In this document: positions 1 to 64,000 of the stretch, in pieces
Layout: the number at the start of each line of letters is the position of its first letter
Position numbering within the stretch: position 1 is the stretch's first letter
NCBI RefSeq assembly: GCF_001571145.1
Contig: NZ_BCTF01000010.1
Coordinates: forward strand, 1 to 64,000
Source of the DNA: Hydrogenophaga flava NBRC 102514
GTDB lineage: Bacteria; Pseudomonadota; Gammaproteobacteria; Burkholderiales; Burkholderiaceae_C
Reading direction: 5' to 3'
DNA length: 64,000 bases
Position numbers and translations under genes: made by a program
The notes under the pieces: model-generated
What the model was told of the DNA's origin: nothing
The model's database searches: none
The model's input: the letters and a program-made list of their open reading frames with translations, nothing else

Positions 1-353
1 TTAGGGCACGCAACGGACTCAGGGTCAAGGTAGGCGGTAACTCGAAGCAGCTCTTCGGCAATCGCAAGATTGCTGTTCAGGGGCATGCTCTCTTTGCACA
101 AATCACAAACGAGTGCCGCCCTGCGATGGCCCCGCCCAGCCAATCGGTAGTCGCCCGGTCCCGGCGGAGCCTTGGAGCCGTCCTCGGCAGCGGCCCGGCG
201 CTCCCACTTCGCCCGGGGAGTGGGCGGCACGCAGAAGTTGGCACACAGGGGGCTCTTGCAGAAGTTGACCTGGATGCCCGCGGCTGTCGGCGGAACCCGT
301 GCCGAATGGCCCGCCGACCCGTCATCCGCCTGCGGCGATTTCTCCTCGGCCAT
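1..353 (-). CDS. Transposase-like zinc-binding protein, N-terminal part (runs off left edge)
   Basis: The frame is open from an ATG at 353 to base 1 with no stop, so the C-terminal part lies outside the window. The visible ~117 residues hold two cysteine clusters, NFCKSPLCANFC near residue 33 and LVCDLCK near residue 85, followed by a segment LNSNLAIAEELLR. This pattern resembles the N-terminal zinc-binding region of some insertion-element proteins in Burkholderiales and Pseudomonas; that match is from memory. The ATG directly follows the T-tract of a terminator hairpin and has no ribosome binding site, so the start is uncertain (an in-frame ATG also exists at 386, inside the hairpin). It may be an intact transposase gene or an insertion remnant. 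Confidence 0.5.
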   Translation of the reverse strand, partial: MAEEKSPQADDGSAGHSARVPPTAAGIQVNFCKSPLCANFCVPPTPRAKWERRAAAEDGSKAPPGPGDYRLAGRGHRRAALVCDLCKESMPLNSNLAIAEELLRVTAYLDPESVACP

Positions 354-383
354 AAAAAACGCCCCAAGAGTTACCTTGGGGCG
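354..383 (-). terminator. Intrinsic terminator downstream of the MBL-fold gene
   Basis: On the minus strand a 9-bp perfect stem (CGCCCCAAG at 360-368 with CTTGGGGCG at 375-383) with a 6-base loop is followed at once by six T residues (359-354). It is well placed to end transcripts of the MBL-fold gene at 471-1460 and lies directly against the partial transposase-like gene. Confidence 0.75.
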
Positions 384-470
384 CATTGTGAGGCCCGGAG
401 GCCTGCTGAATCAACTCCTTAACCGAACGGCTAGTGTGTCCACAGCGGCTTTTTTGTTGCCGGTGCGGCC

Positions 471-1460
471 TCAGGCCTGCAGCGACTTCCACATTTCCAT
501 GTCGCGCTCTGCCGTCCAGATGCGCGGATTCTTGATGCCGCTGGCCTCGTCGTAGGCGCGGCTGACATCGAACGGCAGGCAGTGTTCGTAGATGAACACG
601 TGGCCGAACACCGGGTCCATGCTCTGGCGGGTGTGGGCCATGGCGGCCTTGAGGTCCATCTTGGCGGCCACGGCTTCCTTGCCGGCCTGGAACAGCGTCG
701 TGACCCAGCGCTGGGTGTAGTCCAGCGCCTTGTTCACGTTGGCGTTGCCCTTCATGGCCTCGCCTCGGCCGGGCACGATGAACTCGGCGTTCAGCGCGCG
801 CAGGGCTTCGAGCGTGGCGGGCCACTCTTCGAGCTGGGCATCGCCGGTGTAGACGCCGGCCTCGTACTCGACCAGGTCGCCGCTGAACAGCACCTTCTCT
901 TCTTCCACCCAGGCGATGGTGTCACCGCGCGTGTGGCCGTGGCCCGGGCTCCAGATCTGCACCACCACGCCGCCGAGGTTGATCGACAGCTTGCCGGGCT
1001 TCTCGCCCTTGGTCGGGTCGCCACCACCGATCACCATGGTCGGCCAGGTCAGACCCGGCACCGAGTCGGCGCCGCGGAACAGGCGCGGGAAACGCTCCAT
1101 CTCGCTCTTCATGTCCTGTTCGCCACGCTCCTGGATCAGCTCCAGCGTGCCCTGGCTGGCGATGATCTCGGTCGCCCCTTCAGCGAAGTAGGCGCTGGCA
1201 CCCAGCACGCGCACCGCGTGGTAGTGGGTCAGCAACACGTACTTGATCGGCTTCCTGGAGACCTTGCGGATCTGCCGGATCAGGTCCTGCGCCATGGCCG
1301 GGGTGGCGGTGGCGTCGCTGACCATGATGAATTCGTCGCCGATGATGACGCCCGAGTTCGGATCGCCCTCGGCGGTGTAGGCCCAGCAGTGCGGGCTCAG
1401 CTGTTCAAACGTGGTCTTCTTGTCCTGCAGATCGGCCTGTGAGGCGAAGGCTTTGCTCAT
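471..1460 (-). CDS. MBL-fold metallo-hydrolase-like protein with degenerate metal motif
   Basis: A 329-residue protein of the metallo-beta-lactamase fold. The start at 1460 is supported by AGGAGA about eight bases upstream. Expected fold features are present: THYHA at residues 78-82, a GHGHTRGD segment and a SGDLVE segment. However, the canonical HxHxDH reads HYHAVR, losing the Asp and third His, and the usual C-terminal PGHG reads PGRG. I recall this altered signature as shared by a subfamily in Proteobacteria, sometimes near aromatic-degradation genes. The substrate is unknown. The gene lies 116 bases downstream of a TetR-type regulator, with an inverted repeat between them that could be the operator. 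Confidence 0.8.
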   Translation of the reverse strand: MSKAFASQADLQDKKTTFEQLSPHCWAYTAEGDPNSGVIIGDEFIMVSDATATPAMAQDLIRQIRKVSRKPIKYVLLTHYHAVRVLGASAYFAEGATEIIASQGTLELIQERGEQDMKSEMERFPRLFRGADSVPGLTWPTMVIGGGDPTKGEKPGKLSINLGGVVVQIWSPGHGHTRGDTIAWVEEEKVLFSGDLVEYEAGVYTGDAQLEEWPATLEALRALNAEFIVPGRGEAMKGNANVNKALDYTQRWVTTLFQAGKEAVAAKMDLKAAMAHTRQSMDPVFGHVFIYEHCLPFDVSRAYDEASGIKNPRIWTAERDMEMWKSLQA

Positions 1461-1517
1461 GGGGTGGTCTCCTGTGGGAATGGTCGGCATCGGGCGCTGG
1501 GGCGCGAACCGACGAAT

Positions 1518-1551
1518 TTTACCTAATCGAAATCAATTACGGATGGGTAAA
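1518..1551. promoter_or_regulatory. Imperfect inverted repeat, candidate TetR operator
   Basis: TTTACC at 1518-1523 and GGTAAA at 1546-1551 form the ends of an inverted repeat; extending to 12 bases per arm, 9 of 12 positions pair. It lies in the AT-richer gap between the TetR-family gene (ends 1577) and the MBL-fold gene (starts 1460), where the promoter of the MBL-fold gene should be. Binding by the adjacent TetR protein is inference. Confidence 0.45.
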
Positions 1552-1576
1552 TCAATAACCCCGCGCGTCCACAGGG

Positions 1577-2176
1577 TCAGCCGCCCAGGCCCTGTTCCAG
1601 CACTGCCACCACTTCGTCGGCGAAAGCAGCGTAGCTCATGGGCCCGCCGGGACGCAGCCAGGTGAAGGTCCAGTTGATCATGCCGAACAGCATCATGGTC
1701 AGCGCGGTCTGGTTGGCCGGCGTCACCCGCCCGGGATAGGCGCGCTTGATGAACCGGGTGAAGGCCGCGACCACGTCGCGCTGGCGGTTGAGGATCAGTT
1801 CGCGCTGGGTGTCGCCCAGGAACTTGGTGTCGGACACCAGGGCCACATGGCGCGTGGCCGAGCTCTCGTATTCCGCCAGAAAGGCCCGCACCAGCGCATG
1901 CAGGGCCTCGCGCTCGCTCAGGTTCTGGCGCTGGGCGTGGGCCTCGCCCTCGCCGATCAGCGCCAGCAGGCGCTGGGTGTAGCGGTCCAGCAGGTCGAAC
2001 AGGATTGCTTCCTTGCTCTCGTAGTAGTGGTAGAGCCGCGCCTTGCTGGTGCCGCAGGCGGTGGCAATGTCGTTCATGCTCGCGGCCGGGAAGCTCTGGC
2101 GCGCGAAACACTGGGCGGCGACATCGAGGATTTCCTCGCGTTTGAGGTCGTGGGAGGCGGATTTCGGGCGGGCCAT
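1577..2176 (-). CDS. TetR/AcrR family transcriptional regulator
   Basis: A 199-residue regulator starting MARPKSAS. The N-terminal helix-turn-helix is clear: REEILDVAAQCFARQSF, then MNDIATACGTSKARLYHYY, the typical TetR recognition-helix segment, at about residues 15-55. The C-terminal ligand domain (TLRP..G with an aromatic NWTFTWL segment) resembles PaaR/KstR2-like regulators of acyl-CoA or aromatic pathways, but the ligand cannot be read from sequence. It is upstream of, and on the same strand as, the MBL-fold gene. It is divergent from the TfoX-like gene, with only 42 bases between starts. Confidence 0.88.
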   Translation of the reverse strand: MARPKSASHDLKREEILDVAAQCFARQSFPAASMNDIATACGTSKARLYHYYESKEAILFDLLDRYTQRLLALIGEGEAHAQRQNLSEREALHALVRAFLAEYESSATRHVALVSDTKFLGDTQRELILNRQRDVVAAFTRFIKRAYPGRVTPANQTALTMMLFGMINWTFTWLRPGGPMSYAAFADEVVAVLEQGLGG

Positions 2177-2183
2177 GTGGAGA

Positions 2184-2212
2184 TTGTCCACCCCCGCGGG
2201 CTTGTCTACGAT
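2184..2212 (+). promoter_or_regulatory. Candidate promoter of the TfoX-like gene, leaderless geometry
   Basis: TTGTCC (2184-2189) and TACGAT (2207-2212) are separated by 17 bases, and the ATG follows the -10 hexamer after six bases. Transcription would begin at or just before the start codon. This is the only leaderless-type start in the window with both hexamers at good spacing. Confidence 0.5.
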
Positions 2213-2218
2213 GCGCGC

Positions 2219-2587
2219 ATGGCGACCAAACCCATCACCGACCCGTTTGCCCTGCACGCCTGCGAACTGCTGTCGTGCCTGGGCCCGGTCAAGGCGACGC
2301 GCATGTTCGGCGGCTACGGCCTGGCGGTGGACGGCATGAACGTGGCCATCATTGCCTGGGACACCCTGTTCCTCAAGACCAACGCCGACACCGCGCCGCG
2401 GTTTCTGGCCGAGGGCGCCCGGGCGTTCGAGTACGAGGCCCGGGGCAAGACCATGAGCCTGCACTACCACACACCGCCCGAGGAAGCCCTCGAGTCGCCG
2501 GCGCTGATGGCGCCCTGGGCACGGCTGGCGCTGCAGGCGGCGGTGGCGGCTCGCCAGCCGGCGCCCCGCCGGGCGAAGCGCTCCTGA
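2219..2587 (+). CDS. TfoX/Sxy N-terminal domain protein
   Basis: A 122-residue protein containing only the TfoX/Sxy N-terminal domain. The diagnostic stretch is LGPVKATRMFGGYGLAVDG near residues 18-37, followed by the DTLFLKT strand and a FEYEARGKTMSLHYH segment. In gammaproteobacteria, Sxy/TfoX activates competence genes with CRP and has a second C-terminal domain, which is absent here. Stand-alone N-domain proteins are common in Burkholderiales and their role is not established. It ends in a basic, proline-rich tail. It is divergent from the TetR gene. Confidence 0.8.
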   Translation: MATKPITDPFALHACELLSCLGPVKATRMFGGYGLAVDGMNVAIIAWDTLFLKTNADTAPRFLAEGARAFEYEARGKTMSLHYHTPPEEALESPALMAPWARLALQAAVAARQPAPRRAKRS

Positions 2588-2608
2588 GCGCTTGCCGAAC
2601 GGGGTCTG

Positions 2609-3079
2609 TCAGCGCATGCACTCCAGCGGCGACAGCACGCGACCGCGGCCGGCCACCAGGAACTCGCTGTAGCCCAGCAGGCCCCGGGCCACCCGAACCA
2701 GCGCCCAGGCCGCCTGGCCGAAGGCCGTAACCGCCTCGCGCAGCGGCGCGCGCACCTCGCGGCCGAAGCGGCTGTCCTGCGCCCGCGTGGCGCCCGACCA
2801 GTCGAAGCAGACCGGCCCGTCCGACTCCCGGGTGGACAGCGGCTCCATCACCAGCCGGGCGCCAGCAGGCACCACCATCGATTCGCCGTCCATCAGGAAG
2901 CGGTCGCCCGAGTCCTGCGGAGACAGCGCGCCGGGCTCGCCCAGGGTCACCCACACCGGTCCGCGGTGGATGCGCAGCACGGAGGTTTCCTGCGGGTGCA
3001 GGCTCATGGCATGGCCGGGGTGCAGGCGCCAGGCGCCCGGACGGAACGAGAAGGCAGAGGAAGCAGCAGATGAGGACAT
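2609..3079 (-). CDS. DUF2917 domain-containing protein
   Basis: A 156-residue protein matching the DUF2917 family: a small cupin-like beta core (LRIHRGPVWVTLG, then DRFLMDGESMVVPAGARLVME) at residues 35-85. The start at 3079 is preferred because GGAG lies six bases upstream; an in-frame ATG at 3112 would add 11 residues. The function of the family is unknown. The gene is divergent from a LysR-type regulator, a pairing I recall as frequent in Comamonadaceae, so that regulator may control it. Confidence 0.75.
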   Translation of the reverse strand: MSSSAASSAFSFRPGAWRLHPGHAMSLHPQETSVLRIHRGPVWVTLGEPGALSPQDSGDRFLMDGESMVVPAGARLVMEPLSTRESDGPVCFDWSGATRAQDSRFGREVRAPLREAVTAFGQAAWALVRVARGLLGYSEFLVAGRGRVLSPLECMR

Positions 3080-3157
3080 GACGGACTCCAGTGACGACAG
3101 CATGGGTGTCATCTTCTGTGTTGCAGTGCCGCACGTCCAATGAAATGGGGCTAAGCT

Positions 3158-3180
3158 ATTGATTCGCCATCCGCATCAAT
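3158..3180. promoter_or_regulatory. LysR-type T-N11-A operator
   Basis: ATTGAT (3158-3163) and ATCAAT (3175-3180) are perfect inverted arms separated by 11 bases, which is the classical T-N11-A layout bound by LysR proteins. The site is 19 bases upstream of the LysR start codon and within the divergent region shared with the DUF2917 gene. Confidence 0.6.
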
Positions 3181-3199
3181 CCAGCCAACCCGCCCGCCC

Positions 3200-4222
3200 A
3201 TGTCCCAGGCCCTCACCCCCAGCCATCCGCGCACCCGGCCGATCTCGGCGGGCCACCTGCGCGCCTTTGAGGCGGTGGCCCGCCACCTCAACTTCCGCGC
3301 CGCCGCTGAGGAGCTGTCCCTCACGCAGAGCGCGGTCAGCCGGCAGATCCAGTCGCTGGAGGACGAGGTCGGCTCGGCCCTGTTCCTGCGCCACACCCGC
3401 TCGGTCGAACTCACCGGCGCCGGCACCATCCTGCTGCGCGCGGCGGGTTCGGCGCTGGAGCGGATTGATGCGGCGGTGAGGCAGATCCGGCAGAGCGCGG
3501 GGCGCCGCAGCGTGGCCATCACCACCTGGGCCTCGTTCGCCTCGATGTGGCTGATTCCGCGCCTGGAAGCCTTCCAGCGCGAGCACCCGGACATCGACAT
3601 CCGCATCGACGCCACCGACGCCGCGGTCGACCTGGCCACCGCCGACGTCGACATGGCGCTGCGCTACGCCGTGCCCGAAACCATCGCCGCCGGCGCCATC
3701 CGGCTGTTCGGCGAACAGCTCACGCCCGTCGCCAGCCCCTGGCTGCTGCGCGAACACCGCATCGCCAAACTGGACGACCTGGCCAAGGTCACGCTGATCG
3801 AGGCCGGCGACGCACACCGCACGCGCCACCTCGAATACCTCACCTGGCAACGCTGGCTCGACCACTACGCGCCGACGCCCACCGGCAACGCGCGGGCGCG
3901 CAGCAAGGCGCGCCTGAGCCCGCAGCGCTGGCTGTACTTCAACTACGCCAGCCAGATCGTGCAGGCCGCCCTCACCGGCCAGGGCGTGGCGCTGGCGCGC
4001 ATGCCCCTGGTGGCCGAGAGCCTGGCCAGCGGCGACCTGGTCGAGCCGCTGCCCACCATGCGGCTGGACTCGCCCCTGGTCTACTGGCTGGTGCTGGCGC
4101 CGCGCAGCAAGACGCGACCCGAGGTCAAGGCCTTCTGCGACTGGCTGCTGCGCGAGGCCGAGCGAACCAGGGCTGCAATTGGCGACATCCCAGACCCCGA
4201 CACGGTGGACCATATCGACTGA
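3200..4222 (+). CDS. LysR family transcriptional regulator (GcvA-like)
   Basis: A 340-residue LysR regulator. The winged helix-turn-helix spans about residues 17-75 (LRAFEAVARHLNFRAAAEEL, then LTQSAVSRQIQSLE). It is followed by a linker and a two-lobed substrate-binding domain beginning near residue 100 (VAITTWASFASMWLIPRL), with the GcvA-type segment DMALRYA. The ligand is unknown. It is probably autoregulated and controls the divergent DUF2917 gene through the inverted repeat at 3158-3180. Confidence 0.88.
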   Translation: MSQALTPSHPRTRPISAGHLRAFEAVARHLNFRAAAEELSLTQSAVSRQIQSLEDEVGSALFLRHTRSVELTGAGTILLRAAGSALERIDAAVRQIRQSAGRRSVAITTWASFASMWLIPRLEAFQREHPDIDIRIDATDAAVDLATADVDMALRYAVPETIAAGAIRLFGEQLTPVASPWLLREHRIAKLDDLAKVTLIEAGDAHRTRHLEYLTWQRWLDHYAPTPTGNARARSKARLSPQRWLYFNYASQIVQAALTGQGVALARMPLVAESLASGDLVEPLPTMRLDSPLVYWLVLAPRSKTRPEVKAFCDWLLREAERTRAAIGDIPDPDTVDHID

Positions 4223-4285
4223 CCCCCAGTGGTGCCCGCGGCCATCCGCTGCTGATGCACACTGCGCCGCTTTGCTTCTTCGCCC

Positions 4286-5203
4286 ATGAACTCCGCCGCC
4301 CAGCACGCCCAAGGCAATCTCCGCAGCATCGTCAACATGATGCTGGCGGTGATGTTCTTTTCGCTCATGGACGCGGTGCTCAAGACCCTCTCGGCGCACT
4401 ACCCGCCGCTGCAGATGGCCTGCCTGCGCGGGCTGACCGCGCTGCCGCTGGTGCTGGCCTGGATCCAGTGGCGCCGAGGCTGGGGCCGGCTGAAGAACCT
4501 GCGCTGGTCGCTGCACCTCCTGCGCGGCTGCCTGGGCATCACCATGCTCTCGCTGTTCACGCGCGGCGTGAGCGAGCTGCCGCTGTCGGCTACCTACACC
4601 ATCTTCTTCATCGCGCCGCTGCTGATCACCGCGCTGTCGGTGCCGGTGCTCAAGGAGCGTGTGCCCAAGGCGCACTGGTGGGCCATCGGCGTCGGCTTCA
4701 TCGGCGTGCTGCTGGCCATCCGCCCGAGCGGCGGCGACCTGCAGGCCGGTTTTGCCACCGCCGGCGGCCTGGCCGTGATGACGGCGGCCCTGTGCTACGC
4801 CGTGGCCGCGGTGGCGGGTCGACTGCTCAGCCGCACCGACAGCACCGAATCGCTGATCCTGACCATGATGATCTTCATGAGCGTCGGCGGCGGCCTGCTG
4901 GCCTGGCCCCAGTGGAAGCCGGTGCAGCTGGACCACGCCGCGCTGCTGCTGGCGCTGGCGGTGACCGGTTTTCTGGGCCAGTTGACCATCAACGAGGCCT
5001 TCCGCAGCGGGCAGGCCAGCGCCGTCGCGCCGTTCGAATACACCGCCCTGGCCTGGGGCGTGGCACTGGACTGGCTGATCTGGCAGACCCTGCCCGAAGC
5101 CCACACCTGGTTCGGCGCCGCCATCATCATCGGCAGCGGGCTCTACCTCGTGCGGCGCGAGAAGCGCATCAGCGAGGTGCACGCCAACGCCGAACACCCC
5201 TGA
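4286..5203 (+). CDS. DMT family transporter (EamA-type)
   Basis: A 305-residue integral membrane protein with about ten hydrophobic segments arranged as two EamA repeats (repeat one about residues 15-150, repeat two about 165-290). Typical EamA features are an N-terminal SLMDAVLKTL helix, the segment FTRGVSELPLSATYTIFF and the repeat-two ending FEYTALAWGVALDWL. Members export or exchange small metabolites across the inner membrane, but the substrate cannot be inferred. It follows the LysR gene by 63 bases on the same strand and converges with the next hydrolase gene. Confidence 0.88.
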   Translation: MNSAAQHAQGNLRSIVNMMLAVMFFSLMDAVLKTLSAHYPPLQMACLRGLTALPLVLAWIQWRRGWGRLKNLRWSLHLLRGCLGITMLSLFTRGVSELPLSATYTIFFIAPLLITALSVPVLKERVPKAHWWAIGVGFIGVLLAIRPSGGDLQAGFATAGGLAVMTAALCYAVAAVAGRLLSRTDSTESLILTMMIFMSVGGGLLAWPQWKPVQLDHAALLLALAVTGFLGQLTINEAFRSGQASAVAPFEYTALAWGVALDWLIWQTLPEAHTWFGAAIIIGSGLYLVRREKRISEVHANAEHP

Positions 5204-5224
5204 ACCGGGGCTTCGCGCGCGGAC

Positions 5225-6385
5225 TCAGCCGAAGCGCTGCCGCGTCCAGCCGCTGACCAGCGCCACGCCCTGCTGCAGCTGCTCCGGCTGGCCCTGGAAG
5301 TAGTGGTTGGCGCCTGCGATCACGTGCATCTGCTTGTCGGCACTGCCGGCGGCCGCAAACATGATCCCGATGTCGGGCTGCGGCACGGCGTCGTCGGCGC
5401 CGTGTTCGATGGCCAGCAGCGGCACCGTGACCTGCCGCGCGCAGGCCTCGCCATCGGCGCGCGAGTCGTCGAAGGACCACTGCGACAGCCAGGACCGCAG
5501 GGTCGAAAAACGCGCCATGCCCACCGGCCCGGTGTTCACCGTCTCGGGCACCCCGAGGTAACAACGCCCGACCGGGCGCCCATTGGGGTCGATGGACGCA
5601 TCGAGGAAGCGCGGGTCGGCCAGTGTGCGGTGGGTGACGAAACCGCGCTCGAGTTCGGCGCCGCCCCGATGCTTCAACTCGGTCAGCGTTTCTTTCACGC
5701 GCTGGGTGATGCGCCGCATGCGCGCCAGCTGGGCTGCGCGGTACGCCACCAGCCAGTCGGCCGGGTACGGCGGCGCCACCGGCAGGTCGGGCGAGTAGAG
5801 GTCCAGCGCCGGGTCGCGTCGATCCGGGTCGGCTTCGTCGGTCACGGACGGGTCGATCCAGTCGCGCAGGCACTGGGCGCGCGAGCGGTGCGCCGCCTCC
5901 AGCACCACCGCGTCGGCCGGGATCAGCCCGGCGCCCACCAGGTCGACCGGGTCGCCCGCGGGCGTGTGTGTGATCGTCGACTGCTCGGCCTGCGACTGGT
6001 AGAACAGCGCCAGCGAGCCGCCACCCGACCAGCCCATCAGCACCACGCGCCGGAAGCCCAGCACCTCTTTGGCGTGGCGCACGCAGGCGCCCATGTCCAG
6101 CAGCACCTTCTCCGTGATCAGCGCGGTGTCGTTCTTCGCGTAGCGGCTGCCCATGCACAGCACCGGGTAGCCGGCCGCGGCCAGCGTGGGCGGCAGCGGC
6201 AGCAGCTGCAGCGTCGAGCTGGGGTGCATCATCAGGAAGACCACCTCGCGCGAAGCGCCGGGTGCGCTGATCAGCAGCCCTTCGAGGTTGACCGCGCCCT
6301 GGCTGCCCGAAAAGCCGTAGGTCTCGGTGAAGGCGCTGGTCTCGCGGTAGGCGATGTGCACCCACTGGTGCTGCAGGCCCGTCAC
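5225..6385 (-). CDS. Alpha/beta hydrolase family protein
   Basis: A 386-residue alpha/beta hydrolase. The nucleophile elbow GWSGGGS is at about residues 142-148, preceded by a strand FRRVVLM; a late AIEHGADDAVP segment supplies a candidate acid and a GANHYF segment the catalytic His. It is longer than simple esterases, with an insertion of about 120 residues between the nucleophile and the acid. The start is a GTG at 6385, four bases after the stop of the cyclo-ligase gene, so the two are probably cotranscribed. The substrate is unknown. Confidence 0.78.
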   Translation of the reverse strand: MTGLQHQWVHIAYRETSAFTETYGFSGSQGAVNLEGLLISAPGASREVVFLMMHPSSTLQLLPLPPTLAAAGYPVLCMGSRYAKNDTALITEKVLLDMGACVRHAKEVLGFRRVVLMGWSGGGSLALFYQSQAEQSTITHTPAGDPVDLVGAGLIPADAVVLEAAHRSRAQCLRDWIDPSVTDEADPDRRDPALDLYSPDLPVAPPYPADWLVAYRAAQLARMRRITQRVKETLTELKHRGGAELERGFVTHRTLADPRFLDASIDPNGRPVGRCYLGVPETVNTGPVGMARFSTLRSWLSQWSFDDSRADGEACARQVTVPLLAIEHGADDAVPQPDIGIMFAAAGSADKQMHVIAGANHYFQGQPEQLQQGVALVSGWTRQRFG

Positions 6386-6389
6386 CGCG

Positions 6390-7022
6390 TCAGCCCTTGA
6401 GCGGCCACATCACGCCGGTGTCCGCCAGGATCGCGTCCAGCGGCACGTCGTGGGTCTCGGGCTGCAGGTCCGGCAGGTAGGCGAAGTCGTAACCCAGCCC
6501 GACAGTGAAGGGCTTGGGCTGGAGCGAGGCCAGCGTGCGGTCGTAGAACCCGCCGCCATAGCCCAGCCGGTAGCCGCCCGGCCCGTAGCCTACGCAGGGC
6601 ACGAAGATCAGCGTCGGCTCGATGATTTCGGTGTCCTTGGGTTTGGGAATGCCGAAGGCGTCTTCCTCCATCGGGCAGCCGGGGTACCAGCTGTAGAAGG
6701 TGAGCGTCTTGTCCACCTTGTTCACCACCGGCAGGCCGATGCGGCGGTGCCGCGCGGCGCTCTGCGCGTCCTCTTCCAACCCGGCCTCCTGCCAGCGGAA
6801 CAGCGCGGGCAGCGGGTCGAACTCGCCCTTGATCGGCCAGTAGGCCCCGATCACGGTGTCGGGCCGGTGGATCAGCCACACCCGCATCACGCGCTGCAGC
6901 AGGTCGTTGCGCCAGGCGCGGTCTGCGAGATTTTGCCGCTTGTCGATCAGCTGCTTGCGCCAGACGGCTTTGGGGCCTTGCGAGGCCGGGTCTTTCGCGG
7001 GGCTGGAGGGGTTGTTGTCCAT
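6390..7022 (-). CDS. 5-formyltetrahydrofolate cyclo-ligase
   Basis: A 210-residue enzyme that converts 5-formyl-THF to 5,10-methenyl-THF using ATP, returning a storage folate to one-carbon metabolism. Family features are RKQLIDKRQNL near residue 22, the IGAYWPIKGEFD strand, and the GYGPGGYRLGYGGGFYDR nucleotide/folate-binding loop near residues 147-165. Its ATG is only nine bases from the divergent lytic transglycosylase start, so its promoter must overlap that gene or its transcript must be leaderless. Confidence 0.9.
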   Translation of the reverse strand: MDNNPSSPAKDPASQGPKAVWRKQLIDKRQNLADRAWRNDLLQRVMRVWLIHRPDTVIGAYWPIKGEFDPLPALFRWQEAGLEEDAQSAARHRRIGLPVVNKVDKTLTFYSWYPGCPMEEDAFGIPKPKDTEIIEPTLIFVPCVGYGPGGYRLGYGGGFYDRTLASLQPKPFTVGLGYDFAYLPDLQPETHDVPLDAILADTGVMWPLKG

Positions 7023-7025
7023 AAT
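7020..7025 (+). promoter_or_regulatory. -10-like element of the lytic transglycosylase gene
   Basis: CATAAT lies six bases before the ATG at 7032 and overlaps the start codon of the divergent cyclo-ligase gene. No convincing -35 is visible. The spacing implies a leaderless transcript. Confidence 0.4.
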
Positions 7026-7031
7026 CGACGC

Positions 7032-9020
7032 ATGAGATTGATGCGCGTGAAACAGGGGCTGTTGCCCATTATGGCCGCGCTGCTGATGCAGGGACCGGTC
7101 CGGGCGCAGGGCGCTGCGGACGCTGCCCTGCTGGAGATGCGCGACGCCTTCCGGCGCAATGCCACCCCCACCCTGACCGCCCTGCTGTGGCGGGTGCAAG
7201 GCCATGTGCTCGAACCGATGGCGGTGTACTGGGAAGCCCGGGCGCGCCTGGAATCGGCACCGGCCGCGGACATCCGCGCTGCCATGGACCGCATGGCCGG
7301 CAGCTACTGGGAAGACCGGCTGCGCAACGACTGGCTGCTGCAGCTGGGCAAGCAGCGCGACTGGGCCACCTTCGAGGCCGAGCTGCCGCGCTACCGCATG
7401 AACGACGACCGCCAGGTGCAGTGCTACGCGCTGATGCTCGATGCGGCCGCACGCCGCAAGCCGTCGGACGAAGCGGCGCAGGAGGTCGCCCGCCTCTGGC
7501 ATGCGCAGCGCGAGGCCGACGACGCCTGCGCCACCGCGGCCAAGGCCTTCCTGGACAGCGGCCACCTGCGGGCAGAGGCCGCCTGGCAGCGCGCACGCCT
7601 GGCCATGGAAGCCGGCCGCACGGCGGCCGCGGTGCAGGCGGTGACCCTGCTCAACCCGGACTGGGTGCCGATGGTGCACGCCATCGCCACCGACCCTGCG
7701 CGCTACCTCGACGAAAAGTTCACCGCCATCCGGCCCCGCACCAAGGAGCTGGTGACGCTGGCCCTCATCCGGCTAGCCAGCCAGGACGTGGCCGCCGCCG
7801 CCCGCGAGATGGACCACACCCGCTGGAAGGCGCAGCTCACCACCGAGGAGCGCAGCTGGGTCTGGGGCGTGATCGGCAAGCGCATGGCCCAGTCGCTGCA
7901 GGGCGATGCGCTGGCGGCCTTTGCCAACGGCAACGACCGCCACATGGCGCCCGACCACCTGGCCTGGAAGGCCCGCGCCGGTCTGCGCGCCGGCACCTGG
8001 GGCCATGTGCGGGATGCGATTGCGGCCATGGATGAGACGCAGCGGCAGGAGCCGGTCTGGGTCTACTGGCGCGCCCGGGCGATGCAGGCCCTGCGCGAAC
8101 CCGATGCGCTGACGGCACACATCACGGCCAGCGGCCTCTACCGCTCAATCGCCTCGCACCAGGGCTTCTACGAGCTGCTTGCACTGGAAGAACTGGGCCA
8201 CAGCGTGACCACGCCGGCACCGCCGGCGCCCCTCACCCCGCAGGAGATGGCGGCCGTCCAGACCCACCCGGGGCTGCAGCGCGCGCTGGCCGCCATGCGT
8301 CTGGGCCTGCGCAGCGAAGGGGTGCGCGAGTGGAACTACACCACCAACCTGCACACCCGCGGCGGCATGGGCGACCGCGAGCTGCTGGCCGCCGCCGCAC
8401 TGGCCTGCCAGCAAGAGATCTGGGACCGCTGCATCAACACCAGTGAGCGCACCCGCGCCGTGCAGGACCAGGCCCAGCGCTTCCCGATGCCGTTCCGCGC
8501 GCAGGTGCTGCGGCGCACGGCCGAGATCGGGCTGGACCCGGCCTATGTCTACGGCCTCATCCGCCAGGAGAGCCGCTTCGTCACGGACGCGCGCTCGGGC
8601 GTCGGCGCCTCGGGCCTGATGCAGGTCATGCCGGCCACGGCCCGCTGGACCGCCCGCAAGATCGGCCTGAACGACTTCCAGTCGCACCAGATCACCGACC
8701 GCGACACCAACATCCTGATCGGCACCGCCTACCTCAAGCTGGCGCTGGACGACCTGGACGGCTCGATGCCGCTGGCCGCGGCCGCCTACAACGCGGGGCC
8801 GGCCCGGGCCCGCGCCTGGCGCCAGGGGCCGGTGCTGGCCGGTGAGATCTGGGCCGAGAACATCCCGTTCGAAGAAACCCGCGACTATGTGAAAAAGGTG
8901 CTGGCCAACACCACGCACTACGCGAGCCTGATCACCGGGCAGCCGCAGTCGCTGCGCGCCCGGCTCGGGGTTGTTGGGCCCCCTGCCCGGCAGGACAGCT
9001 ACAACCGGGAACTGCCATGA
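7032..9020 (+). CDS. Soluble lytic murein transglycosylase (Slt70-like)
   Basis: A 662-residue periplasmic enzyme that cleaves peptidoglycan glycan strands, forming 1,6-anhydromuropeptides. The N-terminus is a signal peptide (KQGLLPIMAALLMQGPVRAQ). Next comes a long alpha-helical superhelix, then the SLT catalytic domain. Its catalytic Glu is in the QESRF motif near residue 513, with SGLMQVMPATA and AAYNAGPARA following. The ATG at 7032 or 7041 could be used. The stop overlaps the next start by four bases (ATGA), so the NDUFA9-like gene is translationally coupled. Confidence 0.9.
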   Translation: MRLMRVKQGLLPIMAALLMQGPVRAQGAADAALLEMRDAFRRNATPTLTALLWRVQGHVLEPMAVYWEARARLESAPAADIRAAMDRMAGSYWEDRLRNDWLLQLGKQRDWATFEAELPRYRMNDDRQVQCYALMLDAAARRKPSDEAAQEVARLWHAQREADDACATAAKAFLDSGHLRAEAAWQRARLAMEAGRTAAAVQAVTLLNPDWVPMVHAIATDPARYLDEKFTAIRPRTKELVTLALIRLASQDVAAAAREMDHTRWKAQLTTEERSWVWGVIGKRMAQSLQGDALAAFANGNDRHMAPDHLAWKARAGLRAGTWGHVRDAIAAMDETQRQEPVWVYWRARAMQALREPDALTAHITASGLYRSIASHQGFYELLALEELGHSVTTPAPPAPLTPQEMAAVQTHPGLQRALAAMRLGLRSEGVREWNYTTNLHTRGGMGDRELLAAAALACQQEIWDRCINTSERTRAVQDQAQRFPMPFRAQVLRRTAEIGLDPAYVYGLIRQESRFVTDARSGVGASGLMQVMPATARWTARKIGLNDFQSHQITDRDTNILIGTAYLKLALDDLDGSMPLAAAAYNAGPARARAWRQGPVLAGEIWAENIPFEETRDYVKKVLANTTHYASLITGQPQSLRARLGVVGPPARQDSYNRELP

Positions 9021-9967
9021 AGCGGGTGCTGGTCCTGGGCGGCACCGGGTTCGTGGGGCGCCACCTGTGCGAAAAGCTGCAGCGCGCGGGCTGGCAGACC
9101 ACCGTGCCCACCCGCCGGGCGGTCAACGCTGCGGCCGTGCAGCACCTGCCTCGGCTGACGGTGGTCGAGGCCTCGGTGCACGACGAGGCCCAGGTGACCC
9201 GGCTGCTCGCGGGCCACGACGCGGTGGTCAACCTCGTGGCCATCCTGCACGGCGACCAGGCCGCTTTCGAGCGGGCGCATGTTCAGCTGCCCGCCACCCT
9301 GGCCCGCGCCTGCCAGGCCAGCGGCGTGCGCCGGCTGGTGCACGTGAGTGCGCTGGGCGCCCAGCTGGACGGCCCCTCGATGTACCAGCGCAGCAAGGCC
9401 CGCGGCGAAGAGGTGCTGCGGTCCGCCGGTCTGGCGCTGAGCATCCTGCGGCCCAGCGTGATCTTTGGTGATGGCGACCGCTTCCTGAACCTGTTCGCAC
9501 GGCTGCAGTCGGTGTTCCCGGTGATGCCGCTGGCCGGCGCCGGCACCCGCTTCCAGCCGGTCTGGGTGGAGGACGTGGCCGACGCCGTGATCGCCTGCCT
9601 GCGCGACACCGGCCTGCCCTGCAGCAGCATTGGCCAGACCTTCGAATGCGCCGGGCCCGACGTGCTCACGCTGGGCGAACTGGTGCGGCTGGCGGGACGG
9701 CTGGGCAGCCGCGAGCGGCCGGTGCTGCCGCTGCCCACCGCCATCGGGCGCCTGCAGGCCCTGGCCATGGAGTGCCTGCCGGGCGAGCCCCTGATGAGCC
9801 GCGACAACCTCGATTCGATGGCGATCGACAACGTCGCCACCAGCCAGTGGCCCGGACTGTCGTCGCTGGGTATCGTGCCGCGGTCGGTGCACACGGTGGC
9901 GCCTCTCTACCTGGGCCGGCAGGCGGTGCGCCAGCGCCTGGACCGTCTGCGCGGCGGCGAGCGCTGA
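9017..9967 (+). CDS. Complex I NDUFA9-family NAD(P)-binding protein
   Basis: A 316-residue atypical short-chain dehydrogenase with an N-terminal Rossmann motif LGGTGFVGRHL at residues 7-17, the segment HDAVVNLVAIL, and SKARGEEVL in place of the normal YxxxK region. The family resembles the mitochondrial accessory subunit NDUFA9 and bacterial NmrA-like proteins; the bacterial role is not settled. It overlaps the lytic transglycosylase gene by four bases and ends at a likely terminator. Confidence 0.8.
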   Translation: MKRVLVLGGTGFVGRHLCEKLQRAGWQTTVPTRRAVNAAAVQHLPRLTVVEASVHDEAQVTRLLAGHDAVVNLVAILHGDQAAFERAHVQLPATLARACQASGVRRLVHVSALGAQLDGPSMYQRSKARGEEVLRSAGLALSILRPSVIFGDGDRFLNLFARLQSVFPVMPLAGAGTRFQPVWVEDVADAVIACLRDTGLPCSSIGQTFECAGPDVLTLGELVRLAGRLGSRERPVLPLPTAIGRLQALAMECLPGEPLMSRDNLDSMAIDNVATSQWPGLSSLGIVPRSVHTVAPLYLGRQAVRQRLDRLRGGER

Positions 9968-9994
9968 CCCGGGCGCCGCTCCGCCGCATTTTTT
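9951..9994 (+). terminator. Putative intrinsic terminator after the NDUFA9-like gene
   Basis: GCGGCGG (9951-9957) pairs with CCGCCGC (9981-9987), with further partial pairing inside, and a run of six T residues follows (9989-9994). The hairpin overlaps the last codons of the gene. Confidence 0.5.
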
Positions 9995-10031
9995 GGCACA
10001 CTCGGCCGCTCATTCATACAAGAGGGACACC

Positions 10032-10355
10032 ATGGCCAGCACCCCTGCCAAAACCAAGCCGACGCCGTCCACCGACGCTGCGGCAGCCTCCTTCCGTTCG
10101 GAGCACCAGCGCGACGTGGTCAACCGCCTCAAGCGCATCGAAGGCCAGGTGCGTGGTCTGATCGACATGGTCGAAAGCGGCCGCTCCTGCGAAGACGTGG
10201 CGCAGCAGATGTCGGCTGCTCGCAAGGCCATGGACAAGGCCTTCTACCGCATGATGGCCTGCTCGGTGATGGAAGCCGTCGCGGTGTCGGACTCGGAAGA
10301 GCAGACGATCCGCGAGGTCGAGCGCTCGACCCGCATCCTCGAAAAGTACGCCTGA
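10032..10355 (+). CDS. CsoR/RcnR family metal- or thiol-sensing repressor
   Basis: A 107-residue all-helical repressor of the CsoR/RcnR/FrmR (DUF156) family. The DNA-binding helix signature VNRLKRIEGQVRGL is at residues 30-43. The start at 10032 has AGAGGGA upstream. The known sensors place ligands at a Cys and at +25 and +29. Here Cys53 is present but +25 is Ser and +29 is Ala, while a Cys lies at +24 (Cys77). The sensing chemistry is therefore not that of classical Cu, Ni or formaldehyde sensors. No transporter gene is adjacent, so the target is unknown. Confidence 0.82.
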   Translation: MASTPAKTKPTPSTDAAAASFRSEHQRDVVNRLKRIEGQVRGLIDMVESGRSCEDVAQQMSAARKAMDKAFYRMMACSVMEAVAVSDSEEQTIREVERSTRILEKYA

Positions 10356-10453
10356 CCCTCTCGCCGGCAGGCGGCGAATCAATCGGCCGCCCCTTTGTCA
10401 TCAATGGCCCGCGGTCGCAGCCCTACCATGCGGGTTCTCAACCGGAGGAACCC

Positions 10454-11140
10454 ATGGCATTGCAGCTCTACATCGGCAACAAGAACTACTCGTCCTGGTC
10501 CATGCGCCCCTGGGTGCTGCTGACCGGGGCCGGCATCCCCTTTGAGGAAAAGATGGTGCGCTTCGACTCGTTCGATGCGCAATCGGCCTTCAAGTCGGTG
10601 ATCGCGGCCATCAACCCGGTGGGCAAGGTGCCGGTGCTGGTCGACGACGGCTTCGCGGTCTGGGACACGCTGGCGATTGCCGAGTACCTGGCCGAACGTT
10701 TCCCCGAGAAACACCTGTGGCCGGCCGACGCCAGGGCCCGCGCCCGGGCCCGCAGCGTCTGCGCCGAGATGCACAGCGGCTTCACCGCCCTGCGCAGCCA
10801 CTGTTCGATGAACATCGAGGCCTCGCTGCCCGAGATCGGGCGCATCCTCTGGCGCGACCAGGCCGGCGTGCGCGCCGACATCGCGCGGCTCGAATCCATG
10901 TGGACCGGCCTGCTGGCCGAACACGGCGGGCCGATGCTGTTCGGCGATTTCGGCATCGCCGACGCCTACTTCGCCCCGGTGTGCTCGCGCATCCGCACCT
11001 ACGCCCTGCCCGTGAGCCCCACAGTGGCGGCGTACGTGGACCGCGTGCACCAGCTGCCGGCGGTGCAGACCTGGGTCCAGCAGGCCCTGGCCGAACACGA
11101 CTTCATCGGCTTCGACGAGCCCTACCGCAGCCGGCCCTGA
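10454..11140 (+). CDS. Glutathione S-transferase family protein
   Basis: A 228-residue GST: thioredoxin-like N-domain starting LQLYIGNKNYSSWSMRPWVLL, with NPVGKVPVLVDDG (cis-Pro) and DTLAIAEYLAE marking the glutathione site at residues 55-82, and an all-helical C-domain. The SSWSMRPW segment places Ser/Trp where zeta- or beta-class enzymes have the catalytic residue. The start has GGAGG five bases upstream. The physiological substrate is not predictable. Confidence 0.88.
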   Translation: MALQLYIGNKNYSSWSMRPWVLLTGAGIPFEEKMVRFDSFDAQSAFKSVIAAINPVGKVPVLVDDGFAVWDTLAIAEYLAERFPEKHLWPADARARARARSVCAEMHSGFTALRSHCSMNIEASLPEIGRILWRDQAGVRADIARLESMWTGLLAEHGGPMLFGDFGIADAYFAPVCSRIRTYALPVSPTVAAYVDRVHQLPAVQTWVQQALAEHDFIGFDEPYRSRP

Positions 11141-11171
11141 AGCCAGCCGACGCGACCACAGGACGGACCCC

Positions 11172-12050
11172 ATGCAGGTCGCCGTTCACATCGTCAACGC
11201 CTTCCCCGATGCCCCTGGCGGCGGCAACCCCGCCGGCGTGGTGCTGGACGCCGACGCGCTGACCGCGGCCCAGAAACTGTCGATTGCGCGGCAGGTGGGC
11301 CTGTCCGAGACCGCGTTCGTTTCGGCGTCGCAGATGGCCTCCGTCAGGCTGGAGTTCTTCACGCCTACGCGACAGATCGCCCACTGCGGGCACGCGACCA
11401 TCGCCACCTTCTCCCTGCTCCGGCAACAGGGCGTGCTCGGGGAAGGTCGCTTCTCGAAGGAGACGGTGGACGGTCCCCGCGACATCCTGCTGGACGGCGA
11501 CATGGCCTTCATGGAGCAGACCGCGCCGACCTACACCCGTGTCGACCCCGCATCGGAGCTGGGCGCCCGGATCGCGTCGTCCCTGGGACTTCTGCCAGCG
11601 CAGGGAACAGGTGGGGTGGCCCCGCATGTGGTCAGCACGGGCAACGCCTTTCTGCTGGTCGCACTGCCCCACGCGCGCGCCCTGGCAAACCTCCGCCCCC
11701 GGCAGGATCTGGTGCAGGCGATCAGCGAGGAGCTGGACCTGATCGGTGTCTACGCGTTCACCACGGAAACGCAACGACCCGGCCACCATGCCGGCGCGCG
11801 CATGTTCGCGCCCCGGTTCGGCATTCCCGAGGAGGCGGGCACCGGCATGGCGGCCGGCCCGCTGGCCTGCCTGCTGCACGATGTGCTGGGTGTCCCGGAC
11901 CGGGAGCTGCTCATCGAGCAAGGCTGGTTGATGCAGCCCCCGTCGCCGAGCCTGATCCGGGTCGTGCTGGAACGGGAGCATGGCCGCATCACCCGGCTGA
12001 TGGCCGGCGGCACCGGCCGCATCAGCCGGTCGATGGTGCTGGAGGTCTGA
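11172..12050 (+). CDS. PhzF family isomerase/epimerase
   Basis: A 292-residue protein of the PhzF/diaminopimelate-epimerase fold. Signature elements are GGGNPAGVV at residues 16-24, GLSETAFV with the catalytic Glu46, FFTPTRQIAHCGHAT near residue 65, and a C-terminal EEAGTGMAAGPLACL. PhzF itself isomerises a phenazine precursor, but no other phenazine gene is present, so this is a PhzF-like enzyme of unknown substrate. It lies 31 bases after the GST gene and is probably cotranscribed with it. Confidence 0.85.
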   Translation: MQVAVHIVNAFPDAPGGGNPAGVVLDADALTAAQKLSIARQVGLSETAFVSASQMASVRLEFFTPTRQIAHCGHATIATFSLLRQQGVLGEGRFSKETVDGPRDILLDGDMAFMEQTAPTYTRVDPASELGARIASSLGLLPAQGTGGVAPHVVSTGNAFLLVALPHARALANLRPRQDLVQAISEELDLIGVYAFTTETQRPGHHAGARMFAPRFGIPEEAGTGMAAGPLACLLHDVLGVPDRELLIEQGWLMQPPSPSLIRVVLEREHGRITRLMAGGTGRISRSMVLEV

Positions 12051-12082
12051 CCGCGCACGCTGGTGGGAGGCAGGCCGCTGTC

Positions 12083-12088
12083 TACACT
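12083..12088 (+). promoter_or_regulatory. -10-like element of cca
   Basis: TACACT lies six bases before the ATG of cca at 12095. This is the same spacing as at several other genes here and is compatible with a leaderless transcript. No good -35 is visible. Confidence 0.35.
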
Positions 12089-12094
12089 TGCGGC

Positions 12095-13408
12095 ATGGAC
12101 ATCTACCTGGTGGGCGGCGCCGTGCGCGACGCCCTGCTCGCCCGCGACACCGCCGCCGCTGCCCACGTGGACCGCGACTGGGTGGTCGTCGGGGCTACGC
12201 CCGAGGCCATGGCGGCTCAGGGTTTTCTGCCGGTCGGCAAGGACTTCCCTGTCTTCCTGCACCCGCAGACGCGCGAGGAGTACGCGCTGGCCCGCACCGA
12301 GCGCAAGACCGCCCCCGGCTACCACGGCTTTGCCTTCCACACCGACCCCGGCGTCACGCTGGAACAGGACCTGGCGCGGCGCGACCTGACCATCAACGCG
12401 ATGGCGGTGGCCCAGGCCGAGTCCGACGACCCGGCGCGCGCCGCACTGATCGACCCCTACGGCGGCTGGAGCGACCTGCAGTACCGCGTGTTGCGCCACG
12501 TCACCGGCGCCTTCGCCGAAGACCCGGTGCGCATCCTGCGGCTGGCGCGTTTCGCCGCCCGCTTCCCCGACTTCACAGTCGCGCCCGACACGCAGGCGCT
12601 GATGGCACACATGGTCGAAGACGGCGAGGTCGACCACCTGGTGCCCGAGCGGGTCTGGCAGGAGCTCTCGCGCGGCCTGATGGAGCAGCGGCCCAGCCGC
12701 ATGTTCGAGGTGCTCAGGGACTGCGGCGCGCTGGTGCGGCTGCTGCCCGAAGTGGACCGGCTCTGGGGCGTGCCGCAGCGCGCGGACTACCACCCGGAGG
12801 TGGACACCGGCGTGCACCTGATGATGGTGCTGGACATGAGCGCCCGCCTGGGCGCCAGCCTGCCGGTGCGCTTCGCCTGCCTGTGCCACGACCTGGGCAA
12901 GGGCACGACGCCGGCCGACGTGCTGCCACGCCACATCGACCATGAAGTGCGCAGCGCAGAGCTGCTCAAGTACGTGTGCGAGCGCTGGCGCGTGCCGCGC
13001 GAATGCCGGGAACTGGCCGACGTGGTGGCGCGCGAGCACGGCCACATCCACCGCTGCGAAGGGCTGGGTGCGGCGGCGCTGCTGCGGCTGCTGGAGCGCT
13101 GCGACGCGATCCGCCGTCCGGAACGCTTCAACGAGGTGCTGCTGGCCTGCGAGTGCGACGCCCGAGGGCGCCTGGGCTTCGAGGAACAGGCCTATCCCCA
13201 GCGCGAACGGATGCAGGGCGCGCTGCGCGCGGCGCAGACGGTCGACAGCGGGGTCATTGCGCGACAGGTGATGCAGCAGATCGGGCGATCGCGCGAGAAT
13301 GTTGCCGATCCGCCCGCGGCCGACGCCGGCTCGCGCATCGCCCAGGCCCTGCACGCCGCCCGCGCGGCCGCCGTGGCCCTGGCACTGAAAGCGGAGAGCC
13401 CGACCTAG
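12095..13408 (+). CDS. cca: Multifunctional CCA-adding tRNA nucleotidyltransferase
   Basis: A 437-residue enzyme that adds or repairs the 3' CCA end of tRNAs using CTP and ATP. The class II nucleotidyltransferase head is MDIYLVGGAVRDALL, with DRDWVVVG as the acidic motif near residue 25. ARRDLTINAMA and EDPVRILRLARFAAR are the conserved binding elements, near residues 93 and 145. A C-terminal HD phosphohydrolase domain is present (CLCHDLGKGTTP near residue 265), as in the proteobacterial multifunctional type. Length fits the family. Confidence 0.95.
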   Translation: MDIYLVGGAVRDALLARDTAAAAHVDRDWVVVGATPEAMAAQGFLPVGKDFPVFLHPQTREEYALARTERKTAPGYHGFAFHTDPGVTLEQDLARRDLTINAMAVAQAESDDPARAALIDPYGGWSDLQYRVLRHVTGAFAEDPVRILRLARFAARFPDFTVAPDTQALMAHMVEDGEVDHLVPERVWQELSRGLMEQRPSRMFEVLRDCGALVRLLPEVDRLWGVPQRADYHPEVDTGVHLMMVLDMSARLGASLPVRFACLCHDLGKGTTPADVLPRHIDHEVRSAELLKYVCERWRVPRECRELADVVAREHGHIHRCEGLGAAALLRLLERCDAIRRPERFNEVLLACECDARGRLGFEEQAYPQRERMQGALRAAQTVDSGVIARQVMQQIGRSRENVADPPAADAGSRIAQALHAARAAAVALALKAESPT

Positions 13409-13417
13409 GAGACGGCC

Positions 13418-13828
13418 ATGGCCCAGCGCAACCCGTTCAACCCCACCCTGGCCGACGGCATCCGCCGCTACGGGTTCCGCAAGTGGTACGAACGGGAGCT
13501 GCTCTCCAGCCACGCCCACATGGCGCTGGCGCTGCTGGCCTCGGTGGCCCTGATCGCCAGCTTCGAGGCCTTCCAGGGCGGCAGCTGGAGCGAGAAGCTG
13601 CTGGACACGGGCTTCGTGCTGGCCTGCGCGGCGATCGCGCTGTGGGCGCTGCGCCGCTACCTCTACCTGCTGATGCACGCCGAAGAAATGGCCAACCAGG
13701 CCAACTGCGGCCAGTGCAAGGCCTACGGCCTGCTACTCGTGCCCGACGACGCCCGCATCGAAGTGCGGCGGCTGGTGCCGGTGTGCTGCAAACGCTGCGG
13801 CTTCCGCTGGGACATGCAGGACGGCTGA
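13418..13828 (+). CDS. Small membrane protein with C-terminal zinc-ribbon-like cysteines
   Basis: A 136-residue protein of unknown function. Two hydrophobic segments (about residues 34-52 and 66-86) form a helical hairpin, and a cytoplasmic C-terminal tail carries CGQC near residue 96 and VCCKRCGF near residue 124, a possible four-Cys zinc ribbon. The start has AGGAGA upstream and follows cca by nine bases, so they are likely cotranscribed. I do not recognise a family. Confidence 0.6.
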   Translation: MAQRNPFNPTLADGIRRYGFRKWYERELLSSHAHMALALLASVALIASFEAFQGGSWSEKLLDTGFVLACAAIALWALRRYLYLLMHAEEMANQANCGQCKAYGLLLVPDDARIEVRRLVPVCCKRCGFRWDMQDG

Positions 13829-13839
13829 GCCGCTCGCCG

Positions 13840-13845
13840 GATAAT
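13840..13845 (+). promoter_or_regulatory. -10-like element of the response regulator gene
   Basis: GATAAT ends seven bases before the ATG at 13853. A start of transcription at the ATG is expected. The -35 region is weak. Confidence 0.4.
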
Positions 13846-13852
13846 CGGGCGC

Positions 13853-14557
13853 ATGGCCCATTTGCTGATTGTTGAAGACGATGAACTGCTGCGCGACGGC
13901 CTGAGTGCCCAGCTCATGCAGGCCGGTCACCGCATCGACACCGCGGTCGATGGCGAGCAGGCGCTCAGCCGCCTGGACACCGAGGCCTACGAAGGCGTGG
14001 TGCTCGACCTGGGCCTGCCCAGGGTGGATGGCCTGACCGTGCTGCGCCGCCTGCGCCAGCGCCTGCCGGCGCTGCCGGTGCTGATCCTGACCGCGCGCGA
14101 CGGCATCGAGGACCGGGTCGAGGGCCTGAACGCCGGCGCCGACGACTACCTCACCAAACCCTTCAACCGCGACGAGCTGCTGGCACGCCTGCAGTCCATG
14201 CTGCGCCGCGCCAGCCTGCCGGCCTTCGGCCCCAGCCCGCAGGTGCCGCCACCGCCCGCGCCGGGCACGCTGCGGCTGGACCCGGTGCTGCCGCGCGCCT
14301 GGCTGGGCAACGAGGTGATCGACCTGACACAGCGCGAGTGGTCGCTGCTGGACCTGCTGGTGCGCCACAGTGGCCAGGTGGTCAGCCGCGAGGACGTGCT
14401 GGCGGTCTGGCAGTCCGACCCCGGCGAAACAGGGGTGACCTCCAACGCGCTGGAGGTCTACGTGCACCGCCTGCGCCGCAAGCTCGCCGGCTCGACGCTG
14501 AACATCCGCAACATCCGCGGCCTCGGGTACCTGCTGGAAAACACCGGCGCGCCATGA
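13853..14557 (+). CDS. OmpR-family response regulator (TctD/QseB-like)
   Basis: A 234-residue response regulator. The receiver domain has the acidic pair in LIVEDDELL, phosphoacceptor Asp52 (VVLDLGLP), the Thr of LTARDG and the Lys of YLTKPF. The C-terminal OmpR-type winged helix runs from about residue 140 to the end (TQREWSLLDLL, then VEVYVHRLRRKL, with RGLGYLLE). A proline-rich linker joins the domains. Its stop overlaps the kinase start by four bases. The pair converges on a glucose-type ABC transporter, recalling the GltR/GtrS arrangement of Pseudomonas; regulation of that transporter is an inference. Confidence 0.92.
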   Translation: MAHLLIVEDDELLRDGLSAQLMQAGHRIDTAVDGEQALSRLDTEAYEGVVLDLGLPRVDGLTVLRRLRQRLPALPVLILTARDGIEDRVEGLNAGADDYLTKPFNRDELLARLQSMLRRASLPAFGPSPQVPPPPAPGTLRLDPVLPRAWLGNEVIDLTQREWSLLDLLVRHSGQVVSREDVLAVWQSDPGETGVTSNALEVYVHRLRRKLAGSTLNIRNIRGLGYLLENTGAP

Positions 14558-15924
14558 CGGCCGCGACCACCACCCGGCTCTCGCTGCGGCGGCAGCTGCT
14601 GCTGTGGCTGCTGCTGCCGCAGCTGGTGCTCTGGGCCGGTGGCGGCCTGCTGGCCTACCGCATCGCGCTGTCCTACGCCGAGAAGGGCATCGACCAGTCG
14701 CTGACCCAGTCGGTGCGGGCGCTGGCGCGCCAGGTCAAGCCCATCGGCTCGGGCCTGCTGATCGACTTTCCGCGCGCGGCGCAGGACGTGCTGGAGCAGG
14801 ACCCCAAGGACCGCATCAGCTACATGGTGTCGTCCCCGCCGGGCCAGTTCCTGCTGGGCAACCAGACCCTGCCGCAGCCGCCCGAGAGCACGGTCGGCAC
14901 CGAAGAGCCCCTGCTCTACGCCTCCGAGATCGACGGCAAGCCGCTGCGCATCGTGGCGCTGGACGTGAACTACGGCGAGGTCAATGCGCCGCAGACCCTG
15001 CGCGTGCAGGTCGGCAAGAGCCTGGCGGTGCAGCAGCGCATCGCGCGCGAGCTGATCGCCGACATGCTGGCCCCCCTGCTGGCGGCCGGCGTGCTGCTGA
15101 GCCTGGCGGTGTACGGCGGCATCCAGCGCGGCCTGGCGCCGCTGACGCGGCTGACCGCCCAGCTGGAGAACCGCTCGGTCAACGCGCTCTCGCCCATCGG
15201 CATGACGCAGGCGCCCAACGAGGTGCACGCGCTGGTGCAGGCCATCAACGGCCTGCTGGACGAGGTGGCGCGCAACGTGAACCAGGAAAAGCGCTTCATC
15301 AACGACGCCGCCCACCAGCTGCGCACGCCGCTGGCCGGGCTGATCAGCCAGGTCGAGCTGGCCCAGCGCGAGAACGCCGACCCGGTGCTGGGCGCGCGCC
15401 TGACCAAGGTGCGCACCGGCGCCGAGCGCAGCGCCCACCTGGTGCACCAGCTGCTGACCCTGGCACGCACCGAGACCACGGCGCGGCGCGAGCCGCTGGA
15501 CCTGGCCGCTCTGGCGCGCGACGTGGCGCGCGAATGGACGCCGCGCGCGGTGGCCGCCGGCGTCGACCTGGGCTTCGAGGGCGAGCAGCACCGCATGGTG
15601 CAGGGCGACGCGCTGCAGCTGCGCGAGGCCATGGCCAACCTGATCGACAACGCCCTGCGCTACACACCGCGCGGCAGCGCGGTGACGCTCAAGGTCGAGG
15701 CCGACGGCGATCGCACGCGCCTGCTGGTGGAAGACAACGGCCCCGGCCTGTCGGAGGCCGACATGGCCCATGTGTTCCAGCGCTTCTGGCGCGCCAGCGA
15801 ACTGCCGGGCGGCTGCGGCCTGGGCCTGGCCATCGTGCAGGAGATCGCCCGCCGCCACGGCGGCGAGGCGACGGCTGAAAACATGCAGCCCCATGGGCTG
15901 CGGGTGGTTCTGCGACTGACCTGA
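14554..15924 (+). CDS. Sensor histidine kinase (TctE-like)
   Basis: A 456-residue inner-membrane kinase. One N-terminal membrane segment (about residues 15-37), a periplasmic sensor of the two-component-sensor-kinase N-terminal (2CSK_N) type up to about 160, and a second membrane segment near 170-190 are followed by a HAMP-like linker. HisKA carries the phospho-His in FINDAAHQLRTPLAG, and HATPase_c shows NLIDNALRYTP, VEDNGPGLS and GCGLGLAIV. The 2CSK_N sensors of TctE, QseC and GtrS bind organic or sugar acids. The stop is four bases from the convergent ABC ATPase gene. Confidence 0.9.
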   Translation: MTAATTTRLSLRRQLLLWLLLPQLVLWAGGGLLAYRIALSYAEKGIDQSLTQSVRALARQVKPIGSGLLIDFPRAAQDVLEQDPKDRISYMVSSPPGQFLLGNQTLPQPPESTVGTEEPLLYASEIDGKPLRIVALDVNYGEVNAPQTLRVQVGKSLAVQQRIARELIADMLAPLLAAGVLLSLAVYGGIQRGLAPLTRLTAQLENRSVNALSPIGMTQAPNEVHALVQAINGLLDEVARNVNQEKRFINDAAHQLRTPLAGLISQVELAQRENADPVLGARLTKVRTGAERSAHLVHQLLTLARTETTARREPLDLAALARDVAREWTPRAVAAGVDLGFEGEQHRMVQGDALQLREAMANLIDNALRYTPRGSAVTLKVEADGDRTRLLVEDNGPGLSEADMAHVFQRFWRASELPGGCGLGLAIVQEIARRHGGEATAENMQPHGLRVVLRLT

Positions 15925-15928
15925 TCCG

Positions 15929-17029
<1,101 letters not shown>

Positions 17030-17034
17030 GTGTT

Positions 17035-17895
17035 TCAACCTTTGACGGCGCCGGCCGTCAGACCCTTGACGAAGTACTGGCCCGCGAGGACGTAGACCAG
17101 CATGGTGGGCAGGCCGGCGATGATCGCCGCGGCCATGTCCACGTTGTAGTTCTTGACACTGCTGGTGGTGTTGGCCATGTTGTTCAGGCCCACGGTCACC
17201 GGTTTGCTGTCGGCGCCGCTAAAGGCCACGCCGAACAGGAAGTCGTTCCAGATGTTGGTGAACTGCCAGATCAGCGTCACCATCAGGATGGGCGTGGACA
17301 TTGGCAGCACGATGCGCAGGAAGATGCGCCAGAAGCCTGCGCCGTCGATGCGCGCGGCGTTCACCAGCTCGCGCGGCACGGCCGTGTAGTAGTTGCGGAA
17401 GAACAGCGTCGTGCCGGCCATGCCCGCCAGGCAGTGCACCAGCACCAGCCCGCCGATGGAGCTGGACAGGCCCAGCCAGCCCAGCACCTGGCTCATGGGC
17501 AGCAGCACCACCTGGAAGGGCATGAACACGCCGAACAGCAGGAAGCCGAACAGCACCTCCGAACCGCGGAACTTCCACATCGAGAGCACGTAGCCGTTGA
17601 GCGCACCCCAGGCGGTGGAGATCAGCACCGCCGGCACCGCCATGAACACCGAGTTCATGAAATAGGGCTTGAGGCCGCGGCAGTCGACACCCGTGCATGC
17701 GGTGTTCCAGGCCAGGTGCCAGGCGTCCAGGTTGAGCGAGGTCGGCAGGCTCAGCAGGTTGCCTGCGCGCAGCTGGTCGGCGTCCTTGAACGAGGTGACG
17801 ACCATCACGTACAGCGGCGCCAGGAAGAACAGCGCCGCCACCAGCAGCAGGCCGTAGGTGAACACGCGGCCGAAGGTCAGGGATTTAGCGGTCAT
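17035..17895 (-). CDS. Sugar ABC transporter permease (second subunit, MalG type)
   Basis: A 286-residue inner-membrane permease with six predicted membrane helices. The coupling-helix EAA loop is NAARIDGAGFWRIFLRIVLPM near residue 180. The N-terminal segment and length match carbohydrate permeases of the GtsC/MalG group. It overlaps the preceding permease gene by 11 bases, consistent with coupled translation. It forms the membrane channel with the protein encoded at 17885-18763. Confidence 0.92.
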   Translation of the reverse strand: MTAKSLTFGRVFTYGLLLVAALFFLAPLYVMVVTSFKDADQLRAGNLLSLPTSLNLDAWHLAWNTACTGVDCRGLKPYFMNSVFMAVPAVLISTAWGALNGYVLSMWKFRGSEVLFGFLLFGVFMPFQVVLLPMSQVLGWLGLSSSIGGLVLVHCLAGMAGTTLFFRNYYTAVPRELVNAARIDGAGFWRIFLRIVLPMSTPILMVTLIWQFTNIWNDFLFGVAFSGADSKPVTVGLNNMANTTSSVKNYNVDMAAAIIAGLPTMLVYVLAGQYFVKGLTAGAVKG

Positions 17896-18763
17896 GGGGC
17901 TTGCTCCGCAGTTCGCTGTAGAGGTAGGGCACCACGATGGCCGCCACGGTCGCCAGCATCATGGTGGCGCTGGCCGCGCCCAGGCCGATCTGGCCGCGCG
18001 TGAAGCTCATGGTGTACATGAAGGTGGCCGGCACGTCGGTCGCGTAACCGGGGCCGCCGGCCGTCAGCGCCATCACCAGGTCGAAGCTCTTGATCGACAG
18101 GTGCGACAGCACCAGGATGGTGGAGAACACCACCGGGCGCAGGATCGGCAGGATGATGCGCCAGTAGATCAGCGGCAGCGAGGCGCCGTCGATCTGCGCG
18201 GCCTTGATGATGCTGTCGTCGATGCCGCGCAGGCCGGCCAGGAACAGCGCCATCGCAAAGCCGGCCGACTGCCAGATGCCCGCGATCACCACGCAGTAGA
18301 TGGCGTAGTCGGACTGCACCAGCCAGTCGAAATTGAACGAGGTCCAGCCCAGGTCGTGCATCAGTTTCTGCAGGCCGTCGCTGGGGTTGAGGATCCACTT
18401 CCAGGCCGTACCGGTCACGATGAACGACAGCGCCATGGGGTAGAGGTAGATGGTGCGCAGCCAGCCTTCGGCGCGGATCTTCTGGTCCAGGAAGATCGCC
18501 AGGATCATGCCGACCAGCATCGAGCCGCCGACGTAGAGCACGCTGAAGATGCCCAGATTCTTGAGCGCCACGTACCAGCGGTCCATGGACCACAGCTGCG
18601 CGTACTGCTCCAGGCCCACGAAGTTCTCGTAGTTGGGCAGCATGCGCGAGCCGGTCATCGACAGCACGCCGTTCCAGATCATCAGCCCGTAGATGAAGGC
18701 AAAGCCGAGCACGAAGCCCGGTGCGATCACCAGCTTGGGCAGCAGGTTTTCAAAGGATTTCAT
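17885..18763 (-). CDS. Sugar ABC transporter permease (first subunit, MalF type)
   Basis: A 292-residue permease with six membrane helices. Its EAA loop is KAAQIDGASLPLIYWRIILP near residue 195, preceded by GLRGIDDSI. It lacks the long periplasmic insert of E. coli MalF and resembles GtsB of pseudomonads. Its start overlaps the binding-protein stop (ATGA), placing it in one operon with the binding protein and the second permease. Confidence 0.92.
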   Translation of the reverse strand: MKSFENLLPKLVIAPGFVLGFAFIYGLMIWNGVLSMTGSRMLPNYENFVGLEQYAQLWSMDRWYVALKNLGIFSVLYVGGSMLVGMILAIFLDQKIRAEGWLRTIYLYPMALSFIVTGTAWKWILNPSDGLQKLMHDLGWTSFNFDWLVQSDYAIYCVVIAGIWQSAGFAMALFLAGLRGIDDSIIKAAQIDGASLPLIYWRIILPILRPVVFSTILVLSHLSIKSFDLVMALTAGGPGYATDVPATFMYTMSFTRGQIGLGAASATMMLATVAAIVVPYLYSELRSKPHDR

Positions 18764-20043
18764 TGCAGGGACTTCTGTGGGCCGGCCGCCAGGGCCAGCA
18801 GTTGTTTCTGTGCGTCATTCACCGACATCTGCGGGTTGTTCCAGAAATCCGAGACCAGCTTGCGCATCTGCGCCTGCTGCCCCGGGGCGAGTGCCATGCC
18901 GTGGGCCACCGAGGGCACCAGGGTGCCGGCCTTGGCGGTCTTGCCAAAGTCCTGGGCAGAGACTTTGGCGCATTCGTCGAATTTGTCCATGGCCACGTTC
19001 TGCCGCACCGGGATCGAGCCCTTGCGCAGGTTGAAACGCTCCTGGAAGTCCTGCCCCATCAGCAGATAGGCCAGGTAGCCCTGCGCCTTCTGTGCCTCCC
19101 AGGCCTTGAGCTGGAACATGGCGAAAGAATCGACGTTGTAGGTGAAGGCTTCGGCCGTGCCCGGCGCGGGGAAGCAGCGGAAGTCCTTGCCCGGCTGCTG
19201 GCCGGCGGCGAGGAACTCGCCCTTGGCCCAGTCGCCCATGAACTGGAAGCCGGCCTTGCCCTTGATGACCAGGTCGGTGGTGGCGTTCCAGTCGCGGCCG
19301 GGCGAGGCTGCATCGACATAGCCGCGCAGGCGCCGGAAGGTGTCGAGCGAACGGCGCATGGTGTCGCTGCCCAGGGCCTGCGTATCCAGCTTCACCAGGG
19401 CCGCGTCGTAGAACTTCGCACCGCCCACGCCCAGCACCACCGACTCGAAGGTGGTGAAGTCCTGCCAGTCCTGGCCACCGTGGGCCAAGGCGATCAGGCC
19501 GGCCGCGCGCACCTTGTCGGCGGCCTTGAAGAATTCGTCGAAATTGCGCGGCGCCTCGTTCACGCCCGCCTGGCGCAGCACCTCGGCGTTGGCCCAGAGC
19601 CAGTTCACCCGGTGCACGTTGACCGGCACGGCCACGTAGCGGCCCTTGTGCTTCATCTGGTCGGCCACCACCTTGGGCAGCACCTCGTCCCAGCGGTCAA
19701 AGGAGGCCATGGCGTCGAGGTTGGTCAACGCGCCCAGCGCCGCCCACTCCTGGATCGCCGGCCCCTTGATGTTGGCCGCGGCCGGCGGGTTGCCCGCCAG
19801 CACACGCGCCTTGAGCACGTCCATGGCGTTCTGCCCGCCGCCGCCCACCACCGCGAAGTCTTTCCAGCTGTGGCCGCGCTGCGCCATCAGGCCCTTGAGC
19901 TCGGCCAGCGACTTGGCCTCGCCGCCCGAGGTCCAGTAGTGCAGCACCTCGACCTCACCCGCCCGGACACCGGAGCCGGTGGCCAGCAGCAGCGATGCCA
20001 GCAGCGGTGCACACGCGCGACGAAAGCCTGTGTAGTGACGCAT
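18760..20043 (-). CDS. Sugar ABC transporter substrate-binding protein, copy 1
   Basis: A 427-residue periplasmic protein starting with a signal peptide that ends near GVRA-GEVEVLHYW. The SBP type 1 fold is indicated by WTSGGEAKSLAEL, NPPAAANIKGPAIQEWA and FQFMGDWAKGEF. It resembles GtsA glucose/mannose-binding proteins. It is highly similar along its whole length to the protein encoded immediately upstream (20147-21400), so the two are tandem paralogues. No Shine-Dalgarno sequence is obvious before the ATG at 20043. It couples to the permease gene by an ATGA overlap. Confidence 0.9.
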   Translation of the reverse strand: MRHYTGFRRACAPLLASLLLATGSGVRAGEVEVLHYWTSGGEAKSLAELKGLMAQRGHSWKDFAVVGGGGQNAMDVLKARVLAGNPPAAANIKGPAIQEWAALGALTNLDAMASFDRWDEVLPKVVADQMKHKGRYVAVPVNVHRVNWLWANAEVLRQAGVNEAPRNFDEFFKAADKVRAAGLIALAHGGQDWQDFTTFESVVLGVGGAKFYDAALVKLDTQALGSDTMRRSLDTFRRLRGYVDAASPGRDWNATTDLVIKGKAGFQFMGDWAKGEFLAAGQQPGKDFRCFPAPGTAEAFTYNVDSFAMFQLKAWEAQKAQGYLAYLLMGQDFQERFNLRKGSIPVRQNVAMDKFDECAKVSAQDFGKTAKAGTLVPSVAHGMALAPGQQAQMRKLVSDFWNNPQMSVNDAQKQLLALAAGPQKSLQ

Positions 20044-20146
20044 GGTGAAGCTGAAAAAGGGGTGGCAGGCGCCCGGCGGGCAACACCCGTCCCCACCCAC
20101 CCCGGTGGCGGGGCGGGCGAAGGCCGGGCGAGGCTCCGGACGGGGC

Positions 20147-21400
20147 TTACTTGGTGGTCGCGGCCTTGGCGATGTTCTTCACACCGTCGGCAACCGAGAT
20201 CTTGTCGTCGTTCCAGAACTGGCTGACGGCGTCCTTGATGGCGCCTTCAGCGGCCGGGCTGACGGCCATGCCGTGGGCGATCGAGGGCACCAGGCCACCG
20301 CTCTTGGCGGTGTCGACGAAGTCCTTGCTGGAGAGCTTGGCGCAGTCGTCGAACTTGTCCATCTTCATGCCCAGACGGACCGGGATGGAGCCCTTGTTCA
20401 GGTTGAAGACTTCCTGGAACTCGTTGCCCATGATGGCAGCGGCCAGGTCGCCCTGGGCCTTCTGGGCGGAGGCGTCCTTGAGCTTGAACATCGCGAACGA
20501 GTCGACGTTGAAGGTGTAGGCGTTGCCCGTGCCCGGGGCAGCGGCGCAGATGTAGTCCTTGCCCGGCACCTTGCCGGCGGCGGTGAACTCGCCCTTGGCC
20601 CAGTCACCCATGAACTGGAAGGCGGCCTTTTCCTGGATCACCATGACCGTGGCCAGGTTCCAGTCGCGGCCCGGGGCGGCGGGGTCGGTGTAGGACTTGA
20701 TCTTGCGGAAGGTTTCCAGCGACTTGGTCATGGTCGGGCTGGTCAGGGCCTTCTGGTCGAGCTTGACCAGGGCGTCCTGGTAGAACTTGGCGCCACCGAC
20801 GCCCAGCACCACCGATTCGAAGGTGGTGAAGTCCTGCCAGTTCTGGCCACCGTGGGCCACGGGGATCAGGCCGGCGGCCTTGACCTTGTCGGCGGCGGCG
20901 AAGAACTCGTCCCAGGTCTTGGGGGCGTTGGCCACACCGGCCTTCTTCAGCACATTGGCGTTGGCCCACATCCAGTTGACGCGGTGCACGTTCACCGGCG
21001 CGGCGACGTAGTTGCCCTTGTACTTCATCACGTCGGCGACCACGCCGGGCAGCAGGCTGTCCCACTTCTCGGCCTTGGCGACGGCGTCCAGGTTGGCCAG
21101 CACACCTTCGTTCGCCCATTCCTGGATGCCCGGGCCCTTGATCTGGGCGGCGGCGGGCGGGTTGCCGGCGACGACGCGGCTCTTCAGGACGGTCATGGCG
21201 GCATCGCCACCGCCGCCGGCCACGGCGAAGTCCTTCCAGGTGTGGCCCTTGCCCTGCATGATCTTCTTGAGCTCGCCGACCGACTTGGCCTCACCGCCCG
21301 AGGTCCACCAGTGCAGCACTTCCACCTCGCCGGCGATGGCGGCGGAGCCGGCCATCACGAAGGCGGCGGCGGCAGCGAGTTTCGACAGTTTCATCATCAT
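20147..21400 (-). CDS. Sugar ABC transporter substrate-binding protein, copy 2
   Basis: A 417-residue periplasmic protein with a signal peptide (KLSKLAAAAAFVMAGSAAIA). The mature part begins GEVEVLHWWTSGGEAKSVGEL, nearly the same as copy 1. A GGAGA element precedes a run of three ATG codons at 21400, 21397 and 21394, so the exact start is uncertain by two residues. Codon choice is more strictly optimal than in copy 1, suggesting high expression. It is the first gene of the transporter cluster, 163 bases from glk, and its promoter region holds a 32-base palindrome. Function: capture of glucose or a related hexose. Confidence 0.9.
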   Translation of the reverse strand: MMMKLSKLAAAAAFVMAGSAAIAGEVEVLHWWTSGGEAKSVGELKKIMQGKGHTWKDFAVAGGGGDAAMTVLKSRVVAGNPPAAAQIKGPGIQEWANEGVLANLDAVAKAEKWDSLLPGVVADVMKYKGNYVAAPVNVHRVNWMWANANVLKKAGVANAPKTWDEFFAAADKVKAAGLIPVAHGGQNWQDFTTFESVVLGVGGAKFYQDALVKLDQKALTSPTMTKSLETFRKIKSYTDPAAPGRDWNLATVMVIQEKAAFQFMGDWAKGEFTAAGKVPGKDYICAAAPGTGNAYTFNVDSFAMFKLKDASAQKAQGDLAAAIMGNEFQEVFNLNKGSIPVRLGMKMDKFDDCAKLSSKDFVDTAKSGGLVPSIAHGMAVSPAAEGAIKDAVSQFWNDDKISVADGVKNIAKAATTK

Positions 21401-21482
21401 GTCTCCAGTAAAGAAGGGACGCCGCACGCGAGGGCGTGCACGGCGCGGAACCATCCAGAGCGGCACCATGCCGCCGGATGTC

Positions 21483-21514
21483 TGTAATTTATCTTTAATT
21501 AAAGAAATATTACA
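21483..21514. promoter_or_regulatory. 32-base palindrome upstream of the sugar transporter genes
   Basis: The outer arms are TGTAAT (21483-21488) and ATTACA (21509-21514). The inner 14 bases (21492-21505) form a perfect palindrome, TCTTTAATTAAAGA. Overall 14 of 16 pairs match. This AT-rich element sits 83 bases upstream of the first binding-protein start in an otherwise GC-rich region, as expected for an operator or promoter. The binding protein is not known. Confidence 0.6.
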
Positions 21515-21563
21515 TCCGCAGAAACCCGAAGTCCCTGCCCGCCCCTTCGCTGGTGACAAAGTT

Positions 21564-22544
21564 TCAGCGGTGGCCGTCCAGCGCGCGGGCCGCGCCCAGC
21601 AGCGCGGGCGACTGGGCCGAGGTGATGACCCAGACCGGCATGCCCTGCAGCAGGCCGGTGAAGCGGCCCTTGTTGTCGAAACGCTCGCGGAACGGCGATG
21701 CATCGAACCAGGCCCCCAGGCGGGGCACGATGCCGCCGCCCACGTACACGCCGCCGCGCGCGCCCAGCGTCAGCGCCAGGTTGCCGGCCACCGAACCGAG
21801 CATGGCGCAGAAGATATTCAGCGTTTCCAGCGCCTGCGGGTGGCCGGCCTTGAGCGCGGCCTCGCTCACCGCGCTGGCGCTGTCCAGGCCCTGCGCCGCC
21901 ACACCGTCGGCCTCGCAGAGGATGGCGCAGGTGTCCACCAGCCCCTGGCCACAGCACACGCGCTCGGCCGAGGCGTGGCCGTAGCGGCGGATCAGGCCGT
22001 CCATGACGGTGCGCTCGCGCGCCGTGGTCGCCGGCAGCGTGACGTGACCGCCCTCGCCTTCGAGCGGCACCCAGCCGCCGTGGCCGTCGGGCAGCAGGCC
22101 GGAGACACCCAGCCCGGTGCCGGCGCCGACCAGGCCCATGGCCACGCCGGGCACGGCTTTGCCGCCACCGACCTGGCGCAGCTCGGCCGCCGGCAGGTCC
22201 GGCAGGGCCAGGGCCAGGGCGGTGAAATCATTGAGCAGGCGCAGCGTGCGCAGGCCGAACTCGGCCTTGAGGGCGGACTGGGAGAAGGCCCAGTCGTGGT
22301 TGGTCATGCGGACCATGTCGCCGGTGATCGGGTTGGCAATCGCGATGGCCACCGCCGCGGGTGCTCCGCGGCCCAGCCCGTCGAGGTAGGCGTGCATGGC
22401 GGCCTGCAGCGTGGGGTAGTGCGCGCCGGGCAGCACCTTTACATCGGTGATGGGCGCGCCGGGCGCGGCCTGCCAGGCGAAACGGGCGTTGGTGCCGCCG
22501 ATGTCGGCCAGCAGCCGGGCGGTGTCGGATGGGGTCTGGAGCAT
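21564..22544 (-). CDS. glk: Glucokinase
   Basis: A 326-residue bacterial glucokinase (ROK-unrelated Glk family, E. coli type) that phosphorylates glucose to glucose-6-phosphate with ATP. The N-terminal phosphate-binding motif is LLADIGGTNARFAW near residue 12. TNHDWAFS and LNDFTALA are substrate elements near 100-118, GAGTGLGVSGL is the adenosine/phosphate loop near 148, and EGEGGHVTL is the catalytic region near 168. It supports glucose as the substrate of the adjacent ABC transporter. A short palindrome lies over its promoter. Confidence 0.93.
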   Translation of the reverse strand: MLQTPSDTARLLADIGGTNARFAWQAAPGAPITDVKVLPGAHYPTLQAAMHAYLDGLGRGAPAAVAIAIANPITGDMVRMTNHDWAFSQSALKAEFGLRTLRLLNDFTALALALPDLPAAELRQVGGGKAVPGVAMGLVGAGTGLGVSGLLPDGHGGWVPLEGEGGHVTLPATTARERTVMDGLIRRYGHASAERVCCGQGLVDTCAILCEADGVAAQGLDSASAVSEAALKAGHPQALETLNIFCAMLGSVAGNLALTLGARGGVYVGGGIVPRLGAWFDASPFRERFDNKGRFTGLLQGMPVWVITSAQSPALLGAARALDGHR

Positions 22545-22571
22545 GGCGTCGGTTCCGGAAAAGGTCCCGGA

Positions 22572-22600
22572 ATTATGCCGGAGCTGTAACCAAATTACAG
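22572..22600 (-). promoter_or_regulatory. glk promoter with overlapping HexR-like operator
   Basis: On the minus strand CATAAT (22577-22572) is a good -10 for glk. Immediately upstream lies the perfect inverted repeat CTGTAA / TTACAG (22584-22589 and 22595-22600), which covers the spacer and -35 area. Its core TGTAA-N5-TTACA resembles the HexR (RpiR family) consensus TGTAATTAAATTACA as I recall it. Repression of glk by a HexR-like protein is inferred; no hexR gene is in the window. Confidence 0.5.
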
Positions 22601-22623
22601 CCGCCCTGCCCCTTGCGGGGGCT

Positions 22624-23070
22624 TCAGCCCAGGTGCGAGCGGGTCCAGCGCACGATGTCGGCGGCGCCCATGGCGCCCGGCTGGCGCGCCACCTCGCGGC
22701 CGTTCACGAACAGCGCCAGCGTCGGGATGCTGCGGATGTTGAGCCGCGCGCCCAGCGCCTGCGCCTCTTCGGTGTTGACCTTGGCCAGGCGCACATGGGG
22801 CTCCAGCTGTCTGGCCGCGGCCTCGAACTGCGGCGCCATCATGCGGCAGGGGCCGCACCAGGGCGCCCAGAAATCCACCAGCACCGGCAGCTGCGAGCGC
22901 GCGATGTGCTTCTCGAACGCCGCCTCGTCCAGCGCGACCGGGTGGCCATCGAACAGCGGGCGGTGGCACTTGCCGCAATCGGGCGTGGCCGACAGATCGG
23001 CCGGCGCCACGCGGTTGGTGGTGTGGCAGTGCGGGCAGACGACGTGCAGGGATTCGGTGGCGACGGTCAT
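22624..23070 (-). CDS. trxC: Thioredoxin 2
   Basis: A 148-residue thioredoxin with the N-terminal zinc module of TrxC: Cys12, Cys15 (CPHC) and Cys32, Cys35 (CGKC). The catalytic WCGPC is at residues 71-75 and the cis-Pro segment IRSIPTLALF near 115. It reduces protein disulphides in the cytoplasm and in E. coli is induced by oxidative stress. It is upstream of glk on the same strand with a 79-base gap containing the glk promoter. Confidence 0.93.
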   Translation of the reverse strand: MTVATESLHVVCPHCHTTNRVAPADLSATPDCGKCHRPLFDGHPVALDEAAFEKHIARSQLPVLVDFWAPWCGPCRMMAPQFEAAARQLEPHVRLAKVNTEEAQALGARLNIRSIPTLALFVNGREVARQPGAMGAADIVRWTRSHLG

Positions 23071-23152
23071 GGGCAGGCTCCAGGGGTTTGCGGGCAGATG
23101 GGGACCGCCTGCACCACTTCAAGAGACACCCCGCCGGGTATGCGACGGACGC

Positions 23153-23347
23153 TCAGATCAGCTGGCCGATCAGGCTGGCGATGAAGCTCAGCAGGATGGT
23201 GGTGGTCAGCGGTATGAACCACTCGCGGCCGAAGGCCTTGAAGCGCAGGTCGCCCGGCAGCTTGCCGAAACCCAGCTTGTGCAGCAGCGGCGTGAACCAG
23301 CTGATCAGCAGCAGGGCCAGGAAGATGACGATCATCCAGCGGATCAC
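23153..23347 (-). CDS. DUF2905 family small membrane protein
   Basis: A 64-residue protein with two hydrophobic helices (about residues 4-20 and 48-64) around a conserved central segment LGKLPGDLRF-like (here FGKLPGDLRFKAFGREWFIPL). This matches DUF2905, a widespread family of unknown function. It starts eight bases after the stop of the MidA-like methyltransferase gene, implying cotranscription. Confidence 0.82.
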   Translation of the reverse strand: MIRWMIVIFLALLLISWFTPLLHKLGFGKLPGDLRFKAFGREWFIPLTTTILLSFIASLIGQLI

Positions 23348-23355
23348 GGCGGCTC

Positions 23356-24507
23356 CTACAGGCGGTGGGTGCGGTCGCCCGCAGAGAAGCCGATGGGATC
23401 CCAGCCTTCCGCACTGGGCGCCGGTGCCAGGCCGATCACCTTGAACAGCTCGCCCATCTCGTGCTCATTGACCAGCTTGGAGAGCATGGCGTTCTCGCGC
23501 GGGCCGGCGTCCTTCGCCACCTCCAGCAGGCCGCAGTTGATCAGGAAGCGCCCCTGCGAGGTGTAGCCCAGCACCGCCATGCCGGCGTCCTGCGCGGCCA
23601 GCGCGATGCCGGTGAAGTTGACGTGCGCGGTGATGTCCTTGAGGCCCAGGTCGGTCAGCGGGTCATCGTCGCTGCGGTGCGCGCGGTGGCAGATCAGCGT
23701 GCCCATGTGGCGCTGCGGATGGTAGTACTCGGCTTCGGGGAAGCCGTAGTCGATGAAGAAGGCCGCGCCGCGCACCAGGCGTTCGGCCAGCGTGCGGACG
23801 AAGGCCTCGCCCTGCGGGTGGATTTCGGTCAGGTAGTCGTGCGGGCCTTCGATGTCCAGCGGTGGCCGCAGCGCGGTCGGCCGGTCGGCCCAGGCCAGGC
23901 TGACGCCGTCCGCCAGCGCCACACCGCGCTCGTGCCAAGTGCCGTCGTCCTGCCCGCCCACGCGGCGCAGCAGCTGCACCGGCATCGCGTCCAGCACCTC
24001 GTTGCCGATCACCACGCCGTCGAACACCGCGGGCAGCCGGTCGGCCCAGACCACACGGTCCGCATGGCGTGCCAGCGTGGCCTGCTGGCGCTCGCGCAGG
24101 CTGCCCGAGAGGTCGACGATGGTGTAGCGGCGCGGCGCCTGGCCCAGCGCCGTGAGCGCGTCCAGCAGCTGCAGTGCGAGCGCGCCGGTGCCGGCGCCGA
24201 ACTCCCAGACCTCGTCGGTGCCCGTGGCGGCCAGCGCCTGCGCCACCTGGCGCGCCAGGGTGTGGCCGAACAGCGGCGAGAGCTCGGGCGCGGTCACGAA
24301 GTCGCTGCCCTGGCCGGCCACGCCCTCGGGCATCTGACCGAACTTCGGCGTGGCGTTGGCGTAGTAGCCCAGCCCCGGCTCGTACAGGGCGATGGCCATG
24401 AAGCGGTCGAAGGGCAGCCAGCCACCGGCCTCGCGGATGGCCTCGGCCACGCGTTCACGCAGGGCGCTCGTTACACTGCCGGGCTGGTTCACTGTGTCGA
24501 TGTTCAC
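23356..24507 (-). CDS. SAM-dependent methyltransferase (MidA/NDUFAF7 family)
   Basis: A 383-residue class I methyltransferase. Family markers are FMAIALYEPGLGYYA near residue 35, the DFVTAPELSPLFG loop near 70, the SAM motif EFGAGTGALA near 103, VIGNEVLDAMPV near 155 and FIDYGFPEAEYYHPQR near 265. The mitochondrial homologue NDUFAF7 (MidA) dimethylates an arginine of a complex I subunit; the bacterial role is assumed to be similar. The start is a GTG at 24507, six bases after a GACAAT hexamer; a second GTG at 24492 is possible. Confidence 0.85.
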   Translation of the reverse strand: MNIDTVNQPGSVTSALRERVAEAIREAGGWLPFDRFMAIALYEPGLGYYANATPKFGQMPEGVAGQGSDFVTAPELSPLFGHTLARQVAQALAATGTDEVWEFGAGTGALALQLLDALTALGQAPRRYTIVDLSGSLRERQQATLARHADRVVWADRLPAVFDGVVIGNEVLDAMPVQLLRRVGGQDDGTWHERGVALADGVSLAWADRPTALRPPLDIEGPHDYLTEIHPQGEAFVRTLAERLVRGAAFFIDYGFPEAEYYHPQRHMGTLICHRAHRSDDDPLTDLGLKDITAHVNFTGIALAAQDAGMAVLGYTSQGRFLINCGLLEVAKDAGPRENAMLSKLVNEHEMGELFKVIGLAPAPSAEGWDPIGFSAGDRTHRL

Positions 24508-24513
24508 ACGCCG

Positions 24514-24519
24514 ATTGTC
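24514..24519 (-). promoter_or_regulatory. -10-like element of the MidA-like gene
   Basis: On the minus strand GACAAT ends six bases before the GTG start at 24507. The 30-base gap to the divergent folM-like gene leaves little room for a leader. Confidence 0.35.
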
Positions 24520-24537
24520 CAGGATCGACCGCCCACC

Positions 24538-25329
24538 ATGTCCGGAACTGCCCCCCTCCCCCCGAACCCCGTCCGCACCGCGCTGGTCACCGGTGCCGGC
24601 AAGCGCCTGGGCCGCGAGATCGCGCTCACGCTGGCCCGCGCCGGTTGGAACGTGGCTGTGCACTTCCGGCAGTCGGCCGCCGAAGCCGGGCAGACCGCGC
24701 GCGACTGCGACGCGCTCACCGGCCGCGCGGGCAGCGCCGCCACCTTCGGCGCCGACCTGGCCGACGAGTCCGCGGTGCGTGCCCTGCTGCCGGCCGTGGT
24801 GGCGCACTTCGGCGCGGTTGACGCTGTCGTCAACAGCGCCTCGCTGTTCGAACACGACGACGTCACCAGCTTCGGTTTTGCCAGCATGGAAACCCACCTG
24901 CGCAGCAACACCGGCGCGCCCATCCTGCTGGCGCAGGCGCTGCACGAGCACCTGGGCGCGCGCGATGCGGACGGCGCGGTGGTCAACCTGCTGGACCAGA
25001 AGCTCTGGAACCTCAACCCGGACTTCCTGAGCTACACCCTCTCCAAGGCGGCGCTCGAAGCGGCCACCGGCATGCTGGCGCTGGCGCTGGCGCCGCGCGT
25101 GCGCGTGGTGGGCGTGGCGCCGGGCCTGACGCTCACCAGCCACCTGCTGTCGGACGAGAAGTTCCAGGCGCTGCACCGGCAGTCGCCGCTGGGCCGCTCG
25201 TCCACCCCGGAAGACGTGGCCGCCACCGTGGCCTTCGCGCTGCACAACCGGTCCATCACCGGCACCACGCTGCTGGTCGACGGCGGCCAGCACCTGATGC
25301 GCTTCGAGCGCGACTTTTCGATGATGTGA
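24538..25329 (+). CDS. folM: FolM-like dihydromonapterin/dihydrofolate reductase (SDR)
   Basis: A 263-residue short-chain reductase. The cofactor motif TGAGKRLG (residues 19-26) is of the TGX3RXG type that distinguishes pteridine reductases such as FolM and PTR1 from ordinary SDRs. The catalytic Tyr and Lys are in YTLSKAA near residue 166, and NSASLFEHDD and VAPGLTL fit. It probably reduces dihydromonapterin or dihydrofolate with NADPH. The next gene is folB, 11 bases downstream, which supports a pterin role. Confidence 0.82.
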   Translation: MSGTAPLPPNPVRTALVTGAGKRLGREIALTLARAGWNVAVHFRQSAAEAGQTARDCDALTGRAGSAATFGADLADESAVRALLPAVVAHFGAVDAVVNSASLFEHDDVTSFGFASMETHLRSNTGAPILLAQALHEHLGARDADGAVVNLLDQKLWNLNPDFLSYTLSKAALEAATGMLALALAPRVRVVGVAPGLTLTSHLLSDEKFQALHRQSPLGRSSTPEDVAATVAFALHNRSITGTTLLVDGGQHLMRFERDFSMM

Positions 25330-25340
25330 GGCGGACGCCC

Positions 25341-25718
25341 ATGAACACCCCGAACTACGCCGGCACCCAGATCCTCACGCTCACCGGGCTGCGCTTCGAC
25401 GCCAACCTGGGCATCCTGGAGCACGAGAAGACCAGCCCGCAGCCCATCCAGGTGGACGCCGAGCTCAACCAGGGCACCCAGCCCCTGCTGCCGCACGACG
25501 ACGACATCAGCCACGTGCTGGACTACCGCAAGGTGCGCCAGATCATCATCGACGAGTGCACCGCCGAACACGTCAACCTGCTGGAGAGCCTGATCGGCAA
25601 GCTCACGCGGCGGCTGATGCAGCTGCCCGGCGTGATCGGCGTGCGGGTGAAGATCGCCAAGCTGGAGATCTTCGAGGACTGCGAGGTCGCGATCCGGATG
25701 GAAAGCGGGCAGTGGTGA
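25341..25718 (+). CDS. folB: Dihydroneopterin aldolase
   Basis: A 125-residue enzyme of the FolB/FolX fold that cleaves dihydroneopterin to 6-hydroxymethyldihydropterin in folate synthesis. Family elements are LRFDANLGILEHEK near residue 17, DDISHVLDYRKVRQII near 52 and ESLIGKLTRRLM near 84, with the catalytic Lys likely in VRVKIAKLEIF. It forms a two-gene unit with the FolM-like reductase. FolX-type epimerase activity cannot be excluded from sequence. Confidence 0.88.
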   Translation: MNTPNYAGTQILTLTGLRFDANLGILEHEKTSPQPIQVDAELNQGTQPLLPHDDDISHVLDYRKVRQIIIDECTAEHVNLLESLIGKLTRRLMQLPGVIGVRVKIAKLEIFEDCEVAIRMESGQW

Positions 25719-25783
25719 TCAGGCCGGCGCCGCCGGTGGGGCCACCACATTGAGGCTCGCCCCCGAGCACCGGTGGGCCCAGT

Positions 25784-26218
25784 TCACAGCGCACCACTGC
25801 GCAGCGTGAGCTTCGGGGTCAACACCCTGTCCACAGAAAGTGGCAATGGCCCGAACTTGCGTTCCATCTGCGGACGCAGCCAGCACACGGCGAGAAAGCG
25901 GATCGATTCGGGTCGGCTGTTGGCGCGGAACTCGTCGAGCTTCATGCGGTGGGCGGACTCCCCGGCGTAGATCACCCTGGCCAGCCTGCGAACGTTGTTG
26001 GTCGCCGTGGTGCCGATCCATTCAAGACAGTTGCTGGGCAGCTTGTTTCCGTACGCCTTGATGATTTCGTAGCTCAGGTCGTCCAGCACGGCCACCACCA
26101 GGTTGTCCATGTCGCCCGCCAGCCGGTCCATCACCTCCTGATGCGACGCGAATCTCGACAGCTGGTCGGGAGGCCGGGTGGTGGAGCGCAGCAGCTGACG
26201 GGTTTCCATGCTCATCAT
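25784..26218 (-). CDS. Hypothetical protein, coupled to a ketopantoate-reductase-like gene
   Basis: A 144-residue soluble protein I do not recognise. It is rich in Arg and Leu, and helical segments dominate (HQEVMDRLAGDMDNLVVAVLDD and FRANSRPESIRFLAV regions). It has no signal peptide or membrane span. The upstream gene ends in TGA overlapping the ATG at 26218 (TGATG), so the two are translationally coupled; ATG codons at 26215 and 26209 are alternatives. Confidence 0.5.
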   Translation of the reverse strand: MMSMETRQLLRSTTRPPDQLSRFASHQEVMDRLAGDMDNLVVAVLDDLSYEIIKAYGNKLPSNCLEWIGTTATNNVRRLARVIYAGESAHRMKLDEFRANSRPESIRFLAVCWLRPQMERKFGPLPLSVDRVLTPKLTLRSGAL

Positions 26219-27159
26219 CAGAGGTCCCAGGCCAGCGAGGCGTCCGCGCCGTGGAAGGCCACCCGGTACAGCTCGGTGAGTTGCTCCGCCAGCCGGACCG
26301 CGCAGGGCGCGTCTTCACCCACACCGATGGCCAGGCGCATCACCTCCCCGCAGCTGGCGTCGAGCAGCAGCTCCAGCTGGGCGCCCCTGGAGGGAATGTG
26401 GCCCGCGATTTCCGCCCGCGCCGCCAGGAAATGCCGCCCGGCCAGCCAGGAGAAGGGCGCGTCGCCCATCTTCAGCAACATGGAAGCGACCCGCCAGGGC
26501 ATGCCGAGCATCGGCACCGGCTCCACGCCGGACAGCTTCAACAGGTCCAGCGTTTCTTCCCAGAGCCTGGCCAGCTCGGTCCGGCCCGAGCGGCTCCCGA
26601 GCCAGTCCTCCATCGACCGCCCCGAGACCAGCACGCACAGCGCGGCCAGCTGCAGCAGCGTCTGGCCCCATTGCACCGCCCGCATGTCCGGCCTCAGATC
26701 CACCGCGTACCCTGCCCGCTCGAAACAGCCCTGCCACAGCGCCAGGCGGCTGTTGGCGGTGAGGTACAGCAAGGGCGTCACCGGCCCGCCAGTGACCGGC
26801 GGCTGAGGGGCCACCGCGCCGGGCCGGAACACGCAGCGGATCCACTGAAGCCCGGGGGCTGCGTTCGCGGTCCATGCCAGACGCCGGATTCCGGGCAGCA
26901 GGGCGATGACCGGCGTTCCGGGCGCCACCAGACGCTCCAGCCGCTGGGCCTCACCGACCGCGCGGTCCGGGTCCACACCGAACAGCACCAGGTCCGCCGC
27001 ATCGCCAGAACGGTCCGTCGGTGACCCCATCCCGACCGTCCCACCGTCCACGCTGGCCAGAAACGTCACGGACACGCCCGCCGCCCGCAAGGCCTGTCCC
27101 ATCTGGACGGCGCCTCTCTGACGACCCACAACAAGCACGTGATTCGGGTTCAATTCCAT
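26218..27159 (-). CDS. Ketopantoate reductase-like protein lacking the cofactor motif
   Basis: A 313-residue protein with the overall plan of PanE/ApbA: an N-terminal Rossmann-like half (HVLVVGRQRGAVQMGQALRAAG, then DLVLFGVD), a linker and a helical C-terminal half (RAVQWGQTLLQLAALCVLVSG). The dinucleotide motif GxGxxG is replaced by GRQRGA, and the usual catalytic Lys-Asn region and SSMLQD segment are not recognisable. It may be a non-enzymatic or highly diverged member. It is divergent from a Crp/Fnr gene across an AT-richer 194-base gap and coupled to the hypothetical gene downstream. Confidence 0.55.
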   Translation of the reverse strand: MELNPNHVLVVGRQRGAVQMGQALRAAGVSVTFLASVDGGTVGMGSPTDRSGDAADLVLFGVDPDRAVGEAQRLERLVAPGTPVIALLPGIRRLAWTANAAPGLQWIRCVFRPGAVAPQPPVTGGPVTPLLYLTANSRLALWQGCFERAGYAVDLRPDMRAVQWGQTLLQLAALCVLVSGRSMEDWLGSRSGRTELARLWEETLDLLKLSGVEPVPMLGMPWRVASMLLKMGDAPFSWLAGRHFLAARAEIAGHIPSRGAQLELLLDASCGEVMRLAIGVGEDAPCAVRLAEQLTELYRVAFHGADASLAWDL

Positions 27160-27353
27160 TGCTGCAGGACCTCGTCATCCCGTTAGATTGACCATTCATC
27201 GCAATGAGCCTGGGGCATCGACCCATACCACCTAAGAACTACATTGCTTGACCAGTGCACCCACTTTGCCCAAGCCAACTTAGTTCGACTGTCAAACTTT
27301 GGACAATTTACGGACTATCCCGTACATGTCTTTAATTCTCTGTTCATGCTTTT

Positions 27354-28016
27354 ATGAAAACAGTCACACTCCGGCGCGCCCTCTGCGCCGACCGCTGGTT
27401 TCAGGCGTGTCCTGAAGAACTGCAGACGGCGCTCATCAGGCTCGGTCGGTCCCGACGGCTGGCGCATGGCGAGCCCCTCTTCCGCGTGGGAGACCAGGAC
27501 CAGGGGCTGTTCTGTGTGCTGCAAGGGGCTGTTCTGGTCAGCAACATCAACCAGGAAGGCAAGGTTTCTGTGCTGTCCCAGGTGGAGCCGGTGCAGTGGT
27601 TTGGCGAGATGGCCACGCTCGACCGGGGTCCACGCCATTTTTCCGCCCACGCCAACGCAGAGGCCGAGGTGCACTGCGTGGACGGCCCCGGGCTGGAAGA
27701 GTGGCTGAACGCCCACCCGCAGCACTGGCGGCACATCGGGATTCTGGCCAGCGCCAAGCTGCGCGTGGCCCTGGACGTGCTGCAGGAAGCCGCCTTTCTG
27801 TCGCTGGAGCAGCGCATCCTCAAGCGGCTCGAACGGATCGCGTCGGGCTACGGCAGCCGGGTCACGCCCCAACGGCATGTCAAGGTCCCCCAGGAAGTGA
27901 TCGCCCAGATGATGGGCATCAGCCGCCAGAGCGCCAACAAGGCGCTCAAGACCCTTGAAGAGTCGGGTTTCATCGCCAGGAACTACGGGATGGTCGAGCT
28001 GCTGACCAAGGCCTGA
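27354..28016 (+). CDS. Crp/Fnr family transcriptional regulator
   Basis: A 220-residue regulator: cyclic-nucleotide-binding-like beta roll at residues 15-125 (GEPLFRVGDQDQGLFCVLQGAV, then QWFGEMATLD), a long dimerisation helix, and a Crp-type helix-turn-helix at 175-205 (VPQEVIAQMMGISRQSANKALKTLEE). No N-terminal Cys cluster for an Fe-S centre is present, so it is not an Fnr. The effector is unknown. The upstream 194 bases are unusually AT-rich for this genome. The last 34 bases overlap the 3' end of the convergent hydrolase gene. Confidence 0.88.
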   Translation: MKTVTLRRALCADRWFQACPEELQTALIRLGRSRRLAHGEPLFRVGDQDQGLFCVLQGAVLVSNINQEGKVSVLSQVEPVQWFGEMATLDRGPRHFSAHANAEAEVHCVDGPGLEEWLNAHPQHWRHIGILASAKLRVALDVLQEAAFLSLEQRILKRLERIASGYGSRVTPQRHVKVPQEVIAQMMGISRQSANKALKTLEESGFIARNYGMVELLTKA

Positions 28017-28825
28017 AGCAGGCGGTCGAACCGCGCCGGCTGTTCCAGCTGCGGCGTGTGCCCGCAGTCGGCCAGCACCACCAGCTCCGACCCGCTAGCA
28101 AGCGTGTGCGCACGGCGCGAATGCGCCACCGGCAAAACCACATCGTGTTCGCCATGCACGATCAGCACGGGCAGACCCGGCAGTTGACGCAGGATGTCGT
28201 GCGAGCGCTGCCACACCCCGGCGTGCTGCCCGCGCAGCGAGGTGAGCCCGCGCAGCAGGGCCAGGAAATGCCGGCCGCCGCCCGGCCGCTGCACGTTGCG
28301 CTCGATCGCGGCCCGGACCTCGGGGGTGATCGCTTCAGGGCGGTGCACGATGGCCTTGATCTGCTGCGCCACCGCGCTCGGCCCTGGCTTGTTCATCAGC
28401 TCCCCCAGCAGCGGCAGCGTCATGAGCCGGAAGGCGCCGAACACCTCGGCCCCCAGGGCGGCCGAATTGGCCAGCAGCAGCGACGCCGCGCGCGCCGGCA
28501 CCTGGGCGGCCATGCGCAGGGACATGGCCGCGCCCAGTGAGTTGCCCACCAGGTGGGCCCGGTCCACGCCCAGATGATCGAGCAACCGCCAGGCCACCGC
28601 GGCCTGGCCTTCCAGACTCATGGCGTCCGCCCGCTCGTCCGACAGCCCATGGCCGGGCAGGTCCCAGGCGATCAGGCGCAGGGACTGGCCCAGCGTGTCG
28701 AACTGCCGGTGACAGAACTCCAGCGACTCGCCAATGCCGTGCGTCATCAGCACGGCAGGGCCGGCGCCCCCGCTGTCGCGGTAGCGCACCCGGGTGCCGT
28801 CGATGTGGGCGAACTGTTCAGCCAT
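27983..28825 (-). CDS. Alpha/beta hydrolase, last gene of the aromatic operon
   Basis: A 280-residue alpha/beta hydrolase with oxyanion loop MTHGIGESLEF near residue 28, nucleophile elbow VGNSLGAAMS (Ser near 96), acid in VHGEHDVVLP near 228 and His in ADCGHTPQLEQP near 255. It lies ten bases after the outer-membrane protein gene and is probably the distal gene of the operon starting at the aldehyde dehydrogenase. Such hydrolases can release aromatic alcohols or acids from esters, or cleave ring-fission products, but the substrate is not defined. Confidence 0.85.
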   Translation of the reverse strand: MAEQFAHIDGTRVRYRDSGGAGPAVLMTHGIGESLEFCHRQFDTLGQSLRLIAWDLPGHGLSDERADAMSLEGQAAVAWRLLDHLGVDRAHLVGNSLGAAMSLRMAAQVPARAASLLLANSAALGAEVFGAFRLMTLPLLGELMNKPGPSAVAQQIKAIVHRPEAITPEVRAAIERNVQRPGGGRHFLALLRGLTSLRGQHAGVWQRSHDILRQLPGLPVLIVHGEHDVVLPVAHSRRAHTLASGSELVVLADCGHTPQLEQPARFDRLLQALVSSSTIP

Positions 28826-28835
28826 GGGCGCTCCT

Positions 28836-29726
28836 TCAGAAGGGAATGGTGGTCTTGATCCAGAACGAGGTGCCCTCGGTGCGCGAGCGCACCGAGAACT
28901 CCTTGCTCAGCTTGGCGGTGATGAACCAGCCCTTGCCGCTGTCGTACTTCAGGTTCGGGCCGAGGGCGTAGGAGCGGCCCTTGTTGCCGCGAACGGTCTC
29001 GCCGTGTTGCCGGTCATCGCTCAGCTGCTGGTAGAGGTGGCCGCCCACGCCCACCACCCACCCGTTGCCCAGGCCCCAGCCCAGCGCGTAGTCGATGTTG
29101 AGTTCGGTGCCCGAGCGGTAACCCGTGTCCTTGTTGGTCCGGTTGAAGCTCATGCCGATCTTGGCGTCGGCGTTGAACCCGGCCGGGTCGATCCGGGACA
29201 CCAGATAGGCCGGTTGCAGGGCGGCGTAGTTGCGGCCGATGTTCACCGGCTTCGCGGCGTCGTACTTGCCAACCGGCAGCACCAGGTCCAGCGCCAGCAC
29301 GCTGTGCAGCTGCGGCGAGTGGTGCCAGGCCACGCCGGTGCCCAGGCTCACATCCCCGAGGCCCGAGGCCGAGTTGCTCTGCCCTGTGGCGCTGACCTTC
29401 ACGCTGACCAGCGGCAGGATGGCGTGGGCCACCACATTCCCGCCCAGCAGGGGCTGTTGCGTGGACCAGGCGATGCGCGTCGCCGCGGCGGTGGCCCGGA
29501 CCTTGAAGCCGGGCACCGGCACGGCGTTGCCCTGGCCGTCGTTGAGGCGGTCGGCGCTGTACACGTTCACGTACTCCAGCACGTAGACGCCGGGGGGCGG
29601 TGCCGCACCGGCCAGGTGGTTCTCGGCGCCGACGGGGTAGCTCGATCCGCCGCCTTCGGTGGCGAAGCTCGCCGAAGTGGCGCTCAGCAGGGCCAGGGCG
29701 GCCAGGGACAGGGTCGTCTTGTTCAT
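28836..29726 (-). CDS. Outer-membrane channel of the phenol-degradation (MetA-type) family
   Basis: A 296-residue protein with a signal peptide (TTLSLAALALLSATSASFA) and alternating beta-strand pattern throughout, ending in IKTTIPF with the C-terminal Phe typical of barrel insertion. It matches the Phenol_MetA_deg family (FadL-like beta barrels), found in aromatic-compound degradation clusters and thought to admit hydrophobic substrates. AGGAGA lies four bases before the ATG. The position inside an aryl-alcohol operon supports substrate entry as its role. Confidence 0.8.
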   Translation of the reverse strand: MNKTTLSLAALALLSATSASFATEGGGSSYPVGAENHLAGAAPPPGVYVLEYVNVYSADRLNDGQGNAVPVPGFKVRATAAATRIAWSTQQPLLGGNVVAHAILPLVSVKVSATGQSNSASGLGDVSLGTGVAWHHSPQLHSVLALDLVLPVGKYDAAKPVNIGRNYAALQPAYLVSRIDPAGFNADAKIGMSFNRTNKDTGYRSGTELNIDYALGWGLGNGWVVGVGGHLYQQLSDDRQHGETVRGNKGRSYALGPNLKYDSGKGWFITAKLSKEFSVRSRTEGTSFWIKTTIPF

Positions 29727-29775
29727 ACAGTCTCCTCTTGTGGTTGAAAGAACTCGGGTTGAAAAAAATCGGTGT

Positions 29776-30963
29776 TCAAGGTGGGCCGGCGGCCAGGGGC
29801 GGCGCCTGGATCCAGACGGGGGCGGCGATCTTCCAGAGCCCGTTGCGCCAGACGACGGGCAGGCTGGCGCGGTTGGGCGCGTGGGCCTGGGCGGGCCCCA
29901 CATGGAAGGGCATGCCCAGGAACGAGAGCGGGGTCGGCGGCAGCTCGCGCAGGGCCTGGGTGAACGAGGCGCGGGAGACGGGGCCATTGATCCCACGCGC
30001 CACACGCACGAACAGCTGCGCCGAGACATAACCGCCCTGCGACAGCGCACTCAGCGGGAGGTTGCCCTCGCGCATCACGCGCTTCCAGTCCAGCATCGCC
30101 AGCGAGGCGCTCTGCCAGGGCTCGAACTCGGCCATGGCGTGCATGCGCGCCTGGGGGTCGCGAATGGCCTTGGCCACCCGGTCGGTGTAGGCCGGGGTGA
30201 GGAAGATCCAGTCGACCTCGCCAAGGCCCTGCTTCTGCGCCTCGTCCAGCCAGCGCAGCACGGTGGGCTCGTGGCCGGTGAACACGATGGCACCGCAGCG
30301 GCGCGCCAGGCGTTCGCGGACGGCGGCGGCGAAGTCGGCGTCGGGTGCGATGAAGGCCACATCGTCCAGCGCGGCCTTGAGGGCCGGCTTGAGCCGGGCC
30401 AGCGCGCGCTGGTAGCCACTGGCCATGCCGGGCAGGTCCAGGACCGTCAGGCAGACCCGCTGCTGCTTGAGCTGCTCCACCGCATAGGCGACGGCGTTCT
30501 CCAGACCCAGGTAAGGCCCGTTGTTCATGGGCACGATGTGCGACGACGCGAAGCATTCGGGCGCCACCGAGGCTCCCTGCAGCGACACCAGGCCGGCGGC
30601 CGCGTAGGCGGCGGCGTTGACCGGGCAGTCGAACAGGCCCGAACCACCGACCAGGGCCACCACCTCGGGGTCGGCGATCAGCCGGCGCGCGGCGCTGGCC
30701 GCGGTCTGCGGGTTGGGGCCTTCGTCCAGCGACACGTATTCGATGCGCCGGCCGTTCACCCCGCCGGCGGCGTTGACGGCGTCGAAGTAGCGCCGCGCCG
30801 CCTGAGAGGACTCAGGAAAGCCCGCCTGAACGCCCAGCGCGCTCACCGCGCCCACGCGGATGGGGCGGTCGCTCTGGGCCAGCGCCACCGTGGCGCAGGC
30901 GGCAGCCAGCAGCGCGCCGGCCATCCAGCGCCAGGCCGACCGTACAGAGGGAAGCGACCGCAC
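29776..30963 (-). CDS. ABC transporter periplasmic binding protein (Leu/Ile/Val-type), second copy
   Basis: A 395-residue periplasmic binding protein of the Peripla_BP_6 type. The start is a GTG at 30963 with CGGAGA seven bases upstream, and a Sec signal peptide ends near [14 protein letters not shown]. The domain contains [20 protein letters not shown] near residue 62 and [16 protein letters not shown] near 100. It starts 12 bases after the SDR stop. It is not closely similar to the Tat-exported binding protein at 35129-36436, so one LivFGHM core may serve two ligands. Confidence 0.85.
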
Positions 30964-30975
30964 GCCCGTCTCCGC

Positions 30976-31740
30976 TCAGATGTAGGTGGAGGCCAGCCCG
31001 CCGTCCACCGGCAGGTTGATGCCGCTGACCCAGCGCGAGGCGTCGCTGCACAGGAAGGCGATCACCGGCGCCACCTCGTCGCTGAAGGCGGGGCGCTTCA
31101 TGCGGTGGGCGTCCTTCTCCACGCGCTCGTTGCCCAGCATCTGCACGAAGTCGCCCAGGATGGGGGTGAACACCGGGCCGGGCGCCACACAGTTCATGCG
31201 CACGTTGTGCTGCATGAAGATCGGCTGCGACTGGGTGTAGGTCCAGACGATCAGCGCTTCCTTGAAGTACTGGTAGCAGGTCTCCTGCGGCACCGGGTGC
31301 TGGTCCAGCCAGGCCTGGCCGTCGGCGAACGAGGCGGTCTGCCCCAGCGCGCGGTGCGGCTCCAGCCGGGCCGGCCACTCGGCACCCAGGATGGACGAGA
31401 TGTTGACCACGCTGCCGCCGGACATGCGGTCCAGCAGGCCCAGGGTGAGGTGGCGCAAGCCCAGGTAGTTGACCTTGGCCACCAGGTCCACCGGCGCCGT
31501 GCCCGGCACACCGGCGATGTTGCACAGCGCGTCGATGCGTTCGGGCAGCTGGGCGATAGCGGCGTCGATGGCCGCGGGTGTGGACAGGTCGGCCTTGACG
31601 AAGCCGTCCAGGGTCAGCATGGGGTCGTTGCGGTCGACGCCGATCACGCGGGCGCCCTGCAGGCGCAGCAGCTTGGCGGTGTCGCTGCCGATGCCCGAAC
31701 TGACGCCGGTGATGACGATGGTTTTGCCTTGCACGCTCAT
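30976..31740 (-). CDS. Coniferyl-alcohol dehydrogenase-like SDR
   Basis: A 254-residue short-chain dehydrogenase. The cofactor motif is [12 protein letters not shown] near residue 11, the catalytic Tyr-Lys pair is in [12 protein letters not shown] near 157, and a [12 protein letters not shown] segment follows. Several stretches ([45 protein letters not shown]) agree with the Pseudomonas coniferyl-alcohol dehydrogenase CalA as I recall it. Expected reaction: oxidation of a phenylpropenyl or benzyl alcohol to its aldehyde with NAD+. AAGGAG precedes the ATG, which overlaps the permease stop. The aldehyde would go to the dehydrogenase at 36528-38003. Confidence 0.85.
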
Positions 31741-32717
31741 GGTGTGGAACTCCTTGGGAGGTTGGGGATGGAAAGGGAGGGATCGGTGGCGGGCGTGGCG
31801 GCCTGACGGGCGCGCCAGTCGTCCCAGACGCCGGCCAGCCCGCGCGGCAGCCACAGCGCAAAGACCGCGGCCACCACGCCGATGCCGGCGAGGTACCAGG
31901 CGCCCAGGTGGCCCAGGCTTTCCTGCAGCACGAACAGCAGCAGCGCGCCGAGCAGCGGCCCCCACTGGCTGCGCAGGCCGCCGACCAGGGCCATGAAGAG
32001 CATCAGCACCGACCACTGCACGCCGAAGTTGGTGCGCGGCAGGAAGGTGATGGCCGAGGCCAGCCAGGCCACGCCGGCCAGCGCCGCGCCGAAGGACGCC
32101 AGCACATAGACCCGGCGCCGCGTGGGCGTGACGCGCACGCCCAGCGAGGCCGCCGCCTCGTCGTCTTCGCCGATGGCGCGGGTGGCGGTGCCGACCGCGC
32201 TGCGCAGCAGCCAGGCGGTGACGAGCAGCATGAGCACCAGCGAGCCCAGCGCCATCCAGAAGCCGAGGTTGCGGCGCAGCTCGGGTTCGACCGCATTGAG
32301 CGCGATCAACGAGGTCCCGGTCTCGCCCTGCACCAGCGGGTCGAGCATCACGCCGATGCGGATCACCTCGGCCACCACCCAGGTGGCGATGGCGAACTCG
32401 CCGTCCTTGAGCCGCAGCACGAAGAAGGACAGGCCCCAGGCCACCAGCGCCGCGCCCACGGCACCCGCGAACAGCGCCGGGTAGGCGGCCCAGCCGCCGT
32501 CGACCAGCCGCAAGGCGAAGTAGGCGCCGAGACCGAAGAAGGCCTGCTGGCCGACCGATACCAGCCCCGCCTGCCCCGCCAGCAGTCCCCAGGTGGACGC
32601 CAGCAGCATGAAGATGAACAACGTGGTGAGCTTGTCGATGGCATTGGCCCCCAGGAACAGGGGCAGCGCGGCCAGCGCCAGGGCGGCGGCCAGCGTCCAT
32701 GAGAATTGGTGTTTCAT
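31737..32717 (-). CDS. Branched-chain-type ABC permease (LivM-like)
   Basis: A 326-residue inner-membrane permease with 8-10 hydrophobic helices. The LivM/LivH family segments GLLAGQAGLVSVGQQAFFGLGAY (near residue 45) and GAALAGVAWLASAI (near 210) are present, with RAIGEDDEAAASLGV as the coupling region. It overlaps the LivH-like stop upstream and the SDR start downstream, each by four bases. It belongs to an importer here linked to aromatic catabolism rather than amino acids (inference from context). Confidence 0.92.
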   Translation of the reverse strand: MKHQFSWTLAAALALAALPLFLGANAIDKLTTLFIFMLLASTWGLLAGQAGLVSVGQQAFFGLGAYFALRLVDGGWAAYPALFAGAVGAALVAWGLSFFVLRLKDGEFAIATWVVAEVIRIGVMLDPLVQGETGTSLIALNAVEPELRRNLGFWMALGSLVLMLLVTAWLLRSAVGTATRAIGEDDEAAASLGVRVTPTRRRVYVLASFGAALAGVAWLASAITFLPRTNFGVQWSVLMLFMALVGGLRSQWGPLLGALLLFVLQESLGHLGAWYLAGIGVVAAVFALWLPRGLAGVWDDWRARQAATPATDPSLSIPNLPRSSTP

Positions 32718-33652
32718 GGCTGCGCCTCCAGGGTCTTGGCCACCCCCGTGGGCGCGGCCGCCGGGCGCCGCGCCACGGGCCAGACCGACAGCCCCAGGCC
32801 GTGCCGGTGCTGGCTCCACAGCCGGCCGCCCAGCACCGCCAGGAACAGCAGGTGCCCGCCCAGCTGGAATCCCTGGGGCGAGACCAGCGCTCCGAAGCTC
32901 TGTGCCAGACCCAGCAGCACGCCACCCAGCAACGTGCCCCAGAGCGAGCCGATGCCGCCGATGACCACCGCCTCGAACGCCATGATCAGCAGCAGCGGCC
33001 CGCCATAGGGTTCGATGGTGGCGCGGGTGGCCAGCATGGCGCCGGCCAGCGCCGCCAGCGCCACCGAGATGGCCGCGGCGGCGCGGTGCACGCCGGCCGC
33101 GTCCACCCCACACAGGGCGGCGGCCTCGGCGTCGGACGAGGCGGCGCGGATGGAACGGCCCAGCCGCGTCTTGTTCAGCAGCAGCTGCAGCCCGGCCAGC
33201 ACCGCCACACCCAGCACCAGGGTCAGCACCGGCAACTGGCCGACGACGACGTCGCCCGGCAGCGTCCAGCTGGCCCAGGACAGCTCACCCAGCGCATCGG
33301 CCAGCGAGCGCGACTCGGAGCCGAACAGGCCATACAGGCCGTTCTGGATCAGCGCGCCCAGGCCCATGGTCACCAGCAGCGGCAGCAGCACGCCCGAGCG
33401 CAGCGTGCGCGCCAGCACCCACTTCTGCAGCAGCATGCCGACCGCGCCCATGGCGGGCACCGTGACCAGCACCGCGAGCCAGGGCGACCAGCCCAGGCCC
33501 ACCAGCCACAGCACGCCGAAGGCGCCGGCCATGGCCAGGTCGCCATGCGTGAGGTTGATGATGCGCATGACGCCGAACATCAGCGAGAGTCCGGCCGCCA
33601 GCACGGCGTAGTAGCCCCCCAGCAGGGTGCCTTGAATGAGGGAGTCGATCAT
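32714..33652 (-). CDS. Branched-chain-type ABC permease (LivH-like)
   Basis: A 312-residue permease. The start IDSLIQGTLLGGYYAVLAAG, the INLTHGDLAMAGAF segment near residue 33 and the coupling loop RAASSDAEAAALCGVD near 195 are typical of LivH. It overlaps the genes on both sides by four bases. The C-terminal ~25 residues are an Arg/Pro/Ala-rich tail not needed by the family. It partners the LivM-like protein. Confidence 0.92.
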   Translation of the reverse strand: MIDSLIQGTLLGGYYAVLAAGLSLMFGVMRIINLTHGDLAMAGAFGVLWLVGLGWSPWLAVLVTVPAMGAVGMLLQKWVLARTLRSGVLLPLLVTMGLGALIQNGLYGLFGSESRSLADALGELSWASWTLPGDVVVGQLPVLTLVLGVAVLAGLQLLLNKTRLGRSIRAASSDAEAAALCGVDAAGVHRAAAAISVALAALAGAMLATRATIEPYGGPLLLIMAFEAVVIGGIGSLWGTLLGGVLLGLAQSFGALVSPQGFQLGGHLLFLAVLGGRLWSQHRHGLGLSVWPVARRPAAAPTGVAKTLEAQP

Positions 33653-34394
33653 GCGGCGTGCTCCATGCCGAAATAGGCGTCGGTGACGGTCTGGCGGTCG
33701 AGCCCGGCGGCGGGCGCGGCCAGCACGATGCGGCCTTCGCGCAGGCACAGCACCCGGTCGGCGAAGGCCATGGCGCGCCCCAGGTCCTGCTCGACCAGCA
33801 GCAGGGTGGTGCCGGCCTGCAGCCGCAGCTCGGCCAGGTGGGCATAGACCTCGTCCACCGCGCGCGGCGACAGGCCCAGCGAGACCTCATCGATCAGCAG
33901 CACGCGCGGGTTGGTCATCAGTGCGCGGGCGATGGCGGCGGCCTGCCGCTGGCCGCCCGAGAGCGCGCCGGCGGGCCGGTTCATCAGGGGCGCCAGCGCG
34001 GGCAGCGCCTGCACCACCCGTTCGATGGTCCAGCCGGCGCTGGGCTCGCGCCGCCCGCCGCGGTGCTCCTGGGCCAGCAGCAGGTTCTCGCGCACCGTCA
34101 TGTCGGCGAACAGGCGCCGGCCCTCGGGCACCAGGGCCAGACCCTGCTGCACCCGGCGGTGCGCCGGCAGCGCGGTCACGTCGGCGCCGGCCAGCTGGAC
34201 GCTACCCCCGCTGGCGGGGTGCACACCCGCCAGGGTGCGCAGCAGCGTGGTTTTACCGGCGCCGTTGGAACCCACCAGGGCCACCACCTCGCCGGCCTTC
34301 AACTGCAGCGAGACCTCACGCACCGCGACCAACTGGCCGTGGCCGGCGCTGAGGTGGTGAGCCTCCAGCAGCACGGGGCATGCATCGTTCTGGT

Positions 34395-34398
<4 letters not shown>
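33649..34398 (-). CDS. Branched-chain-type ABC ATPase (LivF-like)
   Basis: A 249-residue ATPase: Walker A VGSNGAGKTTLLR near residue 42, the LivF element LVPEGRRLFADMTVRENL near 90, signature LSGGQRQAAAIARALM near 145 and Walker B LLIDEVSLGLSP. It powers the importer together with the LivG-like ATPase. It overlaps the LivG-like stop and the LivH-like start by four bases each. Confidence 0.93.
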
Positions 34399-35126
<728 letters not shown>

Positions 35127-35128
35127 GT

Positions 35129-36436
35129 TCAGGCCCCGAGCTGATAAGGCTTCATCGCAGCCGTCAGCGGCACCTTCGGGTGGTCGGCGTTGGAGACGAT
35201 CTCCAGCCCGAACTTGTTGGCCCCGCCCTTGCCGCGCAACCACTGCACGCCCACCAGGCCGGTGGTGGCGCAGTTGGGCACCGGGCCGGCCGTGAAGTCG
35301 ACCGGACCCACCGCGGTGTCGGCCTTCAGGCGCGACATGGCCTGCGCCAGCGAGGCGCGGTCCTTCGGGTCGGCGGCGCTGCGCAGCGTGGCGACGGCGG
35401 CGTCGAACAGCGAGGCGGTGGCGCCGATCTGCTGGTTCCAGGCCTTGCCGCTGGCCTTTTCGTAGGCGTCGGCCAGCTGCGTGCTGCTCAGGCCGGTGGC
35501 CGGCGACGAGAAGGGAAAGCTGCGGTGCCAGTAGGCGCCCGCGTGCAGGCCGTGGCCCAGCTGGCCCAGCGCTTCGAGCTCGGCTGCGAACAGACCGGCC
35601 TTGGCCATCTGCACCACCTTGACCTGCTTGGCCAGCCCGCGCTGGGCCGCCTGGCGCCAGAACACCGCGAAGTCGGGCGGGAACGGAAAGGTGTTGAATG
35701 TCTCGACGCCTTCCTTGCGGAACATCGCGATCTGGGCAGAGAAGTCGGTCAGGCCGTTCTGGTAGGGGCCAGCGTCGACCACGGTGAAGCCGGCCTTCTG
35801 CAGCGCGGGAATCAGCAGGCCGCGGATGGCGTTGCCGTCGGCATCGGCGGGCAGCAGCATGCCCACCTTCTTGTTCGTCTCCACCTTGCTCCACTGGTCG
35901 GTGTAGAGCTTGGCGAAGTTGCCCACGCCGAAGCAGAAGTGGTAGGTCCACTTGAAAGGCGAGGGCTCGCCGGGCTTGGCGCCGCGGCCGAAATAGAAGG
36001 CCTCCCAGGGGCTGGTGGTCGAGAGCGCGGGCACGCCAGCCGCCTCGCAGGCGTCGGCCACCGGGTTCACCGTCTCGGGCGTGGAGGTGGACAGCACGAA
36101 GTCCACCTTGTCGCTGTTGATCAGCTCCTTGGCCATGGCGGCGGCGCGCACCGGGTTGCTCTGCGTGTCCTTGGCGATGAACTCGACGGCGTAGCGCTTG
36201 CCGCCGGCCTCGATGCCACCGGCCAGCTGCTTGCGCACCTGCTCGAGCACGAAGCCGTCGCCCTCGCCGAACAGGGCCAGCGGGCCCGAGCGCGGGCTGA
36301 CCACGCCGATGCGCAGGGTGTGGCCCTGGGCGCGGGCGAGCAGAGGGAAGGCACCAAGGCCTGCAGCGGCCAGGCCGGCGGAAAGAACATGGCGGCGCGA
36401 TGCGCCACCCTCGGAACGGGGTGTCTGAACAGTCAT
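35129..36436 (-). CDS. ABC transporter substrate-binding protein with Tat signal
   Basis: A 435-residue periplasmic binding protein of the Leu/Ile/Val type. The start at 36436 has AGGAGA five bases upstream. The N-terminus is a twin-arginine signal (ASRRHVLSAGLAAAGLGAFP, Arg14-Arg15) cleaved near LARA-QG, so it is exported folded. The mature part contains LRIGVVSPRSGPLALFGEGD near residue 40 and VDFVLSTSTPETVNPVADAC near 120. Such proteins in aromatic clusters bind aryl acids. It is the first gene of the transporter part of the operon. Confidence 0.88.
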   Translation of the reverse strand: MTVQTPRSEGGASRRHVLSAGLAAAGLGAFPLLARAQGHTLRIGVVSPRSGPLALFGEGDGFVLEQVRKQLAGGIEAGGKRYAVEFIAKDTQSNPVRAAAMAKELINSDKVDFVLSTSTPETVNPVADACEAAGVPALSTTSPWEAFYFGRGAKPGEPSPFKWTYHFCFGVGNFAKLYTDQWSKVETNKKVGMLLPADADGNAIRGLLIPALQKAGFTVVDAGPYQNGLTDFSAQIAMFRKEGVETFNTFPFPPDFAVFWRQAAQRGLAKQVKVVQMAKAGLFAAELEALGQLGHGLHAGAYWHRSFPFSSPATGLSSTQLADAYEKASGKAWNQQIGATASLFDAAVATLRSAADPKDRASLAQAMSRLKADTAVGPVDFTAGPVPNCATTGLVGVQWLRGKGGANKFGLEIVSNADHPKVPLTAAMKPYQLGA

Positions 36437-36480
36437 GTTTGTCTCCTGCCGGCGCATCGCGGCGCCGGTCCGTGCTGTTG

Positions 36481-36520
36481 AAAAACCGGGGGGTCACCAC
36501 CCGGCGCCCGCCGGGTGGTG
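36481..36520 (-). terminator. Strong hairpin with T-tract between aldehyde dehydrogenase and transporter genes
   Basis: A 12-bp perfect stem (36495-36506 with 36509-36520) is followed on the minus strand by a GC-rich spacer and five T residues (36485-36481). It lies within the 91-base gap after the aldehyde dehydrogenase stop. It may act as a partial terminator or mRNA-processing point that lowers expression of downstream transporter genes. The nine-base spacer before the T-tract argues against full termination. Confidence 0.45.
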
Positions 36521-36527
36521 GTGGGGG

Positions 36528-38003
36528 TCAGAACGGGTACTGCGGCAGGGCGGCCTTGACCGTCCACCACTGCCAGCGCGTGTACTCGTCGATGTCGGCC
36601 GGGCCACCGACCGCGCTGCCGTTGCCACCCAGGCCGGGGCCGCCGAAGGGGTTGGTGCAGTCGTCGTTGACGGTCTGGTCGTTGATGTGGACCATGCCGG
36701 CGTTCAGCCGCTCGCCGATGGCCATGGCGCGGCCCACGTCGCGGCTGATCACCGCGGCGGCCAGCCCGCCCTGGCTGGTGTTGGCCAGGGCCACCGCCTC
36801 GTCGTCCGAGCCGAAGGTCACCAGGTTCACCACCGGGCCGAAGGGCTCCTCGTCGAAGCTGCGCATGCCGGGCTTCACACCCGAGAGCACCGTGGGCTTG
36901 TAGCAAAGGCCCTCGTGCGTGCCGCCGGCTTCCAGCGTGGCGCCCTGCTTGACGGTGTCCTGCACGACGGCGTCGAAGTGCGACAGCTGCTTCTGGTCGA
37001 TCAGCGGGCCCAGGGCGACCTGGCCGCTGGCGCCGTCGCCCACCGGCAGGTGCGTGGCCTTGCCGACCAGGCGGGCCTTCAGACTGTCGGCGATGGACGC
37101 ATGCACCAGCACGCGGTTGCTGGCCATGCAGATCTGGCCCTGGTGGAACCAGGCGCCGAAGGCGGCGGCGCTGGCGGCGGCGTCCAGATCGGCGTCTTCC
37201 AGAACGATCAGGTTGTTGGCGCCGCCGAGCTCCAGCGACACCTTCTTGAGGTGTTTGCCGGCCAGCTCGCCGATGCGCCGCCCCACGCCGGGCGAACCGG
37301 TGAAGGCGATCATGGGCACCTTCGGATCGATCACCAGGGCCTCGCCCGCCTCGGCGTGGCCCGGCAGCACCTGCAGCACGCCGGCCGGCAGACCCGCCTC
37401 CTGGAACACCCGCGCGATGATGAAACCGCCGCTGGCGGGCGTGCGCACATCGGGCTTGAGCACCACCGCGTTGCCCAGCGCCAGGGCGGGCGCCACCGAG
37501 CGCAGGCTCAGGATCAGCGGGAAGTTGAAGGGCGAGATCACACCCACCACGCCGTGCGGCACCCGGCGCGCGATCGACAGGCGGCCCGGTGTGCTGGGCA
37601 GCACCTGGCCCTGCGCCTGCATCGGCAGGGCGGCGGCCAGGCGGCACAGCACCACGGCCTCGCGCACCTCGTGCTGGCCCTTGGGGATGATGCCGCCGGT
37701 TTCGCGGGCAATCATCAGCGCCAGCTCGTCGAAGTGCTGCTCGAACAGCGCGGCGGCCTTGAGCAGGATGGCCGCACGGTCGCGCGGCGGCGTGGCGGCC
37801 CAGGCGGCCTGTGCGGCGTGGGCACGGCCGATGGCGGCGCTCATGTCGGCGCCACTGGCCACGCCGGTGCGCCACAGCGGCTGACCGGTCGCCGGCTCCA
37901 CCACGTCCTGGCTGACGGCCAGGCGCGTGCTCCAGCCGCCGTCGAAGGCGGTGCCGTTCCAGCAGGCCGCGTCGGCCCAGTTGATGTGTTCCGCAACACC
38001 CAT
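36528..38003 (-). CDS. Aryl-aldehyde dehydrogenase (benzaldehyde dehydrogenase-like, XylC type)
   Basis: A 491-residue NAD(P)-dependent aldehyde dehydrogenase. The catalytic Glu is in LELGGANNLIV near residue 267 and the catalytic Cys in GQICMASNR near 301; the cofactor segments ISPFNFPLIL and FTGSPGVGRRIG are present. The C-terminal pattern MVHINDQTVNDDCTNPFGG and the late Trp-rich segment resemble benzaldehyde and salicylaldehyde dehydrogenases (XylC group). AGGAGA precedes the ATG at 38003. It would oxidise the aldehyde made by the CalA-like SDR to the acid. It is the first gene behind the sigma-54 promoter. Confidence 0.87.
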   Translation of the reverse strand: MGVAEHINWADAACWNGTAFDGGWSTRLAVSQDVVEPATGQPLWRTGVASGADMSAAIGRAHAAQAAWAATPPRDRAAILLKAAALFEQHFDELALMIARETGGIIPKGQHEVREAVVLCRLAAALPMQAQGQVLPSTPGRLSIARRVPHGVVGVISPFNFPLILSLRSVAPALALGNAVVLKPDVRTPASGGFIIARVFQEAGLPAGVLQVLPGHAEAGEALVIDPKVPMIAFTGSPGVGRRIGELAGKHLKKVSLELGGANNLIVLEDADLDAAASAAAFGAWFHQGQICMASNRVLVHASIADSLKARLVGKATHLPVGDGASGQVALGPLIDQKQLSHFDAVVQDTVKQGATLEAGGTHEGLCYKPTVLSGVKPGMRSFDEEPFGPVVNLVTFGSDDEAVALANTSQGGLAAAVISRDVGRAMAIGERLNAGMVHINDQTVNDDCTNPFGGPGLGGNGSAVGGPADIDEYTRWQWWTVKAALPQYPF

Positions 38004-38065
38004 GTGATGTCTCCTTTGGTTGAGGGTTGTGTGCCGGGTGCGCCCCGGCTGTGCCCACCGTGCTT

Positions 38066-38082
38066 TGCAACGGGCGTACCAG
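38066..38082 (-). promoter_or_regulatory. Sigma-54 promoter (-24/-12) of the aromatic operon
   Basis: Read on the minus strand, 38082-38066 is CTGGTACGCCCGTTGCA, which fits the sigma-54 consensus YTGGCACG-N4-TTGCW with one difference. The invariant GG and GC dinucleotides are exactly ten bases apart. Transcription would begin near 38055, giving a leader of about 50 bases to the aldehyde dehydrogenase ATG. An XylR/DmpR-type activator gene is divergent. Confidence 0.75.
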
Positions 38083-38213
38083 TCGCCGGCCGCCGCACCG
38101 GTCGCGAACGTCCGCCGGGCCCCTGCACCAGAGGGAGCGCTCCGGACAAACCCTGATCGCTGGAAAGTGCCCTGCGGACCGCGTGACTGCGGGAAAACGT
38201 CACTGCAAAGAAA

Positions 38214-38249
38214 CATTCATGAATGCGAACATTGAATGTCTGCATTCAT
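38214..38249. promoter_or_regulatory. Palindromic upstream activating site for the XylR/DmpR-type regulator
   Basis: 38214-38225 is a perfect 12-base palindrome, CATTCATGAATG. It overlaps a longer inverted repeat, 38219-38249, whose 15-base arms (ATGAATGCGAACATT and its partner) match at 13 positions around one central base. Relative to the sigma-54 start near 38055, it lies at about -160 to -195, the usual place for activator sites of this class. It also covers the first possible ATG of the regulator gene. Confidence 0.55.
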
Positions 38250-40074
38250 TTTTGGTTGTCCCATGCCCGCTCCCCGCATCTCCCTGGCCCAGCTTCACCG
38301 CGCCACCGGCGCCGCCCGGCCGGTGCCGCCCGCCCAGGCGCCGTTCTCCGGCCAGTGGCGCTTCGACCTGCAGCAGGTCGACGGCAGCAGCCACCCGACC
38401 GTGGCCGACCTGAGCGAATGCCTGTTCTTCTCGCCCGGCGACGGCCGCATCTGGCTGCAGGACCAGCGCATGGTGCTGATGCACGCCGAGGCCCTGGGCG
38501 GGCTGCGCCGCGAGCTGATCGAGACCATGGGCCTGGACAAGGCGCGCGGCCTGCTGACCCGCATGGGTTATCTCAGCGGCGCGCGCGATGCCGAGCTGGT
38601 GCGCCGCCAGTGGCCCGACGCCGAACCGCCCGTGGCGGCCGTGGCCGGCACCCGGCTGCACGCGCTGGAGGGCGTGGTGAAGGTGGAGGTGGTGCGCGTG
38701 AGCTACGACGCCGCCACCGGCGACTACCAGGGCGAATTCCTCTGGCACAACTCCAGCGAGGACGACGAGCACATCGCGGTCTACGGCGTCGGCGGCTCGC
38801 CCGCCTGCTGGATGCAGACCGGCTACGCCACGGGCTATGTGAGCACGCTGTTCGGCCGGCTGATCCTGTTCCGCGAGGTGGCCTGCCGCTCCGCCGGCGA
38901 CGCGCAATGCCGGGTGATCGGCAAGTCGGTGGAGCTCTGGGACGACCCGGAGGAAGACCTGCGCCACCTGCAGCTGGGCGAGGACGGGCCGGACGCCGAG
39001 CCGGCGGCGGCGCCGCTGGGGCCGTGGGCCACGCAAGGGGCCACGGGCGGGCAGGACCCGACCCTGGTCGGCGCCTCGTCCGCCTTCAACGCCGCCTTCC
39101 ACATGGTGCGCCGCGTCGCCCCCACCCCCGCCACCGTGCTGTTCACCGGCGAGTCCGGCGTCGGCAAGGAGATGTTCGCGCGCAGCCTGCACCGCAGCAG
39201 CGACCGCGCCGGCCGGCCCTTCATCGCCATCAACTGCGCCGCCATTCCCGAGACCCTGATCGAGTCCGAGCTGTTCGGCGTCGAGCGCGGCGCCTTCACC
39301 GGGGCCGGCACCTCGCGCCCGGGCCGCTTCGAACGCGCCGACGGCGGCACGCTGTTCCTGGACGAGATCGGCACCCTCAGCCTCGTGGCGCAGGGCAAGT
39401 TGCTGCGTGCCCTGCAGGAAGGCGAGATCGAGCGGGTGGGCGGCACCAAGACGCTGCGGGTGGACGTGCGGCTGGTGGCGGCCACCAACGAGAACCTGCG
39501 CGAGGCGGTGCGCCAGGGGCGCTTCCGGGAGGACCTGTTCTACCGGCTCAACGTCTTCCCCATCCACCTGCCGCCGCTGCGCGAGCGGCGCGACGACATC
39601 CCGCTGCTGATGCAGCACTTCCTGCACCACTACCGCGAGCGCTACCAGCGCGACGTACCCGGCTTCAGCCAGCGCGCCGTCAAGGCCCTGTTCAACTACG
39701 GGTTCCCCGGCAACATCCGCGAGCTGCAGAACCTGATCGAGCGCGCGGTGATCATGGTCAACGACGGCGAGCTGATCGACGTGCACCAGCTGTTCCGGGG
39801 TGGCGAAGAGCTGGGTGACGGCGTGCTCTCGCTGCCCGCCGAAGGCGTCGCGGGCGGGCGCCTGGTGGGCACCCCCGAAGGCACCGCCGTGGGGGCCGCG
39901 CAGGTGCCCGGCCAGACCCTGGAAGGCGCCGAACAGCAGTGGATCGCCGCCGCCCTCAAGCGCACCGGCGGCAACGTGGCGGCTGCGGCCCGGCAGCTGG
40001 GCATCACCCGCGCCACCCTGCTCTACCGCGCCCGCCGCCACGGCCTGGCGGTCGGCCGGGACGCCCGGCCCTGA
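38236..40074 (+). CDS. Sigma-54-dependent aromatic-responsive activator (XylR/DmpR type)
   Basis: A protein of up to 612 residues. The N-terminal XylR_N sensor (around [20 protein letters not shown]) is followed by a V4R domain with conserved cysteines in [16 protein letters not shown] linker leads to the AAA+ domain with Walker [22 protein letters not shown] in ERGAFTGAG, Walker [10 protein letters not shown] and [15 protein letters not shown] Fis-type helix-turn-helix ends it ([19 protein letters not shown]). Members bind aromatic effectors directly and then activate sigma-54 polymerase. The ATG at 38236 lies inside a palindrome; ATG 38263 is an equally good start (603 residues). It is divergent from the operon it presumably controls. 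Confidence 0.92.
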
Positions 40075-40106
40075 ATGTGGCGATCACCACCCGCTGCCAG
40101 AATGAA

Positions 40107-40130
40107 AAAGGGCCCCTCGCGGGGCCCTTT
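40107..40130. terminator. Bidirectional intrinsic terminator
   Basis: A 10-bp perfect stem AAAGGGCCCC / GGGGCCCTTT (40107-40116 and 40121-40130) with a TCGC loop has A residues on the left and T residues on the right. It therefore works in both directions between the convergent activator gene (ends 40074) and beta-barrel gene (ends 40171). Confidence 0.85.
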
Positions 40131-40170
40131 CTGCTGTGCGGGCGGAGGCTTCAGGCCACCAGCGCCGGCA

Positions 40171-41220
40171 TCACTTGAAGTTGTACTGGACGCCAACGCC
40201 CAGGTACATCAGCTCTTTCCACGAACGGGCTTCGTCCGAGCTCTTCTTCAGGAAGACGTCGAAGTCGCTGCGCAGCGACAGGTTCTTGGTGAACGCGTGG
40301 GTCAGACCCAGGCCCAGGGTCGGGCGGGTCTGCGTGCCTTCGACGGCGTCGCTGTGCTTCACGCGGGCGACGCCGGCCTTGCCGAACAGGCGGGTGGCTT
40401 CACCCAGGTCGGTGCCGGCGGTGCCGCGCAGGCCCAGGGCGCTGACCTTGGACTCCAGGCCGTTCTCGAAGTTGTGGCCGCTGCCGAACTGGGCAAAGGC
40501 TTCCGCACCCCAGAGCTTGTTGAACTGGTAGCCGGCGCCCAGTTGCAGGGCGGGCTTGGTGTCGTGGTCGTTGTGCTGGGCGATGCCGTCGATCGGGCCG
40601 TTGCCGATCAGGTCGCGCTGGGCGCCGACGGTGCCGAACACGTACGGGAAGGCCACGACTTCAGCGGCCTTGGGCACCGGCGCCGGGGCGACCGGAGCGG
40701 GCGCAGGCGCGGCCGCCACTGGGGCGGGCGCGGGAACCACGGCGGGCACCGGGGCCGGAGCGGCCACCGGGGTCGGGCGCGGCAGCAGGTCGGAGAAGTG
40801 GTTGTCGCACTGGCGCATGGTCACGCGCACGATCTTGCCGCTGGCGTCCTTGTAGGCGTTGACTTCCATGTTCGGGCTGAACGGGATCCACTTGCCCTGC
40901 AGGGCCTTGCTCACGCCGCCGCGGCCGCGGGCCGTGGCCACGCCCTTGTCGCAGGCGCCCTTGGCGTAGGTGGGGCTCAGGTCCTTGAGCAGCATCGGCG
41001 ACACCGAGGCTTCACCGGCGCGCAGCTTGGGCTTCTGCTTGGTCTGGGGCTTGTAGAACTTGGCCGCGCCGCTCTGGATGGCGGCGTCGCAGGCCTCGGG
41101 CGTGGCGTAGCCCGTGTTGCCGTCGCGGTCGGTGGTCATGCCGGCGGTCTGGGCGGCGGCGACGGAAGAGACGGTGAACAGAGCGGCGGCCAGGGCCACC
41201 CGATGAAGAGCGAAAGACAT
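40171..41220 (-). CDS. Outer-membrane beta-barrel protein with Pro/Ala-rich linker
   Basis: A 349-residue protein with a signal peptide ([17 protein letters not shown]). Residues 25-145 form a soluble N-terminal region with three Cys (EACDAA, GACDKG, RQCDNH). Residues about 148-188 are a PAPAPV-type linker. The C-terminal ~160 residues are an OmpA-like eight-strand barrel ([35 protein letters not shown]). The last residues are QYNFK, so the terminal aromatic is penultimate. The function is unknown. A hairpin and -10 element lie upstream, suggesting leader-mediated control. Confidence 0.75.
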
Positions 41221-41291
41221 CAAGAAGACTCCAAATAAAATCGTGGATCGCCCGCAACGACCGAATCGCGGGCCGCAACAGATGAAGAGGG

Positions 41292-41338
41292 AAAAACATG
41301 CGGTGGCCTGCGAGCCACCGACATCGGCCGGGATTCTA
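41292..41338 (-). promoter_or_regulatory. Leader with terminator-like hairpin before the beta-barrel gene
   Basis: On the minus strand TAGAAT (41338-41333) is a plausible -10. Just downstream, CGGTGGC (41320-41314) pairs with GCCACCG (41307-41301), followed by CATG and five T residues (41296-41292). This resembles an attenuator within a leader of about 105 bases. No alternative antiterminator structure was identified. Confidence 0.4.
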
Positions 41339-41473
41339 CCTATTGACCCGTGCCGGCCACGAGGGCGTCGCCGTTCTGCCACAGCCGACGCCCGACCTGT
41401 GCACTTCCGCTCGCCGCGGCGTTTTCCCGTCGCGTCTGGCGCAACGTCCCCCCTCCGAACCGAGGCCCGACCC

Positions 41474-42400
41474 ATGACCCCAGAAAAACTCGCCTTCGAA
41501 AACCAGAAACTCGAAAAGCGCCTGTGCCGCGAAGTCGGCCGCGCCATCGTGGACTACAACATGATCGGGGAAGGCGACCGCGTGATGGTCTGCCTCTCGG
41601 GCGGCAAGGACAGCTACGGCCTGCTCGACATCCTCATGAAGCTGCAGAAGCGCGCGCCGGTGAACTTCGAGCTGATCGCGGTCAACCTCGACCAGAAGCA
41701 ACCGGGCTTTCCGGCCCACATCCTGCCCGAATACCTGTCCAAACTCGGTATCAAGTTTCACATCGAGACACAAGATACCTATTCGATCGTCAAGGAAAAG
41801 ATCGAACCAGGCAAAACCATGTGCAGCCTGTGCAGCCGGCTGCGCCGAGGCATCCTCTACCGCGTGGCGAAGGAGCTGGGCGCGACCAAGATCGCGCTGG
41901 GCCACCACCGCGACGACATGCTGCAGACCCTGTTCCTGAACATGTTCTTCGGCGGCAAGCTCAAGGGCATGCCGGCCAAGCTGGTCAGCGACAACGGCGA
42001 GTTCATGGTGATCCGCCCGCTGGCCTACGTGCCCGAGAAGGACATGATCCGCTGGGCCGAACACCGGCAATTCCCCATCATTCCCTGCACGCTCTGCGGC
42101 AGCCAGGAGAACCTGCAGCGCAAGCAGGTGGGCAACCTGCTGCGCGACTGGGACAAGCAGTTCCCCGGCCGGCTGGAGAACATGCTGCACGCCCTGCAGA
42201 ACGTGGTGCCCAGCCACCTGATGGACCGCTCGCTCTACCCCTTCCAGACCCTGAAGACCACCGGCGCGCCGGTGGCAGACGGCGACCTGGCGTTCGACGA
42301 GGAGCCGCTGGTGGCGCCCGCGGCCGCCGCCGAAGCGGACGCCGAGGAAGTGAACGTCCGGCCCCGTGCGACGGTCATACCGATTGCCGCCACCACCTGA
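41474..42400 (+). CDS. ttcA: tRNA 2-thiocytidine biosynthesis protein TtcA
   Basis: A 308-residue tRNA-thiolating enzyme that makes 2-thiocytidine at position 32, using ATP and a labile Fe-S cluster. The PP-loop SGGKDS is at residues 40-45. The cluster cysteines are in [11 protein letters not shown] near 116 and CTLCGSQE near 206, and the [19 protein letters not shown] region is typical. The ~40-residue Ala/Glu-rich tail is extra. The 253 bases upstream hold the leader of the divergent beta-barrel gene. Confidence 0.95.
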
Positions 42401-42440
42401 CCTGGGTGCCGAGCCAGGCGCCCAACCCGCCGGAGGAACC

Positions 42441-43073
42441 ATGACCCGCCTCGCCCTTGTCCTGCTGACCACCCTCGCCCTGGCCGGCTGCGCCGGCACC
42501 TACCGCGTGGACAACGCCGTGCAGAGCTACGCGCACTGGTCGGCCGACATCCCCACCGGGCAGGCCACGGCGGCCGTGCCCCAGGCGCCGCAAACCTACC
42601 GCTTCGAGCGCCTGCCCTCGCAGAAAGAGGGTGGGTCCGCCGAGGACCAGAACCGGCTGGAAGCCTGGACCCGGACCGTGCTGGAAACGCACGGCTGGAC
42701 CGTCGCCGAGGCACCCGCCGCGGCCCCCTGGCGGGTGCAGGTCACGGCCACCACCCTTCGCAACGCCCGCAGCCCCTGGGACGACCCGTGGGCCGGCTGG
42801 CGCTTCCGGGGACAGGTCGTGGCTGGCAATGGCTATTTCTACTGGTCTCCGATGTTCGTCGTGCCGATGGACATGCCCTGGTACGAGCGAAAGGTGGCCG
42901 TGGTGATCCGGGATGCGGCGTCGGGCCGTGTGGTCTACGAAACCCAGGCCAGCCACGAAGGCCGCTGGAACAGCACGCCCGCGCTCTGGCAGGCCATGCT
43001 GCAAGCGGCGCTGAACGGGTTCCCGGTGCCGCCGTCCGGCCCCCGGCAGGTCGACGTCGACCTGCCGCGCTGA
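42441..43073 (+). CDS. DUF4136-like lipoprotein
   Basis: A 210-residue lipoprotein. The signal peptide ends in the lipobox LALAGC (Cys17), so it is anchored in the cell envelope. The mature part has alternating strands (TYRFERLPSQ, RVQVTATTLRNA, RKVAVVIRDAASGRVVYETQA) resembling DUF4136 proteins. AGGAGG-type sequence lies directly upstream of the ATG. It is 40 bases after ttcA and could be cotranscribed. The function is unknown. Confidence 0.75.
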   Translation: MTRLALVLLTTLALAGCAGTYRVDNAVQSYAHWSADIPTGQATAAVPQAPQTYRFERLPSQKEGGSAEDQNRLEAWTRTVLETHGWTVAEAPAAAPWRVQVTATTLRNARSPWDDPWAGWRFRGQVVAGNGYFYWSPMFVVPMDMPWYERKVAVVIRDAASGRVVYETQASHEGRWNSTPALWQAMLQAALNGFPVPPSGPRQVDVDLPR

Positions 43074-43088
43074 GCCCGGCCGGCACCG

Positions 43089-45056
43089 TCAGCGCGGCGG
43101 AGCCTCCATCAGCGCGCGCACCGCATCGGCCAGCGCGTCCATGCTGTCCTGCTTGCCCAACACGTCGGCCACGCCCGCCGCAGCCGCGGCTCCGAGCAGC
43201 GCCTCGTTCACATGCCCCGAGACGATGGCGATGCGCAAGCCGGGCCGCAGCGCACGCGCCGCCTGCGCCAGCTCCACGCCGCTCATGCCTGGCATGTTGT
43301 GGTCGGTCACGCACAGGTCCACCGGCTCGCGGCTGCTGCGGAACCAGGCCAGGGCCTCCTCGCCCGACAGGAAGGTGCTGACCCGGTAACCGTGCTTGCG
43401 CAACAGCCGGCCGGCCAGGAACACCAGCGCCTCGTAGTCGTCCACATAGACGATGTGCCGCCCCGGGGGCGCGGGAACGGGCGGAGTTGGCGCAGCCGGC
43501 GCAGGCGCCTCGGCGTCTGTGGCGCCCGAGGCCAGCGGCAGGAAGACGTCGAACCGGGTGCCTTCGCCCGGCGTGCTGTGCAGCGTGATCGCACCCTGGT
43601 GCGCCTTGACGATGCCGTGCACCACCGACAGCCCCAGCCCGGTGCCGCTGCCCGGCGCCTTGGTGGTGAAGAAGGGTTCGAACACGCGCTGCTGCGTCGC
43701 CTCGTCCATGCCCGGGCCGTTGTCGGCCACGCTCAGCAAGGCATAGGCACCGGGCGGCAGATGGCCCAGCCGCAGGGCCTCTGCCGCGTCCAGCGCCACC
43801 TCGTCCAGCCCCACGGTGATGTCGCCCGGCCGCTGGTCCAGCGCCTGCCAGGCGTTGGTGCAGAGGTTCATCAGCACCTGCTGCACCTGGGTGGCATCGG
43901 CCAGCACCGGCAGCGGCGTTGCGGCCAGGCGGGCGTTCAAGCGCACGCCCGCGGGCAGCAGCGAGCGCATCAGCCGCAGCGCCTCGTTCACCAGCGGCTT
44001 GAGCGGCTGGCGCTGCAGCTCCTGCGTCTGGCGCCGGCTGAAGGCCAGGATCTGCTGCACCAGCTGGCGCGCGCGGATGGCCGCGCGGTGGATCTCGGCC
44101 AGGCTCTCCTGGGCGGCGTGGTCCGGCCCCGCGTCCTCGCGCGCCAGGGCCAGGTTGCCGAGGATGGCCGCCAGCAGGTTGTTGAAGTCGTGCGCCACGC
44201 CGCCGGCCAGGGTGCCGATGGCCTCCATCTTCTGCGACTCGCGCAGCTGCGTCTCCAGCGCCCGCTGCTGCGCCTCGGCCTGCTTGAGTTCGGTGATGTC
44301 GGTGTGCGTGCCCACCATGCGCAGGGGCCGGCCGTCGGCGTCGCGCGCGATCACCATGCCGCGCGAGAGCACCCATTTCCACGACCCGTCCTTGCAGCGG
44401 ATGCGGTGTTCGTTGCGGTACAGCGCGGCGCGGCCCTCGAAGTGCGCCTGCCGGTCGGCCTGCATCTGGGCCACGTCGTCCGGGTGGGTGCGCTCGTCCA
44501 GCTCCTGTGCGCGCGGCGCCAGCTCGTCGTCGGTGTAGCCGTACATGGCCTTGATGCGCGGCGACACGTATTCTTCGCCGGTCACCAGGTTCCAGTCCCA
44601 CACACCATCCCCGGCGCTGTCCAGCGCCAGCTTCCAGAGCGCCTCGCTTTCCCTGAGCGCCAGCTCGGACTGCATGCGCTCGCTGATGTCCTCGACGGTG
44701 CCTTCGTAATAGAGCAGCCGCCCCTGCGGGTCGTACACCCCGTGGGCGTTTTCGTTCACCCAGCGGTGCTCTCGGTCGCAGTGGCGAATCACCTCGGACA
44801 CGAAGCCGCGCACGAAGCCGTCGCGCACCAGCTGCGCCTGGAACTCGGCCCGGCGGCCGGGTTGCACGTACCAGTCGCTGGCCGACCGGTTCACGTCGGC
44901 CAGCATGACCTGCTCGTCGCTGTAGCCGTTGATCTGCACCAGCGCCGGGTTGGCACGCAGCATCACGCCGTCCCTGGAACTGCGGTAGGCACCGATCGGC
45001 AGGAACTGGAACAGCGACGAGAAGTCCGCCACGCGGGCGTCGTGGTGATCCGGCAT
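43089..45056 (-). CDS. Hybrid sensor histidine kinase (PAS-PAS-HisKA-HATPase-REC)
   Basis: A 655-residue cytoplasmic kinase without membrane helices. Two PAS/PAC modules (residues about 9-135 and 140-265) lead to a HisKA domain with the phospho-His in GGVAHDFNNLLAAI. HATPase_c shows NLCTNAWQAL, VADNGPGMD and GTGLGLSVV. After a Pro/Ala linker, a C-terminal receiver has VYVDDYEALV, the phospho-Asp in VTDHNMPGMSG and Lys in LGKQ. No response regulator lies nearby, so it is an orphan. CACAAT sits six bases before the ATG at 45056. Confidence 0.88.
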   Translation of the reverse strand: MPDHHDARVADFSSLFQFLPIGAYRSSRDGVMLRANPALVQINGYSDEQVMLADVNRSASDWYVQPGRRAEFQAQLVRDGFVRGFVSEVIRHCDREHRWVNENAHGVYDPQGRLLYYEGTVEDISERMQSELALRESEALWKLALDSAGDGVWDWNLVTGEEYVSPRIKAMYGYTDDELAPRAQELDERTHPDDVAQMQADRQAHFEGRAALYRNEHRIRCKDGSWKWVLSRGMVIARDADGRPLRMVGTHTDITELKQAEAQQRALETQLRESQKMEAIGTLAGGVAHDFNNLLAAILGNLALAREDAGPDHAAQESLAEIHRAAIRARQLVQQILAFSRRQTQELQRQPLKPLVNEALRLMRSLLPAGVRLNARLAATPLPVLADATQVQQVLMNLCTNAWQALDQRPGDITVGLDEVALDAAEALRLGHLPPGAYALLSVADNGPGMDEATQQRVFEPFFTTKAPGSGTGLGLSVVHGIVKAHQGAITLHSTPGEGTRFDVFLPLASGATDAEAPAPAAPTPPVPAPPGRHIVYVDDYEALVFLAGRLLRKHGYRVSTFLSGEEALAWFRSSREPVDLCVTDHNMPGMSGVELAQAARALRPGLRIAIVSGHVNEALLGAAAAAGVADVLGKQDSMDALADAVRALMEAPPR

Positions 45057-45062
45057 CGCCAC

Positions 45063-45068
45063 ATTGTG
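45063..45068 (-). promoter_or_regulatory. -10-like element of the hybrid kinase gene
   Basis: On the minus strand CACAAT is followed by six bases and then the ATG at 45056, the leaderless geometry seen repeatedly in this window. The -35 is weak. Confidence 0.3.
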
Positions 45069-45163
45069 TCTTGCAACCCGAACCTCCGGCACCCGCCGGC
45101 CATCTGGTGGCCAGACCGTGCGTCCGGCGCTACAGTGGCCGTTTTCTCCCCGAGGACATCTCC

Positions 45164-45802
45164 TTGCACGTCACCCGCATCATCGCCGTGCGCCATGGCG
45201 AAACCGCCTGGAACCGCGACACCCGCATCCAGGGCCACACCGACATCGCCCTGTCCGACAAGGGCCGCTGGCAGGCCGAGCGCCTGGCCCAGGCCCTGCG
45301 CGACGAACCCATCGCCGCGTTCTACGCCAGCGACCTCTCGCGCGCCTTCGACACCGCCAGCACCACAGCCCGCGCCCACGGCAAGCCGGTGCAGACCCAC
45401 AAGGGCCTGCGCGAACGCGCCTTCGGCCGCTTCGAGGGACTGACCTGGGCCGAGATCGAGGCCCACCACCCGGAAGATTCGCAGGCCTGGCGCAAGCGCG
45501 TGCCCGACTTCGCGCCACCGGGCGGCGAGTCGCTGCTGCAGCTGCGCGAGCGGGTGGTCGCCGCCGTCGACGAGATCGCGGCGCGCCACCCCGGCGAGCA
45601 GCTGATGCTGGTAGCGCACGGTGGCGTGCTGGACGTGCTCTACCGCGCGGCCACGCGGCTGGAGCTGCAGGCGCCGCGCACCTGGGACCTGAGCAACACC
45701 GCCGTCAACCGCCTGCTCTGGACGCCCGAGGGCCTGGGCCTGGTGGGCTGGGCCGACACCGGCCACCTGCAGGACGGGGCGCTGGACGAGAGCACCACCT
45801 GA
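45164..45802 (+). CDS. Histidine phosphatase family protein (GpmB/CobC-like)
   Basis: A 212-residue phosphatase of the phosphoglycerate-mutase superfamily. The phospho-His motif AVRHGETAWN is near residue 8, with ASDLSRAFDTAS near 50, the acid donor region RERAFGRFEGLTWAE near 75 and VAHGGVLDVLYR near 150. No ATG or GTG fits the N-terminus; the start is a TTG at 45164 with GAGGA seven bases upstream. Possible substrates include phosphoglycerate, alpha-ribazole phosphate or others. The next gene follows after 16 bases. Confidence 0.88.
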   Translation: MHVTRIIAVRHGETAWNRDTRIQGHTDIALSDKGRWQAERLAQALRDEPIAAFYASDLSRAFDTASTTARAHGKPVQTHKGLRERAFGRFEGLTWAEIEAHHPEDSQAWRKRVPDFAPPGGESLLQLRERVVAAVDEIAARHPGEQLMLVAHGGVLDVLYRAATRLELQAPRTWDLSNTAVNRLLWTPEGLGLVGWADTGHLQDGALDESTT

Positions 45803-45818
45803 GCCGCCGACGCCCGCC

Positions 45819-47546
45819 ATGAGCCCGAACCAGGTCATCGTGCTCGCCACGCCGGTGTTCCTGGTGCTCATCGCCATCGAGTTCTGGGTCGGCCGGCGGC
45901 GCGGGCGCAACACCTACGCGCTGGCCGACACGCTGGGCAGCATCGGCCTGGGCATGCTCAGCCGCATCGCCGACGTGTTCACGCTCGCGCTGCGCCTGGG
46001 CATCTACGTCTGGGTGCAGGACCACGCCGCGCTGTGGCAGGGCGACACCTTCTGGACCTCGCCCGCGGGCTGGCTGCTGGCCCTGGTGTTCTACGACTTC
46101 CTCTACTACTGGAACCACCGCCTCGGCCACGAGGTGGGTGTGCTGTGGGCCGCGCACGTGGTGCACCACCAGAGCCAGCACTACAACCTCTCGACCGCGC
46201 TGCGCCAGCCTGCCAGCTACGCGCTGCTGGGCTGGGTGTTCTACCTGCCGATGGCTCTGGCCGGCGTGCCGCCGCTGGTGTTCGCCGTGGTCGGTCTGGT
46301 GGACCTGCTCTACCAGTTCTGGATCCACACCGAGCAGGTCGGCTCGCTCGGCCGCTTCGACCGCTGGTTCGCCTCGCCCTCGAACCACCGCGTGCACCAC
46401 GCGGTGAACGACCGCTATGTGGACAAGAACTACGGCGGCATCCTGATGCTCTGGGACCACCTGTTCGGCAGCTTCGAACCCGAGGACCCGCAGGAGCCCT
46501 GCGTCTACGGCACACGCAAGCCGCTGCAGAGCTGGGACCCGGTCTGGGCCAACGCCGAGGTCTATGCGGGGCTGGCCCGCGACAGCGCGCGCGCCGGCCG
46601 CTGGGGCGACCGGCTGCGCACCTGGCTCAGGCCCCCGGGTTGGCGCGCGCCCGATGTGGCGGCCCGCTGGCCAGCCCCGGCCTTCGACCTCGGCGCCGTG
46701 CAGCGCTTCGCCCCACCGGCCAGCCGTGGCGCGCAGGTGCTGGCGGCGCTGGTGTTCGTGCTGCTGCTCGGTGGCGTGGCCTTCTTCCTCTGGACCGCCG
46801 ACGCGCGCGCCCTGCCCGGCAACCTGGTCTGGGCCGCCGCCCTGCTGGCCGGTCTCTGGACCCAGGGCGCACTGTTGCAGGGTCGCATCGGCCCGGGTCT
46901 GGCGCTGATGCTGCTCAGCGCGGCGGTGGCCACGCTCACCGCCGCCGAGGGCTGGACCATGCTGCACCGGGTGTTCAAGCCGCTGACCATGCTGATCGCC
47001 ATCGGCCTGGCGCTGCGCGCGGACGGGCGGGGCAAGGGCTGGCTGCTGGCGGCGCTGGCCGGCTCCCTGGCGGGCGACGCCTTCCTGATGTTCGAGGGTT
47101 TCTTCATTGCCGGCCTGGCGTCGTTCCTGCTGGCGAACCTGGCCTACATCATCCGCCTGCGGTCCGACGCGCCCTGGTTCGCCGACCGGCGGGCGCTGGC
47201 GGCGGTCGGCGCCGTGGGCCTGGGGATGTACGCCCTGCTCTGGAACGGAGGGCCATGGAGCGGCGGTCTGCCGCCGGGCCTGCGAGCGCCGGTGGCGGCC
47301 TATGTGCTGGCCATCGCGCTGATGGTGTCGCAGGCGCTGGGGCGGGCCCGCGTGCACGCCGATCCGGCGGCCTGGCGCGTGGCCGCGGGCGCCCTGTGCT
47401 TCATGCTCAGCGACACCCTGCTGGCAACCGACCGTTTTCTTGTGCCGCTGCCGGCGCGCGACCTGTTGGTGCTCGCCACCTACTACGCGGCGCAGGGCCT
47501 GATGGTGGCTGGGCTGTTGTCTGCGGCGCCGCGTCAGGGGGCGTAG
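45819..47546 (+). CDS. Fusion of alkylglycerol monooxygenase-like and lysoplasmalogenase-like domains
   Basis: A 575-residue membrane protein in two parts. Residues 1-~300 form a sterol-desaturase/fatty-acid-hydroxylase domain with di-iron histidine boxes H100-x3-H104, H113-x2-H116-H117 and H190-x2-H193-H194. YNLSTALRQ at 122-130 is typical of alkylglycerol monooxygenase (AGMO). Residues ~310-575 have eight hydrophobic helices and the YhhN/TMEM86 lysoplasmalogenase elements FKPLTMLIAI, GSLAGDAFLMF and MLSDTLLATDRF with conserved Asp. Both families attack ether lipids. Where AGMO has HHSSE, this protein has HHQSQ. It converges with the SPOR gene, overlapping by 13 bases. Confidence 0.8.
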   Translation: MSPNQVIVLATPVFLVLIAIEFWVGRRRGRNTYALADTLGSIGLGMLSRIADVFTLALRLGIYVWVQDHAALWQGDTFWTSPAGWLLALVFYDFLYYWNHRLGHEVGVLWAAHVVHHQSQHYNLSTALRQPASYALLGWVFYLPMALAGVPPLVFAVVGLVDLLYQFWIHTEQVGSLGRFDRWFASPSNHRVHHAVNDRYVDKNYGGILMLWDHLFGSFEPEDPQEPCVYGTRKPLQSWDPVWANAEVYAGLARDSARAGRWGDRLRTWLRPPGWRAPDVAARWPAPAFDLGAVQRFAPPASRGAQVLAALVFVLLLGGVAFFLWTADARALPGNLVWAAALLAGLWTQGALLQGRIGPGLALMLLSAAVATLTAAEGWTMLHRVFKPLTMLIAIGLALRADGRGKGWLLAALAGSLAGDAFLMFEGFFIAGLASFLLANLAYIIRLRSDAPWFADRRALAAVGAVGLGMYALLWNGGPWSGGLPPGLRAPVAAYVLAIALMVSQALGRARVHADPAAWRVAAGALCFMLSDTLLATDRFLVPLPARDLLVLATYYAAQGLMVAGLLSAAPRQGA

Positions 47547-48520
47547 ACGCGGGCTTCCAGCCCCAGGGCCCGCACCTTCGCCGCCGCCCGCTCGGCCTCT
47601 TCACGCCGCTCAAAGGGCCCCACCCGCACGCGGGTGAGCGGCCCCCGCGCCGACTCGATCGGGTCTTCCAGCACGGGCAGACCGGCTTCGACCAGCAGGG
47701 TCCTGGCCCGCTGGGCATTGGCCTCCCGGGCGAACATGCCCACGTTGACGCCGAAGCCGCGCGGCCGGGGCCTGAGCACCGGCTCGGGCGCCGCCGGGGC
47801 GGGTTCGGCCGCAGCCGATGCGGGCACGGCCGCCACGGATTCGACAGGGGCCTGAACCGGCGGCACGTCGGGCGGAGCCGGCGGCGCCTCGGTGGGCGAC
47901 GCCACGGGCGGTGACACGACCTGCGGCGCTTGCTGCGGCGGCGCAGGCGCTTGGACCTGCGCTGCTTGCGCCACCGCCGGACGCCACTGCTGCCCGACCA
48001 CCCCGGCCAGCAAGGCCACCACCACCAGGGCGGCTGCCGCGGCCACCAGACCCGCCACGCGCCAGCCGTACTCGGACCGCTCCAGCCGCTCCACCGCCTC
48101 CTGGAAACTGTCGGCCTGCTCGACGGCGGCGGCCACGCGCTCGCGCAAGCCCCGGTGCAGCCAGGCCATGCCCCAGAGCCCGGGCAGCGCGCACCACAGC
48201 ACCAGGGCCGTGGCCGTCAGCCCGATCCGGATGCCCGTGGGCACGCCCTCGGCGCGCATCCACAGCCAGCCCAGCGCCGCGGCGACGGCAAGCGCCAAAC
48301 CGGCCTGCGCGAATGCGGCGCCCCACAGCCGCCAATAGGCCAGCCAGGCCAGCTGGCCCAGGGCCGCACGCGTGTTCCAGACCAGGGCCGAGTGCCCGCG
48401 TTCCTCGAAGCGCGCGATGACGGGCAGGTAGGCATGGGCACCGGCCGGGCCCAGCGCCGCGCGGTACAGCGACGCCGCGCTGGCGGGCAGTCCGGAGGGG
48501 TCGTGCTGCCCGGTGTCCAC
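47534..48520 (-). CDS. SPOR domain-containing membrane protein
   Basis: A 328-residue protein. The N-terminal ~180 residues contain at least three hydrophobic segments (about 73-88, 100-120 and 155-178). A Pro/Ala/Val-rich linker follows to about 255, and a C-terminal SPOR domain (GFGVNVGMFAREANAQRARTLL, then LTRVRVGPFERREEAERAAAKV) ends it. SPOR domains bind denuded peptidoglycan, often at division sites. The start is a GTG at 48520, one base after the ruvB stop, so translation is probably coupled. Confidence 0.75.
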   Translation of the reverse strand: MDTGQHDPSGLPASAASLYRAALGPAGAHAYLPVIARFEERGHSALVWNTRAALGQLAWLAYWRLWGAAFAQAGLALAVAAALGWLWMRAEGVPTGIRIGLTATALVLWCALPGLWGMAWLHRGLRERVAAAVEQADSFQEAVERLERSEYGWRVAGLVAAAAALVVVALLAGVVGQQWRPAVAQAAQVQAPAPPQQAPQVVSPPVASPTEAPPAPPDVPPVQAPVESVAAVPASAAAEPAPAAPEPVLRPRPRGFGVNVGMFAREANAQRARTLLVEAGLPVLEDPIESARGPLTRVRVGPFERREEAERAAAKVRALGLEARVYAP

Positions 48521-48521
48521 G

Positions 48522-49580
48522 TCAGCCGGCGTCCTGGAACAGCTGATCACCCGAGGCCGGCGGCGCCACGCCCAGGTGGCGGTAGGCGGCCAGCGTGGCG
48601 GTGCGCCCGCGCGGCGTGCGCTGCAGGTAACCCTGCTGGATCAGGTAGGGCTCGATCACGTCCTCGATGGTGTCGCGCTCTTCGCCAATACTGGCGGCGA
48701 TGTTGTCCAGCCCCACCGGCCCGCCGTCGAAGCGGTGGATCACAGCTTCGAGCAGCTTGCGGTCCATCAGGTCGAAGCCCTGCGGGTCGACGTCGAGCAT
48801 GGTCAGCGCGCGGCCGGCGATGTCGGCCGTGATGCGGCCGTCGCCCTTCACGTCGGCATAGTCGCGCACGCGGCGCAACAGGCGGTTGGCGATGCGGGGC
48901 GTGCCGCGCGAGCGGCGCGCAATTTCAAACGAGCCGGCCGCGTCGATGGGCGCGTTCAGCAGGCCGGCGCTGCGCGTGACGATGCGCGAGAGCTCCTCGG
49001 CGGTGTAGAACTCCAGCCGCGCCACGATGCCGAAACGGTCGCGCAGCGGGTTGGTCAGCATGCCGGCGCGGGTGGTGGCGCCCACCAGCGTGAAGGGCTG
49101 CAGGTCCAGCTTGATGCTGCGCGCCGCCGGTCCCTCGCCGATCATGATGTCGATCTGGTAGTCCTCCAGCGCGGGGTAGAGGATTTCTTCGACGACCGGG
49201 CTGAGCCGGTGGATCTCGTCGATGAACAGCACGTCGTTCGGTTCAAGGTTGGTCAGCAGCGCCGCCAGGTCCTTGGGCTTTTCCAGCACCGGTCCGCTGG
49301 TCTGGCGCAGGTTCACGCCGAGCTCCTGCGCAATGATGTGGCTCAGCGTGGTCTTGCCCAGGCCGGGCGGGCCGAACAGCAGCACGTGGTCCAGCGCCTC
49401 GGCGCGCTTTTTCGCGGCACCGATGAAGATCTCCAGCTGCTCGCGCACCTTCTGCTGGCCCACGTACTCGTCCAGCAGCTTGGGGCGCAGGGCGCGCTCG
49501 ATCGCTTCTTCCTTGGGCGAAAAAGTGGTGGCGGAAACGACCCGCGGTGCGGGGGCGAAATCGTCGGTCTGGATGCTCAC
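48522..49580 (-). CDS. ruvB: Holliday junction branch-migration helicase RuvB
   Basis: A 352-residue AAA+ motor that drives branch migration with RuvA. Walker A is [10 protein letters not shown] near residue 67, Walker [13 protein letters not shown] near 116, and sensor 1 [12 protein letters not shown] near 165; the C-terminal winged helix contains [20 protein letters not shown]-like sequence ([19 protein letters not shown]). The start is a GTG at 49580, seven bases after a TATAGT hexamer. It is separated from ruvA by two unrelated genes. Confidence 0.97.
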
Positions 49581-49587
49581 GGAGCCG

Positions 49588-49593
49588 ACTATA
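49588..49593 (-). promoter_or_regulatory. -10 element of ruvB
   Basis: On the minus strand TATAGT is followed by seven bases and the GTG of ruvB. It is the best -10 match among the leaderless-type starts here. Confidence 0.45.
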
Positions 49594-49678
49594 CAGGCCC
49601 GTTTCCGGGGCGTGGCTCAAGTCGAAGACGCAGGTTGCCGATACCCGAAACACCCCCTGTTGTCCGACCACGCCCACC

Positions 49679-50776
49679 ATGCACCGCACCGCCACCGCCC
49701 ACCGTCCAGCGACCTCGACGCTGATCCGGACCGCCCTCGCTTCGGCGCTGCTCATGGCGGCGGCCTGGTTCCTGATGGCGCCGGGCACGGCACGGGCCTC
49801 CGACGCCCCCAGCCATGCCCCGCCACCACCGGCCGCCATCACCCTGCCGGTGGGCACGGCCAAACCCGGCGCCCAGCCCCGGAACGCCGCGGCCGCCACG
49901 GCCGACGCAACGGCCTCCGACGCCCGCTCCGACCCACAAGCGGTCGCCGCCAAAATCAAGGCGGTGCTGGACAAGCACCGCGGCGCCGAGGTGGCGCCGC
50001 CCGCTCAACCGAGCGCCGAGCGGGTGGCCAAGGCCATCCGCAACGGCCACGCCGCGCCCGAGGCCCATGGCGGCCCTACGGCCAAGGGACACGACCCGCA
50101 CTGGTCCTACGAGGGCAGCTACGGTCCCGAGCACTGGGCCCGCGTCAAGCCCGAGTTCAACACCTGTGCCATCGGCAAGCGCCAGTCGCCGGTGCACATC
50201 CAGGAGTCCGTCACGCTGCAGGGTCCGGCCGAGCCGCTGCAGTTCGACTACCGCCCCAGCGGCGGCAGCGTGGTGAACAACGGCCACACCATCCAGGTCG
50301 ACCTGGAGCCGGGCAACACCCTGAGCGTGCGCGGCTCCACCTACGAGCTGCTGCAGTTCCACTTCCACCACCCGTCGGAAGAGCGGGTCAACCACCGCAG
50401 CTTTGCCATGGTCGCGCACCTGGTGCACAAGAACCACGAAGGGCAGCTGGCGGTGGTGGCGGTGCTGATCGACCCGGGCGCCGCCAACGGGCTGATCAAC
50501 AAGGTATGGACCCACCTGCCTCTGGACAGCGGCGACCGGGTGCGCCTGCCCGCGGGTCTGATCGACCTGCGCGAGCTGCTGCCCGCCGACCAGCGCTACT
50601 ACCAGTTCATGGGCTCACTCACCACGCCGCCCTGCACCGAAGGCGTGCTGTGGAACGTGCTCAAGAGCCCGGTGACGGTGAGCCGGGAGCAGCTCAAGCT
50701 GTTCTCGCAGATCTTCCCGAACAACGCCCGCCCGGTGCAGGCGCTCAACGGGCGCGTCGTGCGGGAGGGGATGTGA
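49679..50776 (+). CDS. Periplasmic alpha-class carbonic anhydrase with N-terminal extension
   Basis: A 365-residue protein that interconverts CO2 and bicarbonate. A signal peptide (LIRTALASALLMAAAWFLM) is followed by ~95 residues rich in Ala, Pro and His, then the alpha-CA domain from WSYEGSYGPEHWARV near residue 140. Two zinc His lie in LLQFHFHHPSEE near 225 and the third in MVAHLVH near 243. The substrate pocket motif SLTTPPCTEGV is near 317. The linker is unusual for the family. It converges with the lipoprotein gene, overlapping by 32 bases. Confidence 0.9.
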   Translation: MHRTATAHRPATSTLIRTALASALLMAAAWFLMAPGTARASDAPSHAPPPPAAITLPVGTAKPGAQPRNAAAATADATASDARSDPQAVAAKIKAVLDKHRGAEVAPPAQPSAERVAKAIRNGHAAPEAHGGPTAKGHDPHWSYEGSYGPEHWARVKPEFNTCAIGKRQSPVHIQESVTLQGPAEPLQFDYRPSGGSVVNNGHTIQVDLEPGNTLSVRGSTYELLQFHFHHPSEERVNHRSFAMVAHLVHKNHEGQLAVVAVLIDPGAANGLINKVWTHLPLDSGDRVRLPAGLIDLRELLPADQRYYQFMGSLTTPPCTEGVLWNVLKSPVTVSREQLKLFSQIFPNNARPVQALNGRVVREGM

Positions 50777-51713
50777 GCCGCGGTGCCACGGCCGGGGCGC
50801 CGCTGAACTCGTAGAGGGCCAGTCCGTCGGCGTTGCGGCCGGCGCGCCGCCCCACCGGCTCGACCGGCTGGGCCTTCACGCGCGCCAGCAGCGCCGGGTC
50901 CAGGGGCGCGCGACCGGTGCTCGCCTGCTCACGGAAAAAATCCATGTTGATCTGTCCCGACTCGACCATCACCCGGTCCAGCGGACACGCGACTTCCGCC
51001 TTTTCTTCCCCTGGGGCGCAGCGCTGCGCGTCGTAACCGATATCGAGCACCGGCACACGGACCGTGTTGATCAGCAAGGCATCCCCGGCCCGGACCTCCA
51101 GCGTGGCCAGCGGGCCCCGCCGGCCGAAGGCCAGCACACGGTCGACCACGTTGACGGCCGGGCGGTAGCGCTTCTCCTCGTACCAGCCCGCCTCCTGGGC
51201 GATGCGTTCGTAGTAGGTGGGCGGGTTCTGGCCCCACACCAGGCAGTCGCCATAGCGCCCGGCAGACGCGCAGTAGGTGGCCCCGGGAATCATCCCCCGC
51301 TCGACCACCCGGTCCTTCCAGACCCGCTCGATGTAGGGCTCGCTGTACATCCGGTTGAGCATGAAGAGCTGCCCCACCGAACCGATCGCGCCCGGCGCCG
51401 CCAGGGCCCCGGGGACCGCCCGCCCGGGCCCCGCATAGCCAGACGCGGCGACCAGGTGGTAGGTGCCCGGCTCGACCACCACCATCTGGTAGGCGCCTCC
51501 GATGCGGGTCTTGGCCTCCGCCATGACCGACAGCGTGAAGCTCTGGTCCGGGTTTCCCTGCCGCACCCACAGCGCCCCGCCTTCGGTGAATCCGGGGCTG
51601 ATGACCACCGCCTGGCCGGATTCCAGCGCCTTTTCCATCTTGCCGCTGGGCGTGAACGCGCAGCCCGAGAGCGCCAGCCCCCACAGGTGCAGCCACCACA
51701 TGCCTTTTTTCAT
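50745..51713 (-). CDS. Hypothetical lipoprotein
   Basis: A 322-residue envelope lipoprotein with lipobox LALSGC (Cys18). The mature part is mainly beta with [32 protein letters not shown] and [11 protein letters not shown] segments and several Cys. I do not recognise the family. It sits between ruvA and the carbonic anhydrase gene and shares 32 bases of 3' end with the latter on the opposite strand. It could be cotranscribed with ruvA, which ends 35 bases before... upstream on the same strand. Confidence 0.6.
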
Positions 51714-51747
51714 TTCCCCTCCCCTGGCCGTATCGGCCTGTGCCCGC

Positions 51748-52326
51748 CTACTTCGCCAGCGACTTCAGCGCCAGCTTGATGCCCTCGCTCACCCCCACGC
51801 CCGCCGGCAGCGCCTTCAGGGCCGCCGCAGCGTCCTTCTCGTTGTAGCCCAGGGCCATCAGCGCCTGCTGGATGTCGCTGGCCGCGTCGCCCACGGCGGC
51901 GGCCACGCCAGGCAGCGGCAGGTCGGCGCCCAGCTTGCCCTTGAGTTCGAGCAACAGACGCTCGGCGGTTTTCTTGCCGATACCGGGCACCTTGACGATG
52001 CGGCCGGCCTCCTGCGCCGTCACCGCCTGCGCCAGCTCGGCCACGGACAGGCCCGAGAGCACGGAGAGCGCGGTGCGCGGGCCGATGCCGCTGATCTTGA
52101 CGAGCTGGCGGAAGGCCTCGCGCTCGGCCGCGCTCCCGAAGCCGTAGAGGATCTGCGCGTCCTCGCGCACCACGAAGTGCGTCAGCAGCGACACCTTCTC
52201 GCCCGCCGCCGGCAGGTTGTAGAAGGTGCTCATGGGCACGTCGACCTCGTAACCGACGCCGTGGCAGTCGATCAGGATCTGGGGCGGGTTCTTTTCCAGC
52301 AACGTGCCGGTCAACTTGCCTATCAT
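51748..52326 (-). CDS. ruvA: Holliday junction DNA-binding protein RuvA
   Basis: A 192-residue protein that binds four-way junctions and loads RuvB. The N-terminal OB fold begins [20 protein letters not shown]; two helix-hairpin-helix motifs follow ([13 protein letters not shown] near residue 80 and [13 protein letters not shown] near 115). The C-terminal domain III, which contacts RuvB, is at 145-192. It is divergent from phoH with 37 bases between the start codons. Confidence 0.96.
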
Positions 52327-52352
52327 TCAAGACCTTTCTTTGGACTGCCCGG

Positions 52353-52358
52353 GATTAT
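52353..52358 (+). promoter_or_regulatory. -10-like element of phoH
   Basis: GATTAT ends five bases before the proposed TTG start of phoH at 52364, again a leaderless arrangement. Confidence 0.35.
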
Positions 52359-52363
52359 CCGTT

Positions 52364-53338
52364 TTGCTCCTCCGCCACACCTTCTCGCCGCCCGACAACC
52401 ACCGCATGGCCCACCTGTGCGGCCCGATGGACAGCCACATCCGCAGCATCGAAGCGGCGCTGCAGGTCAAGGTTGCGCACCGCTTCGAGCAGTTCCGCAT
52501 CGAAGGCCCCAAGGCCAAGGCCAACCAGGCGCTGGAAGTGCTGCAGGCCCTGTACGAGATGGCGAAAAAGCCCATCCCCGACGAGAAGGTGCAACTCATG
52601 CTGGCCGGCGACACCGCGCTGCCGCCCGGCGGCGACGAGGCCACCGCGATGCAGACGCGCCGCGGCGAGGTGCGCGGGCGCACGCCCAACCAGGCGCGCT
52701 ACCTGGACAACATGGCCACGCACGACATCACCTTCGGCATCGGCCCGGCCGGCACCGGCAAGACCTACCTGGCCGTCGCCTGTGCGGTCGATGCGCTGGA
52801 GCGCAGTGCGGTGCAGAAGATCGTGCTGACCCGCCCGGCGGTGGAGGCTGGAGAGAAGCTGGGCTTCCTGCCCGGCGACCTGGGCCAGAAGGTGGACCCC
52901 TACCTGCGCCCGCTGTACGACGCGCTGTACGACCTGATGGGTTACGACAAGGTGATGAAGGCCTTCGAGCGCCAGCAGATCGAGATCGCACCGCTGGCCT
53001 TCATGCGCGGGCGCACGCTCAACCACGCCTTCGTCATCCTCGACGAGGCACAGAACACGACCGTGGAACAGATGAAGATGTTCCTCACCCGCATCGGTTT
53101 CGGCAGCAAGGCCGTGGTCACGGGCGACGTGAGCCAGATCGACCTGCCGGTGACCCAGCTCTCGGGCCTGATCGACGCCGAGCGCGTGCTCAAGCGCGTG
53201 ACCGGCATCGCCTTCAACCGCCTGACCAGCGCCGACGTGGTGCGGCACCCGCTGGTCGCCCGCATCGTCGACGCCTACGAGGCGCGCAGCCCAGGCCTGG
53301 CCGAGGCCCCGCGCGGCAGCCGCCGCAAATCCGCCTGA
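52364..53338 (+). CDS. phoH: PhoH family ATPase
   Basis: A 324-residue P-loop ATPase of the PhoH/YbeZ type, associated with RNA metabolism and ribosome-linked YbeY. Walker A is [14 protein letters not shown] near residue 127, Walker [13 protein letters not shown] near 224, and GDVSQIDLP near 256. Homologues begin with a short leader like MILRHTF. The matching LLLRHTF here is only reached from a TTG at 52364; the first ATG (52406) would remove 14 conserved residues. ybeY follows 23 bases downstream. Confidence 0.92.
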
Positions 53339-53361
53339 CCCACCCGCCCGACGATCCGACC

Positions 53362-53814
53362 ATGGCCCTGCCTTCGCTTTCGCTTTCCCTGCAGTTCGGT
53401 GACCTGAAAGACGCCGCCCGCCACCGCGCCGCGCTGCCGCGCCACACCGTGATCCGCTGCATCCGCCACGCACTGGAGGCCGACGCCGAGATCACCGTGC
53501 GCATCGTCGACGCCGACGAGGGCCAGTCGCTCAACCGCGGCTACCGCGGCAAGGACTACGCCACCAACGTGCTGACCTTCGACTACGCCACCGAACCGGT
53601 GGTGATGGCCGACCTGGTGCTGTGCGCGCCGGTGGTGGCCCGCGAAGCGAAGGAACAGAAGAAGACCCTGGCTGCGCACTACGCGCACCTGCTGGTGCAT
53701 GGCACCCTGCACGCCCAGGGCTGGGACCACGAGACCGGCGAAGCCGACGCCGAGGCGATGGAAGCGCGCGAGATTCAGATCCTCGCCGGCCTGGGCATCA
53801 AGAACCCGTACTGA
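53362..53814 (+). CDS. ybeY: Endoribonuclease YbeY (rRNA maturation factor)
   Basis: A 150-residue zinc-dependent RNase needed for 16S rRNA 3' maturation and ribosome quality control. The zinc motif is [11 protein letters not shown] near residue 113 (family H-G-x-L-H-x-x-G-x-D-H) with [16 protein letters not shown] near 57. It forms an operon with phoH. The stop is adjacent to the convergent chorismatase-family gene with no intergenic base. Confidence 0.95.
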
Positions 53815-54807
53815 TCAGCGGACACACTGCCCTTCGATCTCGACCAGCAGATCGCTGCGGCACACGTCGGCCAGCAGATACGTGACCGGCGCGTCGCCCA
53901 GGCGCTGCGCGACCACCTCGCGCACCGTGGCCAGGTCGGCTGCGTGGCGCACATAGGCCCGGTAGCCCAGATCGCCCAGTGCGAACGGGCCGCTGCGGGA
54001 TTTCGCCGAAGCCTCGTCCAGCACCGCCGCGATGTTGTCCAGGCTCTCGGCTGTCTGCGCCCGCACGTCGCCCGCGTGCACGGTCTGGTGACCGACGATG
54101 CTCGCGGTGCCCGAGACGAACAGGATCTCCTGACCCGGCGGGTGCACCAGCGCGGCGCGCGAGAAGGTGGGGCTGCGCGGTCCGTAGCGGTCGGGGTAGA
54201 GAAAGGCGCTCACCTGGCGCGGGTTCTCGACCGGCACGATGGGCGTCGGCCCGGCGAGGAAGGCAACCGTCAGCGGACCGGACGCCACCCCCAGCGCGCA
54301 GGCCGCCGGCACCCGCCCCACCACGCTGCGCGCCCCGGCCTCGAAAGCGTCGCCGCGGCCCATGTTGAACTGGCGGTAGCGCTCCAGCCCGTCGGCCTCG
54401 CCGTTGATGTCGGCCATGTAGTTCCACAGCCGCCACAGGTGCGGCAGGCCCTGGGCATCAAGCAGGCGGAAGATGCGCGCGTAGACCTCGAAGGCCGCCT
54501 GCTGCAGGGCGCTTCGGCCCGGTTCGGGGGTCACACCAGCCTCCTGCACATCCACCACCCCGAACAGCAGGTCGCCGCTGCGGCGCCAGGCCACACCCTC
54601 GTGCTCACCGGCCTGCATCGGGGCGCCCTCGGGCACCACCCAGCCCTCCAGCAACGGATCACCACCGTGCAGCACCGGGGTCGACAGGTTCTGCAGCGGC
54701 CAGCCGACGGGCTCTGGCGGCGCACCCGCGCCGACCCGGAAACCTCCGAGCACACTCCCGGCCGGCAACGACGACAAAGAACGGAAGGTCAGGAGCGACA
54801 GGCTCAT
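53815..54807 (-). CDS. Chorismatase family protein (XanB2/FkbO/Hyg5-like)
   Basis: A 330-residue enzyme of the chorismatase family, often mis-named pteridine-dependent deoxygenase. Matching segments are LWRLWNYMADINGEADGLER (near residue 120), YRQFNMGRGDAF, PVENPRQVSAFLYPDRYGPR (near 190) and ILFVSGTASIVGHQTVH. The C-terminal half has the Rid/YjgF-like fold. XanB2 of Xanthomonas converts chorismate to 3- and 4-hydroxybenzoate, used for pigment and ubiquinone. Which product is made here cannot be read. No clear ribosome binding site precedes ATG 54807; a TTG 15 bases upstream is an alternative. Confidence 0.82.
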   Translation of the reverse strand: MSLSLLTFRSLSSLPAGSVLGGFRVGAGAPPEPVGWPLQNLSTPVLHGGDPLLEGWVVPEGAPMQAGEHEGVAWRRSGDLLFGVVDVQEAGVTPEPGRSALQQAAFEVYARIFRLLDAQGLPHLWRLWNYMADINGEADGLERYRQFNMGRGDAFEAGARSVVGRVPAACALGVASGPLTVAFLAGPTPIVPVENPRQVSAFLYPDRYGPRSPTFSRAALVHPPGQEILFVSGTASIVGHQTVHAGDVRAQTAESLDNIAAVLDEASAKSRSGPFALGDLGYRAYVRHAADLATVREVVAQRLGDAPVTYLLADVCRSDLLVEIEGQCVR

Positions 54808-54840
54808 TCGGTCAACAGCCAAGAAACAGGAAGGACGCGC

Positions 54841-55281
54841 TCAGTTCATGCGCATCGGGATGGTGACCGGGCCGTCGTTGACCAGGTGCACCTGCATGTC
54901 GGCGCCAAAGCGCCCGGTGGCCACCAGAGGATGCTGTTCTCGCGCCAGCGCGACGAAGCGGTCGTACAGCGCCTCGCCCAGGGCGGGTGGCGCCGCGCCG
55001 GTGAAACCCGGGCGGTTGCCGCCCCGGGTGTCGGCGGCCAGGGTGAACTGGCTGACTATCAGCAAGCCGCCGCCCACGTCCTGCACGCTGCGGTTCATCT
55101 TTCCCGCCTCGTCCGCAAAGATGCGCAGCTTCAGGATCTTGGACAGCAGCTTCTGGCCCACGGCCTCGGTGTCCTCCGGTTCGGCGCACACCAGCACCAG
55201 CAGGCCGGCGCCGATCTGCCCGACCGCCTCGCCCGCGATGTCCACGCGGGCCTCGCTCACACGTTGCAGCAGCGCGATCAC
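54841..55281 (-). CDS. dtd: D-aminoacyl-tRNA deacylase
   Basis: A 146-residue enzyme that hydrolyses D-aminoacyl-tRNAs (and Gly-tRNA-Ala), preventing misuse of D-amino acids. Family elements are [14 protein letters not shown] at the start, [16 protein letters not shown] near residue 47, [19 protein letters not shown] near 72 and the Gly-cisPro motif of NDGPVTI near the end. The start is a GTG at 55281 overlapping the stop of the upstream CDF gene (GTGA), so translation is coupled. Confidence 0.94.
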
Positions 55282-56207
55282 TTCAGGTCGGCCTCGTCGT
55301 AGAAATGCGCCTCCACGTCCGAGGGCAGCAGCTGGATGCTGGCGCGCAGCCCCGGCACCGCGCTCATCAGCGCCTGTTCCACGCTGGTGCGCACGGCCGC
55401 GGCACGGCCCAGGGTCCAGGCCGCGGGCATGTGCATGTGCAGGTCCACGAAGCGCCGCTGACCCGCCTTGCGGGTGCTGACGTGGTCGAAGCGGATGATC
55501 GAGGTCTCGCCGCGCGAATGGGCAAAACCGGCCAGGGTCTGCTCGATGGTCGCCATCACCTCGGGCTCCACCGCCTCGTCCATCAGCCCCTGGGTGGAAC
55601 GCCAGATCAGGTGCACGCCTTCCTTGAGGATGTTCAGCGCCACACCGATCGCCACCACCGGGTCCAGCCAGAGCCAGCCGCTGAAATGCACCAGCGCGAC
55701 GCCCGCCACCACGCCGGCCGAGGTCCAGACGTCGGTGGTCAGGTGCCGCGCGTCGGCCTCCAGCGCGATCGAGCGGTGCTGGCGGGCGGCCCGGAACATC
55801 ACCCAGGCCAGCAGACCGTTGAGTGCCGAACTGGCCACCGACAGCGCCAGGCCCCAGCCCACCTGCTCCAGCGGCTGCGGGTCGAACAGGCGCTGCACCG
55901 CGGTCCACACGATGCCCAGCGCGGCCACAATGATCAGGATGCCCTCGAATCCGGATGAGAAGTACTCGGCCTTGTGGTGGCCGTAGGGGTGGTCGTCGTC
56001 GGGCGGGCGGGCGGCGATGGTGACCATGACCAGGCCGAAGATGGCGCTGGCCAGGTTCACCAGCGACTCCATGGCGTCGGACAGCAGGCCGACCGAGTCG
56101 GTGACGTACCAGGCCAGGGTCTTGAGGGTGATCGTGATCAGGGCCACCACGACCGAGGCCATCAGCAGGCGCCGGGGGGTCAGCCAGGAAGAAGCGGGGG
56201 ACAGCAT
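55278..56207 (-). CDS. Cation diffusion facilitator metal exporter (FieF-like)
   Basis: A 309-residue inner-membrane metal/proton antiporter with six membrane helices. Metal-site signatures are [15 protein letters not shown] near residue 40, [17 protein letters not shown] near 70 and the [14 protein letters not shown] helix near 150. A cytoplasmic C-terminal domain (residues 205-309) contains [10 protein letters not shown]. The likely substrates are Zn, Fe or Cd; selectivity cannot be assigned by eye. The ATG at 56207 lies six bases after a GACAAT hexamer. It is followed by dtd in the same operon. Confidence 0.9.
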
Positions 56208-56213
56208 GGACCG

Positions 56214-56219
56214 ATTGTC
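56214..56219 (-). promoter_or_regulatory. -10-like element of the CDF gene
   Basis: On the minus strand GACAAT is followed by six bases and the ATG at 56207. The same hexamer and spacing occur before the MidA-like gene. Confidence 0.35.
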
Positions 56220-56255
56220 GCCCGGCAAATCGATGAAACCTTGAGCCCTGAATTA

Positions 56256-56269
56256 TGTAATTTTGTAAC
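56256..56269. promoter_or_regulatory. AT-rich TGTAA repeat upstream of glgB
   Basis: TGTAA occurs at 56256-56260 and again at 56264-56268, and the opposite strand reads AAAATTACA, the same half-site seen in the glk operator. It is a direct rather than inverted repeat, so only one HexR-like half is well matched. It lies about 50 bases upstream of the glgB start in the CDF/glgB divergent region. Confidence 0.3.
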
Positions 56270-56316
56270 CACCTGGTATCCGTTCGGTGCCAGAATGGCC
56301 CGAGAGCGAGACCACC

Positions 56317-58208
56317 ATGAACCACCCCACCCCCTCCGACGACACGTTCTGGATCGGTCCCACCGACGCCTGGCTGCTGGCCGAGGGCAAACATCTGCGG
56401 CCCTGGCAGAAGCTCGGCGCCCACCCCACCACCCTGGGGGGCCAGAGCGGTGTGGCTTTCGCGGTGTGGGCGCCGGCTGCGCGCTGGGTCGGGCTCAGCG
56501 GCGACTTCAACGGCTGGCAGCCGCAGGGCATGCGCCATCGGCCGGAGTGCGGTGTGTGGGAGCTGTTCGTACCTGGCGCGGGCGTTGGCGCCTGGTACAA
56601 GTTCCAGGTCGAGGGCGCCGACGGCCGCACCGTCATGAAAACCGACCCCTATGCTCGCGAGACCGAGCTGCCGCCCGGCAACGCGGCCCGGGTCTGCGAA
56701 CCGCTGCGCAGCGCGCCACCGCCGTCCGGGCCGCACCAGCGGCCGGCCGAGCCGATGGCGATCTACGAGGTGCACGCGGGCTCCTGGAAGCGGCCCGGTG
56801 GCTGGGACGTGATGCCCACCTGGGACGACCTGGCGCAGCACCTGGTGCCCTACGCCGCCGGCCTGGGCTTCACCCACCTGGAACTGCTGCCCGTCAGCGA
56901 ACACCCGTTCTACGCCTCCTGGGGCTACCAGCCGACCGGCCTGTACGCGCCCACCGCGCGCTACGGCACGCCCGAGGGCTTCCGCCGTTTCGTCGACGCG
57001 GCCCACGCCGCCGGCCTGAAGATCATCCTGGACTGGGTGCCGGCCCACTTCCCGACCGACGAACACGCGCTGGCGCGCTTCGACGGCACCGCGCTGTACG
57101 AACACGCCGACCCGAAGGAAGGCTTCCACCGCGACTGGAACACGCTGATCTACAACTTTGGCCGCCACGAGGTGAAGAATTTCCTGGTCGGCAACGCGCT
57201 GTACTGGATAGAGCAGTTCGGCATCGACGGCCTGCGCGTGGACGCCGTGGCCTCCATGCTCTACCGCGACTACAGCCGGCCAGCGGGCGAGTGGGTGCCC
57301 AACAAGGACGGCGGGCGCGAGAACTACGAGGCCATCGCCTTCCTGCGCGAGGTGCACGAGGTGCTGCAGCGCGAGGCGCCACAGGCCATGACCGTGGCCG
57401 AGGAGTCGACCGCCTTCCCGCAGGTCACCGGCGCGGTGCAGCATGGCGGCCTGGGGTTCGATCACAAGTGGAACATGGGGTGGATGCACGACACCCTGGC
57501 CTACATGTCGCAGGACCCGGTGCACCGCCGCTGGCACCACCACAAGATGAGCTTCGCGATGATGTACGCCTACAGCGAAGACTACGTGCTGCCGCTCTCG
57601 CACGACGAGGTGGTGCACGGCAAGGGTTCGCTGCTGGGCAAGATGAGCGGCGACCACTGGCAGAAGCTGGCCAACCTGCGCGCGCTCTACGCCTGGATGT
57701 ACGCGCACCCGGGCAAGAAGCTGCTGTTCATGGGCGCCGAGCTGGCCCAGCCCACCGAGTGGAACCACGACGCCGAGCTGCCCTGGCACCTGCTGGAGCA
57801 GCCGGCCCACGCCGGCGTGCAGAACCTGGTGCACGACATCAACATGCTCTACCGCCAGCAGCCGGCGCTGCACGCGCGCGACACCGACCCCGACAACTTC
57901 CGCTGGCTGGTGGTGGACGACGCCGACCAGTCGGTGCTGGCCTTCGTGCGCTTCGGGCGCGCGCTGGAGGACACCCTGGTCGCGGTGGCCAACTTCACAC
58001 CCGTGGTGCGGCACGACTACCGCGTCGGCCTGCCGCACGACGGTGCCTGGACCGAGCGCCTGAACACGGATTCGAGCCACTACGGCGGTGGCAACGTCGG
58101 CAACCACGGGCGGGTGCAGGCACAACCCCAGCCACTGCACGGCCAGGGCTGGTCGGCGCCGCTGACCCTGCCGCCACTGGGCGTCCTTTTTCTGCAACCC
58201 GAGAAGAC

Positions 58209-58212
<4 letters not shown>
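56317..58212 (+). CDS. glgB: 1,4-alpha-glucan branching enzyme
   Basis: A 631-residue GH13 enzyme that introduces alpha-1,6 branches into glycogen. The CBM48 domain ([20 protein letters not shown]) is near residue 48. The amylase regions are DWVPAHF (I), [12 protein letters not shown] with the nucleophile Asp (II), AEESTAFP with the acid Glu (III) and [12 protein letters not shown] (IV). It lacks the extra N-terminal module of the ~730-residue E. coli enzyme, a known shorter type. ATG 56317 is preferred; a GTG at 56287 is possible. The stop overlaps glgX (ATGA). Confidence 0.95.
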
Positions 58213-60391
<2,179 letters not shown>

Positions 60392-60395
<4 letters not shown>

Positions 60396-61903
60396 ACACC
60401 AGCGTCCACCCCCTGCTCGCGCGCCGCACCAGCGGCGTGCTGCTGCACATCACCAGCCTGCCCGGTCCCCACGGCTGCGGCGACCTTGGCCCCGCTGCGC
60501 GCCACTTCGTCGACTGGCTCGCCGCCGCCGGCCAGTCGCTCTGGCAGGTGCTGCCGCTCTCTCCCGCCGGCCCCGGCAACTCGCCCTACCAGAGCGTGTC
60601 GGCCTTTGCTGGCAACCCGCTGATGGTCGACCTCGACGACCTGGTGCGCCAGGGCTGGCTGCCCTGGACGCCGCGCCAGGGCTTCGACCACCACCGCTGC
60701 GACTTCGAGCGCGTCGCACCCTGGCGCATGGCCTGCCTGCGCAAGGCCTGGAACGGCTTCGCCGAGCGCGCCAGCGACGAGTGCCGCGCCGCGCTGGCCG
60801 ACTTCTGCGCCGAGCACGCGCACTGGCTCGACGACTACGCTCTGTTCATGGTGCTCGACGAGCGCTACGGTGGCCCCTGGTCACGCTGGCCCGCCCCGCT
60901 GGCCAGGCGCGAGGCCGCCGCGCTGGACGAGGTGCGCACGCAGTCGGCCCACGCCCTGGGCTTCTGGCGCTTCGTGCAGTGGCGCTTCTGGGTCCAGTGG
61001 CAGGGCCTGCGCGACTACGCCCGCTCGCAGGGCGTGCAGATGGTCGGCGACGCCCCGATCTTCGTGGCCCACCACAGCGCCGACGTCTGGGCCCACGCCG
61101 AGCAGTTCCTGCTGGACGAGCGCATGGAGCCGCACGTGGTGGCCGGCGTGCCGCCCGACTACTTCAGCCCCACTGGCCAGCGCTGGGGCAACCCGCTCTA
61201 CAACTGGGACGCCATGGCGCACCACGGCTACCGCTGGTGGAAGGACCGGCTGGCGCACCAGTTCCGGCAGGTCGACATCGTGCGGCTGGACCACTTCCGC
61301 GGCTTCGAGGCGCACTGGGAGATTCCCGCCAGCGAACCGACGGCGGTGGCCGGCCAGTGGCAGACCGGGCCCGGCCTGCATTTCTTCGAGGCCATCACCG
61401 AAGAGCTCGGTCCGCTGCCCATCATCGCGGAGGACCTCGGCCTGATCACGCCCGAGGTCACCGCCCTGCGCGAGGCCTGCGGCCTCCCGGGCATGTGCAT
61501 CCTGCAGTTCGCCTTCGGCAGCGGACCGAAAAACCCCTACCTGCCACACAACCTGGAACGCCACGCCGTGGCCTACACCGGCACCCACGACAACGAGACC
61601 ACGGTGGGCTGGTGGAACAGTGCACCCGCGGGTGAACGCCACGCGGCACTGGACTACCTGGGCCCCTGCATCGCCACCGAGCCGCACTGGACCCTGGTGC
61701 GAGCGGCCTCGCAGTCGGTGGTCAACACCGTGGTGGTGCCGTTCCAGGACGTGCTCGGCCTGGACACCCGCCACCGCATGAACACCCCCGGCATGGCCAC
61801 GGGCTGCTGGGAATGGCGCTTCGAATGGAGCCAGGTCAACCACGAGCCGGCCGAACGCCTGGCCGCGATGACCCGTGCCCATGGGCGATGGCAAGCGCCC
61901 TGA
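60392..61903 (+). CDS. malQ: 4-alpha-glucanotransferase (amylomaltase)
   Basis: A 503-residue GH77 disproportionating enzyme that transfers maltodextrin segments. It has [23 protein letters not shown] at the N-terminus, [21 protein letters not shown] near residue 57, the nucleophile Asp in [13 protein letters not shown] near 295, the acid Glu in IIAEDLGLI near 342, and [12 protein letters not shown] near 395. Within a glycogen operon it recycles the oligosaccharides released by GlgX. The start overlaps the glgX stop. Confidence 0.95.
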
Positions 61904-61940
61904 ACACCCCCTTCACCACAACAACCACCGGAGACAACCC

Positions 61941-63200
61941 ATGGACAAAACTTCTCCCCAGCAACTGGCCCGGCGCACCATCGGTCTGGTGCTCGCCGGC
62001 GGCCGCGGTTCGCGGCTGAAGGCGCTGACCGACCGGCGCACCAAGCCGGCGGTCTACTTCGGTGGCAAGTTCCGCATCATCGATTTCGCGCTGTCCAACT
62101 GCCTGAATTCCGGCGTGCGCCGCATCGGCGTGCTGACGCAGTACAAGAGCCACTCGCTGCTGCGCCACCTGCAGCGCGGCTGGAGCTTTCTGCGCAACGA
62201 GTTCAACGAGTTCATCGACCTGCTGCCCGCCCAGCAGCGCATCGACGAGGACAGCTGGTACCTGGGGACGGCCGACGCGGTCTACCAGAACCTGGACATC
62301 CTGCGCGCCCACAACCCCGAGTACATCCTGATCCTGGCCGGCGACCACATCTACAAGATGGACTACGCCGAACTCATCGCCGACCACGTGGCGCAGGGCA
62401 AGAAGTGCACCGTGGCCTGCATCGAGGTGCCGATCGCCGAGGCCAGCGCCTTCGGCGTGATGGCCATCGACCCCATGCGCCAGATCGTCGAGTTCGTCGA
62501 GAAGCCGGCGAACCCGCCCGCCATGCCCGGCAAGCCCGAGGTGTCGCTGGCCAGCATGGGCATCTACGTGTTCGACGCCCAGGCGCTGTTCGCCGCGCTG
62601 GAGAAGGACGCCGCAACCCCCGGCTCCAGCCGCGACTTCGGCAAGGACGTGATCCCCGCCATGGTGGCCGAGGGCCAGGCCGTGGCCCACCCCTTCGGCA
62701 TGTCCTGCGTCAAGAGCTCGCCCGAGGCGCCGGCCTACTGGCGCGACGTCGGGACGGTGGAGGCCTACTGGGCCGCCAACCTGGACCTGACCAACACCAT
62801 CCCCGAGCTGGACATGTACGACCGCGACTGGCCGATCTGGACCTACCAGGAGCAGCTGCCGCCGGCCAAGTTCGTGTTCAACGACGACGGCCGCCGCGGC
62901 ATGGCGGTGGACTCGCTGGTCTCGGGCGGCTGCATCATCTCGGGCGGCTCGGTGAACCGCTCGGTGCTGTTCTCCAAGGTGCACATCCACTCCTATGCCG
63001 AGGTCGAGGAAGCGGTGCTGCTGCCCGAGGTCGATGTCGGCCGCGGCTGCAAGCTGCGCAAGGTGGTGATCGACAACGGCTGCGTGATCCCGGAAGGCAT
63101 GCAGATCGGATACGACGCGGACGAAGACGCCAAACGCTTCTACCGCTCGGAAGGCGGCGTGGTGCTGGTGACGCGCGCGATGCTTGAGGCCCTGAAGTGA
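61941..63200 (+). CDS. glgC: Glucose-1-phosphate adenylyltransferase
   Basis: A 419-residue ADP-glucose pyrophosphorylase, the committed step of glycogen synthesis. The nucleotidyl motif [14 protein letters not shown] is near residue 17, followed by [31 protein letters not shown] near 107 and the sugar-phosphate site [11 protein letters not shown]. The C-terminal left-handed beta helix ([21 protein letters not shown]) carries the allosteric interface. GGAGA lies upstream of the ATG, 37 bases after malQ. The stop overlaps the glgA start. Confidence 0.96.
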
Positions 63201-64000
63201 GTCTGCGCGTCCTCTACACCTGCTCCGAGGTGTTCCCGCTGCTCAAGACCGGCGGTCTGGCCGACGTGAGCGCGGGCCTGCCGCCGGCGCTGGCAGCGCA
63301 GGGTGCGGACGTGCGCCTGCTGCTGCCGGCCTTCCCGTCCATCGTGGCGGGCGTGACGCCCGAAGGGCCGAGTCTGCTGGTGCCCAGCGGCGACACCGTG
63401 GGACTGCCGCCGGGCCTCGGCCCGCGGCCCGGCACGGTGAACGGCCCCACCCCCTGGCTGCAGCGCGGGCGCATCGAGGCCTCGGGCCTGCCGGTGTGGC
63501 TGCTGCACGCGCCCGGCCTGTACGACCGGCCTGGCAACCCCTACCAGGACACCAGCGGCAAGCCCTGGTCCGACGCGGCCGAACAGTTCGCCTGGCTGGG
63601 CTGGGCCGCCGCCCTGCTGGGCACCGGTCTGGACAGCGCCTGGGTCCCTGATGTGGTGCACGGCCACGACTGGCACACCGGCCTGGCCTTCGCCTATCTG
63701 AACCGCCTGGTGGCCGCCGGCCACCGCCGCCCGGCCAGCGTGTTCACCGTGCATAACCTGGCCTACCAGGGCGTGTTCGGCCCGCAGGTGCGCGAGCGCC
63801 TGGGCCTGCCCGACGCGCTGTTCCACCTGCACGGCCTGGAATTCCACGGCCAGGTCTCGTTCATGAAGGCCGGCCTGCAGTTCGCCGACGCCATCACCAC
63901 CGTCAGCCCGACCTACGCGCGCGAGATCACCGGCGCCGAACAGGGCTGCGGCCTGGACGGCGTGCTGCGCGAGCGGCGCGACCGCCTGCACGGCATCCTC
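63197..64000 (+). CDS. glgA: Glycogen synthase, N-terminal part (runs off right edge)
   Basis: The first 268 codons of an ADP-glucose-dependent glycogen synthase (GT5) are visible and the frame is open to the window end. The start is a GTG at 63197 overlapping the glgC stop (GTGA). The ADP-glucose loop [13 protein letters not shown] is at residues 15-27; [19 protein letters not shown] is near 155 and [13 protein letters not shown] near 182, followed by [20 protein letters not shown]. The C-terminal Rossmann half lies outside the window. Confidence 0.95.

Follow-up and report, generated by a model that had tools for sequence, protein, structure and literature searches.

Alkylglycerol monooxygenase (AGMO, TMEM195, EC 1.14.16.5) is an FA_hydroxylase family protein with nine transmembrane (TM) helices, four of which are C-terminal. 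In human AGMO, the histidines H132, H136, H145, H148, H149, H201, H221, H224 and H225 and the further residues Q162, D233, N235, Y236, W243 and D244 are reported to be essential, and an alanine in place of Glu137 is reported to increase the Km for tetrahydrobiopterin 18-fold (PMC3617469, PMC7911779). In the human study, four glutamates were mutated. One of these papers states that a Glu at position 137 is absent from all other FA_hydroxylase proteins (PMC3617469). A bacterial AGMO-like protein, PRUB680 of Pseudoalteromonas rubra, is described as cyclising prodigiosin by C-H activation (PMC6667630, PMC7822155).

The YhhN/TMEM86 family (EC 3.3.2.2) is the second point of comparison. Reports on YhhN proteins characterised in other bacteria describe them as lysoplasmalogenases (PMC9052158, PMC11994398), a GPCR-like fold has been published for YhhN (PMC4602095), and eight residues have been mutated in TMEM86A/B (PMC11994398). 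The substrate of YhhN is stated to enter from the periplasm, and another YhhN protein was inactive when shortened so that it lacked its first helix (PMC9052158).

In the window, a stretch of 64,000 nucleotides from Hydrogenophaga flava NBRC 102514, one open frame at 45819..47546 on the plus strand runs from ATG to stop and encodes 575 amino acids that join these two families. FA_hydroxylase (Pfam) matched residues 85-218 (E 5.1e-29, 101.8 bits against a cut-off of 31), and YhhN (PF07947) matched residues 383-566 (E 5.8e-41, 140.6 bits against a cut-off of 25.6) over positions 2-182 of the 182-position profile. Both families were matched in all 80 members of the fusion alignment, which consists of the window protein and 79 relatives; the broken-frame locus L099 was left out of this alignment and of the residue counts over 80 rows. 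The start of the protein, MSPxQIIVLATPVF, is also kept in the relatives. The sequence-only reading had placed AGMO-like and TMEM86/YhhN domains in one frame, and our analysis confirms that 45819-47546 is a true AGMO-like/YhhN fusion. Inspection by eye of the minus-strand frames across the same interval revealed nothing remarkable.

The protein is composed of three parts, all encoded on the plus strand: an AGMO-like di-iron monooxygenase domain (residues 1-300, 45819..46718), two TM helices (303-329 and 332-353, 46725..46877) placed by the structural model and by alignment with unfused AGMO-like proteins, and an eight-TM YhhN domain of the lysoplasmalogenase family (residues 359-568, 46893..47522) delimited by Pfam, model helices and alignment. 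The fusion shares with AGMO the FA_hydroxylase family, the key residues, a spacing near the published one and the TM6-TM7 helices, the places of which are taken by the two linking helices. However, it is bacterial and does not have the nine-TM layout with four C-terminal helices; the eight-TM YhhN domain takes the place of the last two AGMO helices or incorporates them. With YhhN/TMEM86 it shares a near-whole profile, eight TM helices and seven of the eight tested residues, but it carries an oxygenase in front, two extra TM helices and, in the window copy, an Asn at the His104 position. Among unfused bacterial AGMO-like proteins, most of which have 405-425 amino acids, identity to the fusion is at most 63% over residues 4-356 (the G379 protein), and nearly all have the same key residues. 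In contrast to the fusion, they lack a YhhN domain and mostly carry four TM helices at the C-terminus, and YhhN, if present, is encoded by a separate gene. One annotation of an unfused bacterial AGMO-like protein, on a plasmid, reads ‘sterol desaturase family protein’.

All 15 residues essential in human AGMO, and also Glu137, are present in the window protein. The residues were mapped from the published human numbers, anchored on motifs, the human sequence itself being unaligned; the mapping includes one extra residue between Q162 and H201, and a single fixed offset gives mismatches after position 162. Histidine boxes 1 and 2 and the YNLSTALRQ segment occupy residues 100-130 (46116..46208, plus strand), followed by H170, the third histidine box (H190, H193 and H194), D202, N204, Y205, W212 and D213 (46326..46457, plus strand). 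The nine histidines and the equivalents of Q162, D233, N235, W243 and D244 are invariant in the 80 fusion proteins, and that of Y236 is kept in 79, with His in the remaining one. Both motifs named in the sequence-only reading, YNLSTALRQ and HHQSQ, are present, at residues 122-130 and 116-120. The same reading took the Gln of HHQSQ to replace the AGMO Glu after the histidine box, with a possible change in cofactor use. The Gln is there, but the pterin-linked Glu is retained: the equivalent of Glu137 is E105, which adjoins the second His in HRLGHE, while Q120 lies elsewhere, three residues past the second His of the HH pair, at a position with Gln in 77 of the 80 proteins. The Glu137 position is Glu in 67 of the 80 fusion proteins, V in 5, R in 4, T in 3 and Q in 1. 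Among unfused AGMO-like proteins, it is Glu in 20 of 24 with 340-450 amino acids and in one of eight short ones. The window's genome has three FA_hydroxylase places, a single YhhN (the fusion's own) and one Biopterin_H enzyme, the latter being another pterin user.

In the YhhN domain, the equivalents of the TMEM86A residues are, on the plus strand, K387 for K43 (46977..46979), G419 and D420 for G81 and D82 (47073..47078), and G524, S531, D532 and Y555 for G182, S189, D190 and Y213 (47388..47483). The K, G, D, S, D and Y residues are invariant in all 80 fusion proteins. The first YhhN helix is probably needed for the function of the fusion, by analogy with the inactive YhhN form that lacks it.

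An AlphaFold model of the fusion (mean pLDDT 87.8, pTM 0.86) shows the AGMO-like part, the two linking helices and the eight-TM YhhN domain. YhhN is the surest part (pLDDT about 94 over 351-570), and its eight helices, from 359-377 through 547-568, match the number reported for this family; the histidine-box loops are less certain, with pLDDT blocks of 73-85 over 101-140 and 63-84 over 171-240. In the alignment with unfused proteins, most of which have two further helices after TM7 and then end, the first YhhN helix occupies the place of AGMO TM8. The idea that the AGMO C-terminus is a decayed YhhN was rejected, as the alignment has no YhhN residues in the unfused proteins. A fold search of the PDB with the whole model returned nothing below E 0.4, and a sequence search of the PDB with the fusion protein gave a single insignificant match. 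Although not significant, the top row of the fold search was a proteorhodopsin, reminiscent of the published GPCR-like fold of YhhN.

The mean number of K and R residues per loop over the 80 proteins alternates: 0.39 for TM6-7, 1.02 for TM7-8, 0.06 for TM8-9, 2.76 for TM9-10, 0.07 for TM10-11 and 2.66 for TM11-12. The final loops (0.95, 1.32 and 1.00) and the tail (1.51) separate poorly by this charge. The alternation fits a first YhhN helix that starts in the cytosol. Together, the loop charges and the model suggest that the histidine boxes face the cytosol, and that K387, D420, S531-D532 and Y555 are located towards the outer half of the membrane. Such a topology is in line with the entry of the YhhN substrate from the periplasm (PMC9052158).

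We tentatively propose, at slightly less than even confidence, that the fusion is a bifunctional inner-membrane enzyme for the breakdown of ether lysolipids. In the AGMO-like domain, a cytosol-facing di-iron centre would use O2 and tetrahydropterin to hydroxylate the O-alkyl carbon; its substrates would probably be alkylglycerols or lyso-alkylglycerophospholipids, with the release of a fatty aldehyde. The YhhN domain, with its GPCR-like eight-TM fold and a catalytic cluster in the outer half of the membrane, would probably hydrolyse the vinyl ether of lysoplasmalogens, also to a fatty aldehyde. Both domains together could thus clear both classes of ether lysolipids, which would most likely be imported from outside. 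The substrates, the cofactor, the topology, the outside origin of the lipids and the dual-substrate logic of the fusion are what we infer here. The sequence-only reading had left a choice between a two-step and a dual-substrate enzyme. Because the two sites appear to lie on opposite sides of the membrane, the loop charges argue against a direct relay; dual-substrate scavenging of ether lysolipids looks likelier, and the two-step alternative less so.

A different substrate is a substantial possibility, although we place it below an even one. The N-terminal domain might oxidise an acyl chain, an aminolipid, a hopanoid or a hydrophobic secondary metabolite and YhhN might act on another lysolipid, the pair remodelling the cell's own lipids or making a new product. 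PRUB680 is the strongest published point against inferring ether lipids from the fold: this characterised enzyme, a bacterial protein described as AGMO-like, acts on prodigiosin, and therefore an AGMO-like fold by itself does not imply ether lipids. The best NCBIfam match of the fusion is the ornithine lipid hydroxylase OlsE (NF052566), with which it shares the FA_hydroxylase core (residues 29-222), yet the score of 61.5 bits against a cut-off of 475 means that it is not a member. Aerobic bacteria are also stated to have no plasmalogens (PMC9052158). A search of the window's genome for the plasmalogen desaturase family PF10520 gave no match, but the control search was equally silent, so that this result is no evidence that the strain has no plasmalogens of its own. 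Glu137 is not universal among the fusion proteins, and its replacement by V, R, T or Q in 13 of 80, like the Asn at a key YhhN His in the window, counts against the ether-lipid reading. On the other hand, every residue reported to be essential in human AGMO is retained, the YhhN proteins characterised in other bacteria are reported as lysoplasmalogenases, and the family that accompanies the oxygenase is YhhN itself, the known reaction of which is ether cleavage.

It is unlikely, in our judgement, that one half alone is catalytically relevant in this strain, with a working AGMO-like domain and a YhhN domain that is weakened or merely structural. This idea arises from N440 (47136..47138, plus strand), which stands at the TMEM86A His104 position; the codon is aac in the window and cac in the relative L036, and His occupies this position in each of the other 79 aligned fusion proteins. 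In addition, four relatives of 370 amino acids without most of YhhN indicate that the AGMO-like part can stand alone. However, the other seven key YhhN residues are kept in the window, and the His104-to-Ala variant of TMEM86A is described as among the exceptions, with activity not reduced below 10% of the wild type (PMC11994398). The dN/dS between the window and L036 is 0.22 for the YhhN part, which also speaks against a weakened domain; the corresponding values are 0.18 for the AGMO part and 0.48 for the pair of linking helices. In comparison with L037, a more distant relative, the YhhN part gives 0.54 for the window, and since L036 gives 0.49, the higher value is not special to the window.

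The fusion recurs among the relatives of the window protein. The scan of named genomes used the best 80 of at least 558 relatives; all 80 loci matched across both domains, and 79 were in a single frame, the lone broken frame being L099 of Acidovorax sp. NO-1. Within the same genus, 17 of 35 genomes had a full-length match in a single frame, three (G008, G020 and G030) had a fusion that was broken or cut at contig ends, and 15 had no comparable match to the fusion protein. The possibility that a sequencing or assembly frameshift joined two adjacent genes, which the earlier reading had named as a potential refutation in other strains, is negligible: broken frames do occur in two relatives, L014 and L099, but the gene is uninterrupted in 79 of 80 named loci and in 17 of the 35 genomes of the genus, which rules it out, and the grouping of the fused YhhN domains in one clade argues against it as well.

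The genera among the best 80 of at least 558 relatives were Hydrogenophaga, Acidovorax, Hylemonella, Delftia, Comamonas, Diaphorobacter, Polaromonas, Variovorax, Curvibacter, Caenimonas, Ramlibacter, Rhodoferax and Xenophilus. According to the tree labels, every genus-named relative in this set belongs to Comamonadaceae except Hylemonella, which we take to be a member of the same family; some fusion-bearing records are named merely, for example, Burkholderiales bacterium. Among the matches listed, the closest was that of Hydrogenophaga pseudoflava CZa25-1, with 90% identity. Only the closest 80 relatives were kept, and thus the genus list does not bound the distribution. In genomes drawn from the order and from the phylum, full-length fusions were found in 3 of 150 and 4 of 299, respectively, with the window's genome counted, and they were confined to the window's own family code.

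Phylogenetic analysis placed 24 fused sequences in one clade (100/99) in a tree of 62 YhhN domains, pointing to a single origin of the sampled fused YhhN domains. In a tree over approximately residues 1-380, 35 fused proteins grouped together with the four unfused 370-amino-acid relatives (100/94), and the unfused G379 protein formed the next branch beside this group. The fused rows in these trees (24, 22 and 35) were chosen by hand for spread out of 102 rows, 94 of which were distinct. The 370-amino-acid relatives end at the first YhhN helix, the rest of YhhN being absent, and were placed among the fused proteins in the trees. They might be former fusions that lost the remaining part of YhhN. 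This is only a suggestion, since a constrained tree that holds the fused proteins together was not rejected (p-AU 0.259 with 22 fused rows and 0.228 with 35). L024, L029 and L030 were included in the first tree with 22 fused rows and left out of the second, to which the p-AU of 0.259 refers.

The unfused partners provide support for a shared pathway of the two domains that is independent of the fusion itself. Genomes were counted as AGMO-like holders on a match to the window's fusion protein with E at most 1e-20; G402, a YhhN-only match, was left out, so that 93 of 94 rows were used. AGMO-like genes were thus found in 93 of 299 genomes of the phylum and YhhN in 91. With the four fused genomes removed (n=295), 89 had AGMO-like genes, 87 had YhhN and 62 had both, against 26.2 expected (p 2e-22). 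In the subset of FA_hydroxylase-bearing genomes with a size of at least 3.0 Mb, YhhN was present in 59 of 81 unfused AGMO-like holders versus 15 of 90 that had FA_hydroxylase proteins of other types alone. Within one family of 79 genomes, it was present in 26 of 29 holders of the long type, in 6 of 10 with the short type only and in 8 of 40 without AGMO-like genes; at this level YhhN was detected in BLAST searches with the YhhN domain of the window as the query, a choice that may favour YhhN proteins similar to it. YhhN accompanied the short AGMO-like type in 46 of 65 genomes, the long unfused type in 16 of 24 and neither type in 25 of 206. The link between AGMO-like proteins and YhhN is therefore not special to the Glu-bearing type, because YhhN is as frequent with the short one.

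Phenylalanine hydroxylase (PF00351), first looked for because of the possible pterin cofactor, then served as a comparison gene. It likewise occurred together with YhhN, in 62 genomes against 31.3 expected, indicating that taxonomy and genome size matter. The link between AGMO-like genes and YhhN persisted in both PF00351 strata, at 50 against 38.6 expected in genomes with PF00351 (p 5e-6) and 12 against 3.0 in those without it (p 1e-6). The link between PF00351 and YhhN was not significant within AGMO-like holders (p 0.063), but in the rest it was, at 12 against 4.9 expected (p 0.0005). PF00351 was present in 70 of 93 AGMO-like genomes versus 40 of 206 others, and among the former in 25 of 28 with the long or fused type and 45 of 65 with the short type. 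All these Fisher co-occurrence tests ignore ancestry.

The gene neighbourhoods point to a possible third component. L183 (G048), from a different family of the same order, has an AraC-type gene followed on the same strand by YhhN and an AGMO-like gene, with one base between the last two; at L184 and L185, the AGMO-like gene is convergent with an AraC-YhhN pair. Pfam matched Arabinose_bd/HTH_18 and YhhN at all three loci, and FA_hydroxylase in the AGMO-like gene of L183. A layout like that of L184 was found at L190, L191 and L192 by tblastn, HMM and position, and L193 retains the AraC-YhhN pair, with the AGMO-like gene approximately 8 kb away. L184, L185 and L190-L193 belong to one family, and the five genomes with the tight layout (all except L193) represent two genera. 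In three genomes of a further family (L022, L120 and L122), the AGMO-like gene is closely preceded by an AraC-type gene, with YhhN located on a different contig. A distance of no more than 3 kb between an unfused AGMO-like gene and YhhN was seen in just 3 (G048, G433 and G451) of the 62 genomes with both. The co-occurrence and the occasional adjacency of the unfused genes support a shared pathway of both families.

Around the fused genes, the neighbours vary among the named loci, and no AraC-type regulator was found near any of the 80 named fusion loci, although the flank was shortened in 15 of these. In the window, a histidine phosphatase gene (45071..45802, plus strand) ends 16 bases before the fusion. 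A histidine phosphatase lies near 49 of the 80 named loci, at most 250 bp upstream in 10 of the 80, and is similarly close in L036; we do not think that it is part of the fusion's system. In L042 and L065, the phosphatase is separated from the fusion by a gene that is presumably D-threonine aldolase-like.

AGMO and YhhN/TMEM86 are known families, and we found no description of their combination in one protein in the titles, abstract openings and passages of the open-licence PMC literature that we examined. It is possible, though rather doubtful, that the AGMO-like oxygenase, YhhN and the AraC-type (Arabinose_bd) regulator constitute a widespread, unrecognised module for ether-lipid scavenging in aerobic Pseudomonadota, mostly scattered, sometimes adjacent or in one operon, with a single fusion event in the Comamonadaceae lineage that gave a protein handling alkyl ethers on the cytosolic side and vinyl ethers from the periplasmic side. 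If true, such a module would provide a physiological setting, so far lacking, for YhhN in bacteria that do not produce plasmalogens.

The fusion could also supply a bacterial source of two membrane enzymes that are difficult to work with: according to a 2013 review, AGMO had so far resisted purification, and crystallisation is stated not to have been achieved for any YhhN protein as of 2022 (PMC9052158). The fusion and the co-occurring unfused genes lead us to hypothesise that a dedicated enzyme pair allows aerobic bacteria to scavenge or detoxify ether lipids. The fusion may thus represent a little-known use or detoxification of ether lipids in common water and soil bacteria.

The AraC-type regulator domains Arabinose_bd and HTH_18 were found in a gene adjoining unfused YhhN and AGMO-like genes at three loci from other genomes (L183:4074-7078, L184:5542-8459 and L185:5430-8363). 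This arrangement occurs in two bacterial families and suggests that the AGMO-like and YhhN genes form a regulated module. In G029, a genome of the same genus as the window, an AraC-type gene resembling that of L183 and a short AGMO-like gene are divergently oriented (L026:1411-3424).

Around the fused gene, the histidine phosphatase (window 45071-45802, + strand) is preceded on the opposite strand by a hybrid sensor kinase gene (43089-45092, - strand) whose product combines PAS domains with HisKA, HATPase_c and a receiver; tblastn matched this kinase in 14 of the 80 named fusion loci, the best 80 of at least 558 relatives. In two relatives, a gene that we take to resemble D-threonine aldolase lies between the phosphatase and the fusion (L042:3734-4921 and L065:3854-4981), and a gap of similar size was seen again in many other relatives.

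AGMO-like proteins of approximately 370 aa from two other families (L021, L118, L119 and L121) cluster with the fusion clade. Their C-terminal end is the first YhhN helix, and they may have lost the YhhN half. AGMO-like proteins, approximately 50% identical and annotated as "sterol desaturase family protein", are also encoded on Pseudomonas aeruginosa and Delftia plasmids (NZ_CP115197.1, NZ_LN809998.1 and NC_019312.1).

In the YhhN domain of the window fusion, 47136-47138 codes for Asn, and the 79 other aligned fusion proteins all carry His at this site. This Asn is a natural variant, of use for testing the role of that YhhN residue.
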